A DNA stretch of 64,000 nucleotides from Clostridia bacterium. GTDB taxonomy: Bacteria; Bacillota; Clostridia; Christensenellales; Aristaeellaceae. The notes beneath the pieces were generated by a model. That model saw only the letters and a list, made by a program, of their open reading frames with translations, did not search any database and had not been told where the DNA came from. Shown piece by piece: positions 1 through 64,000 of this stretch. Where the stretch lies: positions 1 to 64,000 of the forward strand of contig JAFQHP010000007.1 in the NCBI GenBank assembly GCA_017397895.1, given 5' to 3'. A program made the position numbers and the translations under genes. Positions within the stretch are counted from its first letter, which is position 1. Each line of letters opens with the position of its first letter.

Positions 1-1
1 C

Positions 2-154
2 TACCTTCAGCCGCCGCTGACCACCGTACAGCTGCCAACGACCGAGATCGGCACCAGCGCCGCGCTGCACATCATGGAGAAGATCAACAATCCTTCGGTG
101 CCGCCGGTCAGAGAGATCATCCATTGCTCGATTGTGGAGAGGTCTTCGGTGTAA
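2..154 (+). CDS. LacI-family transcriptional regulator, C-terminal fragment (cut by window edge)
   Basis: Only the last 50 codons are inside the window; the rest lies to the left. The visible residues read LTTVQLPTTEIGTSAA, then HIMEKIN, and end in IVERSSV. This is the usual end of the periplasmic-binding-like effector domain of LacI/GalR regulators, where the Leu-Thr-Thr-Val strand precedes a helix and a last strand ending in a short Arg-Ser-Ser tail. Such proteins are cytoplasmic repressors of sugar genes that respond to a sugar or sugar phosphate. The DNA-binding domain and target operon cannot be seen. The family assignment rests on the C-terminal pattern alone. Confidence 0.7.
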   Translation, partial: YLQPPLTTVQLPTTEIGTSAALHIMEKINNPSVPPVREIIHCSIVERSSV

Positions 155-263
155 GCATTTCATTACCGCACGAGAAAAATCTTCCATGTATAAATGGCAT
201 AATCCAAGCATCTCCGGCACATTGTAAAAAATCCAACACCCTCTGGATAAATCAGCAGAAGTA

Positions 264-272
264 TGCTATAAT
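264..272 (+). promoter_or_regulatory. Extended -10 promoter without an obvious gene
   Basis: TGC followed by TATAAT (267-272) makes an extended -10 element. No -35 box at the right distance stands out, and no intact reading frame follows. It may serve a small RNA ending at the hairpin at 573-608, or be a relic. Confidence 0.35.
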
Positions 273-572
273 GTAATTGAGCCATCCGGGATCGGCGGTG
301 GGCGTTACCGTTGATATCCTGGCGGTGATAGAATTTTGATAGCAAAAGTCCGAATAGGCTTTATCCCAAGGATAGAATGCCTCAAATCGGCCCACCACAA
401 GCAACAAAACCTAAACGCATTGCGTTAAGCTTCGATTCAACTGGGCGCGTGGGAGTAATGAACAGCCTCCGTTTTTCCCAGTAAACACGGGCAAAAGCGG
501 CATCTCAAAACAGATTTGATACTGTTTTGATACTGTCATCAAAATCCCCACGATCATCACACAAGAGGAAAC

Positions 573-615
573 CCCTCCTGTATGAACGCTTATGTTCATG
601 CAGGAGGGATTTTTA
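573..615 (+). terminator. Rho-independent terminator
   Basis: A 15-bp stem (573-587 with 594-608, one T-G wobble) closes a six-base loop and is followed by ATTTTTA. It could end the LacI-family transcript or a transcript from the promoter near 264. Confidence 0.65.
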
Positions 616-889
616 TGCTTTTGGTTTTCTGTTGGGGAAGGAGTCCTCCATCCACTGAATGTACTCTTGACATTGTCCAGCGCACCTTCATGGTGATTAC
701 ATTTTGATTATGCTTGATAAAAGAGATACCAAGGAGGATAAACATATTTCCCATACATGACATTCAAGGTATAGAACAACTCGAAAAGGAACTTGAGGGC
801 AATCATGTGATTATTCTTCTGGTAAAACCTCAGGATAATCAACTCTAAGTATTCACATATGCTGGCCTGATCTTCAAATGGAATAGCCG

Positions 890-918
890 TTGTATCCCGG
901 CGGAAGATTTGATATAAT
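890..918 (+). promoter_or_regulatory. Promoter of the ATPase/VOC/DUF1801 genes
   Basis: TTGTAT (890-895) and a perfect TATAAT (913-918) are separated by 17 bases. Transcription should start near 925, so the ATG at 890 cannot be the translation start of the ATPase gene. Confidence 0.75.
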
Positions 919-964
919 ACAGACAGATGAAAATCAGAAAACCATGCTGATGGAGGTGAAACGG

Positions 965-1738
965 GTGGCGCTTGCAAAGAATCGCTATATCGGGGAGATC
1001 ATCTGGACAGGAGATGTGGCAGAGGGGTCCTACCTGAACGAGATCCCGGCGGTGAAGCATTTGCGGAAAATGCAGCGGCTGGAATTGAAGGCCCCTGTCA
1101 CGTTTCTGGTGGGGGAGAACGGCACCGGCAAATCCACCCTGCTGGAGGCCGTTGCGGTGGCCGCCGGGTTTAATCCGGAGGGCGGCACCCGCAATTTTTC
1201 CTTTTCCACCCGGGCCACCCATTCCTCATTGCATGAATGCATCCGGCTTTCCAAATACGGCTTCCCCAAGGACGGCTTTTTCCTGCGGGCGGAAAGCTTT
1301 TACAACGTGGCCACCAATATTGACGAGATGGACGAAGCAGGGGGGCTTGGAGCACCGGTGATTCAAAGCTTTGGTGGCGTATCCCTGCATGAGCAAAGCC
1401 ACGGGGAAAGCTTTCTTTCCGTGGTGCTGCACCGCTTTGGCGGCAACGGCCTGTATATTCTGGACGAGCCGGAAGCGGCGCTGTCGCCCATGCGGCTGAT
1501 GACCCTGCTTTCTGCCATGGACCATCTGGTGAAGCAAAACAGCCAGTTCATCATTTCCACCCATTCGCCCATCCTGATGGCCTATCCCGGGGCGGAAATT
1601 CTGGAGCTGAGCGAAGGGGGCATCCGAAACGTTTCCTACCGGGAAACGGAGCATTATCAGGTAACCCGGCGCTTCCTGGAAAACCCGGAAAAGATGCTGC
1701 ATTATCTGCTGGATGATGAAGGAGGCAAGATATCATGA
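965..1738 (+). CDS. AAA-type ATPase of the RecF/SMC-like ABC class (COG3910-like)
   Basis: A 257-residue soluble single-domain ATPase. Walker A is GENGTGKST at about residues 50-58, the ABC-like signature SHGES at 145-149, Walker B ILDEPE with Asp167 and Glu168, and the switch histidine in STHSP at about 200. The order matches stand-alone ABC-ATPase-fold proteins annotated as predicted ATPases, whose role is unknown; there is no membrane or transport partner. The GTG at 965 is chosen because GGAGG at 952-956 lies eight bases before it and because the promoter at 890-918 overlaps the more upstream ATG. ATGs at 944 and 950 remain possible. The gene ends in a 4-base ATGA overlap with the VOC gene, so the two are translationally coupled. 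Confidence 0.8.
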   Translation: MALAKNRYIGEIIWTGDVAEGSYLNEIPAVKHLRKMQRLELKAPVTFLVGENGTGKSTLLEAVAVAAGFNPEGGTRNFSFSTRATHSSLHECIRLSKYGFPKDGFFLRAESFYNVATNIDEMDEAGGLGAPVIQSFGGVSLHEQSHGESFLSVVLHRFGGNGLYILDEPEAALSPMRLMTLLSAMDHLVKQNSQFIISTHSPILMAYPGAEILELSEGGIRNVSYRETEHYQVTRRFLENPEKMLHYLLDDEGGKIS

Positions 1739-2133
1739 TTGGCATTGGCATTTATGTAAAGGGAAGCCCGGAAGCAATCAGGCTGTATCAGGCGGCTTTC
1801 GGGCTGGAGCTTGGCTATCATGTATTGAACCGGGACGGCACCTTTTTCCATTCGGAGCTGAGCAGGAATGGGGAACCCTTCTGCTCTGTGGTGGAGGCAA
1901 AGGGGGATACTTATGCGCAGGTGCATCCCATTGAGCTTGGCGTGACCTTTGAAAACCGGTATGAACTGGAACAGGCCTTCCGGGTGCTTTCGGACGGCGG
2001 GAAGGTGGAGATGGAAATCGGGGAACTTCCCTGGAGCCCCTGCGCCGCCATGGTGCGGGACCGGTTTGGGGTGAAGTGGTTTTTATCCCTGCCCCAGCAT
2101 CAGCCCCAAGCGGGCTGGACACCGGAAACGTGA
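1735..2133 (+). CDS. VOC-superfamily (glyoxalase/PhnB-like) protein
   Basis: 132 residues with the beta-alpha-beta-beta-beta fold of vicinal oxygen chelate proteins. The N-terminus carries the IRLYQAAFGLELGY helix-strand typical of PhnB/YycE-like members, and the C-terminal module ends with RDRFGVKWFLSLP, close to the D-x-F-G-x-x-W signature of that group. Members include glyoxalases, antibiotic-binding proteins and many of unknown role; the substrate cannot be read from the sequence. The start overlaps the ATPase stop (ATGA), with a GAAGGAGG-type site just before it. The DUF1801 gene follows 26 bases later, so the three probably share a transcript. Confidence 0.75.
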   Translation: MIGIGIYVKGSPEAIRLYQAAFGLELGYHVLNRDGTFFHSELSRNGEPFCSVVEAKGDTYAQVHPIELGVTFENRYELEQAFRVLSDGGKVEMEIGELPWSPCAAMVRDRFGVKWFLSLPQHQPQAGWTPET

Positions 2134-2159
2134 CAAACAATCTTGCTGAGGAGACAACC

Positions 2160-2489
2160 ATGAACCAACGGATTGAAGCGTATCTGGAAAAATATCCAAA
2201 TGAGACGGCGGCAATGTACCGGCAGGTGCGGCAGCTGATTTATGAGAGTACAGAAAGCGAGCCCCTGGAAACAATGTGGGCCGCAATGCCCACGTATTCT
2301 GTGGGGGAGCGGTTTGTGCGGCTGATTTTATTCCGGGATCATCTGAATATCGAAGCAAAGGCAGCTGTTGCCCATCGGGAAGAATTGAAGGGATACAAAT
2401 TCACCCCCAAAGGGATGCTGCAGATTTATTTGAACCAGGAGATACCGGCGGATGTGCTGAAGCGGATTTTTGAAAAAACGCTGGGGTGA
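2160..2489 (+). CDS. DUF1801 domain protein (YdhG-like)
   Basis: 109 residues forming a DUF1801-like domain: an N-terminal helix (IEAYLEKYP), the METMWAAMPTY-like strand, a central strand (VRLILFRDHLNIEAKA), and a C-terminal FTPKGMLQIYLNQEIPADVL segment. Related proteins (YdhG, frataxin-like YdhG in Bacillus) have been linked to iron handling, but most are uncharacterised. Translation starts at ATG 2160 with GAGGAGA at 2147-2153. It is the third gene of the cluster begun by the ATPase and ends just before a bidirectional terminator. Confidence 0.75.
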   Translation: MNQRIEAYLEKYPNETAAMYRQVRQLIYESTESEPLETMWAAMPTYSVGERFVRLILFRDHLNIEAKAAVAHREELKGYKFTPKGMLQIYLNQEIPADVLKRIFEKTLG

Positions 2490-2505
2490 AGCATTTGGAA
2501 TGAAA

Positions 2506-2538
2506 AAAGGCGGGGCCTGACGGCTCCGCCTTTGTTGT
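2506..2538. terminator. Bidirectional terminator between convergent genes
   Basis: A 12-bp stem (2506-2517 with 2522-2533, one G-T wobble) has A-rich and T-rich flanks. It sits between the DUF1801 gene (plus) and the GH2 gene (minus) and can stop transcription from both sides. Confidence 0.75.
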
Positions 2539-2542
2539 TTGA

Positions 2543-5083
2543 TTAGGGTTCTTTGCCCATCCAGTGGAGGGCGGGGGTGAAATGGGGGTCGCAGGTGGAA
2601 GCAATAATCGTTTTGCTTTCGCCCGGCCACAGTTCAAAGTCGTTTTCGCTGTAGGTGGTGCCGTCCGGCTCGGCCAGATGGGCCATCCACACAAAGCGGG
2701 GGGCGGTGAGGGTCACTTCGTATTTGCCCTCTTCCAGGGGGCGGCTGAGGCACTGCACAGGCATATCCCCGGGGATCATATCCGCAAAGGGGGTGAAGAA
2801 ATACTTGGTTTCGTTGACGATCTTTCCATTCTTGATCAGCCGGGCGCGGAAAACGGCATCGGCAGGGTCAAAGGTGAGGACGGAAAGATCCACATCCGTC
2901 AGGCGGGCGGAGCCGTTTTGAGGCAGGCACACGTCCTGGCTGCCTTCCGTGAGGACACGGCCATCCAGGGTCATCATGGTCCATTCAAGGCGGGCGGGCC
3001 GATCTTCCAGGGTATCGTTCATGCCCCAGATTTCCAGCTTGCCGGCATCCGTTTTCCAGTGCTCCTTCCAGTGCACCCGGCCCTCGTCGTTTTGCACCTC
3101 ATAGCCTTTCACGCACAGCGCCAGGGGGGCCATGGCCTGTTTGAGGGCATAGTAGATGGGCTTGCGGCGCAGCGCATAATCGATCAGGGACCAGTTGTGC
3201 ACGCCGTAGCTGTCGGACAGTGTCCAGAACAAAAGCCCGGCGCAGGTGAATTTCTGCCGGCGGAATTCCTCATACATGTGCCGGGTGATCTCCGCCTGCA
3301 GGGCCTGGCTGCGCAGGATGAACTGCTGGGGAGACAATTCTTCGTCGCCGAAATACTGTTTTTCCATGCGGGAAAGCAGGGTATGGTCCTGGCAGGAGTT
3401 GGTATGATGCAGCCAGATGGGATCATCGGGGCGCATATGCTCCGCCGGGATACAGCCCAGCGCCGTTTCCATGGGCATGGCGCCCATGATGCCGAATTCG
3501 CTGAGGAACTTCACCTTGAACTCCACAAACCGCCACAAATCCAGGTAATGGGGGTGGCTGTCCACATGGGTCAATACCCAGATGTGCTGGTCGCCGTGGC
3601 GGCAGTCGGCCTGGTATTCGCCGCCGTGGGGGCTGCTTTGCCGGTACACCAGGCGGGGGCACATTTCCTGCACCAGGGAGGGCAGGATTTTTTCATAAAT
3701 ATCGCCGCCGTACCAGGGCAGAGAAGGCCGATGCTGCTTCTGGGAATGGTACATTTCCTGAATTTCATTGTTCCCCGCCCAGCCGATCAGGCTGGCATGC
3801 CGGCGCAGACGGCGGATGGCCTTGCGCGCTTCCAGGGTGATATCTTTCCGGAAGGCGGGCACATGCACGGGGTAATAGCCGCAGGCGTACATAAAATCGT
3901 GCCACACCATGATGCCCATCTCGTCGCAGGCGTTCATCAGCGCTTCCGATGCATACACGCCGCCGCCCCATACCCGCAGCATGTTCATATGCTCATCCCG
4001 GGCCAGGGCAATCAGCGCCCGTTCCTTTTCGGGGGTGATGCGGCCGGGCAGGCAGTCGCAGGGCACATGGTTGGCCCCCTTGCAGAATACCGGCACGCCG
4101 TTGAGATGGAACACAAAGCCGGTTTCGCCCGCTTCCATTTGCGGTTCCTGCAGGGAAATGGTGCGAAGGCCCATTAGCTGGGTGCGCACATCCACCTGAT
4201 CGCCCTGCTGGTTTGTGAGCGTTACTTCCACCCGGTACAGGTGGGCGTCGCCCAGCCCGTTGCACCACCACAGCCGGGCCTTGGGGATGGTGAAGGAAAG
4301 GGCGGTTTTTGCATTTTCCAGGGGCTGGCTGTGGCAAGCCACAGCGTTCCCGTCAGCGTCCCAAATGGTGCAGGACAGGGTGAGGGGAGTATCGGTTACG
4401 ATGCGGGTTTCCACGTCCACCGCCACCCGGCAGGGCATCCTTTCGGAAAGGGTGTCTTCCTCGGGCCGGGCGTACACATCTTCAATGGCCGCCTGGCGGC
4501 AGGCGGTCAGGTACACATCCTTCCAGATGCCGCAGGAGAAAAGCCACACCGTCCAGTCCCAGCCGTAGACGTACTGGGGCTTGCGCATCCACACCCGCCA
4601 GGGCTGTTCGTTGTTCCACATGGTGCCCATGTCTTCCAGGTCGTGGGTCTTGGCTTCCTGCAGGCCTTCATCAAGGCGCACCAGCAGGGTGTTTTCCCCG
4701 GGATGCAGGCAGGACGTCACATCAAAGGTAATTTCCACAAAGGCGTTGTTGTGCCGGCCAATTTTCCGGCCGTTGAGATAGATATCCGCTGTGCAGTCCA
4801 GCCCTTCAAAGGTGAGCTGCATGGAGGGGGCCAGATCGTCCTTTTCCAGCACAAAGGTGCGCCGGCACCAGAATTCCTTCTTCTCCATCCATGTGCAGTC
4901 CAGGCTGTTCATGGCATAAAGGGGTTCTTGAATGATGCCCGCTTCAATCAGCGGCGTGTGCACATCCCCCGGCACGGTATAGAGCAGGGAGGGGAGAGCA
5001 GAAAGCGCATCCGGTGCGCCCGTGCCGATATCGCACCAGGCCATGCTCCACCGGCCGTTCAAAGAAAGGGTGGTTGTTTTCAT
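2543..5083 (-). CDS. Glycoside hydrolase family 2, beta-mannosidase type
   Basis: An 846-residue cytoplasmic enzyme with no signal peptide. Domain order is a jelly-roll sugar-binding domain (about 1-195), an Ig-like domain (200-310), a TIM barrel (about 325-640) and C-terminal Ig-like domains. The acid/base is Glu440 in GWAGNNEIQ and the nucleophile Glu529 in FLSEFG. The GNNE form and the MNMLRVWGGGVY segment at 366-377 fit beta-mannosidases rather than beta-galactosidases. It should release mannose from the non-reducing end of imported manno-oligosaccharides or N-glycan cores. The start has GAGGATG about nine bases upstream, and an extended -10 (TGG-TATACT) lies at 5129-5137. Exact substrate within GH2 is an inference. 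Confidence 0.88.
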   Translation of the reverse strand: MKTTTLSLNGRWSMAWCDIGTGAPDALSALPSLLYTVPGDVHTPLIEAGIIQEPLYAMNSLDCTWMEKKEFWCRRTFVLEKDDLAPSMQLTFEGLDCTADIYLNGRKIGRHNNAFVEITFDVTSCLHPGENTLLVRLDEGLQEAKTHDLEDMGTMWNNEQPWRVWMRKPQYVYGWDWTVWLFSCGIWKDVYLTACRQAAIEDVYARPEEDTLSERMPCRVAVDVETRIVTDTPLTLSCTIWDADGNAVACHSQPLENAKTALSFTIPKARLWWCNGLGDAHLYRVEVTLTNQQGDQVDVRTQLMGLRTISLQEPQMEAGETGFVFHLNGVPVFCKGANHVPCDCLPGRITPEKERALIALARDEHMNMLRVWGGGVYASEALMNACDEMGIMVWHDFMYACGYYPVHVPAFRKDITLEARKAIRRLRRHASLIGWAGNNEIQEMYHSQKQHRPSLPWYGGDIYEKILPSLVQEMCPRLVYRQSSPHGGEYQADCRHGDQHIWVLTHVDSHPHYLDLWRFVEFKVKFLSEFGIMGAMPMETALGCIPAEHMRPDDPIWLHHTNSCQDHTLLSRMEKQYFGDEELSPQQFILRSQALQAEITRHMYEEFRRQKFTCAGLLFWTLSDSYGVHNWSLIDYALRRKPIYYALKQAMAPLALCVKGYEVQNDEGRVHWKEHWKTDAGKLEIWGMNDTLEDRPARLEWTMMTLDGRVLTEGSQDVCLPQNGSARLTDVDLSVLTFDPADAVFRARLIKNGKIVNETKYFFTPFADMIPGDMPVQCLSRPLEEGKYEVTLTAPRFVWMAHLAEPDGTTYSENDFELWPGESKTIIASTCDPHFTPALHWMGKEP

Positions 5084-5128
5084 CGGTGTTCATCCTCGAT
5101 TTTATTTATTGGGGATTCATGTGGAAAC

Positions 5129-5137
5129 AGTATACCA
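5129..5137 (-). promoter_or_regulatory. Extended -10 promoter of the GH2 gene
   Basis: Read on the minus strand, TGG precedes TATACT. No good -35 hexamer sits 17 bases upstream, so an activator or the extended -10 contact may be needed. Confidence 0.5.
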
Positions 5138-5301
5138 TAATTTTTGTCCCATGGCTACTGTGTTTTTTACCGTCTCCGGCCGGGAAAAAGGATGAGAAGA
5201 TTAATATTTCATAAACAAAATGCTGACAAAACAGAAAACCGGGCAGGGTAGAATCTTCATCGTTGGCAGCAAGAAATGCCAGGATGAGGAGGAAAAGAAA
5301 G

Positions 5302-5673
5302 ATGACGAAAAAGAATTTTATGTTTCTGGTACTGACGGTGGTTGGAGGGCTGATGTTTGCCCTGGGAATGTGCATGTGCCTGCTGCCGGAATGGAACGCC
5401 TTCGGCCCCGGTGTGGCGGTGACGGCGCTGGGCGCTGTGACGCTGACGGTGATCGGCCTGATGCGGTGGATTATGGCGGGCAAGCCTGTGCCTGCCATTG
5501 ACTGGAACAAGGTGGGCAAGGCGGCCTATTGTGTGCTGGCTGCGCTGGTGCTGGGTACCGGCATGGCCATGATTATGGCGTTTGAGGGCATGATGGTCCC
5601 CGGCATCATTGTGGGCATTGTGGGCATTGTGCTGGGCCTGGGTATCATTCCTGTATTCAAGGGACTGAAATAA
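5302..5673 (+). CDS. Small integral membrane protein, function unknown
   Basis: 123 residues with four predicted membrane helices in two pairs: about 7-25 and 39-57, then 73-92 and 97-117. The last pair is very rich in Gly, Ile and Val. A short hydrophilic loop (MAGKPVPAIDWNK) divides the pairs. I do not recognise the family. The ATG at 5302 is chosen because GAGGAGG at 5286-5292 is well placed. The next gene starts 25 bases later with its own GAGGAGG, so the two probably form an operon. Confidence 0.6.
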   Translation: MTKKNFMFLVLTVVGGLMFALGMCMCLLPEWNAFGPGVAVTALGAVTLTVIGLMRWIMAGKPVPAIDWNKVGKAAYCVLAALVLGTGMAMIMAFEGMMVPGIIVGIVGIVLGLGIIPVFKGLK

Positions 5674-5698
5674 AGATTATATTGAGGAGGACAAAACC

Positions 5699-5947
5699 AT
5701 GACTGAATTTCTGAAAAAAGCATTCAACGATATGAAAGAAAGTGCCAGGGCGCAGCATGAAGTTGATAAGGCCAATTTTGCCGCCGCCAAGGCAGAAAGC
5801 AAAGCCCAGTGGGAGGAAGCCAAGGCTATGGGCAACCCCGAAACCCGCAAGGCCATGATGCAGGCTCAGCGCGACAAGCAGATCGAAGAAGCCAATCAGC
5901 GCAAGGCAGAGGCCGAGGCTCGCATCAGCAAAGCACAGGGCAAGTAA
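5699..5947 (+). CDS. Small charged helical protein, function unknown
   Basis: 82 residues, almost all predicted alpha-helix, very rich in Ala, Glu, Lys and Gln, with no hydrophobic segment. Stretches such as AAKAESKAQWEEAKA and KAEAEARISKAQG suggest a single coiled coil or an amphipathic helix. Similar short Ala/Glu/Lys proteins are often encoded beside small membrane proteins in Clostridia, but no function can be named. GAGGAGG at 5684-5690 precedes the ATG. A terminator follows at once. Confidence 0.6.
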   Translation: MTEFLKKAFNDMKESARAQHEVDKANFAAAKAESKAQWEEAKAMGNPETRKAMMQAQRDKQIEEANQRKAEAEARISKAQGK

Positions 5948-5955
5948 GGATTCAT

Positions 5956-5992
5956 AAACAGGCTCCGGATACGCTTTCCGGGCCTGTTTTTT
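5956..5992 (+). terminator. Rho-independent terminator
   Basis: Arms 5956-5968 and 5978-5989 pair as AAACAGGC-CCGG with CCGG-GCCTGTTT and run into a T tract. It ends the two-gene unit 5302-5947. Confidence 0.75.
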
Positions 5993-6065
5993 ATACGGCA
6001 TAAACAAAACAGAAACATTTATGTGATATACTGATCCTGTAATCTGAGAATAGGAGCCTTTTGCC

Positions 6066-6737
6066 ATGTTCAAGATTCTTGTTGTAGAGGATGACCGCGA
6101 CCTGAACCGGACGGTGTGCGCGTTTCTGAACCGTTCCGGCTACGAGGCCACCGGCTGCCTCAACGCCACCGACGCCTATGACGCCATGTACGATACCATG
6201 TTTGACCTGGTGGTGTCGGACATCATGATGCCTGGCATCGACGGCTTTGAGTTCGCCGAAAACGTCCGCGCGCTGAACGAGAACATCCCCATTCTGTTCA
6301 TGACCGCCAGGGACGATATTGCCTCCAAGCAGCGGGGCTTCCGCATCGGCGTGGACGATTATATGGTCAAGCCCATCGACCTGGACGAATTGTTCCTGCG
6401 TATTGGCGCGCTGCTGCGCCGGGCGAAGATTGCCGCCAGCCGCAAGCTGGAGGTAGGCGCGTTTGTTATGGACGCGGACGAGTTCTCCGCCACGCTGAAT
6501 GGTGAAGAAATCAGCCTGACCAAGCGGGAGTTCAACATCCTGTACAAGCTGCTGAGCTATCCCAAGAAGACCTTCACCCGGCAGCAGCTGATGGACGAAT
6601 TCTGGGATGCAGATTCCGATACCGCCCCCCGTGCGGTGGATGTGTACATGACCAAGCTGCGCAGCAAACTGGCCGACTGCGACGATTTCGAGATCAAGAC
6701 CGTGCACGGGCTTGGCTACAAGGCGGTGATCAAGTGA
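6066..6737 (+). CDS. OmpR/PhoB-family response regulator
   Basis: 223 residues: an N-terminal receiver domain (1-120) and a C-terminal winged-helix DNA-binding domain (about 128-223). The phospho-acceptor is Asp52 in VVSDIMMPG, with acidic residues at 9-10 (VVEDD), Thr80 and Lys102 (MVKPID) completing the switch set. The winged helix contains LTKREFNILYKLL and DVYMTKLRSKL, typical of OmpR proteins. The stop overlaps the kinase GTG by four bases, so the pair is coupled. Upstream, TATACT at 6027-6032 has no clear -35, which fits activator-dependent or autoregulated transcription. The stimulus is unknown. Confidence 0.92.
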   Translation: MFKILVVEDDRDLNRTVCAFLNRSGYEATGCLNATDAYDAMYDTMFDLVVSDIMMPGIDGFEFAENVRALNENIPILFMTARDDIASKQRGFRIGVDDYMVKPIDLDELFLRIGALLRRAKIAASRKLEVGAFVMDADEFSATLNGEEISLTKREFNILYKLLSYPKKTFTRQQLMDEFWDADSDTAPRAVDVYMTKLRSKLADCDDFEIKTVHGLGYKAVIK

Positions 6738-7789
6738 AGCGATTCCTGCGTGGGCTGAACCACTACATCGTGTTTTTCCTGCTGGCGGCGTTCCTGGTAA
6801 CCTGTTGCATCCTGCTGTTCGCCAACGCGCTGATGGACTCCCTGGGCGTGGTGCTGACGGAGGAAAACCTGGGCACCGCTGCCAAGCTGACCTTTGGCAA
6901 TGTGATCTTGCTCAGCGTGCTGTTTACGCTGCTCGACGCCCTGCGCCGCAAACTCACCGTGGAGCGCACCGCCCGCCGCATCGCGGACGCGGCCAAACGC
7001 ATCGTGGCAGGAGATTTCTCCGTGCGGGTGGATAAGCCCAGCCGTTTTACCAATGACGAAAGCTTCTTTGAGATTATCGACTGCTTCAACCGCATGGCGC
7101 AGGAGCTTTCCGGCGTGGAGACGCTGCGGACGGACTTCATCTCCAATGTATCCCACGAGATGAAAACGCCCCTGGCGGTGATGCAGAATTACGGCACGCT
7201 GCTGCAAGCCCCCGACCTGCCGGAAGACAAGCGCATCGAGTACGCCCAGGGCGTTTCCAATAGCGCCCGCCGCCTGGCGGATATGGTGACCAACATCCTC
7301 AAGCTGAACAAGCTGGAAAACCAGCAGATCTTCCCCAAGGCCGAGGCCTTCGACCTGGGCGAGCAGCTTTGCGAGATCCTGCTGCAATACGAAAGCGTGT
7401 GGGAGCGGGAGGGCATCGACATCGAAACCGACATTGCCGAGGACGTGCAGGTATGCGCTGACAGGGAGCTGCTGAGTCTGGTGTGGAACAACCTGCTCTC
7501 CAACGCCTTCAAGTTCACACCGGCAGGCGGCACGGTGTCCCTGACGCTGACTACCAGCGAGCAGCATGCCATTGTGAAGGTGCAGGATACCGGCTGCGGC
7601 ATGTCGGCAGAGACCGGCGCGCACATCTTCGAGAAGTTCTACCAGGGCGACACTTCCCACGCCACCCGCGGCAACGGCCTGGGTCTGGCGCTGGTGAAGC
7701 GGGTGGTGGACATCGTCCACGGGGAGATCAGCGTGGAGAGCGAACTCGACAAGGGCACGACCTTCACCGTGAAGATCGGGAGAGCATGA
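6734..7789 (+). CDS. Sensor histidine kinase, cognate partner of the OmpR-type regulator
   Basis: 351 residues starting at GTG 6734 inside the regulator's stop. Two membrane helices (about 11-32 and 53-69) flank an outside loop of only some 20 residues, then come a HAMP-like linker (75-125), the HisKA domain with His141 in FISNVSHEMKTPL, and the ATPase domain with N-box WNNLLSNAFKFTP, G1 box DTGCGMS and G2 box GNGLGLALVKRV. The very short loop resembles intramembrane-sensing kinases, which usually rely on a membrane partner. The next gene, overlapping by four bases, encodes a membrane protein that could play that part (inference). Confidence 0.92.
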   Translation: MKRFLRGLNHYIVFFLLAAFLVTCCILLFANALMDSLGVVLTEENLGTAAKLTFGNVILLSVLFTLLDALRRKLTVERTARRIADAAKRIVAGDFSVRVDKPSRFTNDESFFEIIDCFNRMAQELSGVETLRTDFISNVSHEMKTPLAVMQNYGTLLQAPDLPEDKRIEYAQGVSNSARRLADMVTNILKLNKLENQQIFPKAEAFDLGEQLCEILLQYESVWEREGIDIETDIAEDVQVCADRELLSLVWNNLLSNAFKFTPAGGTVSLTLTTSEQHAIVKVQDTGCGMSAETGAHIFEKFYQGDTSHATRGNGLGLALVKRVVDIVHGEISVESELDKGTTFTVKIGRA

Positions 7790-8667
7790 TGGATTGGAAG
7801 AAATTCGGGAAAGCGATGCTCTTTCCCCATCCGCTGGTGGCCGCCTTGATGCTGCCCCTGGCCTTGTGCCTGATGCTCTACGGTTTGCTCACCCATGGCG
7901 AAGCAGCGCCCGTGACCATCGCAGCCTATGCGCTTTCTTTCTACGGGCTGGTACTGGTGTGCCTGCGGATTCCCGATATCATCCGCTGGGTGCAGAAATT
8001 TCGCAGGGAGAACCGATACTACTTGCGGTATAAGGATGACGTGCAGCTGCGCATCAACATCTCCCTGTACAGCGCGGTGGGCTTCAATGCGGTGTACGCG
8101 GTGTTTCAGTTTTGCCTGGGCGTGTGGCATCAGTCAGCGTGGTTCTACGCCATGGCCGGGTACTATCTGCTGCTGGCTCTGATGCGCCTGACGCTGGTGC
8201 GCCACACCCATCACCACGCCGCCGGTGAGGACAGCGCCATGGAGTGGCGCAAGTACCGCCTATGCGGCTGGCTTCTGCTGGTGATGAACCTGGCGCTGGC
8301 CATCTTCACGCTGTACTTCGTGTTCCGCATCCGTGTATTCCTCCAACGCGAGATCACCACCATCGCCATGGCAGCCTACACCTTCACTGCCCTGACCATG
8401 GCCATCATCAACGTGGTGCGTTACAAAAAGTACGGCAGCCCCGCCTATTCCGCCGCCAAGGATATCTCGCTGGTGTCTGCCTCGGTGTCCATGCTGACGC
8501 TGGAAAACGCTCTGCTCACCACCTTCGGCCAGGACAGCAGTGAATTGTTCCGGCAGATCATGCTGGGGATCAGCGGCGCGGCGGTGATCCTCATCGTGCA
8601 GGGCATCGCGCTGTATATGATCATCAATGCCAACAGAAAAATCAGGATTAACAAATCCCAAACATAA
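7786..8667 (+). CDS. Multi-pass membrane protein co-transcribed with the two-component system
   Basis: 293 residues with about eight hydrophobic segments: near 14-31, 40-58, 95-113, 119-137, 162-182, 193-213, 231-250 and 262-283. Between segments four and five is a His-rich loop (RHTHHHAAG). The C-terminus is basic. ATG codons at 7786 and 7789 are both usable; the first overlaps the kinase stop as ATGA, so the three genes are translationally coupled. I do not recognise the family. The arrangement suggests an accessory sensor or the target of the kinase's signal, but nothing in the sequence proves it. Confidence 0.7.
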   Translation: MMDWKKFGKAMLFPHPLVAALMLPLALCLMLYGLLTHGEAAPVTIAAYALSFYGLVLVCLRIPDIIRWVQKFRRENRYYLRYKDDVQLRINISLYSAVGFNAVYAVFQFCLGVWHQSAWFYAMAGYYLLLALMRLTLVRHTHHHAAGEDSAMEWRKYRLCGWLLLVMNLALAIFTLYFVFRIRVFLQREITTIAMAAYTFTALTMAIINVVRYKKYGSPAYSAAKDISLVSASVSMLTLENALLTTFGQDSSELFRQIMLGISGAAVILIVQGIALYMIINANRKIRINKSQT

Positions 8668-8736
8668 CGCAAGCAATTCACCAACAGACGATTGGTAAAA
8701 TACACCCGTAATAAGAAATGAGCGAGGTAATGAACG

Positions 8737-9114
8737 ATGGAGAACAATCAGAATAACACCTTCCAGTACACCTATTCCGCCGGGGAGCAGGCCCAGATCA
8801 AAGCGATCCGCAGCAAATACCTTCCCAGGGAAGAAAACAAGATGGAGCAATTGCAGCGGCTGGACGCGTCCGTCACCCAAAAGGCCACCATCTATTCCCT
8901 GATTGTGGGTATTATCGGCGCACTGATTATGGGGCTGGGCATGAGCTGCTGTATGGTGTGGGCCGGGGTATGGTTTGTGCCGGGCATTGTGCTGGGGCTG
9001 ATTGGCATGGCGGCGGCTGCTGCGGCCTATCCGGTGTACAACCGTGTACTGAAGAAGGAAAGGGAGCGCATTGCCCCGGAAATTCTGCGGCTGACGGACG
9101 AATTGCTCAAGTGA
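8737..9114 (+). CDS. Small two-helix membrane protein, conserved hypothetical
   Basis: 125 residues: a polar N-terminal half (FQYTYSAGEQAQIKAIRSKY then PREENKMEQLQRLDASVTQK), two membrane helices (about 52-75 and 80-98), and a charged tail (KKERERIAPEILRLTDELLK). The order of a charged helix, hairpin membrane anchor and charged helix recurs in many Firmicutes proteins; some carry an unsupported enzyme name in databases. GAGGTA lies about seven bases before the ATG. It stands alone between the two-component operon and a strong terminator. Confidence 0.65.
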   Translation: MENNQNNTFQYTYSAGEQAQIKAIRSKYLPREENKMEQLQRLDASVTQKATIYSLIVGIIGALIMGLGMSCCMVWAGVWFVPGIVLGLIGMAAAAAAYPVYNRVLKKERERIAPEILRLTDELLK

Positions 9115-9122
9115 ATCGACTA

Positions 9123-9162
9123 CGCCCTGCGCCATGAAAGAAGGTGGCGCAGGGCGTTTTTT
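9123..9162 (+). terminator. Strong Rho-independent terminator
   Basis: A perfect 12-bp GC-rich stem (9123-9134 with 9145-9156) is followed by six Ts. Confidence 0.85.
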
Positions 9163-9287
9163 GTTCATGATCTGATGCATGCAGAGCTGCTTGTGTGCTA
9201 TCCGGAGGAATGGGCGGGGCAGGTGTGCCGGGCGGCGGAGCAAAACTGATACGTTTTTGCTACAATTGTTAAGTTTTTCCGACTGGA

Positions 9288-9316
9288 TTGCATTCAAATT
9301 GTATTCATGATATACT
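9288..9316 (+). promoter_or_regulatory. Promoter of the BMP binding-protein gene
   Basis: TTGCAT (9288-9293) and TATACT (9311-9316) are spaced by 17 bases, about 43 bases before the ATG. Confidence 0.75.
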
Positions 9317-9358
9317 GAAACCACAAAAACCTATCGGAAAAATAAGGAGGAGATACCC

Positions 9359-10558
9359 ATGAAAAGGTTTGCTGCCCTGCTTCTGGCTGTGGTGATGCTG
9401 ATGGGCATGGTGTCCGTTGCGTCCGCCGAAGAAATGAAAGTTGCCATGATTACCGACTACGGCGATATCACCGACCAGTCCTTCAACCAGACCACCTGGG
9501 AAGCCGTTGTAAAGTTCGGCACCGAAAACAATGTGGAATACAAGTATTTCAAGCCCGCCACCAATGACACCGCCGGCCGTGTGGCCCAGGTGGAAGTGGC
9601 CATCGACGAAGGCTACAACGTGATCGTGATGCCCGGCTATGCTTTCGGCGGCACCATCGCTGAAATCTCCGGCGAATTCCCCGAAGTGAAGTTCATCGCG
9701 CTGGACGTGGCCAAGGGCGACCTGCTGGAAGGCGGCGTGGCGCTCAAGGGCGAAGCGTATGACTACAACCCCGACAACTGGAACCTGACCGATTATGTGT
9801 ACATGGATAACGTGTACTGCGCCATCTATCAGGAAGAACTGTGCGGCTATATGGCCGGTTACGCTGCTGTGAAGCTGGGCTACACCAAGCTGGGCTTCCT
9901 GGGCGGCATGGCTGTGCCCGCTGTTATCCGCTACGGTTATGGCTTTGTGCAGGGCTGCGACGCCGCTGCCAAGGAAATGAACATCACCGTGGATGTGAAG
10001 TATGTGTACGGCAACCAGTTCTTTGGCGATGCCGACATCACCGCTTACATGGATAACTGGTATCAGAACGGCACCGAAGTGGTGTTCGCCTGCGGCGGCG
10101 GTATCTACACCTCTGCTGTTGACGCTGCCAAGAAGGTGGAAGGCGCCAAGGTGATCGGCGTTGACGTGGACCAGGCTGCTGTGATCAACCTCTATGCTGC
10201 CGGCGAAGGCGCTTCCGAAGAAGAAATCGCCAAGTGGAAGGACCTGACCGTCACCTCCGCCATGAAGGGCCTGGAACCCGCCACCATCGACGCCCTGACC
10301 GACGTTGTGATCAACGGCAAGTGGGCTGATTATGCCGGCCAGATCGTCACCCTGGGCCTGGTATCTGCCGAAGATCCTTCCCTGAACTATGTGCAGATTG
10401 CCGGTTCCACCCAGTTTGAAGACGGCAAGTTCACCGCGGAAGACTACACCGCTATGGTGAAGGCCATGTTCGAAGGCACCATCGTCGTGTCCAACGACAT
10501 TACCGCAGAACCCACCGTCACCAACACCACCGTGGAATACCAGGGCAACATCAAGTAA
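9359..10558 (+). CDS. BMP-family (PnrA-like) ABC transporter substrate-binding protein
   Basis: 399 residues with a signal peptide ending VSVASA-EE at about residue 23 and no lipobox cysteine. The mature part begins MKVAMITDYGDITDQSFNQ, the hallmark of basic membrane protein/PnrA proteins, and later has NVIVMPGYAFGGTIAEI and VVFACGGGIYTSAVDAA, which line the ligand cleft in the family. Known members bind purine nucleosides; others bind different ligands. The gene has its own promoter and is followed by a terminator and then a second promoter, so it can be made in excess over the membrane parts encoded downstream. Ligand unknown; the GH5 gene at the end of the unit makes a saccharide worth testing. 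Confidence 0.88.
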   Translation: MKRFAALLLAVVMLMGMVSVASAEEMKVAMITDYGDITDQSFNQTTWEAVVKFGTENNVEYKYFKPATNDTAGRVAQVEVAIDEGYNVIVMPGYAFGGTIAEISGEFPEVKFIALDVAKGDLLEGGVALKGEAYDYNPDNWNLTDYVYMDNVYCAIYQEELCGYMAGYAAVKLGYTKLGFLGGMAVPAVIRYGYGFVQGCDAAAKEMNITVDVKYVYGNQFFGDADITAYMDNWYQNGTEVVFACGGGIYTSAVDAAKKVEGAKVIGVDVDQAAVINLYAAGEGASEEEIAKWKDLTVTSAMKGLEPATIDALTDVVINGKWADYAGQIVTLGLVSAEDPSLNYVQIAGSTQFEDGKFTAEDYTAMVKAMFEGTIVVSNDITAEPTVTNTTVEYQGNIK

Positions 10559-10577
10559 TTTCATATCCTGAAATTCG

Positions 10578-10613
10578 CTGCAGCGCTGATGAAAACCGGC
10601 GCTGCAGTTTTTT
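10578..10613 (+). terminator. Terminator after the binding-protein gene
   Basis: A perfect 9-bp stem (10578-10586 with 10599-10607) is followed by six Ts. It uncouples the binding protein from the importer genes. Confidence 0.8.
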
Positions 10614-10631
10614 CTTGCCGCCAAAAAGCCT

Positions 10632-10660
10632 TTGCAAAGCAGGGGTGGCTGTGGTATACT
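10632..10660 (+). promoter_or_regulatory. Second promoter, for the BMP importer ATPase-permease-GH5 genes
   Basis: TTGCAA (10632-10637) and TATACT (10655-10660) with 17 bases between, directly after the terminator at 10578-10613. Confidence 0.7.
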
Positions 10661-10736
10661 GTTTGATAGAGAAAACCGCACAAATATGTGTGTATAAAGC
10701 AGGAGTGTCCTGCATTTACAAAGGAGGTAGGCCAAT

Positions 10737-12275
10737 TTGGAACAGTATGCAGTAGAAATGCTGCACATCACCAAACGCTTCCCCGGCATCGTGGCCAATG
10801 ACGATATTACCCTGCAGCTGAAAAAGGGTGAAATTCACGCATTGCTGGGGGAAAACGGCGCAGGCAAATCCACGCTGATGAGCGTGCTGTTTGGCCTGTA
10901 CACGCCGGAGGAAGGCGAAATCCGCATTGACGGCAAGCCGGTGAAAATCAAAAACCCCAATGACGCCAACAGCCTGGGCATCGGCATGGTGCACCAGCAT
11001 TTTAAGCTGGTGGAGTGCTTTACTGTGCTGGATAATATTATTCTGGGCGTGGAACCTGTGGACAGGTGTACCTTCCTGAAAAAGAAGCAGGCCCGGAAAA
11101 AGGTGATGGAAATGTCCGAAAAGTGGGGGCTGTATGTGAACCCGGACGCCCTTGTTTCCGACATCACGGTGGGCATGCAGCAGCGCACGGAAATTTTGAA
11201 AATGCTGTACCGGGAAAACGACATCCTGATTTTTGACGAGCCCACCGCCGTGCTGACACCCCAGGAAATTGATGAACTGATGCAGATTATGAAAAACCTG
11301 GCTGCAGAAGGGAAGTCCATCCTGTTTATTTCCCACAAGCTGAATGAAATTATGGCTGTGGCGGACCGGTGCACGGTGCTGCGCAAGGGCAAGTACATCG
11401 GCACGGTGGAGATTGGCAACACTACCAAGGCGGAGCTTTCCCGGATGATGGTGGGCCGTGATGTGAAATTTGCCGTGGATAAGGCAGAGGCGATGCCCGG
11501 GGAAGAAGTGCTGCGGGTGGAAGGCATGACGGTTTCCGACCGGCAGCACGGCCAGGATGCGGTGAAGAATGTATCCTTCTGTGTGCGGCGGGGCGAAATT
11601 GTGTGTATTGCCGGGATTGACGGCAACGGCCAGAGTGAACTGGTCTTTGGCGTGACGGGGCTGGAGCCGGTGAAGAAAGGCACCATCTCCCTTTGCGGCA
11701 AAAACATCACCAAAGTCCCCATCCGTCAGCGCAGTGTATCCGGCATGAGCCATATCCCGGAGGATCGGCATAAGCACGGCCTGGTGCTGGACTATATGCT
11801 GGAAGATAATATGGTGCTCCAGCGGTATTACGAGCCTGCCTTTACCAACCCCATGGGTTTTCTCAGGCGCAGCGCCATCCGGAGCTACGCGGAGAGGCTG
11901 ATTGAACAGTACGATGTGCGCTCCGGCCAGGGGCCTGTGACCATAGCCCGCAGTATGTCCGGCGGCAACCAGCAAAAGGCCATCATTGCCCGGGAAATTG
12001 ATAAGAATCCGGAGCTGTTGGTGGCGGTGCAGCCCACCCGCGGCCTGGACGTGGGCGCCATTGAATACATCCATCAGCAGATTGTGGCACAGCGGGACGC
12101 CGGGAAGGCGGTGCTGCTGGTGAGCTTCGAACTGGATGAAGTCATGAACGTCAGCGACCGCATCCTGGTGATGTACGAAGGCGAAATTGTGGGAGAGTTC
12201 AATCCCAAGGAAGTCACGGTGGAAGAATTGGGCCTGTACATGGCCGGTGCGAAAAGGAAGGCGGTGGGGGCATGA
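10737..12275 (+). CDS. ABC transporter ATP-binding protein, BMP/nucleoside type (YufO-like), double NBD
   Basis: 512 residues with two nucleotide-binding domains in tandem. The first has Walker [10 protein letters not shown] (38-46) and Walker [12 protein letters not shown] with Asp167/Glu168. The second has a degenerate Walker A (GIDGNGQSE), signature MSGGNQQK and [10 protein letters not shown], where the catalytic Glu is Gln, as is usual in this family. It powers uptake with the two permeases downstream and the binding protein at 9359. Start is TTG 10737, chosen because AAGGAGG at 10721-10727 lies nine bases before it and no better start exists. The stop overlaps the first permease gene by four bases. 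Confidence 0.9.
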
Positions 12276-13420
12276 TCCGGAAAAAACTTGCATCCTTTAT
12301 CCGCAAGGATGGCGTGCAGACGCTGCTGGCCTCGCTGCTTTGCGTGCTGGGCGGGCTGCTGATTGGGTTTGCGGTGCTGCTGATCATCGAACCCAACGGT
12401 GCGTTTGAAGCCATCACCGTCATCCTGAAAAACTTTTTCAAGTTCTCCAGCAGCCGTTCCCAGCTGAAATACCTGGGGCAGACGCTGGTGCGGACGGCGC
12501 CGCTGCTCATGTGTGCCCTGTCGGTATTGTTCGCCTATAAGGTGGGTATGTTCAATATCGGTGCGGCAGGCCAGTATGTGGCCGGCGCCTGCGCAGCGCT
12601 GTTTTTCGCCCTGTATTTCAAGGCCCCCTGGTGGGTGTGCGTGCTGGCGGCCATGGCTGCCGGTGCGTTGCTGGGCGCAGCAAGCGGCGCGCTGAAAACC
12701 TTCTGCAATGTGAATGTGGTGATTTCCGGCATCATGCTCAACTGGATCATGCTGTATATCACCAATATGGTGCTCAGCACCGATGGGGTGAAAAACCCCA
12801 TGAGCCCCTACACCATTCAGGTGCGGGGCAACAATACCCAGGGCCTTTTGCCCCAGATGGGCATCCAGACCCTCTTCAGTAATGAAAAAAGCGTTACTAT
12901 TGCCATTCCGCTGGCCATTATTATGGCGGTTGTGGTGTGGGTGGTGCTGAATAAAACCCGGTTCGGGTATGAACTGAAGGCCACCGGCTACAACTTCCAT
13001 GCGGCCAAATACAGCGGCATGAAGGAGCGGCGCAACATCATCCTCACCATGGCCATCTCCGGCGCACTGGCCGGTATGGGTGCGGCGCTGTTGTACCTAA
13101 CGGGCATCGAAGAATGGGAAACCACCATTTCCTCCGTTCCGGCCATGGGCTTCAGCGGCATTGCGGTGGCGTTCCTGGGCGGGCTGAGCCCCATCGGGTC
13201 CATCCTGGCGGCATTCTTCATTCAGCACATCACCCTGGGCGGCAGCTATGTGGATACCACATACTACTGTGCCCAGATTTCCAGCCTGATTTCCAGCCTG
13301 ATCATTTTCCTGTGTGCATTTGTGGGCTTCTTCCGGTATGTGATGCAAAGCAGAATCGGCAAAAAGGATGAGGCGGCCCAGGCAAAACTGCAGGCGGAGA
13401 AGGGAGGCAGCGTAACATGA
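12272..13420 (+). CDS. ABC transporter permease, BMP/nucleoside type (YufP-like)
   Basis: 382 residues of the BPD_transp_2 family with eight to ten membrane helices. The N-terminal cytoplasmic stretch leads into a first helix at about 20-42. The central region has FNIGAAGQYVAGA, the conserved glycine-rich helix of this family, and the cytoplasmic coupling loop RFGYELKATGYNFHAAKYSGM. The C-terminal helices contain GFSGIAVAFLGGLSPIGS. It forms the channel with the second permease. Both ends overlap neighbours as ATGA, so ATPase, permease and permease are translationally coupled. Confidence 0.9.
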   Translation: MIRKKLASFIRKDGVQTLLASLLCVLGGLLIGFAVLLIIEPNGAFEAITVILKNFFKFSSSRSQLKYLGQTLVRTAPLLMCALSVLFAYKVGMFNIGAAGQYVAGACAALFFALYFKAPWWVCVLAAMAAGALLGAASGALKTFCNVNVVISGIMLNWIMLYITNMVLSTDGVKNPMSPYTIQVRGNNTQGLLPQMGIQTLFSNEKSVTIAIPLAIIMAVVVWVVLNKTRFGYELKATGYNFHAAKYSGMKERRNIILTMAISGALAGMGAALLYLTGIEEWETTISSVPAMGFSGIAVAFLGGLSPIGSILAAFFIQHITLGGSYVDTTYYCAQISSLISSLIIFLCAFVGFFRYVMQSRIGKKDEAAQAKLQAEKGGSVT

Positions 13421-14364
13421 TTTTGCTTTTGCAATACACCCTTCTGTTTGCATCGGTACTGATGCTGGTAGCGCTGGGCGGCTGTTTTTCCGAGCGCAGC
13501 GGCGTGATCAATATCGGCCTGGAGGGCATCATGGTGGTGGGCGCCCTGGGCGGCGCATTGGTGATGAAATTTTTGCCCCTGGAAATGGGCGGCGCACCGG
13601 TGATGATCCTGGCCACGCTGGTTGCCAGCGCAGCGGCCGGCATGCTGTTTTCCCTGCTGCTGGCAGTGGCGGCCATCCACTTCAAGGCGGACCAGACCAT
13701 TACCGGCACTGCCATGAACATGCTGGCCACTGCGGCGGCCACTGTGGCTGTGAAGGCCATGAACACGGCAGCCTCCGGCGGCAACGACGTTTCCAGCGAT
13801 ATCATCTACACCCGTGCCCGCAATACATTCATTGTGCGCTTTGGCAATTTTGAGTTCAACTGGTTCATGCTGGTGGCGCTGATTGCGCTGGTTGTTTCCT
13901 ATGTGGTATTGTACAAAATGCGCTTTGGGCTCAGGCTTCGTGCTTGCGGCGAGCATCCCCAGGCAGCGGACAGCGTGGGCATCAATGTGTACAAAATGCG
14001 GTATGCCGGCGTGCTCATTTCCGGGCTGCTGGGCGGCATTGGCGGCATTGTGTATATTACGGCCGGCGTCAGCAGCTGGAAATTTGAAAACGGCGTGGCC
14101 GGGTTTGGCTTCCTGGCGCTGGCGGTGATGATCTTCGGCCAGTGGAAGCCCATCAGGATTGCCCTGGCCGCCCTGCTGTTTGGCTTCTTCCGGGCGCTGG
14201 GCAATGTGTACACCGGGTTTGACCTGCTGAAAAACCTGAACCTGCCCAGCCAGGTGTACAATATGCTGCCCTATATCATTTCCCTGCTGGTGCTGGCGCT
14301 GACCAGCAAAAACAGCCTGGCCCCCAAGGCGGAGGGCATTCCCTATGACAAGGGATCGCGGTAA
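13417..14364 (+). CDS. ABC transporter permease, BMP/nucleoside type (YufQ-like)
   Basis: 315 residues, the shorter BPD_transp_2 partner. It begins directly with a membrane helix, then SERSGVINIGLEGIMVVGAL, the family's signature segment, and the coupling loop RFGLRLRACGEHPQAADSVG. About eight membrane helices are visible. It overlaps the first permease by four bases and should form the heterodimeric channel with it. The GH5 gene begins within about 50 bases and without a terminator between, so they are probably on one transcript. Confidence 0.9.
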   Translation: MILLLQYTLLFASVLMLVALGGCFSERSGVINIGLEGIMVVGALGGALVMKFLPLEMGGAPVMILATLVASAAAGMLFSLLLAVAAIHFKADQTITGTAMNMLATAAATVAVKAMNTAASGGNDVSSDIIYTRARNTFIVRFGNFEFNWFMLVALIALVVSYVVLYKMRFGLRLRACGEHPQAADSVGINVYKMRYAGVLISGLLGGIGGIVYITAGVSSWKFENGVAGFGFLALAVMIFGQWKPIRIALAALLFGFFRALGNVYTGFDLLKNLNLPSQVYNMLPYIISLLVLALTSKNSLAPKAEGIPYDKGSR

Positions 14365-14401
14365 GAAGACGGCGGGGTGCAAACCCCGGAGATTATGGAG
14401 G

Positions 14402-16012
14402 ATGAGCAACGTGACGCAGAACATCAAGCGGCTTGTGTGTCTGGCGGCAGCTGTGCTTTTGTGCCTGGGAATGGGGCAGGCCCCGGTCCTGGCGGAAGCG
14501 GATTTTTCCCAGAACGCATGGGATATTGTGAACGACATTACCTTCGGCTGGAACCTGGGCAACACGCTGGACGCCTATAACGGCACCGAAATGACCGTCG
14601 GCGATCTTTCTTCCGAAAACTGCTGGGGTAACCCGGATGCCACGCCGGAATTGATCGCCCTGGTGAAGTCCACCGGCGTCAATGCCATCCGTGTGCCGGT
14701 GACCTGGTATAACCACATGGATCCGGACACTTTGCAGGTGGATGAAGCCTGGATGAGCCGGGTGGAGGAAGTGGTGAACTACGTACTGGATGCAGATATG
14801 TACTGCATCCTGAACGTACACCATGATACCGGGGAAAAGGGCTGGCTCAATGCCGATCCCGACGGCCATGAAGAGGACGAGCGGATTTTTATCGCCCTGT
14901 GGCAGCAGATTGCCAAACGGTTTGAGCCCTACGGCGGGAAGCTGATGTTTGAAGGGTTCAACGAAATTCTCAATAACCAGAAAAACTGGGGCAGCCCCAG
15001 CCAGGAATGCCTGGATGCCACCAACCGGCTGAACCAGGTGTTTGTGGACACCGTGCGTGCTTCCGGCGGGAACAATGCACAGCGTGTGCTGGTGGTGAAC
15101 ACCTACGGCGCCCAGAGCAATGCACTGATCACCAAGGCCATGGTGGTGCCCCAAGATACGGTGGAAGACCGCATCATTGTGGAAGTTCATGTGTATAACC
15201 CCTACAATTTCACATCTCCGGATTTCCCCAACGTGAAAACCTGGGGCCGTACGGAGCTGGACAGCGGCCTGGTGCTGCTTCACAACACCTTCGTCAAGCA
15301 GGGCTACCCCCTGATCATCGGCGAATTCGGCGCTGTGGATAAGGAAAACATGGCCCAGCGCTACACCTGGGTGCAGCATCTGATGGACATGTGCCAGAAG
15401 CGGGGCATCAAGTGCTTCTGGTGGGACGACGGCGGCAATTACAAGCTGATCAGCCGCCGCAGCAACACCATTGTGGAGCCCTACATTTTCGAAATTTTGC
15501 ACACCGAAGCCACCGGCGGCGATTATCTGCTGGATGATGAAACCCTGGAAAAGATGAGCAAAAAGGCAGAAGAAAACCTGTGCGCCAACCTGGAAATGTG
15601 GAGCAACTGGATCAACACCGGCGCCCAGGCCAAGGCGGAAGTGACCTACACGGCAGAGGGCCTGTCCATCGCGGTGGCCCATGGCGGCGCCAATCCCTGG
15701 GACGCCCAGGGGGCCTATCTGGGCCTGACGGTGGAAGAAGGCGCTTCCTACCGCATTTCCTTTGATTACAAGGCCGATTGCGTCCAGACCATCACCTTCA
15801 ACCTGCTGCAGGATTACGGCTCCTACCAGACCTATTACGGCTCTTCCATTGATATGACGACCGAAACCCAGCATTTTGAAGATACCTTCACCATGACAGC
15901 CCCCACCGACAAGAAAACCAAGATCGCCTTTGACTTTGGCGGCACCGGCGTTTCCGTGCCCTATACCGCTGAAATCAGCAATCTGACGCTGGTGAAGCTG
16001 CCCCAGGAATAA
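14402..16012 (+). CDS. Secreted glycoside hydrolase family 5 endoglucanase-like enzyme with C-terminal beta-sandwich
   Basis: 536 residues. A signal peptide (about 1-31, ending VLAEA) precedes a GH5 barrel (about 35-385) and a jelly-roll domain (about 395-536) resembling carbohydrate-binding modules of the CBM4/9 type. Barrel motifs include FGWNLGNTLDA, IRVPVTW, NVHHD (His140-His141), acid/base Glu188 in GFNE and nucleophile Glu308 in IIGEFG. It should act outside the cell on beta-glucan or mannan. Start: ATG 14402 has GGAG at 14388-14391; a GTG at 14411 is better spaced from GGAGG at 14397-14401, giving three residues less. It lies directly behind the BMP-type importer genes, which hints that the importer takes up the product. 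Confidence 0.88.
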   Translation: MSNVTQNIKRLVCLAAAVLLCLGMGQAPVLAEADFSQNAWDIVNDITFGWNLGNTLDAYNGTEMTVGDLSSENCWGNPDATPELIALVKSTGVNAIRVPVTWYNHMDPDTLQVDEAWMSRVEEVVNYVLDADMYCILNVHHDTGEKGWLNADPDGHEEDERIFIALWQQIAKRFEPYGGKLMFEGFNEILNNQKNWGSPSQECLDATNRLNQVFVDTVRASGGNNAQRVLVVNTYGAQSNALITKAMVVPQDTVEDRIIVEVHVYNPYNFTSPDFPNVKTWGRTELDSGLVLLHNTFVKQGYPLIIGEFGAVDKENMAQRYTWVQHLMDMCQKRGIKCFWWDDGGNYKLISRRSNTIVEPYIFEILHTEATGGDYLLDDETLEKMSKKAEENLCANLEMWSNWINTGAQAKAEVTYTAEGLSIAVAHGGANPWDAQGAYLGLTVEEGASYRISFDYKADCVQTITFNLLQDYGSYQTYYGSSIDMTTETQHFEDTFTMTAPTDKKTKIAFDFGGTGVSVPYTAEISNLTLVKLPQE

Positions 16013-16025
16013 AGAAACAAAAAAG

Positions 16026-16060
16026 AAGCCTGCAACCCACTTCCGGATGCAGGCTTTTTA
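16026..16060 (+). terminator. Terminator of the BMP importer/GH5 operon
   Basis: Nine-bp stem (16026-16034 with 16048-16056) followed by a T tract. Confidence 0.8.
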
Positions 16061-16062
16061 TG

Positions 16063-16091
16063 TTGCATTTTGATATGCCGGTGAGTATAAT
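16063..16091 (+). promoter_or_regulatory. Promoter of the deformylase-like gene
   Basis: TTGCAT (16063-16068) and TATAAT (16086-16091), 17 bases apart. Confidence 0.7.
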
Positions 16092-16124
16092 AGGTGTCAA
16101 TAACTGGCGGGGATGAGAGATGGT

Positions 16125-16538
16125 ATGGTAAAGGAATTGATTCACGATCCGGTATTGTTGGGCATTCCGGGGGAAGCGGCGACGAAAGCGGACGGGCAGA
16201 TTGCCCGGGATCTGATGGACACACTGGTATTTCACAAGGAAACCTGCGTGGGCATGGCGGCCAATATGATCGGCGTGCAAAAGCGGATCATTGCCTTTGT
16301 CCACGACGGCGGGTACATGACCATGCTGAACCCCGAGATCATCAAAAAATCCGGCCCCTATGAAACAGAGGAGGGGTGTTTATCCCTGCTTGGCGGCCCC
16401 CGGAAATGCAGGCGCTATCAGTCCATCAAGGTGCGGTGGCAGACGGAGGAATTTGGGGTGCGCATCAAAACCTTCACGGGATTTGAGGCCCAGATTATCC
16501 AGCACGAAGTGGATCATTGCAACGGGGTGTTGATCTGA
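16125..16538 (+). CDS. Peptide deformylase-family protein with altered motif 1
   Basis: 137 residues covering a full deformylase fold. Motif 2 is EEGCLSL with metal ligand Cys85; motif 3 is QHEVDH with His127, catalytic Glu128 and His131. Motif 1, normally G-x-G-x-A-A-x-Q, reads CVGMAANMIG here, so the oxyanion-stabilising Gln is replaced by Met48. A group of Firmicutes deformylase-like proteins shares this MAANMIG form. Whether they deformylate nascent proteins or another substrate is uncertain. The ATG at 16125 is chosen over 16113 because relatives begin MVKE. The stop overlaps the next ATG (TGATG), coupling it to the phosphotransferase. Confidence 0.82.
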   Translation: MVKELIHDPVLLGIPGEAATKADGQIARDLMDTLVFHKETCVGMAANMIGVQKRIIAFVHDGGYMTMLNPEIIKKSGPYETEEGCLSLLGGPRKCRRYQSIKVRWQTEEFGVRIKTFTGFEAQIIQHEVDHCNGVLI

Positions 16539-17446
16539 TGGAAAAGGATATGCTTGCTTTTGCAAAGGAATGCTTTGCGGTCCACGGCATTGCGGAAATG
16601 CCAAAACGCCTTTCGGGCGGATGGACCAACCATGTTTTCACTGCAGGCGGATGGGTGCTGCGCTGCACGCAGAATACGGAAAGCGGCCGGTTAAGGCGAG
16701 AAACGGGCCTGGCCCGGCTGCTGCCGCAAGCGGTTGGGTATCCCCAAATCCGGTCAGCCGGCACAACGGATGGCTGTGACTGGGTGCTTTGCAAAAGAAT
16801 AGAAGGAACCAATCTGGAGGATGCATGGGAAGGCCTGGACTGGGAAGAAAGGGCATCGGCCCTGGAACAGCTTTGGCAGCGGGCAAAATGTGTGCATCGG
16901 ATGGCCAGGCAGGCTGTGCGCCCTTATTTGAACGATACGCTGTGGTATTTCAGCAGCGCAGATGATGCGCGGGCGGAAGCGGACACATTGCTGGAAGAAA
17001 AGCTGCTGGATGCGGGCCAGTTCAGGAATGTAATGGCTTCTATCCGATGCTTTGAAGAGGCCGTGCGGCAAGCGCAATGCGTGCCCATTCACGGGGATCT
17101 GACACCGGCCAATGCCATGTGGCATGCGGGGAAAACGGTTGCGTTGATGGATTTTGAATGTGCCGCCCTTGCGCCAGTGGAGGCAGAGCTGATGATGCTG
17201 ATCCATGCAGCTTATGGATATGTGGATTGCGTGTTTCAAAAAGCACACTCTTTTGCGGAACAACAGTTTCGGAACCGCCTGGCTGCATTGATCGATAACG
17301 AACGGCCAAACCCGGTGATTTTGCGGGGGTTTGAAGTGATCAAGCTGATGCATCATGTGTATCTGGATCGGAATGATGCAGATTTTTCCGCTGATCACGA
17401 GGAGTGGAACAGCCTGCGGGCAGTGCTGCAAAAAGAAACGGAATAA
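16538..17446 (+). CDS. Aminoglycoside phosphotransferase-family (APH/choline-kinase-like) kinase
   Basis: 302 residues with a protein-kinase-like fold. The N-lobe has a glycine-rich stretch (RLSGGWTNHVF) and a basic-strand region; the C-lobe has the catalytic HGDLTPAN (His185, Asp187, Asn192) and metal-binding MDFE (Asp205). The family phosphorylates small molecules such as aminoglycosides, choline, homoserine or sugars; this member's substrate cannot be read off. ATG 16538 shares one base with the deformylase stop. It ends at a bidirectional terminator. Confidence 0.82.
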   Translation: MEKDMLAFAKECFAVHGIAEMPKRLSGGWTNHVFTAGGWVLRCTQNTESGRLRRETGLARLLPQAVGYPQIRSAGTTDGCDWVLCKRIEGTNLEDAWEGLDWEERASALEQLWQRAKCVHRMARQAVRPYLNDTLWYFSSADDARAEADTLLEEKLLDAGQFRNVMASIRCFEEAVRQAQCVPIHGDLTPANAMWHAGKTVALMDFECAALAPVEAELMMLIHAAYGYVDCVFQKAHSFAEQQFRNRLAALIDNERPNPVILRGFEVIKLMHHVYLDRNDADFSADHEEWNSLRAVLQKETE

Positions 17447-17451
17447 AGGAA

Positions 17452-17488
17452 AACAACCTGTGCACGGATAAAGGCACAGGTTGTTTTT
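17452..17488. terminator. Bidirectional terminator
   Basis: Perfect 12-bp stem (17452-17463 with 17474-17485), A-rich before and T-rich after, between convergent genes. Confidence 0.8.
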
Positions 17489-17490
17489 GG

Positions 17491-18399
17491 TTACAGATGC
17501 TTTTTCAGGAAACGGTCCACTTCTTCCAGGGCTTCGTCGCAGGCGAAGCCGCAAAAGCCATGGTCCGCCCCCAGCACCTTGATGAACTCCACTTCTTTGC
17601 CCAGGGCGCGCATGGCTTCGTAGAGGTGGATGCTCTGCTGGAAATTGACGGTCATATCCCGGCTGCCGTGCATGATCAGCGTGGGCGGGGTGGGCATGTC
17701 TTTGGAAAGGTAGGCCTGGGGCACGGTGGCGGCGGCCAGGTCCGGGTGCTCCTGCACCGGCAGATGGCCAATTAGCCAGCCTTCCGGGCTGTCGGCGGGG
17801 ATGTGCTCGCCGCAGCTGGGCTCAAACGCCATTTCGCTGATGACCGTGGGGGCGTACCAGTCCACAATGCATTTGACGGCGGCTGTCTGCGTTTCGTCAT
17901 CGGTGCGGGAGGGATAGCCGTCTATGGTGAAGCCTGCTATCAGGGCGGTGTGGCCGCCGCTGGAATCCCCCCACAGGGCAATGCGGTCCGGGTTGAAGCG
18001 GATGGGCTTATTGCGCAAAAAGCGGATGGCGGTTTTCACATCCTCTGCCTGGGCAGGGAAGGGGGAGACGGTGGAGGGGGTATATTCCACCATCGCCACG
18101 CAGTAGCCCTTCTGGCACATGCGCACCATTTCCGGCAGGTGGATGTACAGATCCTGCCTGAACCAGGCGCTGCCCTGCACAAACACAATCAGCGGGTTAT
18201 CCTTGCGGTCGTTGCGGGGAATCAACAGGTGCAGGTGCAGGGGCGTGTCATCCCGGGTGGCATAGACGATGCCGGGGGTGAAGGCTACGCCAAAGCCGAA
18301 GGTGTCCTGCCAGCGGACGCAGCGCACGCCTTCGGGAAGATTGGTATTCTCGGGGAAGTTTTCCGGGGACATGGGAGGGAGAATGGTACGTTTTTCCAT
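17491..18399 (-). CDS. Alpha/beta-hydrolase, carbohydrate-esterase-like (BD-FAE/lipase family)
   Basis: 302 residues, cytoplasmic. The alpha/beta-hydrolase core runs from about residue 65. The nucleophile elbow is GDSSGGH with Ser146; the likely acid is Asp248 in HGSRDMTV and the base His280 in GADHGF. An early VFVQGSAW strand forms the oxyanion loop (HGG-like in relatives). The closest families are feruloyl and acetyl-xylan esterases and related deacylases of plant polysaccharides. It fits the surrounding glycosidases by removing acyl groups from imported oligosaccharides. ATG 18399 has GGAGTG eight bases upstream. A strong minus-strand promoter lies at 18438-18467. Confidence 0.8.
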   Translation of the reverse strand: MEKRTILPPMSPENFPENTNLPEGVRCVRWQDTFGFGVAFTPGIVYATRDDTPLHLHLLIPRNDRKDNPLIVFVQGSAWFRQDLYIHLPEMVRMCQKGYCVAMVEYTPSTVSPFPAQAEDVKTAIRFLRNKPIRFNPDRIALWGDSSGGHTALIAGFTIDGYPSRTDDETQTAAVKCIVDWYAPTVISEMAFEPSCGEHIPADSPEGWLIGHLPVQEHPDLAAATVPQAYLSKDMPTPPTLIMHGSRDMTVNFQQSIHLYEAMRALGKEVEFIKVLGADHGFCGFACDEALEEVDRFLKKHL

Positions 18400-18437
18400 A
18401 AAGAACACTCCTTGATATAGAAAACACATTTACAATC

Positions 18438-18467
18438 ATTATAGCACGGCTTTGCCAAAATGGTCAA
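18438..18467 (-). promoter_or_regulatory. Promoter of the alpha/beta-hydrolase gene
   Basis: On the minus strand TTGACC and TATAAT lie 18 bases apart (boxes at 18462-18467 and 18438-18443). Confidence 0.75.
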
Positions 18468-18554
18468 TTTGTATGGACTTTTGGTGCAAAACAGGGTAAG
18501 ATAAAAGCAGCAGATCATCAATCATATATCGTTTCATGTCAGGGAGGCGTTTTT

Positions 18555-20018
18555 GTGAAGAAGCATTTTGAACCCACCTTTGAATCCCTCCGGGAATACG
18601 CGGCCCCGGAATGGTTCCGGGACGCCAAGTTTGGCATCTGGAGCCATTGGGGCCCCCAGAGCGTGCCCATGTTCGGCGACTGGTACGCCAGGAACATGTA
18701 CATTGAAGGCACGCCGCAATATGAGTATCATCTGCGCCACTATGGCCATCCTTCCAAGTTTGGCTACAAGGACATCTGTGCCCTGTGGAAGGCGGAGAAA
18801 TTTGATCCCGAAGGGCTGATGGAAAAGTACTGGAAGGCCGGCGCCCGGTATTTCATGAGCCAGGGCACCCACCACGACCATTTCTTCAATTACGATTCCA
18901 AAATCAACCGCATGAACAGCGTCAATGTGGGCCCGGAAAAAGACATCCTGGCCCTGTGGAAAAAGGCGGCGGACAAGTTCGGCATGCCCTTTGGCATCAG
19001 CGAGCACCTGGGCGCTTCCTTCTCCTGGTGGCGGGTGAACAAGGGCTGCGACAAGCAGGGCCCCTATGCCGGCGTGCCCTATGACGGTAATGATCCCGAT
19101 TATCAGGATTTCTACCATGCCAATCAGGAGCACGGAACCGATAATCCTGCCTCCATCGACCCCTGGTATACGGATAACCGGGCGTTTCAGGATTACTGGC
19201 AGCGCTGCATTGGCGAAATGATTGAGAAATTCCAGCCGGAGATTCTCTACACCGACGGCTCCCTGCCCTTTGGCAGCCACTGGTGCGCCAATCCCGACGG
19301 CGCCACTGACGGAAAGGGAAACTACCGGCATGGGCTGGACATTGTGGCAAAGCTGTACAATACTTCCATCGAGAAGCACGGTGAAAACCAGGCCGTCTAT
19401 CTGCAAAAGGACCGCAACCCCGCTATTTACAGCGTGGGCGTTCTGGACATTGAAAAGAGCCAGCTGCCCGGCATTATGCCCGCCCCCTGGCATACCGATA
19501 CCTGTATCGGCAACTGGTTCTACGACGTGCATTCCCCCTACAAGCAGCCGGACCAGATTATTGAAATGCTGGTGGACATCATTTCCAAAAACGGCGTGAT
19601 GCTGCTCAACATCCTCCAGCGGCCCGACGGTACCATTGACGAATATGCCGACTATATTCTGGAAAGGATCGGCGAATGGTTCCGGGTGTGCAGCGAGGCG
19701 GTGTACGGCACCCGGCCCTGGCGGGTGTTCGGCGAAGGGGATACCCGGGTGAAGATTGAAGGGTTCACGGAGGATAAAACCAACTGGACCCGCAGCGACT
19801 TCCGCTTTGTGCAAAAGGCAGGCGCGGTGTATGCCTTCATGATGGGCGCAAAGGGCGGCGAAACCGTCACATTGCGTTCCTTTGCGGAGGATGATGTACA
19901 GTCCGTGGAGCTGGTGGGCTATGGCCCGGTGCCCTTCCGGAAGGAATTTGGCGTGCTGGTAGTGGCCCTGCCGGAAAAGTTGCCCGCCTTCTGTGCCAAT
20001 GCGCTGAAGATTTGCTGA
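18555..20018 (+). CDS. Alpha-L-fucosidase, glycoside hydrolase family 29
   Basis: 487 residues, no signal peptide, so cytoplasmic. The (beta/alpha)8-like catalytic domain covers about 12-350, with AKFGIWSHWGPQSVP and GDWYARNMY at the start, THHDHFFNYDS in the active-site loop, and the nucleophile Asp234 in ILYTDGS. A beta-sandwich C-terminal domain follows (about 380-487). GH29 enzymes retain configuration and release L-fucose from glycans. The start is GTG 18555 with AGGGAGG at 18541-18547. The gene is followed without a terminator by the stub of a sugar permease, which suggests it once stood in a transporter operon. Confidence 0.9.
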   Translation: MKKHFEPTFESLREYAAPEWFRDAKFGIWSHWGPQSVPMFGDWYARNMYIEGTPQYEYHLRHYGHPSKFGYKDICALWKAEKFDPEGLMEKYWKAGARYFMSQGTHHDHFFNYDSKINRMNSVNVGPEKDILALWKKAADKFGMPFGISEHLGASFSWWRVNKGCDKQGPYAGVPYDGNDPDYQDFYHANQEHGTDNPASIDPWYTDNRAFQDYWQRCIGEMIEKFQPEILYTDGSLPFGSHWCANPDGATDGKGNYRHGLDIVAKLYNTSIEKHGENQAVYLQKDRNPAIYSVGVLDIEKSQLPGIMPAPWHTDTCIGNWFYDVHSPYKQPDQIIEMLVDIISKNGVMLLNILQRPDGTIDEYADYILERIGEWFRVCSEAVYGTRPWRVFGEGDTRVKIEGFTEDKTNWTRSDFRFVQKAGAVYAFMMGAKGGETVTLRSFAEDDVQSVELVGYGPVPFRKEFGVLVVALPEKLPAFCANALKIC

Positions 20019-20113
20019 CTGGATATAAGGAAATAAGGGATGTGGTCAAGGGCACAGTGCTGCCGGTGGCCGTTATCTTCGACGCGGTTTCCAGCCGTAA
20101 GACCAGGCAATAA
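20019..20113 (+). pseudogene. 3' remnant of a sugar ABC permease (RbsC/XylH-like)
   Basis: After the fucosidase stop an overlapping frame reads TGYKEIRDVVKGTVLPVAV, then IFDAVSSRKTRQ and a stop. The pattern of polar start, VVKG, hydrophobic strand, FD and basic tail is how RbsC/XylH/AraH-type permeases end (for example VKG-LVLLAAV-FDV-SRKK). Nothing else of the gene remains. A deletion probably removed the rest when the fucosidase gene was joined here. The identification is by pattern only. Confidence 0.5.
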
Positions 20114-20127
20114 TTTTTCGAAAAAGA

Positions 20128-20155
20128 ACGCAGGCTCTCATGGGCCTGTGTTTTT
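20128..20155 (+). terminator. Terminator behind the permease remnant
   Basis: An eight-bp stem (20128-20135 with 20144-20151, one wobble) leads into five Ts. It probably ended the old operon and now ends the fucosidase transcript. Confidence 0.6.
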
Positions 20156-20195
20156 ATGTTTCTGTCAGGGATGGGGGAAAGGATGCAAAAGTGCC

Positions 20196-20225
20196 TTGCG
20201 AAAGGGAGGGAAGTTATGCTATACT
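20196..20225 (+). promoter_or_regulatory. Promoter of the YesN-like regulator gene
   Basis: TTGCGA (20196-20201) and TATACT (20220-20225) with 18 bases between. Confidence 0.6.
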
Positions 20226-20299
20226 ATATGCAATAAGAACCGATTTGTCATATTTGGACCATTTGCGGAATTACATCATAGCCGGAGGAGGGGAAAGGC

Positions 20300-21886
20300 G
20301 TGTATCAGGTGTTTGTGGTGGAGGATGAGCTGCTCATCCGCCAGAGCATCCGCAATGTGATTGAGCAGATGCCCGGGCCTTTTTCCTTTTGCGGCGAAGC
20401 GTCCGACGGGGAAATGGCCCTGTCCATGATGCAGGACCTGATGCCCGATATTGTGTTGACGGATATCCGCATGCCCTTCCTGGATGGATTTGGGCTTATT
20501 CGCCATGCCAAGGCCATGATGCCCTGGCTGAAGATTATCATCATCAGCGGCTACGGGGATTTTGAATCGGCCCAAAAGGCTATTTCCCTGGGGGTGGACC
20601 GGTACCTGCTCAAGCCCATCCGCCCGGCGGAGCTGACCAAAGTGATTGAGGACATGGCCTGGCAGATTGAAGAAGAGAAAAAGAAAAGCGCCCTGCCCAA
20701 GGGCTATGACCAGGACGAAGTGCAGCATGCCCTGCGGCAGCACTTTATGCAGCAACTGCTCTATGGCGGGCTGAACACCTCCACCCTGCTGGAGCGTGCC
20801 CGGGCGCTGGAATTGGACGTGGTGCGGCCCTGTTATCAATTGGTGCTGTTTGATATGGGGTCGGAGGAAATGGGCCATCAGCCGGTGCGGAACATGGCAG
20901 AAAACATCCTGGACCAGCAGAAACTGCCCTTATATTATTTTTCCGAAGCCAATCAGCTGACTGTGCTGTTCTGCAGCCAGACCCCGGAAGAAATGAGCGA
21001 AAGAATTTACCGGTTCATCAGCATTTTCCGCCATGAAATGAAGGAGCTTTGCCCTGCTATCACCGCCGTAACCGGCAACACCGTGCAGCGGCTAAGCGGC
21101 GTGTGCACATCCTACAAAACCGCTGCTGATGTATTGAAAAAAGTAAGCGGTGTGGCCATCGGCAAGGTGGTGGACGTGAATGACACGGCCCAGCTGGCGG
21201 CGGACCTGCTGGAACTGAAGGATCCCTTCGGAGAAGCCTTTCAGCACAAGCTGCAGCATGCCGCGCCGGAGGAGATTCCCCGGATGGTGGACGAAGTGCT
21301 GGAGGGGCCGGAGGGCGGCCGCTTTGGCAGTATGCTGATGCGGTATTATGCACTGCTGGACGTGATGAAGATTACCGCACAGCAAACGGCCCGGCAAACG
21401 CCGGGCACGGATGTGAAGGATATTGCAGCCCGGCTCAGCGAGCAGTATGACATTTTTGCCGCCTCCGGCCGCAGGGAAACCTTCCGGGATATGACAGTGG
21501 CGCTTTTGCAGCAGGCCGTCAGCACGAAGCAGGAGAGCCTGGCCGGCATCAAAAACAGCCATGTGATCAGCAAGGCAGAGAAATATGTGGCGGAAAACTT
21601 CTGCGATCCCAATATTTCCCTCATCAGCGTGGCCAGATATGTGGGCCTGTCCTCCGCCCATTTCAGCACCGTCTTTTCCCAGACACTGGGACGGTCCTTC
21701 ATCAATTACCTGACTGCCATGCGCATTGAACGGGCCAAGGAGCTGCTTGCCAATACCAATATGAAGCTTTCTGCCATTGCCATGGAAATCGGCTATAATG
21801 AGCCCAATTATTTCAGCCATGTGTTCCGAAAAATGGAGGGGATCACCCCCAAGGAATACCGGAACCTGACCCGGCAGGATCAGTAA
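20300..21886 (+). CDS. YesN-like response regulator with AraC-type DNA-binding domain
   Basis: 528 residues. The receiver domain (1-120) has Asp55 in IVLTDIRMP and Lys112 in LLKPIRP. A central region (about 150-420) matches the long linker of YesN-type proteins. The AraC/XylS double helix-turn-helix occupies about 428-528, with LISVARYVGLSSAHFSTVF and IGYNEPNYFSHVFRK. It should activate sugar genes when phosphorylated by the YesM-type kinase at 22860-24314. Start is GTG 20300 with GGAGGAGGGG upstream. The stop overlaps that of the convergent binding-protein gene by seven bases, without room for a terminator. Likely target: the importer operon at 24546. Confidence 0.9.
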   Translation: MYQVFVVEDELLIRQSIRNVIEQMPGPFSFCGEASDGEMALSMMQDLMPDIVLTDIRMPFLDGFGLIRHAKAMMPWLKIIIISGYGDFESAQKAISLGVDRYLLKPIRPAELTKVIEDMAWQIEEEKKKSALPKGYDQDEVQHALRQHFMQQLLYGGLNTSTLLERARALELDVVRPCYQLVLFDMGSEEMGHQPVRNMAENILDQQKLPLYYFSEANQLTVLFCSQTPEEMSERIYRFISIFRHEMKELCPAITAVTGNTVQRLSGVCTSYKTAADVLKKVSGVAIGKVVDVNDTAQLAADLLELKDPFGEAFQHKLQHAAPEEIPRMVDEVLEGPEGGRFGSMLMRYYALLDVMKITAQQTARQTPGTDVKDIAARLSEQYDIFAASGRRETFRDMTVALLQQAVSTKQESLAGIKNSHVISKAEKYVAENFCDPNISLISVARYVGLSSAHFSTVFSQTLGRSFINYLTAMRIERAKELLANTNMKLSAIAMEIGYNEPNYFSHVFRKMEGITPKEYRNLTRQDQ

Positions 21887-22863
21887 CCCCGGCTGTCCAT
21901 CATCTCCCTTGTGATGGTATCGGCGTCGAAGGCGGATTCCTCCACGAAGGTCAGCTTGGGGGTGGCTTCCCCTTTTTCCAGCTTTTCGATAATTTTCTGC
22001 ACCCGGGGGCCGTGAAGGGGATTGCATTCCACGTCGTAGGCAATTTCCCCGGTAATCACCATTTCCAGGGCGGCCCGGTTGGCGTCAAAGGAAATGATGG
22101 TCACGTCCCTGCCCGGCGTCAGCCCGGCGTTTTTCAGGGCGTCAATGGCGCCGTAGGCCATATTGTCGTTTTCGGCAAAAATCAAATCAAATTCCAGTCC
22201 GTCGGCCAGCAGCGCTTCCACCAGCTCCTGGCCTTTTGCTTGGGTAAAATCCCCGGTGTCCCGGTAAACCAGCTGCCAGGAGGGGTTATTTTGCAGGCCT
22301 GCGTCCAGCCCTTCCGTGCGGCCGATCTGGGCGGAGGAGCCGATATTGCCCTGCAGATGCACAATGCGCAGGGGCTTGCTGCCAAAGTGCTGTTCCATCC
22401 ACCGGACGGCGGTATTGGCTTCTTTCCTGAAATCGGAGCCAATCCAGCTGGTGAACAGCGTGTCATCCTCCGATTCGATCATCCGGTCCACAATAATCAC
22501 GGGGATGCCGGCGGCCTTGGCTTCCAACAGCACGGTGTCCCAGCCTTTTTCGGTGGTGGGGGCCAGGATGATGTAATCCACCCCCTGATGGATGAAATTG
22601 CGGATGGCGGTAATCTGCCGCTCCTGCTTTTGCTGGGCGTCGTCGATAATCAGCCGGTAGCCGTTTTCTTCAGACAGGGCGGCCTGCATGGATTTTGTAT
22701 TGGCGTTTCTCCAGTCGCTTTCCGCACCCACCTGGGAAAAGCCCACCAGGATAAAATCGTCATAGGTTTCATCGGTGGGGGCAGGGGAGGCGGTGCAGGC
22801 GGTCAGGCACAGGGTGCACAGCGCCAGCAGAAGCAGGCTTATTTTTTTTGTGCTTTTTTTCAT
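21880..22863 (-). CDS. Sugar-binding lipoprotein (Peripla_BP_4, YtfQ/RbsB-like), probable sensor partner
   Basis: 327 residues. A lipoprotein signal ends LCLTAC with the lipidated Cys at 23. The mature protein is a two-lobed periplasmic-binding fold: VGFSQVGAESDWRNANTKS matches the start of YtfQ-type galactofuranose/galactose binders, with later DYIILAPTTEKGWD and HLQGNIGSSAQIGRT. The gene lies in one operon with the kinase (four-base overlap) rather than with permeases. It therefore probably presents a bound sugar to the kinase, as in other binding-protein/YesM systems (inference). A second copy of the family at 24546 serves the importer. Confidence 0.88.
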   Translation of the reverse strand: MKKSTKKISLLLLALCTLCLTACTASPAPTDETYDDFILVGFSQVGAESDWRNANTKSMQAALSEENGYRLIIDDAQQKQERQITAIRNFIHQGVDYIILAPTTEKGWDTVLLEAKAAGIPVIIVDRMIESEDDTLFTSWIGSDFRKEANTAVRWMEQHFGSKPLRIVHLQGNIGSSAQIGRTEGLDAGLQNNPSWQLVYRDTGDFTQAKGQELVEALLADGLEFDLIFAENDNMAYGAIDALKNAGLTPGRDVTIISFDANRAALEMVITGEIAYDVECNPLHGPRVQKIIEKLEKGEATPKLTFVEESAFDADTITREMMDSRGY

Positions 22864-24314
22864 GCCGTTTCATTCTCCTTTCCCAGGGTGCGGCTCTGGG
22901 GCAGCCGGATGGATACGGTAGAGCCTCTGCCTGGCTGGCTTTCAAACATCAGGCCGTAGGGCTCGCCGCAGTAAAGGCGGATGCGTTTATGCACATTCAC
23001 AAGGCCAAGGCCTGTGTGCTTGTCTTCGTAAATGCCGGCCTGCAGTTCCTTCACCTGCTCTTCATCCATGCCGGCGCCGTTGTCGATCACCTTCAGCAGC
23101 ATATCGCTGCCGATTGCTTCGCCGGTGACGGTGATTTTGCCCATGCCCCGGCGGTTTTTGATGCCGTGGTACAGGGCGTTTTCCACCAGCGGCTGCAATA
23201 TCAGTTTGGGCACCTGGCAGTCCATCAGTTCTTCCGGGATATCAATTTCGTACTGTAAAATATCGCTGTAACGGATTTGCTGGATTTCCAGATAGCTGGC
23301 CACCTGGGTGCGCTCTGCCTCCAGGGAGATGATATCTTCCCCCTTGTTCAGGGAATTGCGAAAGAAGGTGGAGAGGCTGGTCACCATGTTCACCACGTCC
23401 TCCTCCCGCTGGCTTTCGGCCAGGATGGCGATGGAGTCCAGGGTATTATAGAGGAAGTGGGGGTTGATCTGGGCCTGCAAAAGCTCCAGCTCTGCCCGGT
23501 GCAGGGATTTCTGGTCCTCAATCTGCTTGGCCATCAGGGCGTCTACCCGCCTTGCCATTTCGTCAAAGCCGCTGTCCAGGGTTTTCAGCTCCGTGATATG
23601 GGTGTCCACCGGCACGGAGGAAAAATCCCCTTCGCCGAACTGCTGGGCTTTGCGGGACAGGGCGCTGATGGGGCCGGTGATGCGCTTGGTAACCCGGACG
23701 GCGCGCAGCACCATCACGACGGCCAGCACCACCACCACCGCTGCCACGATGAGAATCAGGGCCAGCACCTGGTTGGAGATCCATTTTTGCAGCCGGGCCA
23801 TTTCCCGCACTTCGTCGTCGATAAAGTCGTGCATATAGGTTTCGATCAGGTTAGTCAGCCCGGTTTCACCCCGGATGTTGCGTTCAAGCAGCTCCATCCG
23901 CTGGTCATAGCTTTCTTCCAGGGCAATTTCCACCATATAGTGCCGCAGGTTTTCACACATATCCAGCATACTCCGGATGCGCCAGCGGTTGTCCCGCAGG
24001 GTGGTGGTGTTTTCCAGGCGGCGGAGCACGTCCGCAGCATCGTCCAGTACGTCCATGGGCAGGGTGTCCAGGGAAGTGGTGCTGCGGGGGGCGATGACGT
24101 GGTTGTACATCCCCGAATCCAGCATGGTTTTGAATTCCTGGTTAAAGTCTGCCGCAGTATTGGCGTTTTGCAAAACGCTGGTGTACTGGCTGTTGATGGA
24201 CAGCATCATCACAATCAGCACCACAATCAGACACCCGGCCACAGGCAAAACGGTAAAGAGCAGGCGTTTGATCTGCTGTTCAATGGAATGGTCGTGATGG
24301 GGATGTTTCTGCAT
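22860..24314 (-). CDS. YesM-like sensor histidine kinase
   Basis: 484 residues. The N-terminal membrane helix (about 18-38) and second helix (about 182-204) flank an outside domain of some 140 residues. A HAMP domain (205-260) follows, then a His_kinase domain with His286 in QINPHFLYNTLDS, and an ATPase domain with VENALYHGIKNR, DNGAGM and GLGLVNVHKR. It should phosphorylate the YesN-type regulator at 20300. ATG 24314 is chosen because GAGGTGG precedes it. The promoter is an extended -10 at 24336-24344. The gene overlaps the binding lipoprotein gene by four bases. Confidence 0.9.
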   Translation of the reverse strand: MQKHPHHDHSIEQQIKRLLFTVLPVAGCLIVVLIVMMLSINSQYTSVLQNANTAADFNQEFKTMLDSGMYNHVIAPRSTTSLDTLPMDVLDDAADVLRRLENTTTLRDNRWRIRSMLDMCENLRHYMVEIALEESYDQRMELLERNIRGETGLTNLIETYMHDFIDDEVREMARLQKWISNQVLALILIVAAVVVVLAVVMVLRAVRVTKRITGPISALSRKAQQFGEGDFSSVPVDTHITELKTLDSGFDEMARRVDALMAKQIEDQKSLHRAELELLQAQINPHFLYNTLDSIAILAESQREEDVVNMVTSLSTFFRNSLNKGEDIISLEAERTQVASYLEIQQIRYSDILQYEIDIPEELMDCQVPKLILQPLVENALYHGIKNRRGMGKITVTGEAIGSDMLLKVIDNGAGMDEEQVKELQAGIYEDKHTGLGLVNVHKRIRLYCGEPYGLMFESQPGRGSTVSIRLPQSRTLGKENETA

Positions 24315-24335
24315 ATAAACCACCTCATAAGGAAA

Positions 24336-24344
24336 ATTATAGCA
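24336..24344 (-). promoter_or_regulatory. Promoter of the kinase/binding-lipoprotein operon
   Basis: On the minus strand TGC precedes TATAAT (extended -10). The -35 position (24359-24364) reads TATGAA, a weak match. Confidence 0.55.
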
Positions 24345-24545
24345 CACTTTGGTGCTCATTCATAGGGAAACGAAAGAAAGTATCACTAATCGAATAAAAA
24401 TTTCATTTAATCCGGGAACAGGGAAAAAGAACCAAAAATGTTGAAGCAAAGACTGAAAAAATTTGAATGTAAACAGGAGCGGTATCATATACAATACAGA
24501 TAACAAAAAACCTGCGCATGCAGGAATAAAACAGGAGGTACCCTC

Positions 24546-25502
24546 ATGAAAAAGTTTGCTCGTCTGCTGGTGGCCATGCTGGTCATCCTGGCTCTGGGCT
24601 GCACCGCTGCCCTGGCTGAAATCACCGTTGGTATCGTGAACAATCCCCCCTCTGAATCCGGCTATCGTGAAGCCAACGTGAAGGACTTCGAAAAGGTATT
24701 CTGCGCCGAAAACGGCTATACCGCCAAGACCTTCTACTCCCTCAAGAACGACGAACAGCTGGCCGCTGCCCAGCAGTTCATCACCGACGGCGTGGACTAC
24801 CTGCTCATCTCCGCCGCTGAAACCACCGGCTGGGATGCCGTGCTGCAGTCCGCTCAGGAAAACGGCATTGGCGTGTTCCTGTTCGACCGTATGATCGATT
24901 GCGACGAAAGCCTGTACAATGCTGCTGTTGTGTCCGACATGGCCAACCAGGGCAAGCTGGCTGTGGAATGGCTGATCAGCCTGAACCTGCCTGAATACAA
25001 CATCATCCACATCCAGGGCGCCATGGGCTCCGACGCTCAGATCGGCCGTACCGGTGCTTTGGACGAAAAGGTTGCCGCTGACGAAGCCTGGAAGATCGTT
25101 GTGCAGCAGACCGCTACCTGGGACGAAGCGGAAGCCAAGAAAATCGTGGAATCCGTGATCAACTCCAAGGAAGCTTTCAACATCATCTACGCTGAAAACG
25201 ACGGCATGGCCAAGGGCGCTGTGGCTGCCCTGGACGACGCCGGTATCACCCACGGCGTTGAAGGCGATGTGATCGTGATGGGCTTTGACTGCAACAAGTG
25301 GGCTCTTCGCGAACTGCTGGCCGGCAACTGGAACTACGACGGCCAGTGCTCTCCCTTCCAGGCTGAAGTGATCTCTGGTCTGATCCAGAAGCTGGAAGCC
25401 GGCGAGACCATCGAACAGAAGCTGATCATCTCCGAAGAACGGGGCTTCGACGCCAAGACCATCACCCAGGAAGACATCGACACCTTCGGTCTGGGCGAAT
25501 AA
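24546..25502 (+). CDS. ytfQ: Sugar ABC transporter substrate-binding protein (YtfQ-like)
   Basis: 318 residues with an N-terminal export signal ending near AALA-EI (residue 24). A Cys at 19 lies in ALGC, but the lipobox is not canonical. The binding fold starts ITVGIVNNPPSESGYREANVK and has DYLLISAAETTGWDAVLQS and HIQGAMGSDAQIGRTGAL, close to E. coli YtfQ, which binds galactofuranose. Codons are strongly biased, consistent with high expression. It heads the importer operon; a perfect hairpin after the stop (25538-25565) can limit read-through so that binding protein exceeds the membrane parts. Specificity is an inference from family and gene order. Confidence 0.85.
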   Translation: MKKFARLLVAMLVILALGCTAALAEITVGIVNNPPSESGYREANVKDFEKVFCAENGYTAKTFYSLKNDEQLAAAQQFITDGVDYLLISAAETTGWDAVLQSAQENGIGVFLFDRMIDCDESLYNAAVVSDMANQGKLAVEWLISLNLPEYNIIHIQGAMGSDAQIGRTGALDEKVAADEAWKIVVQQTATWDEAEAKKIVESVINSKEAFNIIYAENDGMAKGAVAALDDAGITHGVEGDVIVMGFDCNKWALRELLAGNWNYDGQCSPFQAEVISGLIQKLEAGETIEQKLIISEERGFDAKTITQEDIDTFGLGE

Positions 25503-25537
25503 TCGGCCAAATCAAATTAAACCCATATAAATCCCAT

Positions 25538-25565
25538 GCGCGGTGCGGTTTCAGCCGCACCGCGC
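25538..25565 (+). promoter_or_regulatory. Perfect GC-rich hairpin between binding-protein and ATPase genes
   Basis: An 11-bp perfect stem (25538-25548 with 25555-25565) with a six-base loop. No T tract follows at once, so it more likely protects the 3' end of the binding-protein message or attenuates read-through than acts as a full terminator. Confidence 0.6.
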
Positions 25566-25607
25566 TTCGGACGTTTTTCACACTGGTACAGGGAAGGAGG
25601 AACGTAT

Positions 25608-27113
25608 ATGCAAAACGAGGTCGTTTTGTCTATGCGTGGTATTGGCAAAACTTTTCCGGGGGTGCGGGCGCTGCATAATGTGGACTTTACTCTGCGCAAG
25701 GGCGAGGTTCATGCCCTGATGGGGGAAAACGGCGCCGGCAAATCCACCTTGATCAAGGTGCTGACCGGGGTGCATATCAAGGACGCAGGCCGCATCCATC
25801 TGGAGGGAAGCGGCGAAGTGACCATCCGCTCTCCACAGGAAGCGCAGGCGCTGGGCATTTCCACGGTGTATCAGGAAATTACCCTGTGCCCCAACCTGAC
25901 CGTGGCGGAAAATATGTACATCGGCCGCAACAAAAAACTGATCGTCAAGTGGAAGGACATGGAAAAGAAGGCTGACGCCATCCTGCAAAGCCTGGGCATT
26001 CCGGCACGGGCCAAGCAGCAGCTGGGCAGCTGTTCCCTGGCCGTACAGCAGATGGTGGCCATCGCCCGGGCTGTGGATATGGACTGCAAGGTGCTGATCC
26101 TGGACGAGCCCACATCCTCCCTGGACGATAAGGAAGTGGAAATGCTGTTTTCCCTGATGCGGGATCTGAAAAGCCGGGGGGTGGGCATCATTTTTGTCAC
26201 CCACTTCCTGGAGCAGGTTTATGAAGTGAGCGACCGCATCACCGTGCTTCGCAACGGCGAACTGGTGGGGGAATATGAGGTGGAAAAATTGCCCCAGGTG
26301 GAGCTGGTGGCCAAAATGATGGGCAAGGAGCTGGAGGGCCTGAGCGAACTGACCCGGGATGATGCCGGGGAAGAGGACCAATCCACCCCTGTCTATGAAG
26401 CGGAAGGCCTTTCCAGTGCCAAGGGCGTGAACCCCTTCGAATTCGCCATCCGCAAGGGCGAAGTGAACGGCTTTACGGGGCTGCTGGGCTCCGGCCGTTC
26501 CGAAAGTGTGCGGGCCATCTTCGGCGCCGACCGTGTAACGGGGGGCAAGGTGAGGATGGACGGGAAAACCGTGAAGATTGCAAAGCCCAAGGACGCCATG
26601 AAGCATGGCATCGGGTATCTGCCCGAGGACCGCAAGGACGACGGCATCATTGCCGATCTTTCCGTGCGGGATAATATCATCCTGGCGCTGCAGGTGATGA
26701 AGGGCTTTATGAAGCCCATCTCCCAGGCGGAGGCGGAAAAATTTGCCGATGAATACATCAAGGCCCTGGATATCAAAACCGCTTCCTCCGAAACGCCCAT
26801 CAAGTCCCTTTCAGGGGGCAACCAGCAGAAGGTGATTCTGGCCCGATGGCTGCTTACCCATCCCCAGTACCTGATCCTGGACGAGCCCACCCGGGGCATT
26901 GACGTGGGCACCAAGACGGAAATCCAGCGCCTGGTGCGCAAACTTTCCGAAGAGGGCATGAGCGTCACCTTTATTTCCTCTGAAATTGAAGAAATGCTGC
27001 GCACCTGTTCCCGGCTGATCGTTATGCGCGACCGGCATATTGTGGGCGAACTGAAGGGCACGGAATTGACCCAGGAGCATGTAATGCGTACCATCGCAGG
27101 AGGTGGGGATTGA
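25608..27113 (+). CDS. ytfR: Sugar ABC transporter ATP-binding protein (YtfR/RbsA-like), double NBD
   Basis: 501 residues, two ATPase domains. The first has Walker [10 protein letters not shown], a signature-like LGSCSLAVQQMV and Walker B VLILDEPTSSL. The second has the degenerate Walker A GLLGSGRSE, signature LSGGNQQKV and Walker B LILDEPTRGIDVG. This is the RbsA/MglA/YtfR form. ATG 25608 is chosen because AAGGAGG ends seven bases before it. The first permease gene starts two bases after the stop. With one ATPase and two different permeases the set matches YtfQRT-YjfF rather than the single-permease ribose system. Confidence 0.9.
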   Translation: MQNEVVLSMRGIGKTFPGVRALHNVDFTLRKGEVHALMGENGAGKSTLIKVLTGVHIKDAGRIHLEGSGEVTIRSPQEAQALGISTVYQEITLCPNLTVAENMYIGRNKKLIVKWKDMEKKADAILQSLGIPARAKQQLGSCSLAVQQMVAIARAVDMDCKVLILDEPTSSLDDKEVEMLFSLMRDLKSRGVGIIFVTHFLEQVYEVSDRITVLRNGELVGEYEVEKLPQVELVAKMMGKELEGLSELTRDDAGEEDQSTPVYEAEGLSSAKGVNPFEFAIRKGEVNGFTGLLGSGRSESVRAIFGADRVTGGKVRMDGKTVKIAKPKDAMKHGIGYLPEDRKDDGIIADLSVRDNIILALQVMKGFMKPISQAEAEKFADEYIKALDIKTASSETPIKSLSGGNQQKVILARWLLTHPQYLILDEPTRGIDVGTKTEIQRLVRKLSEEGMSVTFISSEIEEMLRTCSRLIVMRDRHIVGELKGTELTQEHVMRTIAGGGD

Positions 27114-27114
27114 C

Positions 27115-28188
27115 ATGGCAAAGACTGCAAAAAAGAAAGCCGGATGGAGCAAATATTCCCAGCTGATTGTGCCGGTATTGTCCATCTTGCTGATTGTGGT
27201 ATTCAATCTTTTCCGGGATCCCGGCTTCTTTTCCATCGAAGTGACCACCAATAACGCCGGCAGCACCGTTCTGACGGGCAATCTGGTGTCCATTTTGAAC
27301 GGTGCGTCGGAATTGGCCATCCTGGCCATGGGCATGACGCTGGTAACGGCGGCCTGCGGCGGGCAGGATATTTCCGTGGGCGCATTGGCAGCCATTGCAG
27401 GCAGTGTGTTTGTGAAGGTGCTGCGGTCCGGAGAGATTACCATCCCCAGCATACTGCTTGGCGTGGTGGCCTGCTGTGTGGTGGCCATGGCCTTTGGCGC
27501 CTTCAACGGCACATTGGTGTCGGTGTTCAAAATTCAGCCCATGATCGCCACGCTGGTGCTGTTCACCTGCGGCCGGTCCGTGGCGTACTGGATCAACGGC
27601 GGTGCCACCCCCACGGTGGAAAGCCCGCTGATCACCGCCATCGGCAGCTTTATCCCCGGCATCCCAGTGCCCACCCCCATCCTGATCGTCATTCTGATGG
27701 GCATTCTGTTTGCCCTGGTGTTTCGGTTCACCACCCTGGGCTTGTATACCCAGACCGTGGGCATCAACCAGCGGGCGGCCCGCCTCAACGGCATCAACAC
27801 CACCGCCATCAAGCTGATCTCCTTTATGATTCTGGGTGTGTGCTGCGCTGTGGCCGGCGTGATTGCCGTGAGCCGTCTGAGCCTGATCAACCACGAAACC
27901 CTGCTTCTGGACATTGAAATGGATGCCATTCTGGCTGTGGCCATCGGCGGCAATGCCCTGGGCGGCGGTAAGTTCAAAATTACCGGCTCCGTGCTGGGCG
28001 CTTACGCCATCCAGGCCCTCACCATCACCCTCTACGCCATGAAGGTGCCCTCCACCGACGTGAAGGCCTATAAGGCCATTGTGATCATATTGATCGTGGT
28101 GGTGGGATCTCCCGTTGTGAAGGCGAAGCTGAGCCGGTTGTGGAAGCGCATCCGTCACGGCGACGCCGGAAAGGAGGCAGCGGTATGA
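27115..28188 (+). CDS. ytfT: Sugar ABC transporter permease (YtfT-like)
   Basis: 357 residues of the BPD_transp_2 family, about eight to ten membrane helices after a short basic N-terminus (KTAKKKAGW). Conserved elements are LAILAMGMTLVTAACGGQDISVGA (shown here as LAILAMGMTLV and GGQDISVGA, residues about 62-92) and the coupling region GINQRAARLNGINT. The last helix ends in a basic tail. It overlaps the second permease gene by four bases and should pair with it. The Gly-Gly-x-Asp-Ile-Ser motif is shared by permeases of ribose, galactose and galactofuranose importers. Confidence 0.88.
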   Translation: MAKTAKKKAGWSKYSQLIVPVLSILLIVVFNLFRDPGFFSIEVTTNNAGSTVLTGNLVSILNGASELAILAMGMTLVTAACGGQDISVGALAAIAGSVFVKVLRSGEITIPSILLGVVACCVVAMAFGAFNGTLVSVFKIQPMIATLVLFTCGRSVAYWINGGATPTVESPLITAIGSFIPGIPVPTPILIVILMGILFALVFRFTTLGLYTQTVGINQRAARLNGINTTAIKLISFMILGVCCAVAGVIAVSRLSLINHETLLLDIEMDAILAVAIGGNALGGGKFKITGSVLGAYAIQALTITLYAMKVPSTDVKAYKAIVIILIVVVGSPVVKAKLSRLWKRIRHGDAGKEAAV

Positions 28189-29276
28189 AACGGAACAATT
28201 CCCTCAAACGCCGGGAGCCTTTGACGGATACCCAGCTGCTGCTGACCATCACCATCTGTATTTTCTTTGGCATGTATTTCCTGGCCATGGCCATCTGGGG
28301 CGGCGGCTTTCTGCGCTGGCAGCAGCTGTTTGATATGCTGAACAACAACGCATCTTTGATCATTGTGGCCTGCGGCCTGACCATCGTGATGATCGGTGGG
28401 GGCATTGATATTTCCGTGGGCGGCGTGACGGCGTTGGTGGTTATGAGCTGCATCGTGCACATGAATAATGGCGGCAGCATTTTTACCGCAGCGCTGATGG
28501 CCCTGGGCATCGGCCTGGCCTTTGGCCTGGTACAGGGGTATCTGATTTCCTATCTGGAAATACAGCCCTTCATCATCACCCTGGCAGGGATGTTCTTTGC
28601 CCGGGGCATGACCACCATCGTCAGCCTGGAGCCCCAGAAGGTGGCCCACGAAGGATTCAAGCAGCTGATGAAAACCAAAATTGAAATTCCCTGGCTGGGC
28701 TATACTGCCAAGAACGGCAATCTCATTCCCGCCCGCATGGAAATCGGCGTGGTGGTGGCCATTGTGATTGTGATCATTGTGTTCTTCCTGCTGAAAAAGA
28801 GCCGGCTGGGCCGTCAGTTCTATGCCATCGGCGGCAACAGCCAGTCCGCCCTGATGCTGGGGGTGAATGTAAAGCGCAGCCGCTTCTATTCCTACCTCAT
28901 CAGCGGTGTATTGTCCGGCATTGCAGGCTTTGTGTTCATGATGCACACCGGTGCCGGCAACGCCACCAATGCAGCCGGTGCGGAAATGAACGCCATTGCT
29001 TCCTCCATCATCGGCGGCACGCTGCTCAGCGGCGGCGTGGGCAATGTAATCGGCACTTTCTTCGGGGTGCTGACGTTGACCACCATCAAGGCCATTGTGA
29101 CTGTTTCCGGTCTGCGGGACCCCTGGTGGCAGTCCATCACCACCGGTGCCATGCTGTGCTTCTTCATTGTGCTGCAGAGCCTGGTATTGTCCAACCGGGG
29201 CAAGGGCGGCCTGAAGGGGATGCTGCCCAAGTGGATCAAGACAGAAGAAAAGGAAAACGGCAGCGCCAAGGGCTGA
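28185..29276 (+). CDS. yjfF: Sugar ABC transporter permease (YjfF-like)
   Basis: 363 residues, BPD_transp_2 family. The N-terminus is basic, with a first helix at about 24-44. GGGIDISVGGVTALV is the family's signature region, and FYAIGGNSQSALMLGVNV is the cytoplasmic coupling loop. Nine or so membrane helices are visible. Start ATG 28185 lies in the stop of the previous permease and has AAGGAGG ahead. It is the last gene of the importer operon and is followed by a terminator. Confidence 0.88.
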   Translation: MKRNNSLKRREPLTDTQLLLTITICIFFGMYFLAMAIWGGGFLRWQQLFDMLNNNASLIIVACGLTIVMIGGGIDISVGGVTALVVMSCIVHMNNGGSIFTAALMALGIGLAFGLVQGYLISYLEIQPFIITLAGMFFARGMTTIVSLEPQKVAHEGFKQLMKTKIEIPWLGYTAKNGNLIPARMEIGVVVAIVIVIIVFFLLKKSRLGRQFYAIGGNSQSALMLGVNVKRSRFYSYLISGVLSGIAGFVFMMHTGAGNATNAAGAEMNAIASSIIGGTLLSGGVGNVIGTFFGVLTLTTIKAIVTVSGLRDPWWQSITTGAMLCFFIVLQSLVLSNRGKGGLKGMLPKWIKTEEKENGSAKG

Positions 29277-29292
29277 CTGTCTTCCTGATAAA

Positions 29293-29328
29293 AACGGCTC
29301 GGGAGCAAAATGCCCGGGCTGTTTTTTT
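29293..29328 (+). terminator. Terminator of the YtfQRT/YjfF-like operon
   Basis: An imperfect 11-bp GC-rich stem (about 29293-29304 with 29312-29322) is followed by seven Ts. Confidence 0.75.
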
Positions 29329-29590
29329 GATATGAAAGCGGCGCAGGGGGATGGAAAAAAAGGAAAACCGTGGAATGTGATTTGTCAAGGATGAATTTAT
29401 CCAAAGTTCATGAAACATTAAGAAGCGTTGCACGGCGGTGCAGCGCTTTTATCATACAAAAGTGTTGAAGCTGCTGTGCTTGCAGCGCCTCTTCTGTTTC
29501 GCCCCTACCAGCCGCCTTGGCCTTACGCTCATGGCGGCTGTTTGCATAGTTTCCAGCAGAAAAAAAGATGGTGCAAAGCCTTGGTTATTC
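29329..29590. other. Intergenic stretch with two inverted repeats
   Basis: No gene is apparent. A hairpin with 11-bp arms (29423-29433 with 29438-29448, one wobble) and four Ts could be a second terminator. A further 8-bp perfect inverted repeat spans 29509-29516 and 29533-29540. The stretch separates the importer from the giant surface-protein gene. Confidence 0.5.
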
Positions 29591-29619
29591 TTGTTTTTTT
29601 AGGCTTTATTCGGTATAAT
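29591..29619 (+). promoter_or_regulatory. Promoter of the giant surface-protein gene
   Basis: TTGTTT (29591-29596) and a perfect TATAAT (29614-29619) 17 bases apart. The leader before the ATG is about 100 bases. Confidence 0.7.
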
Positions 29620-29725
29620 GATAGTATCCATTATTGTGTGGAAATCCATGCTTTGAAATGAGCTGACAGATATGCTGTTTCACGATAAAAACCGACTTGC
29701 CAATCTGATTCAAGGGGGAATTACG

Positions 29726-32700
29726 ATGAAGAACCAGACCCGCATCAATCAGCTGCTGACCGTGCTGCTTTTGCTGTGCGTTTTATTTGTGTGCATGGCG
29801 GGGACAGCGATGGCGGCGGAAGAGTGCGCCCACGTTTTTGCTGACGGCCAGTGCACTGCTTGCGGCGTCACCGGCGGCTACTGCGGCGCGGAGACCGACG
29901 AGGGCGGCGCGGAAAGCGTCTGGTGGACGCTCACGGATGGCAACAGCGTACTGACCATCGGCGGCACGGGCGCGATGAAGGATTATGCCATCCCTTTGGA
30001 CCGTCCCTGGCACGACAGCTGCAGTGGAATCACCTCCCTGTCCATCGGGGAGGGCGTGACCCGCATTGGTGAGGACGCTTTCGTTTTCTTCGAGGGGATC
30101 GAAAGCGTGACCATCCCTGCCAGCGTGCAGAGCCTGGGCTATCGTGCTTTCGTTGGCTGCGCCGCGCTGAAGACCGTCACCTTCGCCCAGGGCAGTGAGC
30201 TGACTACCATTGACTCTTTTGCATTTCAGAACTGCGCCGCGCTGACGGAGATCACCTTCCCCGCAGGCGTGGTATCCTTCAATCCTATAAACACGTTCGA
30301 CGGCTGTTATTCTCTGACTGACATCCATGTAGCCGAGGGCAACACGACCTACAAGTCTGTTGACGGCGTGCTGTACACAGCCGATGGCACTACCCTTGTG
30401 CTTTATCCTGCAGGCAAGACTGCGGAATCCTTTACCACTCCGGCAGGCGTGACGACCATCGAAGTGCAGGCGTTCCTATCTTGCAGTGTACTGAATGAGG
30501 TCACCATACCCGCCAGCGTGACCAGCATCGGCTATAATGCGTTCGATGACCACAACCTGGAAACCGTCAACGCCCCCTGCAACTGGGACGGCAGCCTGTA
30601 CACCTTCGCGGACACCGTGTCGGTGAACGTGGCTGAACACACCCCCGATGAGAATGGCTACACCGACAATGGCGACGGCACCCACAGCCTTACCTGCACT
30701 GTCTGCGGCAGCATCACCGAGCCCCACACCTATGATGATGAAGACGGCACCTGCGTTTGCGGCGCGGTGAAGACCTACACCATCACCTTTAATCCCTACG
30801 GAGACAGCGGCGCGAAGATTGTGAAGATCAACGACGAGGCGAAGGAAATTCTCCACGGCGGTACCTTCACCGCCCCCCACGGCCAGGAGCTGAAAGTGAA
30901 GTTTGCAAACACCCTCAGCACGCAGGAGACGGGGGTGAGAGTTTCGGCCGAGAATGCTGATTATTTAGTCGTCAACTTTACGTATAACGAAGCCACCAAC
31001 ATCATGACCATCCCCGCAGTCAACCAAGATCTCTATATTGGTGCCGATGCTTATGTGCGCGTTCAGTTCGATCTGCATGGCGGCGCGTTGACGGACGAGC
31101 GGAAGGAGAATCTCGAAGAGAACTTCGGATGCACCTGGGATGCAGATAACTCCACATTGAAGGCCATATATGGCTACAGTACCGGTGGCTACTTGTCTGA
31201 ATTCTTCCAGCTTGACGGCCACACTTTCGCCGGTGCGAAGGTGAACGGCTCTGACGAGATCGTTAACAAGCTGTTTGTCATGGGCGACGCGACCGTGGAC
31301 ATCCTCTGGCATTGCGACGGCAGCACCCTGACCCCCGTGAAGGCCAAGGACGCCACCTGCACGGAAGCGGGCAACATTGCCCACTACATCTGCACCTGCG
31401 ACAAGCTGTACGCGGAGGACAAGACCACCGTGCTGACCAGTGTCACGCTCCCCGTTGACCCCGACAACCATGTCGGCATGGACAGCACCACCGGCAAGTG
31501 TGCCTGCGGCGAGGATATGGCCGTGGCCACCGTCACCACCGGCGGCGAGATCACCTACTACGAGACCCTGCAGGAAGCGATGGATGCGGCAAATGAAAAG
31601 ACCGCCACCGTCAAGCTGCTGGCGGATTGCTCGTTTGATACTGTTATAGATCTGTACGACGGCAGCAATGTCACGCTGAACCTGAGCGGCAAAACTATCA
31701 CCGCCGGGGCATGTATATTTGTCTTCAAGGATGCCACCCTGACCATTGAGGGCGAGGGTAACTATACATCAATGAAAGACTGGGTCGATGTTATATATGT
31801 TGATGGCACGCTGAACATCTCCGGCGGCACATTCTCTGCTGTGGGTGATAACGTTGTGCTGCTTCAGGTCTGGGATGATGGCCAGGTGAACATTTCCGGC
31901 GGCAGCTTTACCACTACAGGTTCTCAATCAACCCCTGTCAGCATTTCCTGCAATGTGACGGTTACCGGCACACCTACCTTCTCCGGTCTAGAGGAACGCG
32001 GCGAGTTCAGCATCGTCAACGACGGCACGCTGGATCTGAGCGGCACCACGCCCACCGGCTGGCGTGTGCGGAACTTCCCCGCTACAGGTGGCGTGGAGGT
32101 TGGCCGTAACCTCATCCTGCCTGCCAGCGGCTACGCTCTGAAGCTTGGCGACCAGTTTGTCACCAACCTGAGTGATAATGGAATCATTGGCACCATTGTA
32201 GAACACAAGACCCACAACTACACCACCGAGGACTACGACGCCACCCACCACTGGACCGCCTGTGCCTGCGGTGCCACCACGGAGAAGGTGAATCACACCT
32301 TCACCTACACGCCCGTCACCGGTAAGGAAGTGCACATCGTCGGGTGCAGCGGCTGCACCTACACCGCACCGGAGGAAATCCCCCATGAGTTCACCAACGG
32401 TGTGTGCGTCTGTACCGCTAAGGCCGTGGCCAAGGTGGACGACACCTTCTATGTAAGCATCCACAATGCCCTCCGGGCCGCAGAGGAAATCAACGGCTGC
32501 ACCCTGACCCTGCTGGAAGATATCACCCTGACTTCCATGAGCAGTACCGCAGCCTATACCAACAAGGGTACCTTTACCCTGGACTTAAACGGCAAGACCC
32601 TTTCCTCCAATAAAGGCACGCTTTCGGTGTCTGGCAGCGCAGATCTGACCATCAAGGACAGTGCTGGCGGCGGTAAGATTATATCTACGGGCAGCAATGC

Positions 32701-35700
32701 CATCTATCAGACCGGCGGCAAGGTGACCATCGAAAGCGGCACCTTTGAGGGTACCCTTGACGGTGTGTTCCTGTCTGGTGACTCCACCCTGAACGTCAAG
32801 GGAGGCGCCTTTGTCGGCAGCCGTGCCATGATCACCGGTTTCGGAAGCGACTGCGTAATCGACCTGACGGCCATTGACCCCGCAGGCTTTACCCTGAAAA
32901 ACAACGGCAGCGGAACCTTTGCGCCCAGGCTTCCCAGTGGCTATGCCATGGTCAATGGCAGCGGCACAGTGGTGGAGAGCCTCAGTGCCGAGGAAAGCGC
33001 CACCGTCAAGGCCTCTCTGGAAAATGCCACTGTCACCCTCTCTGAAAGCATCTTCGTCTACGACGGTCAACCCCATATGCCCACCGTGACCGTGACCCTG
33101 GACGGCAGGAATCTGACTGAGGGTACGGACTATCAGGTTCTCTATATGAGAGCACGGAAGATGACCAATGGCGAGCCCACCCAGTGGTTTGGAGATCATA
33201 CAACTTCTGATCCTTGCGTCAAGGCAGACAAGGGTTATTACGCAGTCATCGTTGGTATGGGCAACTACTACACAGCGGATGTTTTTACCCTCTATAAGAA
33301 TTTTGTCATCGAACCCAGACTCCTGACCATCAAGGCAGATGATCAGACGATCCCGGTGGGCGGCTCTGTTGATTCGGCAAACTTCACCATTACCGAAGGT
33401 GCTTTGGTGGAGGGGCACACCCTGACCGCCGAGGTACAGGTTGCCGATGGCACGCTCGCCACACCGGGAACCTATACGAATGTGCTGTATCTCGACACTG
33501 ACTCGGTCAGCATTATGGCTGGCGAGGAGAATGTGAAGAGCAATTACAGCATTACCCTTGACACCGGTACCCTCACCATCGTGGAACATATCCATGAATG
33601 GACTTACACCGCTGATGATGAGAAGGATACCATTACCGCTACCTGCGTTAGCACCATCGGCGCCTGCCCTGATGCGGAAAAGACTTTCACGCTGAATGCG
33701 CCTGATGCGGTGTACAGCGGCAATCCCGTGGAGGCAGAGGTGACCAGCGACGGTGCGGATCTGACCTACACCCTGCACTACACCGGAACCGACTATGATT
33801 CCACCGATGCGCCCATCAACGCAGGAGACTACACCGTCACCATGACCGTGGGCGACAAGAGCGTGAGCACCAGCTTCACCATCAGCCCCAAGGATATTTC
33901 CGTTGTCCAAAGCATCCAGTTCAGCTTGGCCCAGACCAGCTTCGTCTACAGCGGCGAGGCTCCCGAACTGGCAGTGAATGCTGTTGACAGCAGCGTTGGC
34001 AACTACACCATGCAGGAGGGCACCGACTATACCGTTGGTACTGTTCAGGTCAATGCTGGCAGCCACAAGCTCACCGTCACTGGCATGGGTAACTACACCG
34101 GCAGTGTGGAACTGGACTATGAGATCACCCGCGCACCCATTGGTGCTGCGGTGATCGCCGCAGAAGCCCAGGTCTACACCGGCGAAGCGCTGGAGCCTGC
34201 CTTCACCGTAACGTTGAACGGCAAGACGCTGAAGCACAATGTGGACTTTACCTATAACTGGACAAACAATGTGAATGTGGGCGAAGGCAAGATCGTGATC
34301 AACGGCATCGGCAACTACGAAGGCCAGGCCGAAGGTACCTTTGCCATCGCCATGGCTGATGCGGAGCTCTCCGTCCAGACCGACAAGGATCTCTATACCT
34401 ACGGCGAGACCGTTACCGTCACCGCCAGCCGAGTTGCCAAGCCCGCTACCTTTGCCCTGCGCTCTGCCATCGCACCCGACCAGATGGCGCTGTTCCTGGG
34501 CGATACGCAGCTCGGCGAGGCCGTGGACGCCGTGGACGGCATCTACACCATGACGGTGAACACCGCTGACAAGGAACTGAGCATCGGCGAGAACACGCTG
34601 CGGGTGGTGTATGTCTCGGGCGGCAACCTGAAGGACGCCGAAGCCACCGTGACCGTGTTGCTGACCGCCAAGAGCATCGAGCCTGTCCTGGCCGGCAGTG
34701 CAAGCAAGGCATATGATGGCACCACCACAGTAACGGACGCCGGCAATCTGACGATCAACCTGAATGGGATCATCGCAGGCGACACCGTGTCTGCGGCGGC
34801 GGCTGGCTATGTATATGCGGATGAAACCGTTGGCCAGAGCAAGACCGTTACAGCAAACGGTATTACGCTCGGCGGCGCGGACAGCATCTTCTACACCCTT
34901 GCCCAGACGAAAGCATCTGCCCAGATTGGTGAAATCAAAAAGGCGATGCTGATCGGCCTGACTGCGCCTGTGGATACCACCCTTGACGTTTACTGTGCAG
35001 ACGCTGATGCCGTCATTGGCAAACTGCCTGATACAGTTGTCTACCATCTGGCTGATGGCAAGAAGGTCGATCTGAAGGTGGAATGGAGCTGTACTGCCTA
35101 CGACAGCACGCCTGGCGAGGCCAACACCTTTGCCTGGGCAGTCAGCGATAGTGAGCTCGCTTGCTACGAGATTGTACAGAACGTTGCAGATGACGGAACG
35201 GTCATCGTAACGAACAGCGCATTCCTGCCTGTTACCGTAACTGGTACAGATACAGCGATCACCTACAATGGTACTGCTTATGATGTGACGCAGATGTTTG
35301 CCATCGACAGCAATGCGGGTGCGGCTGTCTTTGAGATCATTGGCGGCGGTACTGGCGAAGGTACGCTCAATGGCAGCGTGTTGACCATCACCAAGGCCGG
35401 TACAATCACCATCAAGGTCACTACGGCACCCAACGCGGCATACGCTGCAGGTGAAGCCACGGCTGTTCTGACGATCAGCAAGGGAACTCCTGCTGTGACG
35501 ATTCCCGCTGGCCTGACTGCCTGGTACGGTCAGAAGATCAGCGACATTGCGCTGCCCACAGTTGACGGCGGTGCATGGAGCTGGACGGACACGAACAGCA
35601 CCGTGGGCGACGCTGGTGTGCAGACGCATCAGGCCATCTTCACACCCGCTGATACGAACCTGTGGAACATCACAACGCATCCCGTGAACATCACCGTCGC

Positions 35701-37000
35701 CCAGGCTGGCACCAGCTTCAGTGACATGAAGGTTTACAATGGTGATACTGAATCGACCACCTTCACCTACGGCGAAACCATCACGGTGAAGGCGGAAGCA
35801 ACAGCTGTCCGGCCTGCTGTGTTCAGCCTTCGTTCTCTGATTGCCCCTGCCAGGCATCAGATGGCGTTGTTCATCCGCAATGCTGACGGCTCTGAGGTTC
35901 AGATTTCCGAGGCTGTGAATGAGCAGAACGGCATCTACACCATGACGTACAACACCGCTGGCAAGGCACTGAAAATTGGTGACAATGCACTGATTGCCAA
36001 GTTTGTCGGTGACGAGAACATGGCAGACTATCAGGAGACTGTGCTTGTGACGCTGAATCCCAAGGAGCTGGGCATCGCAAGCCTGACTGCGCAGGATCGT
36101 GTCTACGAGCCGGGCAATCAGCAGGTAACGATCACCGGCGCTGAGGTATCCGGCAAAGCTGATGCAAACGATGATGTATCTGTCCTCATCGATGGCATGA
36201 CTGCCACGATCAGCAGTGAGAATGTCGGCACCTATGATACAGCGCTCATCCCGCAGGATGTGTCCCTGACCGGCAATCATGCAGGCTACTACTTCGCAAG
36301 GGGCAATGTGTCCGTGAGCATCCCGCAGGGGGTGGAGATCACGCAGGCGACGCCTTACACTGCGAGTGGCACACCTGCACAGCCTGTATTCGATCCGATC
36401 TATCAGGATGGCCAGACCCTGGGTGATATTCCTGTATCGCTGCCTGCCGGAACCTTCAATGTTCCCGGCACCATCGAATGGGAAGCGCCGGGCAATACCC
36501 CTGTCACCGAAGGTACCCCCTTCACTTGGGTGTTCACGCCGGATGACCCCAACTGGAAGCCTGTGACTGGTACCGTGGTCATCTATCCCGATGGTGAACC
36601 GCCCGTCATCACCGCACCTGCTGGTGATCAGGAAGTGACGGTATACGAGGGCGAACAGGGAACCATGGTCATCACAGCTGCGGATGCGACCAGTTATCAG
36701 TGGTACATCAATCGCTACGATGGTCTGGGATACGTACCGATCAGCGGCGCAACTTCTGCCAGCTACACCACCAGCGTTGTGAACCTTGACAACGACGGCT
36801 TTACCTATTACTGCGTTGCGAGCAATGCGTATGGTAATGCTGAAAGCCCTGTGTTCCTGCTTCAGGTGCTGGAGAAGATCGAAGTTCCTGAGACCGGCGA
36901 CGAATCCAACATCGCATTGTGGACTGCCCTGATGCTTCTGAGCATCGCCGGATTGACCATCATTACGATGAATGGTCGTAGAAGCAAAATAACCCGTTAA
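29726..37000 (+). CDS. Giant cell-surface protein (2,424 residues) with LRR, MBG/YDG-type and Ig-like domains and a VPETG sorting signal
   Basis: The N-terminus is a signal peptide (cleavage near AMA-AE, residue 29). Next come BspA-type leucine-rich repeats (about 55-285, e.g. LTSLSIGEGVTRIG), Cys-rich modules of the form C-x-x-C-G that recur at about 35-50, 325-350 and 870-895, and parallel-beta-like repeats (about 610-770). MBG/YDG-type beta domains follow from about 1100. One domain of about 110 residues occurs twice (DNA 34350-34680 and 35730-36070). An Ig-like domain (about 2290-2380) precedes VPETG, a hydrophobic helix and a basic tail, so a sortase would anchor it to the wall. Start is ATG 29726 with AAGGGGG. 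It is probably an adhesin; no catalytic domain is seen. Confidence 0.85.
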   Translation: MKNQTRINQLLTVLLLLCVLFVCMAGTAMAAEECAHVFADGQCTACGVTGGYCGAETDEGGAESVWWTLTDGNSVLTIGGTGAMKDYAIPLDRPWHDSCSGITSLSIGEGVTRIGEDAFVFFEGIESVTIPASVQSLGYRAFVGCAALKTVTFAQGSELTTIDSFAFQNCAALTEITFPAGVVSFNPINTFDGCYSLTDIHVAEGNTTYKSVDGVLYTADGTTLVLYPAGKTAESFTTPAGVTTIEVQAFLSCSVLNEVTIPASVTSIGYNAFDDHNLETVNAPCNWDGSLYTFADTVSVNVAEHTPDENGYTDNGDGTHSLTCTVCGSITEPHTYDDEDGTCVCGAVKTYTITFNPYGDSGAKIVKINDEAKEILHGGTFTAPHGQELKVKFANTLSTQETGVRVSAENADYLVVNFTYNEATNIMTIPAVNQDLYIGADAYVRVQFDLHGGALTDERKENLEENFGCTWDADNSTLKAIYGYSTGGYLSEFFQLDGHTFAGAKVNGSDEIVNKLFVMGDATVDILWHCDGSTLTPVKAKDATCTEAGNIAHYICTCDKLYAEDKTTVLTSVTLPVDPDNHVGMDSTTGKCACGEDMAVATVTTGGEITYYETLQEAMDAANEKTATVKLLADCSFDTVIDLYDGSNVTLNLSGKTITAGACIFVFKDATLTIEGEGNYTSMKDWVDVIYVDGTLNISGGTFSAVGDNVVLLQVWDDGQVNISGGSFTTTGSQSTPVSISCNVTVTGTPTFSGLEERGEFSIVNDGTLDLSGTTPTGWRVRNFPATGGVEVGRNLILPASGYALKLGDQFVTNLSDNGIIGTIVEHKTHNYTTEDYDATHHWTACACGATTEKVNHTFTYTPVTGKEVHIVGCSGCTYTAPEEIPHEFTNGVCVCTAKAVAKVDDTFYVSIHNALRAAEEINGCTLTLLEDITLTSMSSTAAYTNKGTFTLDLNGKTLSSNKGTLSVSGSADLTIKDSAGGGKIISTGSNAIYQTGGKVTIESGTFEGTLDGVFLSGDSTLNVKGGAFVGSRAMITGFGSDCVIDLTAIDPAGFTLKNNGSGTFAPRLPSGYAMVNGSGTVVESLSAEESATVKASLENATVTLSESIFVYDGQPHMPTVTVTLDGRNLTEGTDYQVLYMRARKMTNGEPTQWFGDHTTSDPCVKADKGYYAVIVGMGNYYTADVFTLYKNFVIEPRLLTIKADDQTIPVGGSVDSANFTITEGALVEGHTLTAEVQVADGTLATPGTYTNVLYLDTDSVSIMAGEENVKSNYSITLDTGTLTIVEHIHEWTYTADDEKDTITATCVSTIGACPDAEKTFTLNAPDAVYSGNPVEAEVTSDGADLTYTLHYTGTDYDSTDAPINAGDYTVTMTVGDKSVSTSFTISPKDISVVQSIQFSLAQTSFVYSGEAPELAVNAVDSSVGNYTMQEGTDYTVGTVQVNAGSHKLTVTGMGNYTGSVELDYEITRAPIGAAVIAAEAQVYTGEALEPAFTVTLNGKTLKHNVDFTYNWTNNVNVGEGKIVINGIGNYEGQAEGTFAIAMADAELSVQTDKDLYTYGETVTVTASRVAKPATFALRSAIAPDQMALFLGDTQLGEAVDAVDGIYTMTVNTADKELSIGENTLRVVYVSGGNLKDAEATVTVLLTAKSIEPVLAGSASKAYDGTTTVTDAGNLTINLNGIIAGDTVSAAAAGYVYADETVGQSKTVTANGITLGGADSIFYTLAQTKASAQIGEIKKAMLIGLTAPVDTTLDVYCADADAVIGKLPDTVVYHLADGKKVDLKVEWSCTAYDSTPGEANTFAWAVSDSELACYEIVQNVADDGTVIVTNSAFLPVTVTGTDTAITYNGTAYDVTQMFAIDSNAGAAVFEIIGGGTGEGTLNGSVLTITKAGTITIKVTTAPNAAYAAGEATAVLTISKGTPAVTIPAGLTAWYGQKISDIALPTVDGGAWSWTDTNSTVGDAGVQTHQAIFTPADTNLWNITTHPVNITVAQAGTSFSDMKVYNGDTESTTFTYGETITVKAEATAVRPAVFSLRSLIAPARHQMALFIRNADGSEVQISEAVNEQNGIYTMTYNTAGKALKIGDNALIAKFVGDENMADYQETVLVTLNPKELGIASLTAQDRVYEPGNQQVTITGAEVSGKADANDDVSVLIDGMTATISSENVGTYDTALIPQDVSLTGNHAGYYFARGNVSVSIPQGVEITQATPYTASGTPAQPVFDPIYQDGQTLGDIPVSLPAGTFNVPGTIEWEAPGNTPVTEGTPFTWVFTPDDPNWKPVTGTVVIYPDGEPPVITAPAGDQEVTVYEGEQGTMVITAADATSYQWYINRYDGLGYVPISGATSASYTTSVVNLDNDGFTYYCVASNAYGNAESPVFLLQVLEKIEVPETGDESNIALWTALMLLSIAGLTIITMNGRRSKITR

Positions 37001-37010
37001 CGTAATAAAG

Positions 37011-37050
37011 CCCGCCATGAAGCAGAAAAGTCTGCCGCATGGCGGGTTAT
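37011..37050 (+). terminator. Terminator after the giant surface-protein gene
   Basis: A perfect 9-bp stem (37011-37019 with 37038-37046) followed by a T-rich but interrupted tract. Confidence 0.6.
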
Positions 37051-37051
37051 T

Positions 37052-37862
37052 CTATTGTCGTTCGGGTGTATCTTTGTGATGGATATGGCCAGAATGCGTT
37101 TTCTTTTCAGCGCGATGGAGAAACGCCCGAATGGATACGGGCTGCGTCGATTCGCCGAGCCATGCAACAACATCATGCTGGCTTTCGCTGTTCCAGCGCT
37201 CGGTGATGGGATTCTGTCTACCGTAGGTGGTGCTTTTCGGATGCTTGGAGGCATGCTTCAAGCCCTGGGCTTCGCCGTCGGTCGTGGTCATGTATACCTT
37301 CTTCTTGCCGATCAGATAGGGGTACTGCTTCTGCCAGCCTTCGTCCTGCGCATGGAGAAATTCGGCTGCTGTGAAGCCGCGCTCCTCGTCGCCACGGATG
37401 CACAGATATTCTTTCTCCGTTTTGTACTGCCACTTTCCATGCTCATCCAGCGGACGGATCGTCAGCAGGATATGAGCATGGGAATTATGACCAGGCAGGT
37501 CAGGATCGTGGATGCCCACGTCGGCACACATACCGTCTGCCACAAACTGCTGCTGGGTGTACTCCGTCAGCAGGTCGATCTGCTGATCCGAGTTCAGCTC
37601 ACGCGGCAAAGCCACCACGAACTCCCGGGCAAGGCGGCTGTCCTTGCTCTTTTCTGCGTCCTCCACGGCATTCCAGAGGATGGCACGATCCTGCCACTCG
37701 GCGGGCGCATTTTCGGGCAGAAACACCTGCTCCCACATCAGACCTTTCTTTCGCGTGTAGTCGTGATGGATGCCGTCATACTCGTTGGTCACGCTGGAGC
37801 AGCTCATGCAGGCAGAGGCTGCCCCGGCTTACGACTTTTGCCTGCATATGATAGATGCCCAT
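37052..37862 (-). pseudogene. Decayed MobA/MobL-family relaxase
   Basis: On the minus strand an N-terminus (ATG at 37862) reads GIYHMQAKVVSRG, the start of MobA/MobL relaxases. The frame is then lost and resumes near 37827 as AASACMSCSSVTNEYDGI. It continues with DYTRKKGLMWEQVFLPENAP and the metal-binding HNSHAHILLTIRP, where HxH plus the upstream His-rich element fits this relaxase class. Family similarity stops at ERWNSESQ (about 37187). The tail to 37052 is unrelated and the large C-terminal part is missing. A small deletion with frameshift plus truncation makes this a relic of a mobilisable element. The upstream 170 bases may hold an old transfer origin, which I cannot demonstrate. Confidence 0.75.
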
Positions 37863-38039
37863 CTGCGTTCACCGCCTTCGTCGTCGTCCGGCCCCGTCGT
37901 GCCCGCAAGCTGCCGGTGTCAGGTTGCGTCATGCCGCAGATGTGCTGCCGGTGGCAGGACAGCAAGGCGCAGGATGGGATGGTATATGGGGATATGACAG
38001 CACAGCCTGTCGCTCTCTGGAGGAAGGCTTTTTTCTGGG

Positions 38040-38966
38040 TTATTTTTTATTCTTTTCTTTGGCGCGCTTGTCGTTGATGATCTGCATATGGCTGGCGTCG
38101 ATGAGGGTGACGTTGTTTTCTCGGGCCCAGTCCACACAGCCCTTCAAAACCAGCGGCAGGAACACCCGGGGAACCCCCAGCACCGTTTTCAGGGCATCGT
38201 CGGTGAACTTGATTTTGTCATCGGCCCGGTCGGCGGCGTAGCGGACGGAATCCAGGGATTGCTGGCGCATGGCAAGCAGTTCGGCCCGCATACGCCTTTT
38301 GCGGTGGAACCAGAAATTTTTGCTGTCCCGATAGCCGTAGTCCACCGGCAGGGCGGGAAAATCCTTGGCGCGAACGCCGTTGATGATGGCATCGCGGTAC
38401 TTTTTCTTCATCAGGATTTTGTCCACCTTCAGGATGAAGTGGGCGCCGAACTTGGACGTGATGCCGTTGAAATCGTGATAGGGCGGCTCATAGCCGTTCA
38501 ATTGGCCGGGCTGGTCTTCCTGGGCGTTGTCCAGGGTGCGCACCCAGGTGCACTCAATCACTTCAATGGCATCGGTGAGCACCATGGGACGCACTTCGCC
38601 GCTTTCCTCCTCCAGCAGGCTTTTTTCCAGGCGGAAATTGCACTTTGGCATCTTGTCCTCCGGCTTATCCCCGGGCCAGGACAGCTTGACACATTCCTTG
38701 AAGGTGGAGGGCTTATCGTCCACGAAATTCAGGGCGCACTTGCCGTTGCGCAGGATGTTCTGGGCGGTATTGGAGGAATTGCGGCAGGAAAGCAGCATGG
38801 CGTAGAAGTCCTTTCCGGCCACATAGTAGGGCTGGATGAGGGAGTAGGGGCCAAGGGAGGTGCTGCCGTCTTCGCACAGGGTGCTGATGACCACGGTGGG
38901 CATGGGGAAGAACAGGCTGGTCTGATAAAAATTATCCACCACCCGTAAATTTTCAAAGCTGGACAT
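38040..38966 (-). CDS. Flavin-reductase-like protein with a C-terminal PCP_red-like domain
   Basis: 308 residues. The N-terminal two-thirds is an FMN-binding split barrel of the flavin reductase-like family: MPTVVISTLCEDGSTSLGPYS is the FMN-site start (first 20 residues of that motif), with YAMLLSCRNSSNTAQNI and KCALNF following. The last 60 residues (ALKTVLGVPRVFLPLVLKGC and CVDWARENNVTLIDASHM) resemble the PCP_red domain found at the end of protochlorophyllide-reductase subunits and other redox proteins. It may be an oxidoreductase using FMN. ATG 38966 is chosen for the GGAG nine bases upstream; a good minus-strand promoter is at 39004-39032. Confidence 0.72.
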   Translation of the reverse strand: MSSFENLRVVDNFYQTSLFFPMPTVVISTLCEDGSTSLGPYSLIQPYYVAGKDFYAMLLSCRNSSNTAQNILRNGKCALNFVDDKPSTFKECVKLSWPGDKPEDKMPKCNFRLEKSLLEEESGEVRPMVLTDAIEVIECTWVRTLDNAQEDQPGQLNGYEPPYHDFNGITSKFGAHFILKVDKILMKKKYRDAIINGVRAKDFPALPVDYGYRDSKNFWFHRKRRMRAELLAMRQQSLDSVRYAADRADDKIKFTDDALKTVLGVPRVFLPLVLKGCVDWARENNVTLIDASHMQIINDKRAKEKNKK

Positions 38967-39003
38967 GGAACGGACACTCCTTTTGTGTATTTGTATTGTA
39001 TTC

Positions 39004-39032
39004 ATTATACCGGGAAAGAGAGGAAAAGTCAA
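39004..39032 (-). promoter_or_regulatory. Promoter of the flavoprotein gene
   Basis: On the minus strand TTGACT and TATAAT with 17 bases between (boxes 39027-39032 and 39004-39009). Confidence 0.75.
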
Positions 39033-39052
39033 AGACGGAGGGAAAAAAGCGG

Positions 39053-39081
39053 TTGCACAAAAGTGAAAAGAGGTGTATTGT
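39053..39081 (+). promoter_or_regulatory. Promoter of the Cys-rich membrane protein gene
   Basis: TTGCAC (39053-39058) and TATTGT (39076-39081) with 17 bases between, divergent from the flavoprotein promoter. Confidence 0.5.
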
Positions 39082-39110
39082 TATCCAGATGGCATTTTCA
39101 TGGAGGACGC

Positions 39111-39860
39111 ATGAGAGAATTTCGTTTTAGCACCATGTCGCCCATCCGCAGGCGCTATATGCTGCGGCTGATTGGGCGGGTGGTTATTCTGTTGATGGGT
39201 GTGGTATTGTGCTTTGCGGCGCCGGAGCAGTTTGGGGTATTGAACGGCTGGGCATTCTTTGAAGAATTTTCCCTGCTGCATCTTTTGTGGGGGATATGGC
39301 TGGCGGATATGGCGGCTCAGCTCTGGCCCATCCACAAGCACATTTCCATCGGGTCGCAAAAGGTGTTCCGGCAGTTTTTCCAGCCCATCAAGGAAAGGGT
39401 GAACAAGGAGGGGCTGAAGCGCTACATTCTCCACACCACACGCTCCGCCTTCTGGGTGCTGCTGCTTTGGGCGGCGCTGATTGCGGTGATCGGCCTATGC
39501 TATTCCTTGGGCTGGATCAGTAAAACGGCGCTGTTTATGATCTCCGTGGTGTTTTATGTGTGCGATCTGATTTGCGTGCTGGTATGGTGCCCTTTCCGGC
39601 TGATCATGCACAACCGCTGCTGCACCACCTGCCGCATTTTCAACTGGGACCACATGATGATGTTCAGCCCGTTGATTTTTATCGACAGCTTTTTCACCTG
39701 GAGCCTGGTGATTGTGGCGGGGATTGTGTGGCTGATGTGGGAAGGGTGCGTGCTGGTATACCCGGAACGCTTCTGGGAGCAGACCAACGCTTCCCTCCGG
39801 TGCGCCCAGTGCACCGATAAACTGTGCACCCAGTATTGCCGGAAACTGCGCAACCGGTAA
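39111..39860 (+). CDS. Membrane protein with cytoplasmic cysteine clusters, function unknown
   Basis: 249 residues with about five membrane helices (near 20-40, 47-65, 112-132, 139-160, 185-205). Two Cys groups lie outside the helices: NRCCTTCRIFNWDH at about 170 and CAQCTDKLCTQYCRKL near the C-terminus. Their spacing suits a metal site or iron-sulfur cluster; binding is inferred. I know similar uncharacterised proteins in Firmicutes but no function. The ATG at 39111 has GGAGG only four bases before it. It is divergent from the flavoprotein gene, which could make the two redox partners. Confidence 0.6.
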   Translation: MREFRFSTMSPIRRRYMLRLIGRVVILLMGVVLCFAAPEQFGVLNGWAFFEEFSLLHLLWGIWLADMAAQLWPIHKHISIGSQKVFRQFFQPIKERVNKEGLKRYILHTTRSAFWVLLLWAALIAVIGLCYSLGWISKTALFMISVVFYVCDLICVLVWCPFRLIMHNRCCTTCRIFNWDHMMMFSPLIFIDSFFTWSLVIVAGIVWLMWEGCVLVYPERFWEQTNASLRCAQCTDKLCTQYCRKLRNR

Positions 39861-39872
39861 AAATAAAAAAAG

Positions 39873-39908
39873 AACCTCCGAAGGCAAAACGCTTTCGGAG
39901 GTTTTTTG
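39873..39908. terminator. Bidirectional terminator
   Basis: A perfect 10-bp stem (39873-39882 with 39894-39903) with A-rich and T-rich flanks, between the membrane protein gene and the convergent GH3 gene. Confidence 0.8.
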
Positions 39909-39910
39909 TT

Positions 39911-42010
39911 TTACAGGGTGAAGGAAAGTTTCAGCAGGTCTTCATCCTTGGAGCTATGGCCTGCCATCAGGATGAATTCGCCCTTTTCCAGCACGGTTTT
40001 TTCGCGGCGGTTGATGAGGGCAAAATCATTTTTCTCAAAGCGGAAGGTGATTTCCTTCTTTTCGCTGGGGGCCAATTGCACCTGCTGATAGCCGATGAGC
40101 CGTTTGATGGGCGTCAGCACGCTGGACACCACGTCCCGCACATACACCTGCACCGTTTCCAGGCCGGAAAGGCTGCCGGTATTTTCCACGGTGACCGCGG
40201 CAGTGAGGGTATCGGCGTTCATGGTAAGGCCGGAATAGACAAAGCTTGTGTAGGACAGGCCTTCGCCAAAGGCGTACAGGGGAGCGGCGGGCAGATCGCA
40301 ATAGGAAGCACCGTGCCAGCCTGGCAGCTGGTTGTAATACACCGGCACCTGGCCTGCATGATGGGGGAAGGAGATGGGCAGCCGGCCGGTGGGGCTGAAA
40401 TGGCCGTAGAGCACTTCCGCCAGGGCCTGGCCGCCGTGCTGGCCGCCGTTGAAGGCCACCACCACGGCATTGGCGTTTGCGGCGTCCTTCAGGCACAGGG
40501 GCTTGGAGGAAACAAGCACGGTGATGACGGGCTTGCCGGTGTTTTTCAGGGCCTTGTGGAGGGAAAGCTGGCTGCCGGACAGGTCCAGGTCCGCCCGGTC
40601 ACGCCCTTCGCCCACCTGGGTCATCACGTCGCCCACCACGTGCACGATCACATCCGCATCTTTTGCGGCGGAAAGGGCGGCGCAAAGGTCATCGCTTTCA
40701 TCTGCCACCGGGCCGCAGCCTGGCATGTAGGTCACCTGCCCCAGCCTTTCCATGCCTTCTTTCACGGTGGTGTAGGGGCGGACGGCGGGATGGTCAGGGT
40801 TCCACAGGGGGTGGGAGAAGTAGGTCCAGTCGCCGTACTGGGCCCAGATATCATCGGCATTTTTGCCCACCAGCAGTACCTTTTGCTCCTTTTTCAGGGG
40901 CAGCACGCCGTCATTTTTCAACAGGGTGATGCTGCGCCGGGCCGCTTCCAGGGCGGAAGCCTGATGGGCCTCACAGCCGATGCAGCCGGGCACGCCCACC
41001 TTTTCCGGCTGTTCAAACAGTCCCATGCGCTCCTTCACGGTGAGGATGTGGCACACCGCTTCATCGATGACGCTTTCGGAAAGCTTTCCCTCCTTCACCA
41101 GGCGGATGGCGCTTTCATAAAACTCGGTGCTGGACATGATCATGTCATTGCCGGCTTCGGCGGCCAGCTTTGCCGCTTCGTCGGCATCATGGGCCACAAA
41201 CTGCTTGTCCACCAGGCTGGTCACGTTCATCCAGTCGGTGATCACAAAGCCATCAAAGCCCATTTCCTCCCGCAGGATTTTTTTCAGCATATAGCTGTCC
41301 ACGGTGAGGGGTGTTCCGTCGATGGAGCCGTAGGCCGTCATGAAGGTGGCGCAGCCGGCATCCACTGCCTTTTTGAAGGGCGGCAGGAACACTTCCCTTA
41401 CTTTGCGGTAGGTCACTTCGCTGTCATAGGCGTCCCGGGCGCCGGTGGCCTCGCCGTAGGCAATGTAGTGCTTGGCGCAGGCGGCAATGCTTTCCGGGGC
41501 GGAAAGATCGTCCCCCTGATAGCCATGGATAAGGGCGGCGGCCATTTCCCCGGTGAGGTAGGGGTCTTCGCCGAAGGTTTCGTTCACACGGCCCCAGCGG
41601 GGGTCACGGGACAGGCACAGAAGGGGAGAGAAGGTCCAGTGCAGGCCGTCGGTGGCCACTTCCCGGGCGGTGACACGGCCCATTTCCCGGGCAATTTCCC
41701 TGTCCCAGGTGCAGGCACAGGCAAGCTGGGTGGGGAAGATGGTGGCATGGTCGTTGAGGGCGTGGCCACGCACGGCGTCAATGCCAAAGAGCACCGGAAT
41801 GCCAAGGCGGGAATTCAATGCCGTCTGCTGCACTTCCCGGGCATTATCCCCCAATACGTGCAGGAAGGAACCGGCCCCCAGCTTTGCCCAGCGGAGGGAT
41901 TCCTCTCTTCCTGTCTGGGCATAGGGCACCTGAATCATCTGGGCCACCTTTTCTTCCAGGGTCATTTGCGAAAGCAGCGTTTTCACACGCTGGGATACCT
42001 GCTTGGCCAT
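39911..42010 (-). CDS. Glycoside hydrolase family 3 beta-glucosidase (first copy)
   Basis: 699 residues, no signal peptide, so cytoplasmic. It has the GH3 N-terminal TIM barrel (about 8-340) with DPRWGRVNETFGEDP and nucleophile Asp259 in FVITDWMNV, an alpha/beta sandwich (about 370-580), and a fibronectin-type-III-like C-terminal domain (about 600-690, FAFGEGLSYTSF region just before). This is the BglX-like three-domain layout. It should release glucose, or xylose, from the non-reducing end of beta-linked oligosaccharides. ATG 42010 has AAGGATG nine bases upstream; a near-consensus promoter lies at 42054-42082. A second GH3 enzyme at 44915 is only distantly similar, so substrates probably differ. 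Confidence 0.9.
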   Translation of the reverse strand: MAKQVSQRVKTLLSQMTLEEKVAQMIQVPYAQTGREESLRWAKLGAGSFLHVLGDNAREVQQTALNSRLGIPVLFGIDAVRGHALNDHATIFPTQLACACTWDREIAREMGRVTAREVATDGLHWTFSPLLCLSRDPRWGRVNETFGEDPYLTGEMAAALIHGYQGDDLSAPESIAACAKHYIAYGEATGARDAYDSEVTYRKVREVFLPPFKKAVDAGCATFMTAYGSIDGTPLTVDSYMLKKILREEMGFDGFVITDWMNVTSLVDKQFVAHDADEAAKLAAEAGNDMIMSSTEFYESAIRLVKEGKLSESVIDEAVCHILTVKERMGLFEQPEKVGVPGCIGCEAHQASALEAARRSITLLKNDGVLPLKKEQKVLLVGKNADDIWAQYGDWTYFSHPLWNPDHPAVRPYTTVKEGMERLGQVTYMPGCGPVADESDDLCAALSAAKDADVIVHVVGDVMTQVGEGRDRADLDLSGSQLSLHKALKNTGKPVITVLVSSKPLCLKDAANANAVVVAFNGGQHGGQALAEVLYGHFSPTGRLPISFPHHAGQVPVYYNQLPGWHGASYCDLPAAPLYAFGEGLSYTSFVYSGLTMNADTLTAAVTVENTGSLSGLETVQVYVRDVVSSVLTPIKRLIGYQQVQLAPSEKKEITFRFEKNDFALINRREKTVLEKGEFILMAGHSSKDEDLLKLSFTL

Positions 42011-42053
42011 AATTTTTCATCCTTTGCATTTTGATGAGAATCGGGTTGCATGG

Positions 42054-42082
42054 ATTATAGCATGAATGAAATGGTATTTCAA
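42054..42082 (-). promoter_or_regulatory. Promoter of the first GH3 gene
   Basis: On the minus strand TTGAAA and TATAAT with 17 bases between (boxes 42077-42082 and 42054-42059). Confidence 0.75.
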
Positions 42083-42100
42083 GGGCTGTTTACGGGCAAT

Positions 42101-42130
42101 AAAAAAAGCCCCGGAGAAATTCTCCGGGGC
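42101..42130 (-). terminator. Terminator of the coiled-coil protein gene
   Basis: An almost unbroken inverted repeat (42108-42118 with 42120-42130) runs on the minus strand into seven Ts. Confidence 0.8.
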
Positions 42131-42165
42131 GAAGGAAATCGGGTTGCGGGGAGACATTGCCAGGT

Positions 42166-44757
42166 TTACTGGGCAGCCTCCAGAGTGCCGATACGACCGC
42201 TCAGCTCGGTGTACTTAGTATCCAAATCACCCTTCAGAGTGGTCACTGCGCTGTTGGTTTCGTTCAGGCTGCTGCGCAGGCCGCTGACGGTGGAATTCAG
42301 TGTGCCGATGTCAGCGTAAACACTGGCCATATCCTGCTGGTGCTGAGTAGTTGCCTGGCCAATCTGGGTGGTATGGGTGGTGACGGTGGTTTGCACAGAG
42401 CTCATCTGGCTTTCCAGGGTGGATACCTTGGCGGTGAGGCTGGAAATCTTGGAGTCGTAATTGGTCTTGGCGGTGGAGAGCTGGTTGCTCACATCCTGCA
42501 CCTTCTGGTTGGTGGCAGAAAGATCCGTCTTGCTGGCACATTCGGCCACCATGGCGGTGGTGGCGTAGTTGGACAGGTCGATGGCGTCAATAAGGCCACT
42601 CAGTTCGCTATACTTGGTGTCCAAATCGCCCTTGAGGGTGGTGACGGCGCTGTTGGTTTCGCTCAGGCTGCTGCTCAGGCCGTTGACGGTGGATCTAAGG
42701 TTGCCCACTTCAGCGGTCATAGAGGCCAGCTGCTGCTGGGTCACATAGGCGGTCAGGTCGCATTCACATTCTTCCAGAGCGTTTACGGTGGCGGCCAGGG
42801 TGCTGTACTGCTGCTGCAGGGCGCTGACGGCAGAGGGCAGGGTGGCCGTCTGAGCCTGGAGGGAGGAAATCTTGCTTTCGTTGGTGGAGATGCGGCCGTC
42901 CAGGTCAGTGTACTTGCTGTCCAAGTCGCCCTTGAGGGTGGTGATTGCGCTGTTGGTTTCGTTCAGGCTGATCTGCAGGCCGTTGACCTTGGAGGTAACG
43001 GTGTTCAGGCTGGTGCGCACATCGCCGATATCTTCGGTGGCGCTGTCAAGTTCGCCATAGAGAGTGGTGATGTCGCCTTCGATGGATTCGACGTCGGTCA
43101 TCAGGCCTTCAACATTGCTCTGCAGGTTGCCCACATCTACCTGGACGATCTGGAGGTCGTAACGCAGCTGGTCAATGCCCTGCTGGTTGGAGGAGATGGA
43201 GCTGTTCAGGCCGGAAACGGCGTTAGCCAGCTCGGTCTTGGTGACATAGTTGTTGGACAGCTGGGTAATGGTGACAAAGTTAGACAGGTCGCACACGCAG
43301 CTCTGGATGCCGGCCACCTTGGCGGTGAGGGCGGTCAGGTCGGTGCGTACGTCGCCGATGTCTTCGGACAGACTGTCGTTTTCGCCGTAAAGGGTGGTGA
43401 TGTCATCGCTGATAGAGGAAATATCACCGGACAGTTCGGTGTACTTCTTGTCCAGATCACCCTTCAGGGTGGTTACCGCGCTGTTGGTTTCGCTCAGGCT
43501 GGACTTCAGGCCGCTGACGGTGGCGCTCAGGGTGCCCAGGTCGGCGGTAACGTCGGCCAGTTCTTCCTTGGTGGCGTAATCGGCAAGGCTGGTCTTGATG
43601 TCAGTGATTTCGCCGGACAGTTCGGTGTACTTCTTGTCCAGATCACCCTTCAGGGTGGTTACCGCGCTGTTGGTTTCGCTCAGGCTGGTCTTCAGGCCGC
43701 TGACGGTGGCGCTCAGGGTGCCCAGGTCGGCGGAAACGTCGGCTAGCTCTTCCTTGGTGGCGTGGGTGGCTGCGGTGGTCTGCAGGGCATTCACCTGGTT
43801 CACCAGGTTGTTGATCTGGGAGGTGTGCTGTACGTTGATCTGGTTGACCTTGTTGGTCAATGCCAGCAGATCGCTGTTGGTCTGGGCCAGGGCTTCGTCG
43901 GTCTTGTCGGCCTGTTCCTGAACGGCCTTCACAGCCGCATCCACTTCGTCAATTTCGGCGGTCAGGTCGGTGGTGAGGGTTTCCAGGGCGGCGATATCTT
44001 CCTTGGCTTCGGTCATATCGCTCTGCAGGGTGGTCACCTGGTTCACCAGGTTATTGATCTGGGTGGTGTGCTGTACGTTGATCTGGTTGACCTTATTGGT
44101 CAATGCCAGCAGATCGCTGTTGGTCTGGGCCAGGGCTTCGTCGGTCTTATCGGCCTGTTCTTTCAGGGCGGCCACGGTTTCGTCGGTCTTGTCGGACTGC
44201 TCCTGAACGGCCTTCACGGCTTCGTCGGTTTTATTGGCCTGATCCTGCAGGGCGGCAATTTCTTCGTTGGCCGATTCCTGATCAGCGGTCAGGTTTTCCA
44301 CGGTGGTATCCGTTTCTTCCTTGGTGTAGTAATCGGTCAGCTTTTCATCCACGCTTTCGGTGGTGGCATATTCTTCATCCAGCAGGGTTTTCAGGGCGGC
44401 GTTTTCCGCTTCCAGCGCATCCACGCGTTCCTGCAGTTCCTTCATATCGTACCAGTAGGCCACGGTGGGCTGCTTGACGATCTTCAGGGTGGCTTCCATC
44501 ACCACGTCTTCCTGGCCGTCCACATGGACGGTGGCCTTGACGGGGTATTCGCCGCAGAGGATGTATTTGTTGGTGGGCTCATAGGTGACGGTGGCGCCTT
44601 CGGGCAGGTTGGTCACCAGCAGGTGCTTTTCAGAGCCGTCAAAGTAGTAACGGGCATCTTCGAATACGGGGCCATCTTCTTCGGCCAGGGAGCAGGCGGG
44701 CAAAATGCACAATGCCAGCGCCAGGCACAGAAGAAGCAAACAATGGGTGCGCTTCAT
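42166..44757 (-). CDS. Exported 863-residue coiled-coil repeat protein
   Basis: An export signal (about 1-26; either SPase I cleavage after SLA or, less likely, lipidation in LPAC) is followed by a small beta domain (about 30-95, MBG-like: YYFDGSEKHLLVTNLPEGAT) and then some 750 residues of heptad-rich helix to the end. A unit with SETNSAVTTLKGDLD and KYTELSG recurs five times and a TNSDLLALTNKVNQINVQH unit twice, nearly identical also in DNA. Single Cys residues in QECECDLTAY-like and CVCDLS segments interrupt it. There is no transmembrane tail. It looks like a long rod or fibre on or near the surface, perhaps a spacer or phage-tail-fibre-like stalk. Family unknown to me. GGAGG precedes ATG 44757. 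Confidence 0.75.
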   Translation of the reverse strand: MKRTHCLLLLCLALALCILPACSLAEEDGPVFEDARYYFDGSEKHLLVTNLPEGATVTYEPTNKYILCGEYPVKATVHVDGQEDVVMEATLKIVKQPTVAYWYDMKELQERVDALEAENAALKTLLDEEYATTESVDEKLTDYYTKEETDTTVENLTADQESANEEIAALQDQANKTDEAVKAVQEQSDKTDETVAALKEQADKTDEALAQTNSDLLALTNKVNQINVQHTTQINNLVNQVTTLQSDMTEAKEDIAALETLTTDLTAEIDEVDAAVKAVQEQADKTDEALAQTNSDLLALTNKVNQINVQHTSQINNLVNQVNALQTTAATHATKEELADVSADLGTLSATVSGLKTSLSETNSAVTTLKGDLDKKYTELSGEITDIKTSLADYATKEELADVTADLGTLSATVSGLKSSLSETNSAVTTLKGDLDKKYTELSGDISSISDDITTLYGENDSLSEDIGDVRTDLTALTAKVAGIQSCVCDLSNFVTITQLSNNYVTKTELANAVSGLNSSISSNQQGIDQLRYDLQIVQVDVGNLQSNVEGLMTDVESIEGDITTLYGELDSATEDIGDVRTSLNTVTSKVNGLQISLNETNSAITTLKGDLDSKYTDLDGRISTNESKISSLQAQTATLPSAVSALQQQYSTLAATVNALEECECDLTAYVTQQQLASMTAEVGNLRSTVNGLSSSLSETNSAVTTLKGDLDTKYSELSGLIDAIDLSNYATTAMVAECASKTDLSATNQKVQDVSNQLSTAKTNYDSKISSLTAKVSTLESQMSSVQTTVTTHTTQIGQATTQHQQDMASVYADIGTLNSTVSGLRSSLNETNSAVTTLKGDLDTKYTELSGRIGTLEAAQ
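42204..43703 (-). repeat. Five intragenic copies of a coiled-coil-coding repeat
   Basis: Near-identical segments of about 65-70 bases start at about 42204, 42600, 42904, 43434 and 43617. The last two copies, with flanks, are the most alike (spacing 183 bases). They encode the SETNSAVTTLKGDLD unit and are candidates for slippage or recombination. Confidence 0.8.
43791..44160 (-). repeat. Two long direct repeats inside the coiled-coil gene
   Basis: About 125 bases at 43791-43917 recur almost unchanged at 44037-44160 (246 bases apart), coding NLVNQ, QINVQH and ALAQTNSDLLAL. The match points to recent duplication. Confidence 0.8.
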
Positions 44758-44791
44758 GGGAATCCTCCTTTGTTAATGAATGATTACATCT

Positions 44792-44821
44792 ATCGTACTC
44801 TGAAAAATGAAGCTTTGTCAA
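44792..44821 (-). promoter_or_regulatory. Promoter of the coiled-coil protein gene
   Basis: On the minus strand TTGACA and TACGAT with 18 bases between (boxes 44816-44821 and 44792-44797). Confidence 0.65.
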
Positions 44822-44874
44822 GAATAAACGGCACAATTTTTGTATTTTTTGTCATATATTTACCGCTATATATA

Positions 44875-44904
44875 CAAAAGCGCCCCGCCGGATGGGCGGA
44901 GCGC
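44875..44904 (-). terminator. Terminator of the second GH3 gene / FliB-like operon
   Basis: GC-rich stem (44880-44889 with 44894-44904, one mismatch) followed on the minus strand by a short T tract. Confidence 0.65.
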
Positions 44905-44914
44905 AGGATGGGGA

Positions 44915-47110
44915 TCAGCACAGGGTGAAGGAAGCAGCGTTTTCCGTCTGGCTGTCCGGGCCCAGGAAGACGATGAATTCCCCGGGTTCGCTGGTGTATT
45001 TCATATCAATGTTCCAGAAGCGGAGCATTTCCTCCGTGATGGTGAAGGAGACGGTGCCCTCTTCGCCGGGCCGGAGGGTGATGTAGTCAAAGCCCTTCAG
45101 TTCTTTCACCGGCCGGGCCACGCTGCCCACCTGATCCCGGATGTAGAGCTGGACGGTTTCGGTGCCGGGGCGGGAGCCGGTGTTTTCCACGATGACGGAG
45201 GCGGTGAGGCTTTCGCCCTTTTTCAAAAGCGTGTTGCTCAATTGAACGGGGGAATAGCGGAAGGAAGTGTAGGTGAGGCCGTGACCGAAGGGGTAGAGGG
45301 GGTGGTTTGGCATATCCTGATAGCGGGAAACAAAGCGCAGTGCCGGGTTTCCGTTATAGGGCCGGCCGGTTTTGAGGTGGGTGTAGTGCAGGGGCAGCTG
45401 GCCGACGGCATAAGGGAAGGCCATGGAAAGCCTGCCCGTCGGGGCGGCATGACCGTACAGGGTGCGGCTGAGGGCGGGGCCCCCTTCCGTGCCGGGCAGC
45501 CAGGCCACCAGGATGGCTTTTGCCCTTTCGTTCAGGGCATGGATATCCAGGGGCCGGCCGCAGAACAGAACAACGATCACGTTTTCGTTTACCTTGCACA
45601 CTTCGTCGAGCAATCTTAGCTGGCAGGCCGGCAGGGTGATATCCCCCCGGCTGGCGGCTTCGCCGGTGCATTCCTTGTGTTCGCCCAGGGCCAGCACCAC
45701 TTTGTCCGCTGCCTTTGCCAGGGAAACGGCCTCCTGCAGGGCGGCTTCCAGGTCCATCTGTTCTTGCGCCACCGGGCATTTGAAGCCGACCAGCTGTTCT
45801 GAAGGATCCACCATGGGGCAGCCCGGGGCAAAGGAAAGGTTTTCAGGCCCCTGCTGGCGCAAAAGGGCGTCCTGCAGATTGTACACATCCTTTTCTTCTG
45901 CGAACACGGCCCAGGAGCCACACAGGGTTTGTGCATTCATGTAGGGGCCGATAACGGCCACCTTTTCTTGGGAGGAAAGGGGCAGAGCCTGCTGTTCGTT
46001 TTTCAAAAGAACAAAGGACGCTTCGGCGCAGCGGCGGGCAGAAAGCCGGTGCTCTTCGCACAGGATCAGCTTTTCTTCGTCCGCTTCATCCAGGAAGCGA
46101 TAGGGGTTTTCAAACAGCCCCAGCAGGTTCTTCAATTCCAGCACCCGCAGGGCTCCCTGGTCGATGAGGTCCGGGGATACGGTTCCCTCTTCTACCAGCT
46201 TCTTCATATATTTGATGTAGCAGGGACTGGCCATATCCATATCCACCCCGGCTTCGATGGCCAGCTTTGCTGCTGCGGCGGCATCCTCTGCCACGCCGTG
46301 GTTGATCAACTCCGCCACGGCAGCCCAGTCGGAAATCAGTACGCCTGCAAAGCCCATTTCATCCCGCAGCACGTCCCGCATCAGCCAGCGGTTGGCGGTG
46401 GAGGGGATGCGGTCCAGGGTGTTGAACGAGGTCATCACCATGGCGCAGCCGGCGTCCAGGGCGGCCTTGTAGGCGGGCAGGTATTCTTCCCGCAGGGTGC
46501 GGCAGGAAAGCTCCACGCTGTTGTAATCCCGGCCGCCCTCCGCTCCGCCGTAGCCGGCAAAATGCTTCAGGCAGGCGGCGATGGTGCCCCGATCGGTGAG
46601 ATTGCCCTGATAGCCACGCACCATGGCGGCGGCCATGCAGCCATTGAGATATGCGTCTTCGCCCGTGGATTCCATCACCCGGCCCCAGCGGGCGTCGTGC
46701 ACCATGTCCGCCATGGGGGAGAAGGTGACGTGCAATCCGGCGGCGGAAGCTTCCTTGGCCGCCACCCGGGCGCCTTCTTCCACCAGGTCCGGCCGGAAGG
46801 TGCAACCCTGGGCCAGGGGGATGGGGAAGGCGGTGCGGTAGCCGTTGATCACGTCCGCCATGAAGATCAGGGGAATGTGATGGGGATGGCGGGCCATGTA
46901 TTCCGTTTGCAATTGCCGCAGCTGACTGGCACCCACCATGGAAAGATAGCTGCCGGAAAGGCGCAGTTCTTCCTCCGTCAGGTCAAAATTGCCGGCCGGG
47001 CCGGTGATCAGCCCGCCCTGCTGCAGATTGCCGGGCAATTGCACCAGCTGGCCGATTTTTTCCTCCAGGCTCATGGAGGAAAGCAGCTTTTTCAGTTCGC
47101 TTGTATGCAT
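44915..47110 (-). CDS. Glycoside hydrolase family 3 enzyme (second copy, BglX-like)
   Basis: 731 residues, no signal peptide. N-terminal barrel with MADVINGYRTAFPIPLAQG, DARWGRVMESTGEDAYL and nucleophile Asp261 in VLISDWAAV. The alpha/beta sandwich has LALGEHKECTGEAASRGD, close to the BglX-type loop carrying the acid/base, and the C-terminal fibronectin-like domain ends near ENAASFTLC. The family removes terminal beta-linked glucose or xylose. ATG 47110 has GGAAGGTG nine bases upstream. The FliB-like gene ends 16 bases before it on the same strand, so both may be on one transcript. Confidence 0.9.
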   Translation of the reverse strand: MHTSELKKLLSSMSLEEKIGQLVQLPGNLQQGGLITGPAGNFDLTEEELRLSGSYLSMVGASQLRQLQTEYMARHPHHIPLIFMADVINGYRTAFPIPLAQGCTFRPDLVEEGARVAAKEASAAGLHVTFSPMADMVHDARWGRVMESTGEDAYLNGCMAAAMVRGYQGNLTDRGTIAACLKHFAGYGGAEGGRDYNSVELSCRTLREEYLPAYKAALDAGCAMVMTSFNTLDRIPSTANRWLMRDVLRDEMGFAGVLISDWAAVAELINHGVAEDAAAAAKLAIEAGVDMDMASPCYIKYMKKLVEEGTVSPDLIDQGALRVLELKNLLGLFENPYRFLDEADEEKLILCEEHRLSARRCAEASFVLLKNEQQALPLSSQEKVAVIGPYMNAQTLCGSWAVFAEEKDVYNLQDALLRQQGPENLSFAPGCPMVDPSEQLVGFKCPVAQEQMDLEAALQEAVSLAKAADKVVLALGEHKECTGEAASRGDITLPACQLRLLDEVCKVNENVIVVLFCGRPLDIHALNERAKAILVAWLPGTEGGPALSRTLYGHAAPTGRLSMAFPYAVGQLPLHYTHLKTGRPYNGNPALRFVSRYQDMPNHPLYPFGHGLTYTSFRYSPVQLSNTLLKKGESLTASVIVENTGSRPGTETVQLYIRDQVGSVARPVKELKGFDYITLRPGEEGTVSFTITEEMLRFWNIDMKYTSEPGEFIVFLGPDSQTENAASFTLC

Positions 47111-47126
47111 GACACACCTTCCTTTC

Positions 47127-48050
47127 TTATGTCCACAGCGCATCCAGCAGCGCTTCCATATTTTCATCGGAATATTCAATCTCGGCGGAATACATCCGCG
47201 CCCATTCCTGCAGGTGGTTCAGGGAACAATCGGCTGTCTGGCTGCAAAGCGCGGCAAGCAGCAAAACAGACAGCACGCAAAAGGCGGCCCGGCCGGGGAT
47301 ATCGCCGTCATCCAGTGCGCCGGGCAGGTGCCGCCACATCATGTACACCGCAAACTGTTCCAAAGGCAGGGAAAGGGCAGGAGGGATGGGGACGGCGGTG
47401 ATGTCAGCATGCTCCAGTTTGTCCAGTGCCCCATCCCAGGCACTATCCAGCCGCTCCAGGCTGCGGTACACCTCAGCCCACCGGACATTTTCCTGCAGGG
47501 GATGAGATACGGAGTCCAGCACCTGCTGCAGCCTTGCTTCCAGAGGCAGGGTGCGTTCCTGCAAAAGGGCAATGAGCCTATCCCTTGTTTCAAGGAGGGC
47601 TGCTTCCTCATCGGGGAGCGGGGTGGATTCGCCGTCGTCTTCCAATGAGAGGAAAGAAACAGGCTTTTCCCTTGCCAGTATCAGCTGTGCTACCGCTTCG
47701 CAGCAAAGCCCCAGGCCGATTTCCGTGCGGCCGGTGAAGAAATTGCGGAAGCGGGGATGATCGGCGCAGATCTGGCAGAGCATACCTTCTCCAAGATTTA
47801 TGATCAGGTCGCAAAGGCCCCTTTCGTTCAGCATGGGACAGCGCTCCCGGCTGTCCAGGCGGAAATGAGCGCCCGCTTCATCTTCAAAAACGGCATCCTG
47901 CAGCCGCTTTCCAAAAGGTCCCGGAACGGAGCGGTATTGCTTCATGGTTTCAGTATCAATATCAATTTCCCAGCCGATGCAGCAGGAATGGCGGCAGCGA
48001 TCCGCAATGCAATGAAAATCGGCATAATAATCCGGTGCGATCAGCTTCAT
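47127..48050 (-). CDS. fliB: FliB-like lysine N-methylase family protein
   Basis: 307 residues. A cysteine-rich N-terminus, FHCIADRCRHSCCIGWEIDID (Cys14, 19, 23, 24, first 20 shown in family as C-x4-C-x3-CC), is followed by RCPMLNERGLC (Cys69, Cys78) and LCQICADHPRF (Cys90, Cys93). This is the signature of FliB, which methylates lysines of flagellin in Salmonella. In Firmicutes the family is common, often away from flagellar genes. No flagellar gene is in this window, so the target protein is open. AGGAGGG lies seven bases before ATG 48050. Confidence 0.8.
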   Translation of the reverse strand: MKLIAPDYYADFHCIADRCRHSCCIGWEIDIDTETMKQYRSVPGPFGKRLQDAVFEDEAGAHFRLDSRERCPMLNERGLCDLIINLGEGMLCQICADHPRFRNFFTGRTEIGLGLCCEAVAQLILAREKPVSFLSLEDDGESTPLPDEEAALLETRDRLIALLQERTLPLEARLQQVLDSVSHPLQENVRWAEVYRSLERLDSAWDGALDKLEHADITAVPIPPALSLPLEQFAVYMMWRHLPGALDDGDIPGRAAFCVLSVLLLAALCSQTADCSLNHLQEWARMYSAEIEYSDENMEALLDALWT

Positions 48051-48135
48051 GGAGCGCCCTCCTGTGCTTTGGTCGGGGAGAAAACATTGGTATCATTTTA
48101 GCATGGGGCGCACCTAACGTCAATCCGGGCAAAAG

Positions 48136-48160
48136 AAAAAGCCGTGCACTTTGGCACGGC
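48136..48160 (-). terminator. Terminator of the sugar-acid operon
   Basis: Seven-bp perfect stem (48141-48147 with 48154-48160) followed on the minus strand by a T-rich tract. Confidence 0.75.
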
Positions 48161-48174
48161 AGGGTTTTAAAGGA

Positions 48175-49083
48175 TTACAGGCGCACCTGGAAGGCGGAAT
48201 CAGCGTTCTTTTCCTTTTCCTTTGCTTCTTCCAGCTCCTTGTCCCATTTGAGGTGGCGGTATTCTTCAGCCCGGGGGTCTGTGTTGAACCAGTTGATGAA
48301 GTCTTCATACATGGCCACCGTCCACTGGGTGTCAATCTGGGCGGTGGTGTAGGTTTTGCTCTGCAGCCGGTCAAAGCCGAAGATATCCCGCACGTGGGAT
48401 TTTTCGGCGTTTTCCACCACGGCTTCCGCATGCTGGGCGGGGATGAAGATGACGCCGCTCATGGTGCCCAGCACTACGTCGCCGGGCATACAGATGGCCT
48501 GGCCGATACGGCAGGGCATATTGTAGCCGGTCATGACGCAGTTGCCGATACCGGTGGGGTCCACGCCCCGGTAATAGATCTGCAGGCCGTCGATTTTTAC
48601 AATCTGCTGCAAATCTCTAACGCCGCCCCAGATGACAGCGCCGCCGTTCTTGGTGCGGGTTTTGATGGCAGTGGACAGGTTGCCCCCTACATAGGTGCCT
48701 TCGAAAATTTTATCGTACAGGTCCACCACCACCACGTCGTCTTCCACCAGGTTGTCAATGACCCACTGGTTGTAAAAGCCCTTGCGGCCTTCTTCGCCGA
48801 TGCCGATGCCCCGGAGGGTTTCGTCCAGGTCCGGCCGGTGGGGCACCATCACGGCGGTGACGGCACGGCCCACCAGGATATCTTCCCCGTGGCTCATGCG
48901 GAAATTGGATTCCCAGTTGTTGCGGTAGCCCATATTCCACAAGGGGCCCCAGGCTTCTTCAAAGGTGATTTTGCGCATACGGCGCAGCACGTCCTGGCTC
49001 ACCATGGGGCGGCCGTCGGGCAGGCGTTCGCCCTTCCACTGGGGTGTGAGGCGGATGATGGTTTCGCGATCGTTGAAGAACAT
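48175..49083 (-). CDS. RraA-family protein (HMG/CHA aldolase-like)
   Basis: 302 residues. The core (about 60-240) is an RraA-like fold with GTYVGGNLSTAIKTRTKNGG and WGGVRDL (Arg156, Asp157), the two segments that form the metal-dependent aldolase/decarboxylase site in 4-hydroxy-4-methyl-2-oxoglutarate aldolases. N- and C-terminal helical extensions make it longer than the usual 160-230 residues. In this operon it most likely splits or decarboxylates a 2-keto acid made by the dehydratase at 50589 (inference). ATG 49083 has AGGAG seven bases upstream. Last gene of the four-gene unit. Confidence 0.8.
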   Translation of the reverse strand: MFFNDRETIIRLTPQWKGERLPDGRPMVSQDVLRRMRKITFEEAWGPLWNMGYRNNWESNFRMSHGEDILVGRAVTAVMVPHRPDLDETLRGIGIGEEGRKGFYNQWVIDNLVEDDVVVVDLYDKIFEGTYVGGNLSTAIKTRTKNGGAVIWGGVRDLQQIVKIDGLQIYYRGVDPTGIGNCVMTGYNMPCRIGQAICMPGDVVLGTMSGVIFIPAQHAEAVVENAEKSHVRDIFGFDRLQSKTYTTAQIDTQWTVAMYEDFINWFNTDPRAEEYRHLKWDKELEEAKEKEKNADSAFQVRL

Positions 49084-49111
49084 AGCGATTCTCCTTTTGT
49101 TTTGCTTTATT

Positions 49112-49885
49112 TCAGGTGAGCACAAGGCCCCGGTCAATACGGATGCCGGCGCCGGTGATGGCGTCTGCTTTTTCGGTGCACAGATACCACACCAATTCGC
49201 CTACTTCCTCCGGGAATACCTGGCGGTTGCCGCCCTTCATGTTGGGGCTGCGGGTGTCGATGGGGGAGTTGAAGGCCATGCGGGGGTTGCCGGTTTTGAA
49301 TTCGATGACGCAGCCCCCCAGGTCAATGGTATTGACAGGGATATTGTCCGGGAACAGTTCCAGGGAAAGCTCTCTTGTGAACTGGCGGATGGCGCCCTTG
49401 GTCATGGCATAACCGGCGTCGAAATTGGTGGGCCGCTTGCCGTGGATGCTGGAGATATTGACAATGCGGGCCATGGGGCTTTTGCGCAGGTGGGGCAGGC
49501 AATGCTGCACCGCCTTCACATAGCCGCCGATATTGATATCCCAGATGCGCTGCAGGGTGGGCAGGTCGTATTCGTCGATGAATTTATTGGGCTGCATGGC
49601 GGCGTTGTTCACCAGAATGTCCAGCCGGCCCCATTTTTCAATGATGGCGCGGACCATATTGCCCAATTGCTCTTCATTGGTAACGTCCGCCTGGAAGATG
49701 AAGGCCTCGCCGCCTTCCGCTTCAATGGCCGCCAGGGTTTTTTCCGCCATCTGGGGGTTGGAATTACAGTTGATGCAGCAGCGGATGCCGTTTTTGCACA
49801 GCACCTTCACAATGCCGGCCCCCACGCCCTTGCCGCTGCCGGTGACCAGAGCCACCCTTTTTTCATTCTTTAAGGAGGCGCTCAA
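49112..49885 (-). CDS. Short-chain dehydrogenase/reductase
   Basis: 257 residues with a complete SDR set: coenzyme motif TGSGKGVG (15-22), NNAA (93-96), and catalytic Ser146, Tyr159 and Lys163 in YAMTK. It probably oxidises or reduces a sugar-acid intermediate with NAD(P). The start is TTG 49885: AGGGAGGG sits about seven bases before it, inside the end of the preceding gene, and no in-frame ATG lies near. It overlaps that gene by 23 bases. Confidence 0.88.
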   Translation of the reverse strand: MSASLKNEKRVALVTGSGKGVGAGIVKVLCKNGIRCCINCNSNPQMAEKTLAAIEAEGGEAFIFQADVTNEEQLGNMVRAIIEKWGRLDILVNNAAMQPNKFIDEYDLPTLQRIWDINIGGYVKAVQHCLPHLRKSPMARIVNISSIHGKRPTNFDAGYAMTKGAIRQFTRELSLELFPDNIPVNTIDLGGCVIEFKTGNPRMAFNSPIDTRSPNMKGGNRQVFPEEVGELVWYLCTEKADAITGAGIRIDRGLVLT

Positions 49886-50582
49886 AGTAATCCCTCCCTT
49901 CCATCTGGCTGCGGTGGTTGTAGAACATGGTCATGCCGCCGTCGGCACGCAGGTCGGAGCCGGAAAGCGGCCAGGCTTCATCGGTGAGCAGGAAAGAGAT
50001 GAGGCCGTTGAGGCTGCCGGAAGAAGGCACCTGACGCTGGGGATAGCGCATGTCCAGACCGAAGTATACATTGGAAACGTCGCTTCTCAGATCGGGATCG
50101 TCGGAAGAGATGCCCCGCTGGACAAAGAAGCTGCGCACATTTGCGGTGCCGTAATCCTGGTTGAATTCCCGGCACAGCATCTGCACGGCGCCGCAGCCCA
50201 TGCTGAAGAGGTATCCCATGCCCACAGGCTTTTCGGCGTGGATGGAATTGAGGAAGATGAGGCTGCCGCGCCTCTTTTCCCGCATGATGCCGCCAAACAC
50301 CTTGGCCACGCACCAGGCAGCCATGGGGCCTTCGTCTCTTGCCAGACCCCAGTCTGCTTTGGCGATATCCATCACACTGCCGCAGATGGCCGGCGGAGCG
50401 GGATGCACCACGGCCTCCAGGTTTTCAGAAAAGGGGGCCGCCCATTTGGACAGGGCTTCCTCATCCCACAGGCACACGCTTTCCGGCACGCACTGAACCT
50501 GCCAGCCCGTTTCTTCCAGGTGGGATAGGAGGGATTGGGCGTCCGGGCCCCGCAGGTCGGTAATGATAATGATATTCTTCAT
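49863..50582 (-). CDS. Degenerate SDR-like protein (probable pseudoenzyme)
   Basis: 239 residues shaped like an SDR: NIIIITDLRG strand, LIFLNSIHA strand with Ser113, GYLFSMGCGAVQML helix, and a DGGMTMF-type end. The glycine-rich coenzyme loop is missing (TDLRGPDAQS in its place), and YxxxK reads Tyr124-L-F-S-Met128, so the catalytic Lys is gone. It probably does not catalyse hydride transfer; it might bind the adjacent active SDR as a partner or have another role. It starts six bases after the dehydratase stop. The gene is intact, without frameshift. Confidence 0.75.
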   Translation of the reverse strand: MKNIIIITDLRGPDAQSLLSHLEETGWQVQCVPESVCLWDEEALSKWAAPFSENLEAVVHPAPPAICGSVMDIAKADWGLARDEGPMAAWCVAKVFGGIMREKRRGSLIFLNSIHAEKPVGMGYLFSMGCGAVQMLCREFNQDYGTANVRSFFVQRGISSDDPDLRSDVSNVYFGLDMRYPQRQVPSSGSLNGLISFLLTDEAWPLSGSDLRADGGMTMFYNHRSQMEGRDYFERLLKE

Positions 50583-50588
50583 TATATA

Positions 50589-51944
50589 TCAGCTCCAAAG
50601 CCTGTCGTGAGAGTAAACATCGTCCCAGCGGCTGGTTTCTTCCCAGAGGGTGGGGTACTGGGGATGGAGGTGTTCCCGGATCACTTCGTCGTTATAGTCG
50701 TCAATGCCAAGGCCGGGCTTGTCTTCCACTTCGATGTAGCCGTTCTTGACGATCTTCTTGGGAGTGCCGATGGTCATATCATCCCACCAGGGCACGTCCA
50801 CGCTGTGGTTTTCCAGTACGTAGAAGTTTTCGGTGGCGGCGATGGAATGGACGCAGGCATAGGCGGAAACGGGGCTTTCGGCCATATGGACGGCCATGGC
50901 CACGCCGTGGCGCTGGGCCAGATCGCCGATCTTCTTGTTTTCCAGAATACCGCCGGAGGTGAGGATATCGGGGTGGATGACGGAGACGGCGCGGCTTTGC
51001 AGCAGGGGCTCAAAGCCTTCGGCCAGGTAAATGTCTTCTCCGGTGCAGATGGGCACGGTGGTGGCGTCGGAGAGGCGCTTGTACTGGTCGGTATACTGCC
51101 AGGGGATCATGTCTTCCGCCCAGGCGATATTGTACTTTTCAATGCGGCGGCACAGCTTGATGCAGTCTTCCACGCCGATATGGCCGAAATGGTCAATGGC
51201 CAGGGGGATTTCGTAGCCGATCACGTCGCGCACCTGCTTTACATACTCTTCCAGCATATCAAAGCCCTTTTCCGTTACATGGATGCCGGTGAAGGGGTGG
51301 GGCACGTTGTACAGGTCATAGTTGCGGTTGCGCCAGTAGCGCTTTTCTTCTATTGTTTTGGCTTCCTGCATTTTGCCCCAGGAGGCATTCATTTCTTCCA
51401 CCAGGCCAAGCGGAGCGCAGATGGTGCCCTTTTCGCCGAACAGTTCGCCAAGGCCCAGGTCCATCTTCAGGAAGGTAAAGCCCATATCCATCCGGGCTTT
51501 GAGGGCCTTGCCCATGTCGGTGCCGGTGTGCTTGCCTTCCACGTCGGTATCGCAATAGATACGCACCTTATCCCGGTATTTGCCGCCCAGCATCTGGTAT
51601 ACGGGCACGCCGTAGGCCTTGCCGGCCAGATCCCACAGGGCCAATTCCACGCCGCACACGCCGCCGCCCTGACGGGCATGGTAGCCGAACTGCTTGATGC
51701 GGCGGAACAGTTTTTCAATGTTGCAGGGGTTTTCGCCGATGAGACGGCTTTTGAGCATTTCGGCAAAGACGCGGTTGGCGCCGTCGCGCACTTCGCCAAG
51801 GCCCACGATGCCCTGGTTGGTGTAGATCTTCATCAGTGTGCAGTGCATGGGGGCGCCTACCACGTCGGTGAAGCGGATGTCGGTGATTTTCAGGTCAGAG
51901 GGATTGGAGAGACGGTTGAAATTGCCGGTGACGATTTCTTGCAT
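50589..51944 (-). CDS. Enolase-superfamily (mandelate racemase/galactonate-type) sugar-acid dehydratase
   Basis: 451 residues. The capping domain (1-125) precedes a modified TIM barrel. Metal ligands are Asp251 (LAIDHFG), Glu277 (AWAEDMIP) and Glu303 (CTGEDIY). The acid/base positions hold Lys160 (LKMD) and His353 (VHMAESP). The long insertion near 165-220 and the WAEDMIPWQYTDQYK segment resemble D-galactonate/D-mannonate-type dehydratases. It should remove water from an aldonic or uronic-derived acid to give a 2-keto-3-deoxy acid. ATG 51944 is used because AGGACGG lies nine bases upstream. First gene of the operon, with a promoter at 52008-52036. Confidence 0.85.
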   Translation of the reverse strand: MQEIVTGNFNRLSNPSDLKITDIRFTDVVGAPMHCTLMKIYTNQGIVGLGEVRDGANRVFAEMLKSRLIGENPCNIEKLFRRIKQFGYHARQGGGVCGVELALWDLAGKAYGVPVYQMLGGKYRDKVRIYCDTDVEGKHTGTDMGKALKARMDMGFTFLKMDLGLGELFGEKGTICAPLGLVEEMNASWGKMQEAKTIEEKRYWRNRNYDLYNVPHPFTGIHVTEKGFDMLEEYVKQVRDVIGYEIPLAIDHFGHIGVEDCIKLCRRIEKYNIAWAEDMIPWQYTDQYKRLSDATTVPICTGEDIYLAEGFEPLLQSRAVSVIHPDILTSGGILENKKIGDLAQRHGVAMAVHMAESPVSAYACVHSIAATENFYVLENHSVDVPWWDDMTIGTPKKIVKNGYIEVEDKPGLGIDDYNDEVIREHLHPQYPTLWEETSRWDDVYSHDRLWS

Positions 51945-52007
51945 GGTAACAGTCCGTCCTTTCATGGATAATGGATATTCCGTTTTTTGTCCCATTGATT
52001 TGTTCTC

Positions 52008-52036
52008 ATTATAGTGTTTTTTCTCTGCCGATGCAA
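52008..52036 (-). promoter_or_regulatory. Promoter of the sugar-acid operon
   Basis: On the minus strand TTGCAT and TATAAT with 17 bases between (boxes 52031-52036 and 52008-52013), about 60 bases before the dehydratase ATG. Confidence 0.75.
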
Positions 52037-52174
52037 GATGCAAAAAACAGGAAAAACACAATTTTTTGTGGGATATGGTCAATTTGTCACAAGATTTATG
52101 GTTTTTTTCACAGGACGGTTTGTTCCTGCCGATGTGGAGAAATTGTAACCGAAACCTACATGGGATCGAAAAGA

Positions 52175-52203
52175 TGAAAATGGGGAATGCATTATGTTAT
52201 AAT
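52175..52203 (+). promoter_or_regulatory. Possible upstream promoter of the oligosaccharide importer
   Basis: A perfect TATAAT (52198-52203) with a weak TGAAAA 17 bases upstream. Confidence 0.35.
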
Positions 52204-52330
52204 GAAGAAACGCAAGTTAAATGATCGAAAAAATGGCAATATTGGTCGAAAAAAGGCGGTTACATGGAAAGTAACACGCAATTATTCTCAAATTCAATCA
52301 CAAAATATACAAATATTTTCACCAAAACGC

Positions 52331-52365
52331 TTGACACATTTTTGTTCGGGTGATATGATATCACC
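52331..52365 (+). promoter_or_regulatory. Promoter with overlapping palindromic operator, oligosaccharide importer
   Basis: A perfect TTGACA (52331-52336) and TATGAT (52354-52359) lie 17 bases apart. A perfect palindrome, GGTGATATGATATCACC (52349-52365), covers the -10 box. A dimeric repressor bound there would block RNA polymerase. The regulator is not in the window's neighbouring genes. Confidence 0.75.
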
Positions 52366-52562
52366 AACAAAAGACATTGTTTTTTAGTCTTTTTGGTCAA
52401 AAGGGTGGCATTTTTCCGCCGGGAAGTACGTATCAATGGCGGGAAAGCTCTTTTTCATGTTCGGATGAATTTTCAGCCGGACGAGTGAGAGGGGCTGCCC
52501 GGCGGCTGTACAGCCGTGCTCTTAACAGAGCGATGGGAACAAATGACAGAGGAGATGGCACC
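52366..52562 (+). other. Long leader of the importer message with a perfect hairpin
   Basis: About 190 bases between promoter and GTG start. A 14-base perfect palindrome (52503-52516, CGGCTGTACAGCCG) lies 46 bases before the start. No riboswitch class is recognised and no T-tract terminator follows. Confidence 0.4.
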
Positions 52563-53474
52563 GTGAAGAACTTCTGTAATAACCTGTGGAGGAACAGGGC
52601 GCACATCGTGATGGCACTGCCCGGATTCTTGATCCTGTTCCTGATCATGTATGTCCCCATGGCGGGTCTTGTAATGGCCTTCAAGGATTTCGATTATGCC
52701 AAGGGCATTTTCGCCAGTCCCTGGTCCCAGCCTTTCTACAAGAACATCATGTTCCTTGTGCAAAGCCAGAAGACCTTCCTCAATATCACCAAGAACACCG
52801 TTCTTTACTACCTGCTGTTTACGGCTGTCGGCACCGTCCTGAACGTCACCCTGGCCATCCTTATTGACCAGATGCGCGCCAAGCGGGCTGCCAAGATCAT
52901 GCAGACTTTGATGATCATCCCCGTGTTCATCTCCTATGCTGCCGTGCAGTTCATCGTGTACGCTTTCATCGCCAAGGATACCGGTCTTATCAACAACGCC
53001 CTTGGCGCCAACTACAGCTTCTACTCCAAGGCGGCCTACTGGCCCGTGATTCTTACCATCGTCAAGATCTGGAAGGACACCGGCTACGGCTCCGTGCTTT
53101 ACATGAGTGTGCTGGCCGGTATTGATACCAGCCTGTACGAAGCCGCTGACATCGACGGTGCCAACAAGTTCCAGCAGATCCGGCACATCACCATTCCTTC
53201 CCTGATCCCCATGATCACGGTAATGCTGCTGCTGTCCGTTGGTAACGTGATGCGCTCCGACACGGGTCTTTTCTACCAGATCACCCGTAACAGCGGTATC
53301 CTCTACTCCACCACCCAGGTTATCGACTCCTACGTGCTCAACCAGATTCTCAAGAGCTCCAACTTCGGTTTCCCGGCAGCTGCTTCCCTGTTCCAGTCCA
53401 TCGTGGGCCTGCTGCTGATGCTCTTTGCCAATTTCATGGTTCGCAAGATTGCGCCTGAAAACGCATTGTTCTGA
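52563..53474 (+). CDS. lplB: Oligosaccharide ABC transporter permease (LplB-like)
   Basis: 303 residues of the BPD_transp_1 (CUT1) class, six membrane helices. The coupling loop EAADIDGANKFQQIRHITIPSL (here shown as EAADIDGANKFQ) is the EAA motif that contacts the ATPase. The C-terminus ends KIAPENALF as in LplB proteins. With the next two genes it forms an LplB-YtcP-LplA-type importer, which in Firmicutes usually takes up pectin- or hemicellulose-derived oligosaccharides. No ATPase gene is adjacent; such systems borrow a shared MsmX-type ATPase. GTG 52563 is chosen for AGAGGAG eight bases upstream; ATG 52530 is an alternative. Confidence 0.88.
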   Translation: MKNFCNNLWRNRAHIVMALPGFLILFLIMYVPMAGLVMAFKDFDYAKGIFASPWSQPFYKNIMFLVQSQKTFLNITKNTVLYYLLFTAVGTVLNVTLAILIDQMRAKRAAKIMQTLMIIPVFISYAAVQFIVYAFIAKDTGLINNALGANYSFYSKAAYWPVILTIVKIWKDTGYGSVLYMSVLAGIDTSLYEAADIDGANKFQQIRHITIPSLIPMITVMLLLSVGNVMRSDTGLFYQITRNSGILYSTTQVIDSYVLNQILKSSNFGFPAAASLFQSIVGLLLMLFANFMVRKIAPENALF

Positions 53475-53490
53475 GGAAGGAGTGAGATAC

Positions 53491-54411
53491 ATGGCAATGA
53501 AAATCCGCGACAAGAGACGTCTTACTCCCAATCAGGTGATCGGCCAGACGATTCTGACCATCATCCTCGTGCTGTTCACCGTGTTCTGCTTCGCCCCTGT
53601 GGTGCTTACCTTCATCTCCGCTTTCACGGATGAAATCACCCTGGTGCAGAACGGCTTCTCCTTCTGGCCTGCCAAGTGGTCCATGGACGGTATGAATTCT
53701 GTGCTGCGCTACGGCAACAAGCTGATCACCTCCTACGGCGTGACCTTGTTTGTTACCATCTTCGGTACCTTCCTGGGCCTTCTGGTGATGAGCATGTATG
53801 CTTACTCCATCAGCCGCCGGGATTTCAAACTGAGCAAGTTCCTGTCCGTTTTCCTGCTGATCCCCATGCTCTTTAACGGCGGCCAGCTTTCCGGCTACAT
53901 GGTGTTCACCAACTACTATGGCCTGAAGGACAGCCTCTTTGCCCTGATTTTGCCCCTGTGCATTTCCACCATGAACGTCATCATCCTGCGCACCTACATC
54001 GCCAACAGCATTCCCTACGAACTGATGGAAGCTGCCAAGATTGACGGCGCCGGTGACTATCGCACCTTCTTCCAGATCACCCTGCCCCTGCTCAAGCCTT
54101 CCCTGGCTGCTGTGGGCTTCATGATGGCCACTGCTTACTGGAATGACTGGCAGAACGCTTTCCTGTACATCACCTCCGAAGACAAGCTGCCCCTGCAGAT
54201 GCTGCTGGTGAAGATTCAGAAGAGCATCGAATTCCTGCTGAACAATGCTAACGTGCCTGCCTCCGTCCGTGCTTCCATGGGCGACGCCATTCCCCAGTAT
54301 TCTTCCACCATGGCCACCGTTATCGTGGTTACCGGCCCCATCATGATTGTTTACCCCTTCTTCCAGAAGTACTTCATCAAGGGCCTCACCGTGGGTTCCG
54401 TGAAGGGCTAA
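53491..54411 (+). CDS. ytcP: Oligosaccharide ABC transporter permease (YtcP-like)
   Basis: 306 residues, BPD_transp_1 class with six membrane helices. EAAKIDGAGDYRTFFQI is the ATPase-contact loop (ELMEAAKIDGAGD). The C-terminal tail YFIKGLTVGSVKG is the typical end of CUT1 permeases of this group. ATG 53491 has AAGGAG nine bases upstream and lies 16 bases after the first permease. It pairs with LplB-like 52563. Confidence 0.9.
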   Translation: MAMKIRDKRRLTPNQVIGQTILTIILVLFTVFCFAPVVLTFISAFTDEITLVQNGFSFWPAKWSMDGMNSVLRYGNKLITSYGVTLFVTIFGTFLGLLVMSMYAYSISRRDFKLSKFLSVFLLIPMLFNGGQLSGYMVFTNYYGLKDSLFALILPLCISTMNVIILRTYIANSIPYELMEAAKIDGAGDYRTFFQITLPLLKPSLAAVGFMMATAYWNDWQNAFLYITSEDKLPLQMLLVKIQKSIEFLLNNANVPASVRASMGDAIPQYSSTMATVIVVTGPIMIVYPFFQKYFIKGLTVGSVKG

Positions 54412-54434
54412 GGAAACCATCTATTCCATGTTTC

Positions 54435-54460
54435 TAACGCACCTGTTGTATGGCGCGTTA
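54435..54460 (+). promoter_or_regulatory. Hairpin between permease and binding-protein genes
   Basis: Six-bp arms TAACGC (54435-54440) and GCGTTA (54455-54460) flank an open loop. It may mark an RNA processing site that raises the level of the binding-protein message. Confidence 0.4.
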
Positions 54461-54489
54461 AGAATAAAATTTTACAGGAGGAACACACC

Positions 54490-55953
54490 ATGAAGAAACT
54501 CGTATCTCTGGTACTGGCTCTGTGCATGCTGCTGTCTGTGGTAGCAGTTGCCTCCGCCGAAGACAAAGTCGTCATCAATGTGTGGCGCAAGTGCTTCAAC
54601 CTGGGCACCCCCGATCAGGAGCAGGTGAAGAAGGTTGAAGATGCTATCAACGCTTACATCGCTGACAAGATCAACGTTGAAATTCGTCTGACCGACAAGT
54701 CCGCCGAATACGAAGATCAGGCTAAGATGGGTCTGGCCAACAAGGAAATCGATCTGATCTGGACCGCTTCCTGGGAATCCACCATCGGCACCAACGACCT
54801 GGTTCCCGCCAACGCCGTTGCTGACATCACCGATTACCTGCCCGGCACCGCCCTGTACGGCTCCATGAGCGAAGGCCAGTGGGAAGCCACCAAGTACAAC
54901 GGCCGCAACTACTTCATCCCCGTTTACAAGGATAACGTGGAAGGCTACGACTTCATGTTCCGCAAGGAACTGGTTGATCAGTTTGGCTGGGACATCACCA
55001 CCGTGAAGGAACTGGCTGATCTGGAACCCATGCTGGAAGACATGAAGAATGCTGGTCTGAAGTATCCCTACCTCACCCAGAAGACCGCTATGTTCTATCG
55101 CTGGATGATCGATGAATTCGATTTCTTCACCGCTGACGCCACCACCAACTTCTTCTCTGTGGATCGTGAAACCAACACCGTTGTGAACACCATCCAGACC
55201 GAAGAATACAAGGAATTCTGCAAACTGATGGGTTCCTGGGTTGAAAAGGGCTACATCCACGAAGACGACTACACCAAGGTGACCACCGATACCACCACCC
55301 AGACCAAGGATTGGGGCGTGTCCTGGTGGACCGATATCCCCGTGAATGCTGAAGCCAACGCTCGCTATGGCCAGGAAGTTGTTATGACTCCCGCCACCAA
55401 CCGCTATGCTCACAGCACCTCCGCTCTGGGCTCCTGCTATGCCATCGCTGTGCATTGCGACGAAGCCAAGATCAAGGCTTGCATCGACTTCATGGGTCTG
55501 CTGTACACCGACGCCACCCTGGCTGACATGTACACCTTCGGTATCGAAGGCGAAGACTTCACCTACACTCAGGAAGATGGCCAGACCATCAAGCACGTCA
55601 CCCAGGCTAGCGACAAGTACAACCACTCCATGTGGGAATCTGCCAACGCTACCATCGTGACCCCCCTGGCCAACGAACCCGACAACAAGGCTGATCTGTA
55701 CGACGCTTTCAACGGCGGCGCTCTGACTTCCGTTGCTGCTGGCTTCCGCTATGACAAGGCTCCCGTTGAAGCCAAGTACGCTGCTTGCCAGGCTCTGTTT
55801 GAACAGTATGGTTTCGCTCTCGAAAACGGCGCTGTGCCCGCTGACGACGTGGAAGCTTACATCGAACAGTACCAGGCTGACCTGGATGCCGCTGGCTACC
55901 AGGATGTGCTGGCTGAATTCCAGGCTCAGTACGAAGCTTGGAAGGCTGAATAA
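54490..55953 (+). CDS. lplA: Oligosaccharide ABC transporter substrate-binding protein (LplA/YtcQ-like)
   Basis: 487 residues. A signal peptide ends VAVASA-ED at about residue 23, with no lipobox Cys. The large two-lobed binding protein fits the CUT1 LplA group, about 480-560 residues long: NVWRKCFNLGTPDQEQV at the start, NKEIDLIWTASWES in the hinge and LGSCYAIAVHCDEAKIKA in the second lobe. Codons are strongly biased, so expression is probably high. GGAGG lies nine bases before the ATG. It ends at a strong terminator. The ligand is probably an acidic or branched oligosaccharide, given the divergent sugar-acid operon (inference). Confidence 0.88.
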   Translation: MKKLVSLVLALCMLLSVVAVASAEDKVVINVWRKCFNLGTPDQEQVKKVEDAINAYIADKINVEIRLTDKSAEYEDQAKMGLANKEIDLIWTASWESTIGTNDLVPANAVADITDYLPGTALYGSMSEGQWEATKYNGRNYFIPVYKDNVEGYDFMFRKELVDQFGWDITTVKELADLEPMLEDMKNAGLKYPYLTQKTAMFYRWMIDEFDFFTADATTNFFSVDRETNTVVNTIQTEEYKEFCKLMGSWVEKGYIHEDDYTKVTTDTTTQTKDWGVSWWTDIPVNAEANARYGQEVVMTPATNRYAHSTSALGSCYAIAVHCDEAKIKACIDFMGLLYTDATLADMYTFGIEGEDFTYTQEDGQTIKHVTQASDKYNHSMWESANATIVTPLANEPDNKADLYDAFNGGALTSVAAGFRYDKAPVEAKYAACQALFEQYGFALENGAVPADDVEAYIEQYQADLDAAGYQDVLAEFQAQYEAWKAE

Positions 55954-55991
55954 TCTACGATTATTAAGCTCCAATTTAGCAAATAGCTAAA

Positions 55992-56023
55992 AAGGGGACC
56001 GGTAGAAATACCGGTCCTTTTTT
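55992..56023 (+). terminator. Terminator of the oligosaccharide importer
   Basis: Perfect 9-bp stem (55996-56004 with 56009-56017) capped by a GAAA tetraloop and followed by six Ts. Confidence 0.85.
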
Positions 56024-56066
56024 GTGCCTTAATTTTGTCAAAAATGTGAATATGTCATTGAGTGCA

Positions 56067-56095
56067 TTGAAAAAGAAGCATGGGTGTGCTATAAT
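56067..56095 (+). promoter_or_regulatory. Promoter of the DegV gene
   Basis: TTGAAA (56067-56072) and TATAAT (56090-56095) with 17 bases between. Confidence 0.75.
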
Positions 56096-56140
56096 GAGCC
56101 GAATCAAATTTCAACGATTGTTGAAAAAAGGAGCTTTTTT

Positions 56141-56995
56141 ATGGATACCTTGAAGCGGAAGATTGTGGCGGATTCCTCCAGCGATCTGATTGCCTTTGAT
56201 GCGGCGGATTTTGCAGCCGCACCGCTGAAAATTATTACCAGCGAAAAAGAATATGTGGACGATCAAAACCTGGACGTGGCGGGCATGGTGAATGATTTGC
56301 TCACCTATAATGGCCGATCTTCCACCTCCTGCCCCAACACCCAGGACTGGCTGGATGCATTCGGCGATGCGGATGAAGTATTTTGCATCACCATCACCAG
56401 CAATCTTTCCGGCGCGTATAACGCCGCTGTAACCGCCAAGGAAGCCTATGAAGCGGCCCATCCCGGCAGGAAGGTGTGCGTAATTGACAGCCTGTCCACC
56501 GGCCCTGAAATGGTGCTGGTGATGGAAAAGATGGCGGAAATGATGGCCGAGGGCCTTTCTTATGACGAAATTGAAAAGAAAAGCCGGCAGTATCTGAAGC
56601 ACACGGGGCTTCTGTTCATGCTGGAAAGCATGGCCAACTTGGCCAATAACGGCCGTGTAAGCCCGGTGGTGGCCAAGGTGGCGGGGCTGTTGGGCATCCG
56701 TGTGGTGGGCAAGGCCAGCGACCATGGCACCCTGGAGCAGCTGAACAAATGCCGGGGCGAAAGCCGTGCACTGGACGCCATTGTGAACCACCTGAAGGAG
56801 CTGGGCTTTGCCGGCGGTAAGATCCGCATTGACCATTGCTTGAACCTGGAAGCGGCCCGGGAGCTGAAAAGCCGCATCCTGAAGCAGTTTGACAAGGCCC
56901 GCATCACCATCCACGAATGCCGCGGCCTGTGCAGCTTCTACGCCGAAAAGGGCGGCTTGCTGGTGGGCTTTGAAAAGCGGCTGGCTGCGGAATAA
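56141..56995 (+). CDS. DegV-family fatty-acid-binding protein (FakB-like)
   Basis: 284 residues, soluble. The first domain begins KIVADSSSDL and contains STSCPNTQDW and TITSNLSGAYNAA, the two DegV signatures that hold the fatty-acid head group. The second domain has SMANLANNGRVSP and KIRIDHC. DegV/FakB proteins bind a fatty acid and present it to the kinase FakA for phospholipid synthesis. The protein is single and standard in length. ATG 56141 is preceded by AAAGGAG. It has its own promoter and terminator. Confidence 0.88.
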   Translation: MDTLKRKIVADSSSDLIAFDAADFAAAPLKIITSEKEYVDDQNLDVAGMVNDLLTYNGRSSTSCPNTQDWLDAFGDADEVFCITITSNLSGAYNAAVTAKEAYEAAHPGRKVCVIDSLSTGPEMVLVMEKMAEMMAEGLSYDEIEKKSRQYLKHTGLLFMLESMANLANNGRVSPVVAKVAGLLGIRVVGKASDHGTLEQLNKCRGESRALDAIVNHLKELGFAGGKIRIDHCLNLEAARELKSRILKQFDKARITIHECRGLCSFYAEKGGLLVGFEKRLAAE

Positions 56996-57036
56996 ATGAA
57001 TTTTATTTGTTATTTGTGCAGAAAACTGAAATACAA

Positions 57037-57068
57037 AAACCAGGCTGTAAAGCGCAGCCTGGTTTTTA
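57037..57068 (+). terminator. Terminator of the DegV gene
   Basis: Perfect 11-bp stem (57037-57047 with 57055-57065) ending in Ts. Confidence 0.8.
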
Positions 57069-57140
57069 TGTTATGCCAAGTTCATGATGAAATAGGGTGA
57101 ACGGTAATGAGTTCTTGCTGAGTGATAAAGAGATCTTTTA

Positions 57141-57665
57141 TCACAATGTAATCCAATATCGCTTCAACAAGTGATGTCCCTCTGCATCATTATATGCTTC
57201 TATTGAATCTTCCAGCATCCCACCCAATTTCTCACAAACATGAATAGAAGCAGCATTTTTGTCGTTTATTGTGAGCAGTACCTTGTCCATTCCGTGTTCT
57301 TTTGCAATTTGTAGTCCAAGACGAAGAATTTCTGTTCCGTAACCTTTTCCCCATTCTGATACTTTTACTGCATAGCCAATACTGCCAATGCCTGACAGCA
57401 CTTTATCAGAAAATTCTGTTCTGAGTTGAAATTCGCCAATAAACTTTCCATCATCTACTGCCCAATAGTGAAAACTGATGGGTTGTCCTTCAATCAACCC
57501 TTTTTCTTTTTTGTCATACCAAAGTTTTGTTCGGGCGAACCAATTTTCATCAATACTGTTGGGATTGGCAGGACGAAAATAGATGACATGATTATCGTGC
57601 AATTCGCGACAATATTCCTTGTATTCTAATGTGTATTCGGGGCATCGCTTTATCAACTGCAGCAT
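57141..57665 (-). CDS. GNAT-family N-acetyltransferase
   Basis: 174 residues with the acetyl-CoA-binding motif VSEWGKGYGTEILRLGL (motif A) and a motif B region KNAASIHVCEKLGG. This form resembles RimJ/RimL-like or amino-acid-binding GNAT enzymes; the acceptor is unknown. The gene is clearly more AT-rich than its neighbours and uses codons such as TTT, AAA and ATA freely, which suggests recent transfer. ATG 57665 has GAGGATA upstream and its own promoter at 57705-57733. Confidence 0.82.
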   Translation of the reverse strand: MLQLIKRCPEYTLEYKEYCRELHDNHVIYFRPANPNSIDENWFARTKLWYDKKEKGLIEGQPISFHYWAVDDGKFIGEFQLRTEFSDKVLSGIGSIGYAVKVSEWGKGYGTEILRLGLQIAKEHGMDKVLLTINDKNAASIHVCEKLGGMLEDSIEAYNDAEGHHLLKRYWITL

Positions 57666-57704
57666 ATATATATCCTCAATAATTCAAGTTTGCTAAGCTG
57701 ATTT

Positions 57705-57733
57705 ATTCTATCATAATTTTTCTGTGTATACAA
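57705..57733 (-). promoter_or_regulatory. Promoter of the acetyltransferase gene
   Basis: On the minus strand TTGTAT and TAGAAT with 17 bases between (boxes 57728-57733 and 57705-57710). Confidence 0.6.
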
Positions 57734-57735
57734 GA

Positions 57736-57767
57736 ACAGGCACAGCAGTTTGATCCGCTGTGCCTGT
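57736..57767 (-). terminator. Hairpin ending the putative glycosidase gene
   Basis: Perfect 11-bp stem (57736-57746 with 57757-57767) just past the stop at 57794. The T tract on the minus strand is weak, and the hairpin touches the acetyltransferase promoter. Confidence 0.55.
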
Positions 57768-57793
57768 GTGTTTGATATGGAGGTGGGGGAAAA

Positions 57794-59557
57794 TCAATCC
57801 AGAATCTCGAAAAATTTCAGGGTGCCGGGCATCATTTTCACCGGGAAAGCGAATTCTGCCGGCTCATCAATGACGCAGGTGGCATCGCCCCGGGGGGTGG
57901 GGGTGGCCAGGGGCAGGCAGGCTTCGTACACTGCACCGGTTTCCAGATCCCTAAGGCCCTTGCAATTGCCCCGGACAATCACCTGGCAGGTGTCCGTCAT
58001 GGGGCGGAAGCAGTACAGGCCGTAGACGTTATTGTCATAAGCAAGCAGGCTGTATTTGGGGGTGCAGCCCAGGTACACCCGCTGGCCCATGCTCAGATGC
58101 TTGTTGATGCCCCGGATCACTTCCAGGGGCAGCTGATACAGGTCCGCAAAGTTTTCCGGTACATTTAGGATGAAGAAGCGGCCCTTGCCGTAATTGTCTT
58201 CCGTCAGGATGGGGTAATTGTCCTCGCCGGCCACCAGGGTGATATCGCTGACGGAGGCGTTGGTTTTGTAATCCAGTGCCCGGAACAGGATTTTTTCCGG
58301 GGAGGTGGCGTAGTGGATATCCACATAATTGGCGTGGTTGATCATGTATTCATTGCCCAGCACATGGCGGTGGGTGAGACGGACGGAGGTGAGATCCTTG
58401 ATGCCTTTTTCGTACATTTCCTGGAAGAAGCCCACGGTAACCACGGCGTTGCCGCCCCGGCGCACATATTCTTCCAGCTTTTCCATGGCGTCCGGGGCAT
58501 GGGCGGTGGACTGGGTGAACAGGACAACCGGTGCATTCCCGTCAAAATAAGGGGTGGGCTCCACATTCAGGCCGCACATGCCCAGGTAGTTGTACAATTG
58601 ATCCTCGCCGTCGCCGTCAAAGGGCTCCCAGGCGGAAACGCCTGTGGGGTTGCCGCAGCGGCCCAGCATATCATCAATGCGGTACAGCTGCTGGGCCATG
58701 GCGGGCAATACTGGGGTATCCACCAGCGCGGAGAAATTGAACAGCATCAGCTCACGGGCCTTGGCCAGCATGGTGAGGTTGGCCTGCTCCAGGAAGAAAT
58801 TCATGTTGCCGGAGGCGCCGCCCTGGTCAATCCATCCGCCGCCGTTGCGCCCGGGGGCAGTGTTTTCCATCAGACGGATGATGGAATAGGATTCGTAGCG
58901 CTGCAGATGCTGGGCAGTATAGACGGGATCCCGGGTTTCGGTGCCGGTATAGATCATATCGAAAATGTCTTTTTGCTTGCCGGGGTTGTAGCCTGTTTCC
59001 TGGTAGGATTCGTACCAGTTGGGGTATTTGATGATGAAATTCATCCGGGGGTTTGTTTCCTTGGCCAGGGCCACGATTTCCCGGGAGAATTCTTCCATCA
59101 TATCCAGCCGGTATCGGGCCCAGCTGCGGCTGCCCTTGGCTTCGATGCACATTTCACACCGGCAGGCGGTGAAGAAAAAGTCGTCCAGGATGATTTCGTC
59201 AAATACCTCGGCCAGCTCCTTCACTATGCGGCGGTATTCGGCCCGGTGGGCGGGATCGGTATAGCAGAAGGAATCGTAATAGGAGGGTTTGCGCACACCG
59301 CCCACAAACTGGGTGGAGGTGATGCCGCCGGCTACTTCAATGCCGTTTTTTTCAAACACTTCTTTGGCCATTCGCAGCTTTTCCTGAGGGATATCCACCT
59401 TGCCCCGGTGGTTTTCAATGTATACCTTATCCAGATGGCAATATTTCTTGTAGAAATCAATGCCCCGCTGCAGCTCTTTTTCATCGGCATCCTGCAGGTA
59501 GTAGGCAAACACATAGGCTGCCAGGCGGAAATTTCTATATTGCGGGAAGGTGCTCAT
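57794..59557 (-). CDS. Putative glycosidase with TIM barrel and GATase-like domains, family unassigned
   Basis: 587 residues, no signal peptide. The first 330 or so look like a (beta/alpha)8 barrel: YIENHRGKVDIPQEKL, EIILDDFFFTACRCEMC with acidic residues in a strand end, and NFIIKYPNWYESYQETG. A middle part (about 340-450, PVVLFTQSTAHAPDAMEKLEE and RRGGNAVVTVGFF) resembles the class-I GATase-like domain of GH42-type enzymes, and the end is beta-rich. The layout suggests a glycoside hydrolase acting on an imported sugar, but no known family motif is clear to me. Catalytic candidates are the Asp pair in LDDFF. Promoter at 59601-59630. Confidence 0.6.
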   Translation of the reverse strand: MSTFPQYRNFRLAAYVFAYYLQDADEKELQRGIDFYKKYCHLDKVYIENHRGKVDIPQEKLRMAKEVFEKNGIEVAGGITSTQFVGGVRKPSYYDSFCYTDPAHRAEYRRIVKELAEVFDEIILDDFFFTACRCEMCIEAKGSRSWARYRLDMMEEFSREIVALAKETNPRMNFIIKYPNWYESYQETGYNPGKQKDIFDMIYTGTETRDPVYTAQHLQRYESYSIIRLMENTAPGRNGGGWIDQGGASGNMNFFLEQANLTMLAKARELMLFNFSALVDTPVLPAMAQQLYRIDDMLGRCGNPTGVSAWEPFDGDGEDQLYNYLGMCGLNVEPTPYFDGNAPVVLFTQSTAHAPDAMEKLEEYVRRGGNAVVTVGFFQEMYEKGIKDLTSVRLTHRHVLGNEYMINHANYVDIHYATSPEKILFRALDYKTNASVSDITLVAGEDNYPILTEDNYGKGRFFILNVPENFADLYQLPLEVIRGINKHLSMGQRVYLGCTPKYSLLAYDNNVYGLYCFRPMTDTCQVIVRGNCKGLRDLETGAVYEACLPLATPTPRGDATCVIDEPAEFAFPVKMMPGTLKFFEILD

Positions 59558-59600
59558 TTTCTGTTTTCCTCCAAACGGTTTGATGTTTTTTTCTGCATCA

Positions 59601-59630
59601 AGTATAGCATTCCCCGATGCTTTACGTCAA
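59601..59630 (-). promoter_or_regulatory. Promoter of the putative glycosidase gene
   Basis: On the minus strand TTGACG and TATACT with 18 bases between (boxes 59625-59630 and 59601-59606). Confidence 0.65.
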
Positions 59631-59737
59631 TGCGGCCGGGCACAAACGGCATGGAATAGCACAAAATGGGGAATTTCTGTCCCAGAGTGGGCATATTAAT
59701 TTTCTGTTGTGCTTAATCTGATAAATGGGTGAATACA

Positions 59738-59766
59738 TTGTATTTTTGTACTTTGTATGGTATAAT
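59738..59766 (+). promoter_or_regulatory. Promoter of the diguanylate cyclase gene
   Basis: TTGTAT (59738-59743) and a perfect TATAAT (59761-59766) with 17 bases between. Confidence 0.75.
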
Positions 59767-59832
59767 ATCTGTAATATATTTGTTCACATTGGCTTTGATT
59801 GTGGATTATAGTGCTTTTATATGGAGGAACCG

Positions 59833-60888
59833 ATGTATACCAGGGAACGATTATTGAAGTATCCGTACTTTGAGGAAGTGTTCCGTTCCGGCGATGGGAG
59901 CAATGTGGTGGATTCGCTGACAGGGCTCATTTCCAGGCAGCACATGATGGGCTTCATCCAGCATCTTATAAAGTGCAGGATTCCCTTCACGCTGGCGCTG
60001 ATGGATCTTGATAATTTCAAGTTTATCAACGATACATACGGCCACAAGATTGGCGACGGTGTGCTGGCGGGATTATCCAATGACCTGGAACGATACCTGT
60101 CGGATTACGGTGTTGCGGGCAGATTTGGCGGCGATGAGTTTCTGATTGTCAATTTCAGGGACCATGCCTATGATGAAATCAAGGCGTTTTTTGCCGGCCT
60201 GTACTCCGATTATAATGTTCTGCGGAAGAACATTGATCTGGGTGAGTGTGAACCCTTTGTCACGGGAACCATCGGCAGTGCTGTTTTTCCGGAGGACGCT
60301 CAGGATTATACCGCTCTGTTCAGCCTGGTGGACAAGGCCCTGTACCGGGGTAAAACAAAGGGCAGAAACTGCTACATCATCTATGTGGAAGAAAAGCATA
60401 AGGATATATCTATTCAGCAATTGGCAGCCAGGAGCATCTATACCATCTTTCATGAATTATCCTGTGGCTTCGACTCCTGTTCCAGATTATCGGACAAGCT
60501 GAAGGCCCTGCATGATATTCTGGCCGATGATATGCGGATAACGGATCTGTATTATGTGGGCCGGGACAATCAATTCCGGAATGTCAGCTGCGGGGTTTCC
60601 CTGGGCGAAGTGAAGGATCTGGATCGGCTGATCAGGGATGATATCTATACCACCAATGAAATAAAGCATATTGAGCCCCAATCTCCCAGTATGTATGCCT
60701 TGTGCCGGAAAAGGGAGTTTGAAACGGTATTGGTGATCCGCATTGGCATACAGGACGAAACCTTTGGCTATCTTGTGTGTGCGGAGCCCAAAACCCTGCG
60801 CATCTGGCAGGACGATGAGTATGCCATCATGTTCTTTGCGGCCAGAATGCTGGCGGTGTATGTGCAGGCATCCGGGGAAAAGATATAG
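59833..60888 (+). CDS. Diguanylate cyclase (GGDEF) with C-terminal GAF-like domain
   Basis: 351 residues, cytoplasmic. The GGDEF domain lies at the N-terminus (about 20-185): DSLTGLISRQ, metal-binding ALMDLDNFKFINDTYGH and an intact RFGGDEF (motif 99-103). No RxxD inhibitory site precedes the motif, so product inhibition there is unlikely. The C-terminal half (about 205-351) resembles a GAF-type sensor. Sensor domains usually lie before GGDEF, so the order is reversed. It should make cyclic di-GMP. ATG 59833 is chosen over 59821 because GGAGG at 59823-59827 lies five bases before it. Confidence 0.88.
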   Translation: MYTRERLLKYPYFEEVFRSGDGSNVVDSLTGLISRQHMMGFIQHLIKCRIPFTLALMDLDNFKFINDTYGHKIGDGVLAGLSNDLERYLSDYGVAGRFGGDEFLIVNFRDHAYDEIKAFFAGLYSDYNVLRKNIDLGECEPFVTGTIGSAVFPEDAQDYTALFSLVDKALYRGKTKGRNCYIIYVEEKHKDISIQQLAARSIYTIFHELSCGFDSCSRLSDKLKALHDILADDMRITDLYYVGRDNQFRNVSCGVSLGEVKDLDRLIRDDIYTTNEIKHIEPQSPSMYALCRKREFETVLVIRIGIQDETFGYLVCAEPKTLRIWQDDEYAIMFFAARMLAVYVQASGEKI

Positions 60889-60918
60889 CATTTGCAAGCC
60901 TTGGGGAAATGTAAAGAC

Positions 60919-61133
60919 AACAAAAAACCACCCATCAAGGGTGGTTTCTTTCTGGTGGGATTCGTAGGACTTGAACCTATGTCCGCAATTCGCATTAGGG
61001 TTTCCGCCTTCGCTTTCGCTTGCCGGAAACCCTTTGCTCATTGGGCCTTTGCCTCGCTTCATCACCCACTGGGTGCGCTCGGCTCCGCCCCCCAACGATC
61101 GTGGGGACCATGGTTCGGCGTCCTCCAATCCAC
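60919..61133 (-). ncRNA. Candidate structured RNA, unit A
   Basis: Tandem partner of unit B with the same hairpins and its own terminator (60925-60947 followed by six Ts on the minus strand). Paired differences from B keep the helices. It lies downstream of the cyclase gene's 3' end in the opposite direction, so the terminator may also serve that gene. Confidence 0.4.
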
Positions 61134-61387
61134 ACAAAAAAACCACTCACAAGGAGTGGTTTCTTCCTGGTGGGATTCGTAGGACTTGAACCTATGTCCG
61201 CAATTCGCAATAGGATTTCCGCCTTCGCTTTCGCTTGCCGGAAATCCTTTGCTCATTGGGCCTTTGCCTCGCTTCATCACCCACTGGGTGCGCTCGGCTC
61301 CGGCCCCCCACGATCGTGGGGACCATGGTTCGGCGTCCTCCAATCCGCACAAAGAAACCACCCACAAGGGGTGGTTTCTTTCTGGTG
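60925..61387 (-). repeat. Two tandem 215-bp structured repeats plus a truncated third copy
   Basis: Unit A (60925-61139) and unit B (61140-61354) have exactly the same length and about 15 differences; the first 33 bases of a third copy follow (61355-61387). Read on the minus strand, each unit holds several hairpins, a tRNA-like 3' end with CCA (60953-60984 and 61168-61199) and a terminator (60925-60947, 61140-61162). In the long hairpin (60997-61006 with 61024-61033; 61212-61221 with 61239-61248) GGG/CCC in A is GGA/TCC in B. In the terminator stem CCC/GGG is CTC/GAG. Both are compensatory changes. Confidence 0.85.
61134..61349 (-). ncRNA. Candidate structured RNA, unit B
   Basis: Minus-strand RNA from just after the hairpin at 61355-61377 to the T tract of the hairpin at 61140-61162. 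It contains a CCCCAC-GATC-GTGGGG hairpin, a CACCC-AGT-GGGTG hairpin, the long covarying hairpin with an inner GCGAAAGC tetraloop stem, and a tRNA T-arm plus CCA end. I know no RNA family with this plan. No promoter box is clear, so transcription is inferred from the terminator and the conserved pairing. Confidence 0.4.
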
Positions 61388-61456
61388 CTGTACCTGTATT
61401 TTGATGCAATGCCAGTTTTTGAAACTTGGTGTTTGAGCATTTAATATGTCGTAGAA

Positions 61457-61705
61457 TTACCCGAACCACTTTTCATACATACTTTTCAGCAACTCATCAC
61501 TTAGTGTGACAGTTGAATCTGGAAGCACTGCATCAACTCCACAGTATGGACAGAACGCAGTCCGCGCGTCGTTATCATAAACCCATTCGGCGACAGCGCT
61601 GCTATCAAAGATCTTCCTACAATAGAAACATCCGCAACTTTTGCTTGTCAGAACTGCATGTTCATTATCGAATGACAGCACGTGAATTTGATCCATATCA
61701 GCCAT
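61457..61705 (-). CDS. Small zinc-ribbon-like cytoplasmic protein
   Basis: 82 residues. Two Cys pairs, CGCFYC and FCPYC about 28 residues apart, make a zinc-ribbon-like site; VDAVLPDS follows the second pair as in a family of short cytoplasmic proteins of unknown role. The ATG at 61705 is preferred because GGAG lies nine bases before it; a longer form could start at 61741. Codons are AT-richer than the window average. It lies between the structured repeats and tRNA-Val. Confidence 0.6.
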   Translation of the reverse strand: MADMDQIHVLSFDNEHAVLTSKSCGCFYCRKIFDSSAVAEWVYDNDARTAFCPYCGVDAVLPDSTVTLSDELLKSMYEKWFG

Positions 61706-61749
61706 TTTTTCAGTCTCCATCATTAGGTGAAAATTCTGCAAGAATAAAT

Positions 61750-61788
61750 AAAAAATGAACTCTAACTTCGTAACAAAGTCAGAGTTCA
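61750..61788 (-). terminator. Terminator of tRNA-Val
   Basis: A 13-bp stem (61756-61768 with 61776-61788, one wobble) followed on the minus strand by six Ts, just past the tRNA 3' end. Confidence 0.8.
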
Positions 61789-61792
61789 GAGG

Positions 61793-61869
61793 TGGTGGGA
61801 TTAGTAGGACTCGAACCTATGACCCCCACGATGTCAACGTGGTGCTCTAACCAACTGAGCTATAATCCC
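61793..61869 (-). tRNA. tRNA-Val (GAC)
   Basis: 77 bases with encoded CCA. Acceptor stem GGGATTA/TAATCCC (7 bp), D arm GCTC/GAGC, anticodon stem CCACG/CGTGG with loop TTGACAT (anticodon GAC at 61833-61835), and T loop TTCGAGT. The T stem has an A-C mismatch at its base. All other elements are regular. Confidence 0.93.
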
Positions 61870-61986
61870 AAACGTGGAACAAAAAGTATTATAGCATAGG
61901 TAAAGTGAAAATGCAAGCCCCAAATTTCAAAAAATGAGAAAAAGTGTATCAATTTTTGAATCGTATGGAAAGGGGCGGGGAAGATG

Positions 61987-62021
61987 AAAAAAACACCGGA
62001 GTGCATGATACACTCCGGCGT
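61987..62021 (-). terminator. Terminator of the aldolase gene
   Basis: An 8-bp perfect core stem (61996-62003 with 62011-62018) extended past one mismatch, followed by Ts on the minus strand. Confidence 0.75.
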
Positions 62022-62033
62022 CTGATTGTTTGA

Positions 62034-62999
62034 TTAAGCCTTGCCGTTGCAGCCCAGAACGTTCACGATCTTGTGCTGTACCATTTCACCCAGGGCCTTG
62101 CGGGCGTCGGTGAGGTACTGACGGGGGTCAAAGTGATCGGGATGTTCCATCATGTGCTTGCGGATCATGGCAGTGAAGGAGATGCGCAGGTCGCTGTCGA
62201 TGTTGATTTTGCAGACGGCCATGGAGGCAGCCTTGCGCAGCTGTTCTTCGGGGATACCCACGGCGTCGGGCATTTTGCCGCCGTTTTCGTTGATGATCTT
62301 CACGAAATCCTGGGGCACGGAGGAAGCGCCGTGCAGCACGATGGGGAAGCCGGGCAGACGCTTGGACACTTCGTCCAGAATGTCGAAGCGCAGGGGCGGG
62401 GGCACCAGGATGCCCTTTTCGTTGCGGGTGCACTGAGCGGCGGTGAACTTGTAAGCGCCGTGGCTGGTGCCGATGGCGATGGCCAGGGAGTCGCAGCCGG
62501 TGCGGGTGGCGAATTCTTCCACTTCTTCGGGACGGGTGTAGCTGGAATCTTCGGCGGAAACCTTCACATCGTCTTCCACGCCGGCCAGACGGCCCAGTTC
62601 GCCTTCTACGGTGACGCCGCGGTCATGAGCGTAATCCACAACCTTCTTGGTCAGGGCGATGTTGTCTTCGAAGCTGAGGTGGCTGCCGTCGATCATGACG
62701 GAGGTGAAGCCGCCGTCAATGCAGCTCTTGCAGGTTTCAAAGTCGGGGCCATGGTCCAGGTGCAGGGCGATGGGCAGGCCGGTTTCCTGAACGGCAGCTT
62801 CCACCATCTTCACCAGGTATGTATGGTTGGCATAGGCGCGGGCGCCCTTGCTCACCTGCAGGATAACAGGAGCGTTCACGGCCTTGGCGGCTTCGGTGAT
62901 GCCCTGTACGATTTCCATGTTGTTTACGTTGAAAGCGCCAACGGCATAGCCGCCTTCATAAGCTTTCCGGAACATTTCCTTGGTGTTGACTAAAGGCAT
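62034..62999 (-). CDS. fba: Class II fructose-bisphosphate aldolase
   Basis: 321 residues. Zinc ligands are His83 (LDHGPD), His180 (GTSHGAY) and His223 (VLHGASS), with catalytic Asp82 and Glu134 in VEGELG. GAFNVNN at 21-27 and the C-terminal DPRQYLTDAR are typical of the class. It splits fructose-1,6-bisphosphate in glycolysis and works in reverse in gluconeogenesis. The ATG at 62999 is chosen because AGGAGG ends nine bases before it; the ATG at 63008 abuts the site. It is a single-gene unit with a TATAAT at 63032-63037. Confidence 0.93.
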   Translation of the reverse strand: MPLVNTKEMFRKAYEGGYAVGAFNVNNMEIVQGITEAAKAVNAPVILQVSKGARAYANHTYLVKMVEAAVQETGLPIALHLDHGPDFETCKSCIDGGFTSVMIDGSHLSFEDNIALTKKVVDYAHDRGVTVEGELGRLAGVEDDVKVSAEDSSYTRPEEVEEFATRTGCDSLAIAIGTSHGAYKFTAAQCTRNEKGILVPPPLRFDILDEVSKRLPGFPIVLHGASSVPQDFVKIINENGGKMPDAVGIPEEQLRKAASMAVCKINIDSDLRISFTAMIRKHMMEHPDHFDPRQYLTDARKALGEMVQHKIVNVLGCNGKA

Positions 63000-63031
63000 A
63001 ATTTTCATCCTCCTTTATTTTGTCCTGAAAT

Positions 63032-63037
63032 ATTATA
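63032..63037 (-). promoter_or_regulatory. -10 box of the aldolase promoter
   Basis: TATAAT on the minus strand, 33 bases before the ATG. The -35 region matches poorly. Confidence 0.5.
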
Positions 63038-63139
63038 CACGAAATTTTCCCATTTGGGTAGCCCTATTTCATCGAAAATTTACGGTTTTTGCGCCTATCC
63101 TGCTGCAAATGAGAAGAATTCCTTCCTTTACATTGGAAA

Positions 63140-63169
63140 TTGACAAGAGAGGGGCGGCGGGCTTATAAT
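63140..63169 (+). promoter_or_regulatory. Promoter of the CapA-like gene
   Basis: Consensus TTGACA (63140-63145) and TATAAT (63164-63169) with 18 bases between. Confidence 0.8.
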
Positions 63170-63197
63170 AATCAGGACATCAGAAAGGAAGAAAACA

Positions 63198-64000
63198 ATG
63201 AAAAAATTCATGCTGTGGCTGTGCCTGTGCCTGCTGCCGTGGAGTGGGGTTGCAGAAAAATCACTGACCATAACCTTTGTCGGCGATTGCACCATCGGCG
63301 GGGAAGACAGGCTGCGGGAGGAGGATTTTTCCTTCGACGCTTACCTGGAAGAGCATGGCTATGATTATTTTTTCCGGGAGGTGCAGTCCGTCATTGGAAA
63401 AGATGACGTGACGGTGGCCAATCTGGAAAGCGTGCTGATCAATTATTCCAGCGGGCGGGTGGAGAAAACCTACAATTTCCGGGGGCCCAAGCATTATGTG
63501 AACGTGCTGACGTCAAGCAGCGTGGAAGCGGTGAACATATGCAACAACCACACCTACGATTACGGCGCTGACGGCGTGGTGCACACCACAAAGGCGCTGA
63601 ACGAAGCCGGGCAAGGCTGGTTTGGCACCAATGATACGGTGAAGCAGCCCTGGGTGTATGAAAAGGACGGCATGAAGGTGGGCTTTGTGGGGATGGAGAT
63701 CACCTTCTGGTATTACGGCCACCGGAATCTTCTGCGCAGCCAGGTGGAAAAGCTGAAGGCTGAAGGCTGCCAGGTGGTGGTGGCGGTGATGCACGGGGGC
63801 ATTGAGTACGCACCCCAGCACGAAAAGGCCCAGCGGCTTTTTGCCGAGGCAGCCATGGAATACGGTGCGGATATTGTCATCGGCCATCATCCCCATGTGC
63901 TCCAGGGCATTGATGTGATGGACGGGAAAACCGTGTGCTATTCTCTGGGGAATTTCGTCTTTGGGGGCAATGCCAAAATCCGGGCGCCCTACACGGCAAT
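63198..64000 (+). CDS. CapA-family exported protein (poly-gamma-glutamate synthesis-like), 3' end outside the window
   Basis: The first 267 residues are visible. A signal peptide (about 1-19, LPWSGVA-EK) is followed by the CapA domain: ITFVGDCTIGG, ANLESVL, NICNNHTYDYG, GFVGMEITFWYYGH, VVVAVMHGGIEY and IVIGHHPHVLQGI, with SLGNFVFGG near the edge. The Asp, Asn and His residues form a calcineurin-like metal site. CapA proteins take part in capsular poly-gamma-glutamate assembly in Bacillus; in gut Firmicutes the role is usually untested. ATG 63198 has AAAGGAAG upstream and a consensus promoter. Confidence 0.88.
   Translation, partial: MKKFMLWLCLCLLPWSGVAEKSLTITFVGDCTIGGEDRLREEDFSFDAYLEEHGYDYFFREVQSVIGKDDVTVANLESVLINYSSGRVEKTYNFRGPKHYVNVLTSSSVEAVNICNNHTYDYGADGVVHTTKALNEAGQGWFGTNDTVKQPWVYEKDGMKVGFVGMEITFWYYGHRNLLRSQVEKLKAEGCQVVVAVMHGGIEYAPQHEKAQRLFAEAAMEYGADIVIGHHPHVLQGIDVMDGKTVCYSLGNFVFGGNAKIRAPYTA

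Follow-up and report, generated by a model that had tools for sequence, protein, structure and literature searches.

A dispersed two-hairpin DNA repeat nested in tandem units derived from the end of a tRNA-Val gene in Clostridia

We analysed a window of 64,000 nucleotides (positions 1 to 64,000 of the forward strand of contig JAFQHP010000007.1, assembly GCA_017397895.1) from a Clostridia bacterium of the family Aristaeellaceae. The window contains a tandem array on the minus strand, located between a gene encoding a GGDEF-domain protein (59821-60888, plus strand) and an ORF of 94 amino acids (61457-61741, minus strand), for which no Pfam match was found. Beyond this ORF lie a tRNA-Val gene (61793-61869, minus strand) and the gene of a class II fructose-bisphosphate aldolase (62034-63008, minus strand). 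A preliminary description of the locus had reported two tandem units of 215 bp and the start of a third one, and this arrangement is indeed present: the two complete units are spaced at exactly 215 bp and are 94% identical, and the third (33-36 bp) ends at position 61387. The individual features are as follows:

60917-61131, minus strand: unit 1, 215 bp, composed of left arm, core, tRNA-Val 3' half and terminator
61132-61346, minus strand: unit 2, 215 bp, 94% identical to unit 1
61349-61387, minus strand: upstream partial third unit, comprising only the last bases of the tRNA 3' end (CACCAG) and the terminator
60981-61095, minus strand: core of unit 1, a pair of adjoining hairpins in which internal G-A mismatches are conserved (covariance model match, 106.6 bits)
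61196-61310, minus strand: core of unit 2 (covariance model match, 114.9 bits)
61094-61131, minus strand: left arm of unit 1, the tRNA-Val 3' half in inverted, degenerate form (none of 2000 shuffles aligned as well to the reverse complement of that half; the 5' half gave no match)
61309-61346, minus strand: left arm of unit 2, likewise the tRNA-Val 3' half in inverted, degenerate form
60953-60984, minus strand: direct copy of the tRNA-Val 3' half in unit 1 (T arm, 3' strand of the acceptor stem, CCA), 91% identical to 61793-61824
61168-61199, minus strand: direct copy of the tRNA-Val 3' half in unit 2
60922-60950, minus strand: terminator of unit 1, a copy of the tRNA-Val terminator present in G016 and G008
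61137-61165, minus strand: terminator of unit 2, CTC/GAG variant
61793-61869, minus strand: tRNA-Val (GAC), the source of the arms (ARAGORN and Rfam)

The region between the tRNA-Val gene and the array (61388-61792) comprises approximately 400 bp, carries the 94-amino-acid ORF, which is rich in paired cysteines, and is absent from the related genome G016; the presence of CACCA at both of its ends suggests that a short segment was inserted at the 3' end of the tRNA. Mechanically predicted ORFs that run over the units on both strands (60892-61469; e.g. ...CGHRFKSYESHQ) arise from the repeat and the end of the tRNA, and may become annotated as hypothetical proteins.

Read on the minus strand, the 215-bp unit is a composite of an inverted tRNA-Val 3' half, a two-hairpin core, a direct tRNA-Val 3' half and the terminator of the tRNA. 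The 3' end of the unit matches the tRNA-Val gene of the window (61793-61869) at 91% over 32 nt, and in the relatives G016 and G008 the same intrinsic terminator follows the tRNA-Val gene. The "tRNA-like 3' end" of the preliminary description is a true copy of the 3' half of the neighbouring gene, and the "own terminator", although carried by each unit, is a copy of the end of that gene. In all eight copies tested, the left arm corresponds to the reverse complement of the tRNA 3' half, each aligning better than any of 2000 shuffles, and none of these eight arms aligns to the tRNA 5' half. A tRNA-like acceptor pairing of the two ends of the unit was rejected on the basis of these alignments; ARAGORN called no tRNA in the units, which lack the 5' half of a cloverleaf.

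The same tRNA-Val fold-back was also found in genera g7, g8 and g34. At loci L003 and L032 (G000:C59), situated behind a tRNA-Val (CAC) gene, the T arm and acceptor end resemble those of another tRNA (CCGGGTTCGAGTCCGGCCTCCGGCA) and the left arm is semi-complementary, a sign that the fold-back may have passed from one tRNA gene to another.

The core, of approximately 105-115 nt, lies between the arms and consists of two adjacent hairpins (GGGCC...GGCCC and AAT...ATT), whose internal G-A mismatches are conserved; different families also share the loops and the mismatch motifs that lie outside the stems. Its ends (GGGCC... and ...AATTG) are not complementary, i.e. there are no terminal inverted repeats. 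The GNRA-like loop noted earlier occurs as GAAA, GGAA, GGCA and other variants, and is thus not a fixed character of the family.

The units are strongly structured, as had been claimed, with folding far more stable than that of dinucleotide shuffles (z -8.6 and -6.9). Between units 1 and 2, in the minus-strand reading, there are 13 differences, four of which form the two paired substitutions reported previously: GGG/CCC versus GGA/TCC in the long hairpin (unit positions 102 G>A with 132 C>T) and CCC/GGG versus CTC/GAG in the terminator (192 C>T with 200 G>A). The paired change in the terminator is not always kept, as the matching terminator of G016 reads CTC/GAA. Selection on RNA is not required to account for paired substitutions, because template switching at inverted repeats can produce them in one step (PMC8794818).

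A covariance model built from 12 copies of the core was used to search related genomes and, in support of the preliminary description, it revealed homologues with many paired substitutions in many of them. The search detected six copies of the core in the genome of the window, 28 in G018, 12 in G001, 11 in G002 and 10 in G027. The core is present in 86 of 200 genomes of the family (28 of 50 genera) and in 27 of 297 genomes sampled from the order, other families included. Named records bearing the motif are metagenome-assembled genomes of uncultured Clostridia, Clostridiales and Christensenellaceae, including some from goat, sheep and rumen samples. Identical cores occur at different loci within one genome (the copies of G018 are partly identical), many copies lie near contig ends, and the orientation of the genes around 40 copies is mixed, with no single pattern.

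The claim that the sequence is undescribed has stood as regards Rfam: the array reached the gathering score of no family, tRNA, tmRNA and HEARO included. In the window only the tRNA-Val gene scored, the best sub-threshold match of the array being asX2 (26.9 of 70 bits), and at the core-bearing loci only tRNA genes exceeded the threshold. As Rfam relatives, asX2, the rnk leader and RNAI were all rejected, their scores being far below threshold. Carriage by phages, plasmids or viral contigs was likewise rejected after no match was found in phage, plasmid and viral collections. Selection for a reading frame in the core was set aside; reverse-strand frames are open more often than in simple shuffles, which are a weak control.

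The core was found in three settings, namely the tRNA-Val fold-back, larger composite repeats with multiple hairpins, and the inside of a protein gene, and for each of them sites without it were identified. At the orthologous locus of the aldolase gene (fba), tRNA-Val and GGDEF genes units are absent from G008, while G016 has two and G012, whose contig ends there, has at least two. Upstream of a gene which we take, by eye from its sequence, to be ssb, a composite repeat lacks the core in G016 and G008 and contains it in G000:C40. A protein gene of G003 and G007 carries the core as an in-frame insertion of 102 bp (34 codons), and the same place is empty in six relatives (G004, G005, G010, G015, G021 and G025). 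Judged by eye, the interrupted protein may be a peptide-synthetase condensation domain.

Filled and empty composites differ consistently beside the core junction (AGC>TTC), and in G018 a small hairpin is replaced by the core. Because the filled copies share these flank changes, many of them arose by the copying of whole core-bearing composites, not by fresh insertion of the core; independent insertion into each composite repeat, as the sole route, was rejected on the same ground. Repeats of GAGG or AGG, which may be target-site duplications, occur at some core junctions, where differences in the flanks blur the ends. The pattern AATCCGCAG...CGAG, a marker of one composite type, occurs about 60 times in each of G018 and G002, and many composites have no core.

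One composite repeat of G018 and G002 (L188-L207) spans approximately 250-300 bp and contains hairpins ATGAAGGGGC..GCCCCTTCAT, a GC-rich hairpin and a long AT-rich hairpin; with about 60 copies per genome it is commoner than the core, and its stems differ by paired changes from one species to another. Beside a composite, at positions 664-738 of L088 (G000:C40), lies another short repeat, unrelated to it, with dozens of matches in G008 and G016.

The covariation within the core was examined in three sets of copies. It affects 20 of 33 pairs among the 12 copies and 28 of 33 among 76 distinct copies, and in 81 distinct diverse copies 31 of the 33 pairs have changed on both sides; the covariation score of this last set was 0.63, whereas shuffles gave 0.17 and slid controls 0.09 or less. 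Yet the pairs occur in states quite different from those of an RNA, in counts that ignore relatedness throughout. In the diverse set G-U and A-C account for 1.8% and 1.1% of pairs, and G-U is slightly above A-C (47 versus 28, p 0.04, relatedness again ignored), while a genus-heavy set gave 26 G-U versus 31 A-C cells. One procedure (MAFFT with RNAalifold) yielded 1.5% G-U and 0.8% A-C for the element, versus 20.8% and 2.6% for the SRP RNA of 13 genomes of the same family; for 20 tRNAs the G-U share was 5.3%, obtained with a tool that draws no A-C pairs. Since selection on a one-strand RNA predicts many G-U and few A-C pairs, these states are not RNA-like. The combination of strong covariation and near-absent wobble pairs fits the maintenance of a DNA hairpin, and not the folding of one RNA strand.

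Considering these data together, we think it probable that the array represents a nested DNA repeat with a non-autonomous mobile two-hairpin core at its heart, the arms of which are kept complementary as DNA. The core family, which had previously escaped curation, is best read as one of the structured mobile interspersed repeats, like REPIN, BOX and the Rickettsia palindromic elements. The core of about 105-115 bp, with its two adjacent hairpins, would spread as DNA through this Clostridia family and order; we infer that mobility is the cause of its dispersal and that the enzyme responsible acts in trans. In the window, the tRNA-Val 3' half forms an inverted duplication whose right arm holds a copy of the core, and the resulting segment (core, tRNA 3' half and terminator) may then have given rise to the tandem array via recombination between repeats of about 70 bp, each comprising the tRNA 3' end and terminator; this recombinational origin and the order of the steps are the most plausible reconstruction. 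The complementarity of the arms could be kept in two ways: the mobilising machinery may recognise a single-stranded or cruciform hairpin or, alternatively, hairpin-templated copying may rewrite both arms together.

A candidate for the mobilising enzyme, Y1_Tnp (PF01797), was found in 11 of 37 genomes, and in none of G018 (28 cores), G012, G016 and G007. Mobilisation by RAYT/TnpA was therefore rejected, as the presence of PF01797 does not track copy number. Another observation that speaks against the preferred reading is the recurrence of the tRNA-Val fold-back in four genera, which could reflect a host function. The lack of terminal inverted repeats, the blurred ends of any target-site duplications, the copying of whole composites and the slight excess of G-U in the diverse set also count against it.

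It is also conceivable, although in our opinion unlikely, that the repeat is entirely passive, owing its palindromes and their correction to template switching in the course of replication, and its copies to ordinary recombination, with neither an enzyme nor a function. Templated correction in one step gives paired changes without wobble intermediates (mechanism in PMC8794818), and a snap-back event would produce just such a left arm, with the tRNA 3' half in inverted form. However, the correction of stems does not explain why loops and mismatch motifs outside them are conserved across families, and the clean insertion of 102 bp into a gene at a new place is a further argument against such passivity.

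The preliminary description favoured a non-coding RNA that is structured and functional, is made from the minus strand and stops at its own terminator. The very strong covariation, the conserved G-A mismatch motifs and loop bases, the strong folding with a terminator in each unit, and the slight surplus of G-U relative to A-C among the diverse copies are all consistent with this proposal. Yet what was found is a dispersed multi-copy repeat with a patchy distribution, with empty orthologous sites, an in-frame insertion in a protein gene and a G-U share far below that of SRP RNA. Moreover, the flanking genes show mixed orientation, and promoter-like sites at the array do not exceed chance expectation. 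A structured RNA gene is therefore improbable.

Some tRNA-Val 3' halves starting in the anticodon loop are joined to foreign DNA (L028, G001:C24, positions 1500-3059; L031, G001:C25; L008, G026:C2; L226, G131:C50) and have the appearance of scars left where integrative elements attached; G001:C24 also has a tyrosine integrase gene (PF00589) immediately beyond the repeat unit. We consider it very improbable that the unit is a folded single-stranded DNA cassette, whose paired arms rebuild the double-stranded tRNA-Val end as an attachment site for a tRNA-Val-specific tyrosine integrase acting in trans, the tandem units being a cassette array: in 8/8 copies and in four genera the arms repeat the tRNA end in inverted orientation, the tandem units are exact and vary in number at the orthologous locus, and one unit adjoins an integrase gene (G001), but the core also moves without tRNA arms, homologous recombination suffices for the gain or loss of tandem units, and the crossover of integrative elements here seems to fall within the anticodon loop, which the right arm of the unit does not include. 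If true, this would be an integron-like principle operating at a tRNA gene with no gene cargo.

The nested DNA repeat proposed here adds a previously uncurated family, abundant and patchily distributed, to the genomes of a large order of uncultured gut Clostridia. Its architecture is nested, with the core residing inside composite repeats, inside duplicated tRNA-Val ends and inside a protein gene. It should also be regarded as a warning, since covariation of this strength could be mistaken for proof of a novel RNA, yet the states of the base pairs are unfit for one. For this reason, counts of G-U versus A-C pairs should accompany covariation tests on multi-copy sequences. When overlooked, the repeat may be mistaken for RNA families or small proteins that do not exist, and may break assemblies.

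Several known systems resemble the core or its unit in part. In the attC sites of integrons and the folded site of the CTX phage, imperfect inverted arms rebuild a double-stranded site when one strand folds, and integron cassettes form tandem arrays. The units described here share the tandem order and have imperfect inverted arms that would rebuild such a site, but by eye they do not conform to the attC consensus, and the core spreads without the arms. Compared by description only, the core is like the stem-loop families of a survey of 40 genomes (92 families sharing a predicted structure, mostly intergenic; PMC2267715) in being repeated, in its shared predicted structure and in its mostly intergenic location. 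The BOX, RUP and SPRITE elements of pneumococcus are interspersed and strongly structured, were judged parasitic by their describers and sometimes form reading frames (PMC3049150); again by description only, the core differs from them in its hosts, its ties to tRNA-Val ends and its conserved G-A mismatch helices.

The mode of life of the core, as judged from the in-frame insertion of 34 codons in G003 and G007 at a site empty in six relatives, is like that of the Rickettsia palindromic elements, which are of approximately 105-146 bp, palindromic, and located between genes, in frame within protein genes and also in RNA genes (PMC2229807). Those elements, however, occur in Rickettsia and have terminal inverted repeats, which the core lacks, and a single in-frame case of the core has been found so far. 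The absence of terminal inverted repeats also separates it from MITEs. REP and REPIN sequences with RAYT transposases are small, non-autonomous, extragenic repeats of many copies, a REPIN being an inverted doublet of one REP with a cognate Y1 transposase (PMC3116915, PMC2817692). The core is similarly small, non-autonomous, extragenic and numerous, and is a two-hairpin unit as well, but its two hairpins differ in sequence (by eye on alignments) and PF01797 is absent from the genome with the most copies (G018). We have filed the core as a new repeat family, which misses the REPIN features tested (the cognate Y1 transposase and the inverted doublet) and the terminal inverted repeats of MITEs.
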